Source: Gammaproteobacteria bacterium (GTDB lineage Bacteria > Pseudomonadota > Gammaproteobacteria > SZUA-152). Taken from it: 11,588 bases of DNA. How positions within the stretch are numbered: position 1 is the stretch's first letter; every line of letters begins with the position of its first letter. The position numbers and the translations under genes were made by a program. Location of the stretch: contig JAUWVK010000043.1 in NCBI GenBank assembly GCA_030617485.1, forward strand, positions 1 to 11,588, written 5' to 3'. The notes beneath the pieces were generated by a model. The model was not told the DNA's origin, did not search any database, and saw nothing but the letters and a program-made list of their open reading frames with translations. Shown here piece by piece: positions 1-11,588 of the stretch.

Positions 1-1
1 C

Positions 2-1292
<1,291 letters not shown>

Positions 1293-1396
1293 TTGCTAAT
1301 TTACTAATCAATGGGTATTGCGTCTTTTGCACATCATTCCATTGCGTATTATTAGAAGATGAGTGCCTTCGCAGTAGAAGTGGATAGAGAATAGAA

Positions 1397-2401
1397 ATGA
1401 TTAGAAAGTATATAGTGTTATTTTTTCTTGCAGTTGGGATGCTTGTCACCGGTTGTGATTTAAAGAATGGCAATGGGGTATCAGATAAGTCTGCAGCTAT
1501 ATGGAAAAATAGCCCCTATGAGCCTACCAATGTGGCAATGGAACTTATTCAGATCTCGCCTCGAGTCTATTATGTAACAGGCCCTCCTGGTACGCCGACT
1601 GACAATGATGGTTTTATGTCAAATGCCGGAGTGGTTATCACCGATGAGGGTGTGGTGGTGCTAGATGCATTGGGTACACCGTCCCTTGCCTATTTGTTGT
1701 TAGCAAAAATACGCGAGTTGACGGATAAACCCGTCGTTAAAGTTATTTCAACGCACTACCATGCGGATCATATCTATGGGTTACAGGTATTCAAGGAGCA
1801 GGGCGCAGAAATGATTGCTCCATCAGGAGCAAAAAATTATCTCGCAGCCGATTCAGCAGAGGCCCGTCTTAAAGAACGCCGTGAATCACTTTTCCCCTGG
1901 GTAGATGTTAGTACCTATCTGGTAAAACCAGACCGGTATATATCAGAGAAGACCCAGTTCACATTGGGTGGTATTGAATTTGTACTCACCCCGCTGGGGT
2001 CAACCCATTCGGATGGTGATTTAACAATAGAGGTTGTTCAGGAAAACGTTTTATTTTCAGGCGATTTGATTTTTGAAGGCAGGGTTCCCTTTGTAGCAGG
2101 TTCTGATATCAAACACTGGATAAAAAACCTGGCCAAACTTAATGCGAAAAAATTTAAAGTGATTGTTCCTGGGCATGGAAAAGCTGCCGCTGATCCAGAT
2201 GATGCTATTAACTTTACTTTAGGGTACTTGAATATTTTGTTTAAGAATATGTCAGTTGGTGTTGAAAGTATGACGCCTTTTGATGAAACCTATGACGCTA
2301 TGGATTTGGGGATATATAAAGATATGCCTGCATCACGGGTGAATCGGATGAATGCTTATTCGATTTATTTAGGGCTAGAAGCGTCATCAGTTGATGAATA
2401 G
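1397..2401 (+). CDS. Metallo-beta-lactamase-fold lipoprotein (SoxH-like/quinoprotein-relay-like hydrolase)
   Basis: A 334-residue zinc hydrolase of the metallo-beta-lactamase superfamily, predicted to be exported and lipid-anchored. Residues 1-20 form a lipoprotein signal ending in the lipobox LVTGC, with Cys20 as the lipidation site. The core carries the superfamily metal ligands: THYHADH at 119-125 (His120, His122, Asp124, His125), His204 in GSTHSDGD, Asp223 in FSGDLIF and His260 in PGHG. The N-terminal strand pattern ISPRVYYVTG...MSNAGVVITDEGVVVLDAL resembles SoxH-like hydrolases linked to quinoprotein dehydrogenases. No such dehydrogenase is in the window, so the substrate is unknown. A true class B beta-lactamase or a glyoxalase II is less likely from the overall pattern. 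The ATG at 1397 is preceded by a weak GAGA ribosome site, and the signal peptide starts there. The upstream gap from tadA is 104 nt. A tRNA gene begins 5 nt after the stop. Confidence 0.88.
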   Translation: MIRKYIVLFFLAVGMLVTGCDLKNGNGVSDKSAAIWKNSPYEPTNVAMELIQISPRVYYVTGPPGTPTDNDGFMSNAGVVITDEGVVVLDALGTPSLAYLLLAKIRELTDKPVVKVISTHYHADHIYGLQVFKEQGAEMIAPSGAKNYLAADSAEARLKERRESLFPWVDVSTYLVKPDRYISEKTQFTLGGIEFVLTPLGSTHSDGDLTIEVVQENVLFSGDLIFEGRVPFVAGSDIKHWIKNLAKLNAKKFKVIVPGHGKAAADPDDAINFTLGYLNILFKNMSVGVESMTPFDETYDAMDLGIYKDMPASRVNRMNAYSIYLGLEASSVDE

Positions 2402-2406
2402 AATTT

Positions 2407-2496
2407 GGAGAGGTGCCAGAGAGGCCGAATGGGCTTGACTCGAAATCAAGTGAACCTTTATTGGTTCCGAGGGTTCGAATCCCTCCCTCTCCGCCA
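2407..2496 (+). tRNA. tRNA-Ser(CGA)
   Basis: A complete 90-nt class II tRNA with encoded CCA. The acceptor stem GGAGAGG (2407-2413) pairs with CCTCTCC (2486-2492), followed by discriminator G2493 and CCA at 2494-2496. The anticodon stem CTTGA/TCAAG (2434-2438, 2446-2450) encloses loop CTCGAAA, with anticodon CGA at 2441-2443, which reads UCG serine codons. The long variable arm GAACC/GGTTC (2452-2456, 2463-2467) is typical of serine tRNA. The T arm GAGGG/CCCTC (2469-2473, 2481-2485) closes on TTCGAAT. It starts 5 nt after the metallo-hydrolase stop codon, so it is either cut from that transcript or driven by a promoter inside the 3' end of that gene. No clear terminator follows it. Confidence 0.97.
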
Positions 2497-2561
2497 AATA
2501 ATAAAAATCCCGATTGGTTGACCCGATACCTCTAAAGTCAGAAATATACTATTTTAAACCA

Positions 2562-3182
2562 ATGATGAAGATGGCCTCATTAAAAACTAGAACCGCGCGA
2601 CTGGTAGTTGTAATAGGTCTTGCTGTATTAGCAGGCACAGGTTTCTACTGCTGGCAACGAGCTCAGCCCCTTCCTATCCCTGATCATTTGCAAAAATTAG
2701 GTGGTGATTTCGTATTACAGTCAGCAGATGGTCCATTGGCCTTGCGTGATTTACGTGGAAAAGTAGTCTTGCTTTACTTCGGTTATATGAACTGCCCTGA
2801 TGTCTGTCCTCTCACAATGTCGAATTGGGCAGATGCATTCAATCAGTTAGAAGTTGCGGAGGCGGAAAAGGTAAGGGGGTTACTTGTAAGTGTTGACCCT
2901 GATAGAGATTCACCAGAAGCGTTGAAGGAATATACCCAATATTTTCATCCTAATATTTTAGGAGTGACGGGGAATCATGCAACATTATCCGAGGTTACAT
3001 TGCTTTACCGTGCTGATTACAGCCTGGAGCATAAAGGTGAAAGGAAGGATTACAGCGTTGACCACACATCGTTTGTGTATGTTGTTGATCCTCTGGGAAA
3101 GCTACGCAGTCTTCTTGCTCATGATAGTTCACCGAAAGATATTCTTAAGAGTGTTCGAAATGCGTTAAAGGCTAGAATATAA
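2562..3182 (+). CDS. SCO1/SenC family copper chaperone / thiol protein
   Basis: A membrane-anchored thioredoxin-fold protein of the SCO1/SenC/PrrC family. Members deliver copper to, or reduce the CuA site cysteines of, cytochrome c oxidase on the periplasmic face. With the ATG at 2562 the protein is 206 residues. A short basic N-terminus and one membrane anchor (about residues 14-31) are followed by the SCO domain. The copper ligands are all present: CPDVC (Cys78 and Cys82) in the conserved context YFGYMNCPDVCP, and His168 in VDHTSFVYVVD. The VSVDPDRDSPE strand is also typical. The frame is open back to a TTG at 2514 close to the tRNA, but the ATG cluster at 2562/2565/2571 is the more natural start; no strong ribosome site decides between them. 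No cytochrome oxidase genes are nearby. Its neighbour on the opposite strand, 34 nt beyond the stop, is a small cysteine-rich exported protein. Confidence 0.9.
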   Translation: MMKMASLKTRTARLVVVIGLAVLAGTGFYCWQRAQPLPIPDHLQKLGGDFVLQSADGPLALRDLRGKVVLLYFGYMNCPDVCPLTMSNWADAFNQLEVAEAEKVRGLLVSVDPDRDSPEALKEYTQYFHPNILGVTGNHATLSEVTLLYRADYSLEHKGERKDYSVDHTSFVYVVDPLGKLRSLLAHDSSPKDILKSVRNALKARI

Positions 3183-3216
3183 AAAACGTGGGAAAGTGAA
3201 ATAATTCTTATTCAGG

Positions 3217-3588
3217 TCAGTTATCTATATTGGACAAACATTCTTTTGCTCTTTCCTTGGCCTGTTGTGTGCAGTTTAATTGCCCCTGTTTTTGTTCTTT
3301 GTGTTTTTTATCACAGGTATCGTAGTCCTGAATTAATGTCCAGTTGCATTGCATTTTTTGATTAAGTTTTTCTAGTAGGGCTCTTTGCTCGGTACGTTGT
3401 TCGCGAGCATCTCCAATTTCATCCAGAATTTGCTGGAGCTTTTGTTGTTGTTCTTTCAGCGCATCATTTTCTTCTGCATCATTTGCCCACGTTGTTGATG
3501 CGTGCGTGGTGAACAGGAGTATGCCAAGGGTAATTATAAAGCCCTGGATTCTCAGTTTTCTAGGTAAGACCTGAATGAGTGACTGCAT
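3217..3588 (-). CDS. Small exported coiled-coil protein with twin CX10C motif, unknown function
   Basis: I do not recognise a family. From the ATG at 3588 the product is 123 residues. It has a basic N-terminus, a hydrophobic stretch at about 15-29 and a likely signal-peptidase site after TTWA (residue 35), so it is probably periplasmic. Residues 40-78 are charged and rich in Gln, Glu, Leu and Lys, with a heptad-like pattern suggesting a coiled coil. The C-terminal part carries four cysteines at 81, 92, 106 and 117 in a regular CX10C-X13-CX10C arrangement, which suits a helical hairpin held by two disulfides. The frame is open upstream to an ATG at 3666 (149 residues), but that would put 26 extra residues before the signal peptide and start inside the region just after a terminator, so the later start is preferred. 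A candidate promoter at 3623-3651 fits it. The gene is convergent with the SCO gene. Confidence 0.7.
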   Translation of the reverse strand: MQSLIQVLPRKLRIQGFIITLGILLFTTHASTTWANDAEENDALKEQQQKLQQILDEIGDAREQRTEQRALLEKLNQKMQCNWTLIQDYDTCDKKHKEQKQGQLNCTQQAKERAKECLSNIDN

Positions 3589-3622
3589 TGCTTCAATACC
3601 GAGTTGTAGAAATAATACTCGT

Positions 3623-3651
3623 ATGATAAATGAGTTAGGGTGGATTTTAAA
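3623..3651 (-). promoter_or_regulatory. Candidate sigma-70 promoter for the small exported protein
   Basis: On the minus strand TTTAAA (3646-3651) and TATCAT (3623-3628) are separated by exactly 17 nt. This places a transcription start about 30 nt before the ATG at 3588 and downstream of the terminator of the preceding operon. The match is moderate at -35 and good at -10; this is inference from pattern only. Confidence 0.35.
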
Positions 3652-3671
3652 CATTTCCATTGCCATGGGAA

Positions 3672-3709
3672 TAAAAAAACCGGTTGCCTGTCAGGATAAG
3701 GCTAACCGG
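3672..3709 (-). terminator. Rho-independent terminator of the MerR-ParA operon
   Basis: Read on the minus strand, a stem CCGGTTAGCCT (3699-3709) pairs with AGGCAACCGG (3680-3689) with one bulged base and a 9-nt loop. It is followed immediately by seven Ts (3673-3679). It lies 27 nt past the stop of the MinD-like gene and ahead of the small exported protein gene, so it separates the two transcription units. Confidence 0.85.
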
Positions 3710-3736
3710 GATTATTTAGGGGGGTAGGTAGGTCTG

Positions 3737-4498
3737 TTAAGTGAGATAAAGTGAGCTTTTAACAGACAGCGGCAGTGAAGTGGTGGCTGAATTTGATCCT
3801 GGTATTTTTAATCCTGGGGTGAATTCGTGCAATATACCTTTCGCAACGCCTTGCATATCCGTGGCCACCTCGCTGTCATCATCTTCACCGGGGATAATTC
3901 CATCTTCACTCTGTAATAGAAACCCACCACATTCCAGTTCTAATGCAAGGAGGGACTCAGAGCTGTCGCAAAGGAATTCATAGAATCTTTTTGCTTCCTG
4001 TTTTGTTTTAGCTCCCAGCATTATTACAATGACATTAAAATCTGTTTCTAATGAGGCCAGAAAGGCCAGTTGATTGTAAGCAGCACGAATGCCTTGCAAA
4101 GAAGAATGAACAGCAATAATTAACCGATCGCTTTGTAAGGCCAGCGTTGTAGATGTTGACGTTACTGGAATTAGGCAAAAATCAGGAATGGATTTTTCTG
4201 GTTTATCACCAGATGGATTATTGTGCATTATAGGTGTTAATGAATCTATCCCGTTAAGACTTGCTTCTATATTAAGCACCATGCTGCTACGGTGTTGTTG
4301 ATTGAAGGCGCGATCAAGCTCGTAGACTATATAATCATCATTCTTTGAACTTAGTAATACTGGAATAATAAAAGTGTTTTTCCATACGGGTAATCGTTCA
4401 TTTTCATCACTTAGAAAATGGTGACTGATGTTCGTTAGACGGTGTTTTGACATGGTGGGTCCCATTGAATGGGTTTTTTTGTTGATTTCGTTTTTCAT
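3737..4498 (-). CDS. MinD/FlhG-like protein lacking the P-loop (pseudo-ATPase), partner of ParA
   Basis: A 253-residue protein that looks like a degenerate member of the MinD/FlhG/ParA superfamily. Residues 40-79 (WKNTFIIPVLLS... to ...SSMVLNIEA) follow the beta-alpha-beta rhythm of the family's N-terminus, but the GKGGxGKT loop is absent. DFCLIPV (106-112) sits where the Walker B strand should be and lacks a clear catalytic Asp. Residues 123-195 match the second half of FlhG/MinD best: the SDRLIIAVHSS strand, an AYNQL helix, the FNVIVIML strand, a QEAKRFYEFL helix and LALELECGGFLL. The tail from 196 is acidic, then low in structure. ATP binding is therefore unlikely. The gene starts 52 nt after the ParA-CBM48 gene and ends at a strong terminator, so it belongs to that operon, and a heteromeric or adaptor role for the ParA protein is the natural inference. 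ATGs at 4465 and 4453 are alternative starts. Homology is judged by pattern only. Confidence 0.65.
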   Translation of the reverse strand: MKNEINKKTHSMGPTMSKHRLTNISHHFLSDENERLPVWKNTFIIPVLLSSKNDDYIVYELDRAFNQQHRSSMVLNIEASLNGIDSLTPIMHNNPSGDKPEKSIPDFCLIPVTSTSTTLALQSDRLIIAVHSSLQGIRAAYNQLAFLASLETDFNVIVIMLGAKTKQEAKRFYEFLCDSSESLLALELECGGFLLQSEDGIIPGEDDDSEVATDMQGVAKGILHEFTPGLKIPGSNSATTSLPLSVKSSLYLT

Positions 4499-4550
4499 GT
4501 TCTTTTACTCACTTTTAAAATCTATGTATCACAGCAGTTATCATTGTGGG

Positions 4551-5804
4551 CTACGGAAGATGGAAACCATCGCTAACTTTTAGCATCGAATTATGAACAC
4601 CCATAGAATTCAGAATTTGTTCTGGATTAGTGGGATCATTTCGCCACTTGCCATCGATAACCAGTCGATATTGATATTCTCCAGGCTCTACAAAAAATAT
4701 TTTACGGATTGTCGTTTCTTCCAAGATTGTTTCAACACCTTGATCCGGAACCCAGTCATTGAATTCACCCGCGATTTTAAGATCCCGGCCACTGTAATCA
4801 GGGTATATTAATTCAACACGTTGAAGATCATTGGCATTTCCAGCAACAGTGAGTATATTTTCAGTCGCTTCTTCATCCAATTCGCTATTTATTTCATTGT
4901 TTAATTCATTCATTATCTCGTCGCAAATTTCAGCACTCAGAGCATCCTGATCAGGAGTGAGTCCATCGACAGACAATTCAGGAATAGCTTTTGCTTCATC
5001 AATCCTATGCATAAGCCATGTTAGTTCATCATTGGCGATAGCTTGTTCATTTGACGAACGACGTAAAATCTCATCAGCCAGCTCACGATAATCTTTTGCG
5101 GCGGTCGAACGTGGCTCGTACTGAATAATGGATTTTCCTTCACAGACAGACTCTTTGAGCCGAACAGTGTAATTGATCATTACTGGGAGGACATTGTCCT
5201 GGTATCTTTCCCAAATCCCCAGGAGGAATTTCCGACATAGTTTGGTACGTTTATCCACCATTGTCGGCAGCATATTAACCTCGATTTCAAGGTCATATTT
5301 CTGCGCAATCAGTTCTACTGTTTCGCTAAGTCGTTCGATGCCATCGATTGCGAAAAGGCTCATATCAATAGGAACAAGCACTCGATTAGCGGCGCGGATG
5401 GCGTTGATCGAAAGTAAGCCCAGAGCTGGTGGACAATCTATGACAACGTAGTCATATGTTGTTCCAAGTGTTTGAAGATGATCGTGGAGTTGGCGTTCTC
5501 GTTTTGGCATGTCCGCTAGAACATGTTCAATAGCAGCTAATGAGATTGTTGCAGGAATCAGATCGACCCCTTCACAAACATCCTGAATAATGGCTTCTGA
5601 TATTGGGAAATCCAGCGCGAAAACTTCATAAAGGCCTGGTTCTTCCTGTCGCCTTTGTCCTATACCAAGGGAAGCATGTCCCTGTGGGTCTGCATCAATA
5701 AGCAGTGTTTGATAGCCCTTTTCTCCCAGGCTAGCAGCAAGATTTATTGCTGTTGTTGTTTTGCCACAGCCACCTTTCTGGTTTGCAATTGCGATTATAT
5801 TCAT
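4551..5804 (-). CDS. ParA-family ATPase fused to a C-terminal AMPK/CBM48-type glycan-binding domain
   Basis: A 417-residue two-domain protein. Residues 1-249 are a complete ParA/Soj-type ATPase with deviant Walker A KGGCGKTT (10-17), the DADPQG motif (37-42), Walker B VVIDCPP (120-126) and the switch strand RVLVPIDMSLFAIDG. Residues 250-327 are a variable acidic linker. Residues 328-410 resemble the glycogen-binding domain of AMPK beta subunits (CBM48, isoamylase early-set fold): KIAGEFNDW (343-351), GEYQYRLVIDGKW (375-387), and Asn405 in VHNSM. Counterparts of the AMPK beta1 glucan contacts Trp100, Lys126, Trp133 and Asn150 are Trp351, Arg380, Trp387 and Asn405, so carbohydrate binding is plausible. 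A normal ParA ends near residue 255-265, so this is a fusion. A G-rich ribosome site (5808-5813) precedes the ATG, which overlaps the stop of a small upstream ORF. No ParB gene is present. Location in a core-gene context argues against simple plasmid partition. Confidence 0.9.
   Translation of the reverse strand: MNIIAIANQKGGCGKTTTAINLAASLGEKGYQTLLIDADPQGHASLGIGQRRQEEPGLYEVFALDFPISEAIIQDVCEGVDLIPATISLAAIEHVLADMPKRERQLHDHLQTLGTTYDYVVIDCPPALGLLSINAIRAANRVLVPIDMSLFAIDGIERLSETVELIAQKYDLEIEVNMLPTMVDKRTKLCRKFLLGIWERYQDNVLPVMINYTVRLKESVCEGKSIIQYEPRSTAAKDYRELADEILRRSSNEQAIANDELTWLMHRIDEAKAIPELSVDGLTPDQDALSAEICDEIMNELNNEINSELDEEATENILTVAGNANDLQRVELIYPDYSGRDLKIAGEFNDWVPDQGVETILEETTIRKIFFVEPGEYQYRLVIDGKWRNDPTNPEQILNSMGVHNSMLKVSDGFHLP
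4575..4823 (-). other. CBM48/AMPK-beta-like domain segment of the ParA gene
   Basis: This stretch encodes residues 328-410 of the ParA fusion, the early-set beta-sandwich domain. It is marked separately because it is the unusual part of the gene. The order FNDW, Y-Q-Y-R, DGKW, DP and HN matches AMPK beta carbohydrate-binding modules in sequence and spacing. Confidence 0.8.
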
Positions 5805-5884
5805 GAACCCCCCGGTTTTATCTGAACTTCACCATCGCTTGTGGAGAATAGAAGAGCGTCTCCGGTCGTTTGTGTATCAATCAT
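5801..5884 (-). CDS. Possible 27-residue small ORF coupled to parA
   Basis: Between the MerR gene and ParA the minus strand has an ATG at 5884 and an uninterrupted frame of 27 codons. Its TGA (5801-5803) overlaps the ParA ATG as ATGA, the classic layout for translational coupling. The peptide is MIDTQTTGDALLFSTSDGEV followed by QIKPGGS; it has no signal peptide or membrane segment. There is no recognisable ribosome site before its ATG (the upstream is AT-rich), which lowers confidence. It may be a real small protein, a leader peptide that tunes ParA translation, or chance. It fills almost the whole 94-nt gap between the two larger genes. Confidence 0.35.
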   Translation of the reverse strand: MIDTQTTGDALLFSTSDGEVQIKPGGS

Positions 5885-5898
5885 ATTAATAAAATGAA

Positions 5899-6381
5899 TT
5901 AGGCAACTTCATTTGAAGCGCTTTCATTATCGATAAAATTTGTTTTAGTTGATTCAAAGAACAAATCAGTTTGTTCCGGCTCTGGTTCACCACAGGTGAT
6001 GGCGGCTTCCCTTGCAAGCTCTGCCACAGGGTAGATCCATTCCTGTCCTGTTAGTGCTTCAAAGGCGGTTTCGCGATGCAATACCAAAATCACATCTCCC
6101 GTTGCCACCAATGACAGTTCGGTTAGAGGTGCAGTACAGGAAGGCAAAAAGTTGGTTAATGAAACAATGCTTTTGCGAATACGCTGGACAGAAACACCAG
6201 CATCGATGAGTTTTTTTGCTGTTTTCAGGGCCAGCAGGTTAGCGAAGGAGAAACGTGTGTGGCCACCTGGAGTTTGAAACTGTGGGTCGATGAGCCCGGT
6301 TTTTCGCCAGTAAGTGAGCTGACGACGGGAAAGCCCAGTGATCCTCATTACTTGCTGGCAGGTATAACCTGTGTCACCCAT
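5899..6381 (-). CDS. MerR-family transcriptional regulator
   Basis: A 160-residue DNA-binding regulator. Residues 6-75 form a MerR winged helix-turn-helix: YTCQQVMRITGLSRRQLTYW (helix-turn-helix), the TGLIDP turn, then the wing GGHTRFSFANLLAL and a helix AKKLIDAGVSVQRIRKSI. The C-terminal part (about 85-125) is a small domain with strands SLVATGDVILVL and EALTGQEWIYPVAEL. It has no cysteine pair typical of metal-sensing MerR proteins, so an organic or protein ligand, or none, is likelier. It ends acidic. The ATG at 6381 has AAGG 7 nt upstream. It is first in the operon with the small ORF, ParA-CBM48 and the MinD-like gene, and probably regulates it. A 10-bp-arm palindrome lies 76 nt upstream of the start and is a candidate operator. 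Confidence 0.9.
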   Translation of the reverse strand: MGDTGYTCQQVMRITGLSRRQLTYWRKTGLIDPQFQTPGGHTRFSFANLLALKTAKKLIDAGVSVQRIRKSIVSLTNFLPSCTAPLTELSLVATGDVILVLHRETAFEALTGQEWIYPVAELAREAAITCGEPEPEQTDLFFESTKTNFIDNESASNEVA

Positions 6382-6396
6382 AAAGATGCCTTGATA

Positions 6397-6402
6397 ATTA
6401 TA
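6397..6402 (-). promoter_or_regulatory. Candidate -10 box of the MerR-ParA operon
   Basis: A perfect TATAAT on the minus strand, 15 nt before the MerR ATG. A start about 7 nt after it would leave a very short leader that still holds the AAGG ribosome site (6389-6392). No good -35 is present at 17 nt (TTGCCT lies 15 nt upstream), which would suit a regulator-dependent promoter. Inference only. Confidence 0.35.
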
Positions 6403-6456
6403 ATCTGGTTATTTATCAGGCAATTGTCGTCCTATACGCACATAAGTCAAGGAAAT

Positions 6457-6482
6457 TGAACAAAAAACACTGTTTTTGTTCA
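6457..6482. promoter_or_regulatory. 26-bp palindrome, candidate MerR operator
   Basis: TGAACAAAAA (6457-6466) and TTTTTGTTCA (6473-6482) are perfect 10-bp inverted arms with a 6-nt centre. The symmetry is much longer than expected by chance even in AT-rich DNA. Its position upstream of the MerR start and of a possible small RNA promoter suggests a dimeric regulator site, perhaps autoregulatory. A hairpin role is possible but the stem would be weak. Confidence 0.5.
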
Positions 6483-6522
6483 GTTTTTATATAAAAGGTC
6501 AAATAGTAACCATATAAGTGCC

Positions 6523-6564
6523 TTATAATAAAATATTATAACGATATAGGGGTTTATCTATATC
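6523..6564. repeat. Two adjacent AT-rich inverted repeats
   Basis: TTATAAT/ATTATAA (6523-6529, 6535-6541) with a 5-nt centre is followed by GATATAG/CTATATC (6543-6549, 6558-6564) with an 8-nt centre. The first contains a TATAAT box on the plus strand. The second could be the 5' stem-loop of a plus-strand RNA. Confidence 0.5.
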
Positions 6565-6660
6565 AATGACTAAGTCTGTTTGATACATTCTATCTCGCGC
6601 GGTAACCCGCGCATCACCACCCCAAAAGCCACAGTTTCCCCTAAGCTGTGGCTTTTTCTA
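6536..6660 (+). ncRNA. Candidate small RNA ending in an intrinsic terminator
   Basis: No open reading frame explains this stretch, but it has the layout of a bacterial small RNA. TATAAT at 6524-6529 is a possible -10 box. Then come a 7-bp hairpin (6543-6564), a perfect 6-bp hairpin GCGCGG-TAAC-CCGCGC, an unpaired-looking ATCACCACCCC stretch and a strong terminator hairpin with five Ts. The total would be about 125 nt. Such a C/A-rich single-stranded region before the terminator resembles target-binding regions of Hfq-type small RNAs such as Pseudomonas RgsA, but I cannot confirm membership. The -35 region is poor, so the start is uncertain. The alternative is that only the terminator is real and serves the convergent operon. 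Confidence 0.4.
6624..6657 (+). terminator. Rho-independent terminator (possibly bidirectional)
   Basis: AAAAGCCACAG (6624-6634) pairs with CTGTGGCTTTT (6646-6656) over 11 bp with an 11-nt loop, and five Ts follow the G-C core on the plus strand (6653-6657). On the minus strand the tail is only four Ts, so it could also end the export operon whose last stop is at 6818, but it is better suited to plus-strand transcription. Confidence 0.8.
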
Positions 6661-6817
6661 TGGGCGAACGTAAATATTAATGTATCCCAGGAATTTGGGC
6701 GGATTTTAAAGCCAGTAACCCCAGTATTGCGATGATTTCTGATTACTGTCCTTTTGATTTGGAGGCTTATGTATTTACGAGAAGTGTAAATTATGAGGCG
6801 TCTAGCGGTGGGCAGGG

Positions 6818-8065
6818 CTAAAAATAACGCACGACCTCCAGCTGTAAATAACTATCATCTTTAACTCCAGACAATAGACTATTGCTGGGGATATTAATGA
6901 AGGCCTGTCCTTCAAGACTGGCTTTCCAATTATCACCAAATCGTCGGCTGGACTCAAGGCTGAGTAAACGGGTGGAATCATCACTGTCAGCAATAACACC
7001 CATCAGAAACTCTGTGGATTGTTCATCGTTCAGGGCCAGTCGGGCGCCGATTAAAATATCATCAGCAAATGGGGTGGTGGCATTGTCGCCACGATCATCA
7101 TGCATGATTTCAGAAATAACGCCGAGATCGAACGAGCTGTCTGCAAACCCGTAAAAAGTATATTCGAAACCTCCGCTCATGGCGGTATAACTTTCACCCA
7201 TACCAGAACGATTTATGGCTTCTACTTTCCATAACCAGTTATCCAGTGTCGCCTGTAAATCAATTCCCCATTGTTCAATGAGATTATAAACAGGTAGAAG
7301 CGCTGTGCTTAGCGAAGGGATGCCAGCGTTTGGTATAAAGAGGGGGTCGCGGCTTGTTCCGTTAAAATAGCTAACACCTATATCCCAGTCACCCAGTGCG
7401 TGTGACCAGCGTGCCGCATAGTCAATATGGCGATCTTCCTGAGAGGATTCATAAATAGCCATGTTGGTATCTACAGGAAGAGGAGAACGTAAACGTCCGT
7501 CCACACCGGGAAAGGTACGCTCGCGAAAGCCCGGTAAAACAAATAGATCAACGGTGCCCCAGTTGTTGATTAGAGCGAGATTAATCATCGGCTGGCCTAG
7601 TTTTTCTTCCCCATCAGGCGCTTCAACAAGATCTGTCTGGTTAATGATGTCGACCAGATGAGAAGACTCAGTGACACCCCAGAATAATTTGCGGATGCCA
7701 ACGCGAAGTTCCCAGGTGTCAGCGGCTTTTAGCCAGGTGAGCTCTCGAATGTCAGTATGAGTTCGTTCTTCGTCATGCTCATTCCGGCGAGCAAACGGTA
7801 CAAAGGTGAAGCTTTGATTACCATTATCCCAGTCGGTGAAAAATTCTGGCTGGATCGAGAAGGAAAGGTTGTTGCCATGTTGCCGAGTATCTGCAGGCGT
7901 ATCTGTAAATGCTCGATATTCACCGCTTATGTAGCCAGACCACTCACCTGCAATGCTTTGTGATGTGACTCCCAGGGCAAACAAACAACTGAACAGCAAG
8001 CATGTTGCTGATAGGTGTAGGGAAGACCGTGTCCGTTGTTTAAAGCACACAGTGTTAAGATGCAA
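6818..8065 (-). CDS. Outer-membrane beta-barrel protein of the RND/LolA-like export operon
   Basis: A 415-residue exported protein, probably an outer-membrane beta-barrel. A signal peptide spans about residues 14-39 and is likely cleaved after SQSIA. The mature part has alternating polar/aromatic strands throughout (for example NNLSFSIQPEFFTDW, TWELRVGIRKLFWGV, FEYTFYGFAD) and ends in YLQLEVVRYF, with the terminal Phe typical of BAM-inserted barrels. It resembles the alginate-export/DUF1302-like barrels often found beside RND exporters, but I cannot assign a family with certainty. There is no ATG in the N-terminal part. The TTG at 8065, 2 nt after the stop of the preceding gene, is taken as start and would need translational re-initiation; a GTG at 8050 is the alternative. 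It is last in the operon and would give the export route its outer-membrane component. Confidence 0.8.
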   Translation of the reverse strand: MHLNTVCFKQRTRSSLHLSATCLLFSCLFALGVTSQSIAGEWSGYISGEYRAFTDTPADTRQHGNNLSFSIQPEFFTDWDNGNQSFTFVPFARRNEHDEERTHTDIRELTWLKAADTWELRVGIRKLFWGVTESSHLVDIINQTDLVEAPDGEEKLGQPMINLALINNWGTVDLFVLPGFRERTFPGVDGRLRSPLPVDTNMAIYESSQEDRHIDYAARWSHALGDWDIGVSYFNGTSRDPLFIPNAGIPSLSTALLPVYNLIEQWGIDLQATLDNWLWKVEAINRSGMGESYTAMSGGFEYTFYGFADSSFDLGVISEIMHDDRGDNATTPFADDILIGARLALNDEQSTEFLMGVIADSDDSTRLLSLESSRRFGDNWKASLEGQAFINIPSNSLLSGVKDDSYLQLEVVRYF

Positions 8066-8067
8066 GC

Positions 8068-8868
8068 TTAACGCGCACGTTTCAAACTATTGCGGTCAAA
8101 GTCACGTTCTTTTAATCCCGTATTTAATTTGTAATTACTCCATAACAGGTCGGTGCTTTTTTTGGTCTGATGATTAACCATCGACATGCGAGTAGGGCGC
8201 CAGTATTTTTCCAGGTATTGTTTATAGTCTGTGCTGGTCAGTGTTTTTAATAAGGATTTTTTTCGGTCATAAAACTCTATTTTAAGAGGTTGATACATTT
8301 CCTTATCCAGCCAGGTTACCATTTTAGTGTAGCCTGAATGTTTGTACACGGGTTTGCGTTCAATAACAAAACAGTCACGCCCGTCTAGCTTTTCATCACG
8401 TAAATATTTGTAGGTATATTTTTCAACTTCCTGAGAAGATAAATCCTCATAAGCAAACTCGCTACCCATAAAGGGGCCAGATTTATTGCTGGAGGATATA
8501 CGTTTTACACGTTTTAAAGCTGGTAGGTAAAGCCATTGCTCGTCAGGTTTAAGTGCGTGGGTAAAACTTAAAAATGCAGTTCCTTTAATATCGCGGGGCG
8601 AGTCAAAAATACTGAGTGATTTATCACCATCATTGTTCATTTCTAATGTTTTGTTGTGAGTTTTACGTGTACTTTCCTTGCCGTGACGATTGCGAAGTGT
8701 CATATCCAGACTAGCTGTTTGATCCTTCCAGCCGGCATCTCGCTGGTCAGCTTCTTGAGCAATGGCCAGACCTTTTTCTTCTGGTGTTTCTGCTGCTATG
8801 GTTTTGGTGATAACAACAACAGGGAGGAGAAGCGTGACCCCTATAAAGAGTTTAATTAGTTTGTGCAT
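8068..8868 (-). CDS. Periplasmic LolA-like outer-membrane lipoprotein-sorting family protein
   Basis: A 266-residue periplasmic protein of the outer-membrane lipoprotein-sorting family with a LolA-like fold (the PF17131 type found next to RND exporters). Residues 1-26 are a signal peptide, likely cut after TIAA. The conserved core is at 92-143: RDIKGTAFLSF, then QWLYLPALKRVKRI and GPFMGSEFAYEDLS, followed by the typical DGRDCFVIERKP and YTKMVTWLDKE strands. LolA-like half-barrels bind acyl chains, so a role carrying a lipid or hydrophobic molecule across the periplasm is likely. The ATG at 8868 is chosen because GGAG (8876-8879) sits 7 nt upstream and the signal peptide begins there; the frame is open to 8925. 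The start overlaps the end of the RND gene by 17 nt, and the next gene begins 2 nt after its stop, so expression is tightly coupled. Confidence 0.88.
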   Translation of the reverse strand: MHKLIKLFIGVTLLLPVVVITKTIAAETPEEKGLAIAQEADQRDAGWKDQTASLDMTLRNRHGKESTRKTHNKTLEMNNDGDKSLSIFDSPRDIKGTAFLSFTHALKPDEQWLYLPALKRVKRISSSNKSGPFMGSEFAYEDLSSQEVEKYTYKYLRDEKLDGRDCFVIERKPVYKHSGYTKMVTWLDKEMYQPLKIEFYDRKKSLLKTLTSTDYKQYLEKYWRPTRMSMVNHQTKKSTDLLWSNYKLNTGLKERDFDRNSLKRAR

Positions 8869-11206
8869 GTGTATTCTCCACAGTATTTTTTTCATTTGAA
8901 GGTGTGGGCATATCTTTGTGATCAAGCTTTATTAGCAGGGGTGGCAGTAAAAAGAAGTCTGCGATTAGTGCGAAGCAAATAACTATGGCGGTTAATAAGC
9001 CCATCCCGGAGTTTAATTCAAAGCTGGACAGTGAGAGCACCAGGAACCCGGTAATGAGTACGATGGATGTGGTGAACAGTGCCATACCAACCGTGCGAAA
9101 GGCGTAACGAACAGCATCTTCACTGCTTAGCCCATTCTCTCTTCTGGCGCGCAGGTATTTGCTGAGGAAATGCACTGTGTCATCGACGACAATGCCCAGT
9201 GTCATGCCGGCTACAATAGAAAGACCAAGGCCAATTTCACCTACGGTTAACCCCCAAAGTCCGAACCCCATGGTGGCAGGCACAAGGTTAGGGATCATGC
9301 TGATTAGCCCAATTCTAAATGACTTTAGTGCGAAAATAAGAATAAGCGAAATGCCGATTAAGGCGAGCGTTGTGCCCATCAGCATACTAATGATGTTACG
9401 TTTTCCAATATGGGCAAACATAATAGAAGTGCCACTGCTTTCTGCTTTAGCGAAGTGTGTTGTGTTAGCTTTCAACCATTTATTTGCACGTATTTCCAGG
9501 GCAAGTAAATCGTTGGTGGACATGGTTTCAAGTGTGGCAGTAAAACGAGTCGCTGATTTTTCCACATTAATTTGATTATTGAGATCGAGGCCGTACGGTA
9601 ATGACATTTCGAACAGCAATAGATACTGCGCAGAAAGGTCTCGTTCATCAGGCAGTCGATACCATTCAGGGTCATCACCATGCAGGTTTTTGTTTAAACG
9701 TTTCATGGTGTCAGATAACGTATTAACATGAATGGTTTCAGGCTGGGCGCGGTACCACTTGGAGAAGGCCGCAACATCTTTTAGAAACTCCGGATTGCTG
9801 ATGCCGCCAGGTTCTCCTGAATCCAGGGAGTAGTCGATAATATAAAGTCCGCTGAGGTTTTCAGTCATAAAATCAGCATCTTTTCGAAAGCTAACGGATT
9901 CATCAAAGTAATGAACAAAAACGTCATTAAGTTCATTGCGAGGTACTGAAATCGCCAATATGACGACAACAATACCCATGCCCCACATTAAACCTTTTTG
10001 TTTAGCAACGACAAAATCACCCAGTTTGACCATGAAGTGGCTATCATCACTTTTTCTTAGGGTTGTTTTTACCGGGAATATCGTCATGAATGCCGGCAAG
10101 AAGGCAACAGACAAAACGAATGAAACGATAACGCCTGCAGAAGTCATAATTCCCAGGTGGTGAAAAGGCGGTACATCAGCAAACAACATGCTTAGGAAAC
10201 CTATTGCTGTTGTGAGGCTGGCCAGGGAGACAGGTTGCATGTTGATACGAAGACTTTCGACAATAGCCTCTTTTTTCTCACGGCCTAGTCGCATCTCGTG
10301 CAGCATGGTGACCAAAATATGCACACAGTTAGCAATAGCAATGGTTAATATGATGGTAGGCGTTGATGCTGATGGTGGTGTTATTGGGAAACCAAGATGA
10401 CCACCAAAACCCATGCCGGCAAGAATCGAAAACATGATGACGATTAACGTGCCAACAGTGCCGGTAAATCCGCGAATCATTAAGCCGAGGGTGATTAACA
10501 TAAGCGCAAAGCTAATCGGCACCAGCGATTGCATATCCGATTTTGATGCTTCAGAGAAGGCATTGTTCATGAACACCATGCCGCTGAGGTAAATATCAAT
10601 ATTAGGGAATTCAGCTTTTATTTCTGCCGCAAGGTTACGGGAAAATGCCACGACCTCTGGTACCTCGGTCAGGCTTTCTCCCGGTAACTGTATGGTGATA
10701 TTAATGCCGGTGACATGGCTGCGATCAGGTATGAGTCGGTTGAGCAGTATCGGTTCAGAAAGGGCAACCTTTTTAATCTTGCTCCTGTTTTCATTGTCCA
10801 GTGTTATCTCTTCACTAACAAGATCACGAACAATCAGATCATCTTCACTGGCTTCGGTATGCTGGAAATTGGAAATTGAATCAACGCGGATAGAATAGGG
10901 AATTTGCCAGGCTTTTTCTGTGAGGTTTTTTACCGCAGCGAGAGTTTGTTCATCAAAGGCATCACCTGATTTAGGTGCCAAAATAAACATGACGTTGTCA
11001 TTCTTGGTGTAGCTTGCTTCCAGCTCTTCAAAGGCCAGTAGCTGGGGATTATCCGCACTGAAAAAGACTCGGTAATCTGTTTTAAAGGCAAGATTTTTAC
11101 CTCCGCTGGCTGCGGCCATTACCAGTAATAGTGAAGCGAGGATGGTTATCCATGGGTGACTGACTACCCAGTTGGCGTAGCGAATGGTTAATGAAGATTC
11201 TTTCAT
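8852..11206 (-). CDS. RND-superfamily exporter (MMPL/COG1033-type)
   Basis: A 784-residue inner-membrane transporter of the RND superfamily, the MMPL/HpnN-like branch that exports lipids and other hydrophobic compounds with proton motive force. It has the internal duplication of the family: TM1 at about 18-36, a periplasmic domain at 37-225, a membrane bundle of five helices at 226-378, TM7 at about 405-422, a second periplasmic domain to about 600, and a second bundle at 605-760. Family marks include TDYRVFFSADNPQL after TM1. The second-half helix TLGIVVDDTVHFLSKY (669-684) has Asp675/Asp676. In the first half the equivalent is IANCVHIL (291-298), with Asn instead of Asp. The ATG at 11206 has GGGAG (11213-11217) 6 nt upstream. 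It is the first gene of a three-gene operon with the LolA-like and barrel proteins. No membrane-fusion protein or TolC gene is adjacent, so it is not a classical drug-efflux set. Confidence 0.92.
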   Translation of the reverse strand: MKESSLTIRYANWVVSHPWITILASLLLVMAAASGGKNLAFKTDYRVFFSADNPQLLAFEELEASYTKNDNVMFILAPKSGDAFDEQTLAAVKNLTEKAWQIPYSIRVDSISNFQHTEASEDDLIVRDLVSEEITLDNENRSKIKKVALSEPILLNRLIPDRSHVTGINITIQLPGESLTEVPEVVAFSRNLAAEIKAEFPNIDIYLSGMVFMNNAFSEASKSDMQSLVPISFALMLITLGLMIRGFTGTVGTLIVIMFSILAGMGFGGHLGFPITPPSASTPTIILTIAIANCVHILVTMLHEMRLGREKKEAIVESLRINMQPVSLASLTTAIGFLSMLFADVPPFHHLGIMTSAGVIVSFVLSVAFLPAFMTIFPVKTTLRKSDDSHFMVKLGDFVVAKQKGLMWGMGIVVVILAISVPRNELNDVFVHYFDESVSFRKDADFMTENLSGLYIIDYSLDSGEPGGISNPEFLKDVAAFSKWYRAQPETIHVNTLSDTMKRLNKNLHGDDPEWYRLPDERDLSAQYLLLFEMSLPYGLDLNNQINVEKSATRFTATLETMSTNDLLALEIRANKWLKANTTHFAKAESSGTSIMFAHIGKRNIISMLMGTTLALIGISLILIFALKSFRIGLISMIPNLVPATMGFGLWGLTVGEIGLGLSIVAGMTLGIVVDDTVHFLSKYLRARRENGLSSEDAVRYAFRTVGMALFTTSIVLITGFLVLSLSSFELNSGMGLLTAIVICFALIADFFLLPPLLIKLDHKDMPTPSNEKNTVENTHAQTN

Positions 11207-11438
11207 GGGGTTCTCCCAGCTTGCCTTACTTTCTATGAAACAGAGGTATAAAACAGAAGTCTAGATTGTTATCACAGGCAATAGTAGCAGCAAATAGTTG
11301 GTTATTGCTGCCAGTGTAGGAAGTTGTACTATAGATGGCACATTAGAGTGATAACCCTCTAAATATCAGGACACTTTAGAGGGGTTATTGGGAATTACTG
11401 CTTAATATGGATGTGGTGCAGGCCAACTGAATAATGAT
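11207..11438. other. 232-bp intergenic region upstream of the RND operon
   Basis: It must hold the promoter of the RND operon, but no convincing -35/-10 pair is visible. It contains a 7-bp perfect hairpin GCAGCAA/TTGCTGC (11287-11293, 11305-11311), possibly a regulator site, and the larger stem-loop near the EAL gene end. Confidence 0.5.
11343..11388 (-). terminator. Stem-loop downstream of the EAL gene, possible terminator
   Basis: ATAACCCTCTAAA (11351-11363) pairs with TTTAGAGGGGTTAT (11375-11388) with a single bulged G and an 11-nt loop. It lies 50 nt after the EAL gene stop on the minus strand. It lacks a run of Ts, so termination is uncertain. A second TTAGAG at 11343-11348 could compete for the CTCTAA arm, giving an alternative smaller hairpin. 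Confidence 0.4.
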
Positions 11439-11588
11439 TTAACTGGCGCTTCGGCTTGATGGATGTTGAGCCAGTTTAGTCTGTGAGTTTTGGCTTTTCA
11501 GCCAGACTTCAAAGTCTTTTGCGGGAATGGGTTTGCTGATTAAATATCCCTGCGCAGTGTCGCAACGCAATATTTTTAATAAATCCAT
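11439..11588 (-). CDS. C-terminal end of an EAL-domain protein (c-di-GMP phosphodiesterase type), cut by window
   Basis: The minus-strand frame from 11588 to the TAA at 11439-11441 encodes 49 residues. They begin MDLLKILRCDTAQGYLISKP and continue IPAKDFEVWLKSQ before a polar tail. The C-D-x-x-QGYL-x-SKP-x-P pattern is the hallmark last segment of EAL domains, including the conserved Gln (residue 13 here) of the QGY motif that takes part in the active site. The EAL signature itself and any GGDEF, PAS or membrane domains lie outside the window, so enzyme activity cannot be judged. The first Met here is probably internal. The protein ends about 20 residues past the domain. A stem-loop follows 50 nt after the stop. 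It would turn over the second messenger c-di-GMP if intact. Confidence 0.85.
   Translation of the reverse strand: MDLLKILRCDTAQGYLISKPIPAKDFEVWLKSQNSQTKLAQHPSSRSAS

Follow-up and report, generated by a model that had tools for sequence, protein, structure and literature searches.

The window, that is, the whole 11,588-nucleotide stretch of gammaproteobacterial DNA analysed here, carries on one strand a MerR-type gene, a gene in which a ParA ATPase is fused to an AMPK1_CBM domain, and the gene of a 253-residue partner protein, with gaps of 94 and 52 bp between them. The earlier note on this DNA had placed the fusion gene correctly; that the reading frame lies on the minus strand is added here, as are the MerR and partner genes, which that note did not mention, and the occurrence of the fusion across phyla, which it could not see. 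The features are as follows.

5899..6381, minus strand: MerR-type helix-turn-helix protein, 160 aa, 94 bp upstream of the fusion gene (Pfam MerR_1, 1.6e-13)
4551..5804, minus strand: ParA-CBM48 fusion protein, 417 aa (Pfam AAA_31 and AMPK1_CBM)
5055..5804, minus strand: Soj-like ParA domain, residues 1-250, with the deviant Walker A motif QKGGCGKTT
4824..5054, minus strand: acidic linker of variable sequence, residues 251-327, partly helical (from column entropy and the AlphaFold model)
4572..4823, minus strand: AMPK1_CBM/CBM48-type domain, residues 328-411, with W351, R380, W387 and N405
3737..4498, minus strand: degenerate FlhG/MinD-like partner without a P-loop, 253 aa, 52 bp downstream of the fusion gene
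4409..4438, minus strand: LTNISHHFLS motif of the partner (residues 21-30), lying in its basic N-terminus, which is predicted to be disordered
3217..3666, minus strand: co-directional ORF, 149 aa, 70 bp downstream of the partner gene, of doubtful membership in the system

The 149-residue protein gave no Pfam match over the cut-off. An adjacent co-directional cluster (6818-11206, minus strand) encodes an MMPL-family transporter, a LolA-like protein and a 415-residue protein, the last again with no Pfam match over the cut-off.

Domains of the fusion protein

The fusion ORF is a Soj-like ParA with a C-terminal AMPK1_CBM domain. Its N-terminal part is a complete ParA ATPase, as had been supposed. 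Pfam AAA_31 (ParA) covers residues 1-174 with an E-value of 1.5e-53, the domain has the ParA fold, and the deviant Walker A motif (KGGxGKT) retains its signature lysine in the form QKGGCGKTT. Lys10 and Lys15 are found in all 69 rows of alignment A3. Arginine occupies R200 and R215 of the window protein, which we take to be Soj-like DNA-binding positions. The AlphaFold model of the fusion has a mean pLDDT of 87.9, with blocks of the CBM between residues 331 and 410 reaching 93-97. The fold search was made with this whole model; the matches shown were to the ParA domain and say nothing of the CBM. The intervening linker is acidic by eye, as the earlier note had it, but in the model it is partly structured, with helices at 234-272 and 287-310 and values below pLDDT 50 at 309-324. 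It is also the most variable part of the protein, its mean column entropy in A3 being 2.89 as against 1.36 for ParA and 1.62 for the CBM.

The proposed relationship of the C-terminal region to the AMPK-beta glycogen-binding module is upheld by a domain search, in which Pfam AMPK1_CBM (PF16561) matched residues 337-411 with 36.6 bits (curated cut-off 26.8). The best PDB matches of this region are likewise AMPK beta chains, at 5.2e-7 when the whole fusion protein is used with phmmer and at 1.6e-9 with a profile of 11 CBM domains, so the likeness is far beyond chance. In AMPK beta1, residues W100, K126, W133 and N150 are described as critical for carbohydrate binding in the part of the source available (PMC4032982). 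Their counterparts in the fusion are W351, R380 (a conservative change), W387 and N405. Across 152 aligned rows, which include five repeats and two sequences without a P-loop, both tryptophans are invariant, the R380 position is Arg or Lys in 149 and Gln in three, and the N405 position is Asn in 136, Thr in nine, Asp in six and Ala in one. These figures are partly biased, since 54 of the rows were collected by patterns containing one of the two tryptophans and 16 by patterns containing both. The count was therefore repeated in 45 further relatives found by their ParA domain alone. Here both tryptophans and the asparagine are present in 45 of 45, and the arginine in 44 (one Gln), so that the conservation claimed for the sugar-contact residues holds in sequences gathered independently of the CBM. 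The domain thus shares both sequence family and contact residues with the AMPK beta glycogen-binding domain. It differs in being joined to a ParA ATPase, outside any kinase complex, and in the second contact residue, which is Lys in AMPK (K126) and predominantly Arg in the ParA-CBM fusions. From these likenesses, the domain would be expected to bind glucan.

Distribution of the fusion and its link to glucan genes

A search with residues 250-417 returned 81 homologous protein clusters, of which 80 have both PF13614 and PF16561; the other, P0044, has the CBM only. When one genome per species was scanned, the best 80 of at least 117 confirmed CBM loci were retained. The CBM is fused to a KGGCGKT-type ParA with intact P-loop in 54 of these 80. 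By label, 33 of the 54 belong to Planctomycetota, nine to Omnitrophota, six to Gammaproteobacteria and two to Rokuibacteriota, with one each from Myxococcales, Auribacter, Eisenbacteria and Nitrospira, giving eight phylum-level labels overall. The Nitrospira label is the name of a MAG, whose ParA branches with the gammaproteobacterial group. The survey of other genomes that the earlier note had called for therefore finds the same fusion widely, and its confinement to one lineage is ruled out. No plasmid record covering at least 80% of the query was present among the best-scoring 5000 records, and none of 235 pattern-fitting stretches in viral_contigs was confirmed. One CBM ORF (L002:7800-8288) starts with what appears to be the end of a ParA domain, and may be an interrupted gene or an assembly error.

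The fusion forms a dedicated subfamily of wide occurrence. Among 8000 candidates scored in a search with the ParA domain only, the best 120 all carry PF16561, down to about 57% identity. In a quick tree of ParA domains, 65 fusions fall on one side of a branch from 12 CBM-less ParAs (SH-aLRT 97, no bootstrap). A single origin of the fusion is likely rather than proven, because this outgroup is small, the 12 sequences having been drawn from five genomes.

An association with glucan metabolism is seen both in gene neighbourhoods and in genome content. In five of nine Omnitrophota loci (L027, L030, L034, L048 and L075) a GH57-type gene lies two or three places upstream of the fusion; the one member scanned with Pfam, in L027, was confirmed at 5e-60, and in all five genomes a GH57 match lies within about 2-3.5 kb of the CBM match. 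Among 274 sampled gammaproteobacterial genomes the CBM is present in 13 (12 fusions and the CBM-only G130), leaving out weak matches in G102 and G246. GlgA (E <= 1e-30) occurs in all 13 as against 138 of the 261 others, GH57 in all 13 as against 104, and the two together in all 13 as against 98 (Fisher p 3.4e-4, 1.0e-5 and 5e-6, respectively, uncorrected for kinship). The 12 fusion genomes alone give p 6.4e-4 for GlgA and 2.6e-5 for GH57, again uncorrected for kinship.

GH57 was found in 46 of the 50 fusion genomes searched (out of the 54), the four without it being G008, G041, G049 and G050. Strong GlgA matches are confined to 18 of the 50: six Gammaproteobacteria, the Nitrospira-labelled MAG, Auribacter, nine Omnitrophota and Eisenbacteria. 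PF08323 gave only divergent GT5-type matches in 29 Planctomycetota (best E-values 7e-22 to 5.5e-6), none in G049, and weak matches in two Rokuibacteriota, so a classical GlgA is not established in these two groups. In 17 Planctomycetota genomes, picked for having both, the GT match lies 1.4-2.3 kb from the GH57 match; a first GT match of G015 is on another contig. PF02922 was rejected as a count of glucan enzymes, since 48 of 50 genomes exceeded its cut-off but many of the matches are the fusion itself. Glycogen phosphorylase (PF00343) lends no support, being matched in three of 57 genomes of one order (G337, G348 and G355), none of them with the fusion. Support for the alpha-glucan connection, from the GH57 neighbours and from the co-occurrence of GlgA and GH57 in the Gammaproteobacteria, is independent, though indirect.

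Some neighbours of the fusion may be recorded here. Eight Omnitrophota loci (L021, L027, L030, L034, L038, L048, L050 and L075) share a clustered gene upstream of it, whose product, judged by eye, resembles a membrane protein, with a EIYEHLANIYLD-like N-terminus and a beta-sandwich at the C-terminal end; it is possibly a membrane-bound partner. In L001 the opposite strand bears, upstream and about 1.1 kb away from the fusion, a 458-residue ORF that is neutral invertase-like by eye. In L085, L103 and L106, all from one gammaproteobacterial order, the fusion is followed by an ORF of 304-306 residues resembling a hexose-6-phosphate epimerase by eye.

The partner and MerR genes

The window partner gave no Pfam match, to an ATPase family or any other, and contains no GK[ST] of a P-loop Walker A. 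By hhalign the partner profile matches the ParA family (84%, E 7.2e-6), and in Foldseek the model (mean pLDDT 74.7) has FlhG as its top match (4rz3, E 1.2e-8, TMq 0.54); the overall rmsd is high, at 8.7. The best folds are those of FlhG and FleN, FleN-FleQ complexes included. The partner therefore shares the fold of FlhG, FleN and MinD by Foldseek, and differs from them in that the window copy has no P-loop, matches no Pfam family and carries a ParB-like motif in a disordered N-terminus, the first 40 residues having a pLDDT of about 50. Within this motif L21, I24, H26, F28, L29 and S30 are each kept in at least 90% of the 40 rows of alignment A4, and the form L..[IV]SHxFLS is seen in Gammaproteobacteria, Planctomycetota, Auribacter, Rokuibacteriota and Eisenbacteria. 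It is directly preceded by LG[RK]GL in L065, L039, L057 and L022.

The neighbourhood of the fusion was searched with profiles in a set of 80 loci that holds two repeats (L001/L081 and L009/L108). A match to the partner profile lies beside the fusion in 31 of these 80 (30 of the 78 distinct loci); the profile was built in part from 13 of the 31 partners, and 14 of the 31 are training loci or a repeat of one. In other genomes the profile matches ORFs of FlhG-like size at about 1e-8 to 1e-19, which are known by size and match only. A strong match (G229:C250, 4.6e-83) occurs in a genome without a CBM match. An ORF of about 190-220 residues follows the partner in L088 (2454-3050) and L006 (8956-9537), and is the second gene downstream in L008, L010 and L022. 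The products from L010 and L022 cluster by BLAST with that of a Rokuibacteriota gene (L057), and these three gave no Pfam match; by eye the other copies are alike, as is the C-terminus of some Planctomycetota partners.

A MerR profile, built from four of the matched loci and the window, finds a match beside the fusion in 22 of these 80 loci (21 of 78 distinct), all of them from Gammaproteobacteria, the Nitrospira-labelled MAG and the Myxococcales locus. Several fusions of one gammaproteobacterial order have neither a MerR nor a partner match.

In L006 and G130 no ParA is present at the locus, which consists of a MerR-like ORF, a CBM-only ORF (97 or 116 residues), the partner and a further ORF (193 or 198 residues). 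The partner was recognised by its profile in G130; in L006, whose copy shows no recognisable motif, it was identified by eye. Thus the CBM and the partner stay together when ParA is absent. This retention speaks for a functional CBM, but also for a role in which ParA is not always required.

Proposed role and its alternatives

The occurrence of a ParA with a glycogen-binding domain in many distant bacteria points to a hitherto undescribed system for the positioning or sensing of stored sugar. The reading that we hold most likely is that the fusion serves as ATPase in a spatial-organisation system of the ParA type, with an alpha-glucan, most probably glycogen, as cargo, and we put the probability of this at roughly 0.4. 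ATP-bound ParA dimers would sit on the nucleoid while the CBM48 domain, on its flexible acidic arm, would grip glycogen granules. The pseudo-FlhG/MinD partner would present its ParB-like N-terminal peptide, triggering ATP hydrolysis and release, so that granules might be distributed over the nucleoid and divided between the daughter cells. We infer all of these steps, from DNA and glucan binding to the activation of the ATPase and the positioning of granules, and also the place of the glucan as cargo rather than signal. On this reading the partner would be an activator of a new kind. The wider proposal, of a pan-bacterial system for positioning and inheriting glycogen granules in which ParA holds the polysaccharide through CBM48 and the pseudo-FlhG/MinD protein acts as a ParB-like activator, is tentative and slightly less probable. 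If correct, a storage polysaccharide would be recognised by the ATPase itself, a new class of ParA cargo and a new mode of recognition, with a bearing on how a cell places its glycogen granules and passes them on when it divides. As the fusion is widespread, its operon short and its four contact residues known, the proposal lends itself to direct testing.

In favour of positioning we count the intact Soj-like ParA together with the retained glucan-contact residues, the conservation of the fusion and the partner matched beside it in 31 of 80 loci, and also the GH57 neighbours in Omnitrophota with the co-occurrence of GlgA and GH57. Charged, disordered N-termini of ParA/MinD ATPase partners are described, in the parts of the sources available, as binding the ATPase and stimulating it (PMC10241942, PMC12462528); the disordered N-terminus of the partner fits this and is therefore counted too. 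The LG[RK]GL that precedes the partner motif is found in the ParB of genome G130 too, close to its start, MAAKKRGLGRGL. Elsewhere in G132 and G172 a separate soj adjoins parB, which favours positioning and rules out a chromosome-segregation role of the fusion in these two genomes. G025 and G033 have parB with no adjoining ParA among the matches listed, so nothing is shown on segregation there.

A number of observations count against positioning. The Soj-like basic positions are not strict, Arg or Lys being found at R200 in 53 and at R215 in 67 of the 69 rows of A3. No partner profile match lies beside the fusion in 49 of the 80 loci; the motif of the partner has decayed in L007 and L010, and in Rokuibacteriota (L039 and L057) the protein carrying it gives no match to the partner profile. 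The ParA-less arrangement of L006 and G130 is not predicted by a pure ParA-transport model. Within one order the GlgA link is weak (14/14, one of them partial, G366, versus 33/43; p 0.044), and at the threshold applied none of the 14 fusion genomes has glycogen phosphorylase. Neither GlgA nor GH57 was found in the Myxococcales genome G008, Planctomycetota gave only divergent GT5-type matches, and in G132 and G172 the fusion lies far from glgA.

The main alternative is a glucan-responsive switch, in which CBM48 would read glycogen or oligosaccharide status, as it does in AMPK beta, and gate the ParA/pseudo-FlhG pair, which might in turn have a different target, reached for instance by way of the MerR protein, by analogy with FleN acting on FleQ. 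Such a switch would account for the MerR matches in 22 of the 80 loci, for the FlhG and FleN folds, FleN-FleQ complexes among them, and for the loci L006 and G130, where CBM and partner persist without ParA next to a MerR-like ORF. We consider it rather unlikely: in the 80 loci searched with the profiles the MerR matches are limited to three groups while the fusion reaches further, and a ParA with intact P-loop is kept in 54 of the best 80 of at least 117 CBM loci. It is more improbable that ParA fixes a glucan-bound scaffold which targets enzymes such as GlgA and GH57 to the granule. Plant PTST-type proteins, which are starch-targeting CBM48 proteins, offer an analogy, and the GH57 genes close to the fusion in five of the nine Omnitrophota loci and the co-occurrence with GlgA and GH57 fit the idea, but in those gammaproteobacterial and Planctomycetota loci that were inspected by eye no glg gene was recognised next to the fusion.

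Least probable of all, in our judgement, is that CBM48 has lost sugar binding and now binds proteins or has a structural role. This would be in keeping with the protein contacts that AMPK-type CBMs also make. Conservation of the FN.W tryptophan carries little weight by itself, that residue being common throughout CBM48 folds, and N405 has another residue in its place in 16 of 152 rows. Set against this, the DGxW tryptophan is invariant both in the 152 rows and in the 45 relatives found without the CBM, R380 is Arg or Lys in 149 of the former and Arg in 44 of the latter, and Asn is present at the N405 position in all 45.

Positioning of a glucan by this fusion would stand apart from the known systems in several ways. 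In ParABS, Soj/ParA works with ParB; the fusion has in addition a C-terminal CBM, no cognate ParB lies beside it, and the protein encoded downstream is a pseudo-FlhG/MinD with an FlhG-like fold and no Pfam match. BcsQ of cellulose synthase, which works with BcsR and BcsE, has to our knowledge no CBM, and the fusion scores 81.1 bits with NCBIfam TIGR03371, well below the cut-off of 157.85. McdA/McdB of carboxysome positioning is set apart by description, since there the partner links the cargo, whereas here it is the ATPase that carries the glycan-binding domain. As cargos of ParA/MinD ATPases, the available part of a published account names the chromosome, divisome, carboxysome, flagellum and chemotaxis cluster, and the word glycogen is absent from its main text (PMC10241942). 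A grip on the cargo by ParA instead of the partner departs from the systems presented in that part of the account, and to this extent also argues against positioning. A literature search, with supplements, preprints and most subscription papers outside its scope, found among the papers listed no account of a ParA with a CBM48 or glycogen-binding domain, and nothing joining a ParA-family ATPase with glycogen granules or the nucleoid beyond a Thermoproteus genome report. The Phycisphaerae genomes G025 and G033 encode several further KGGCGKT-type ParAs without a CBM (L115, L118, L120, L121 and L124), and that of L115 follows genes that by eye resemble those of pilus assembly.
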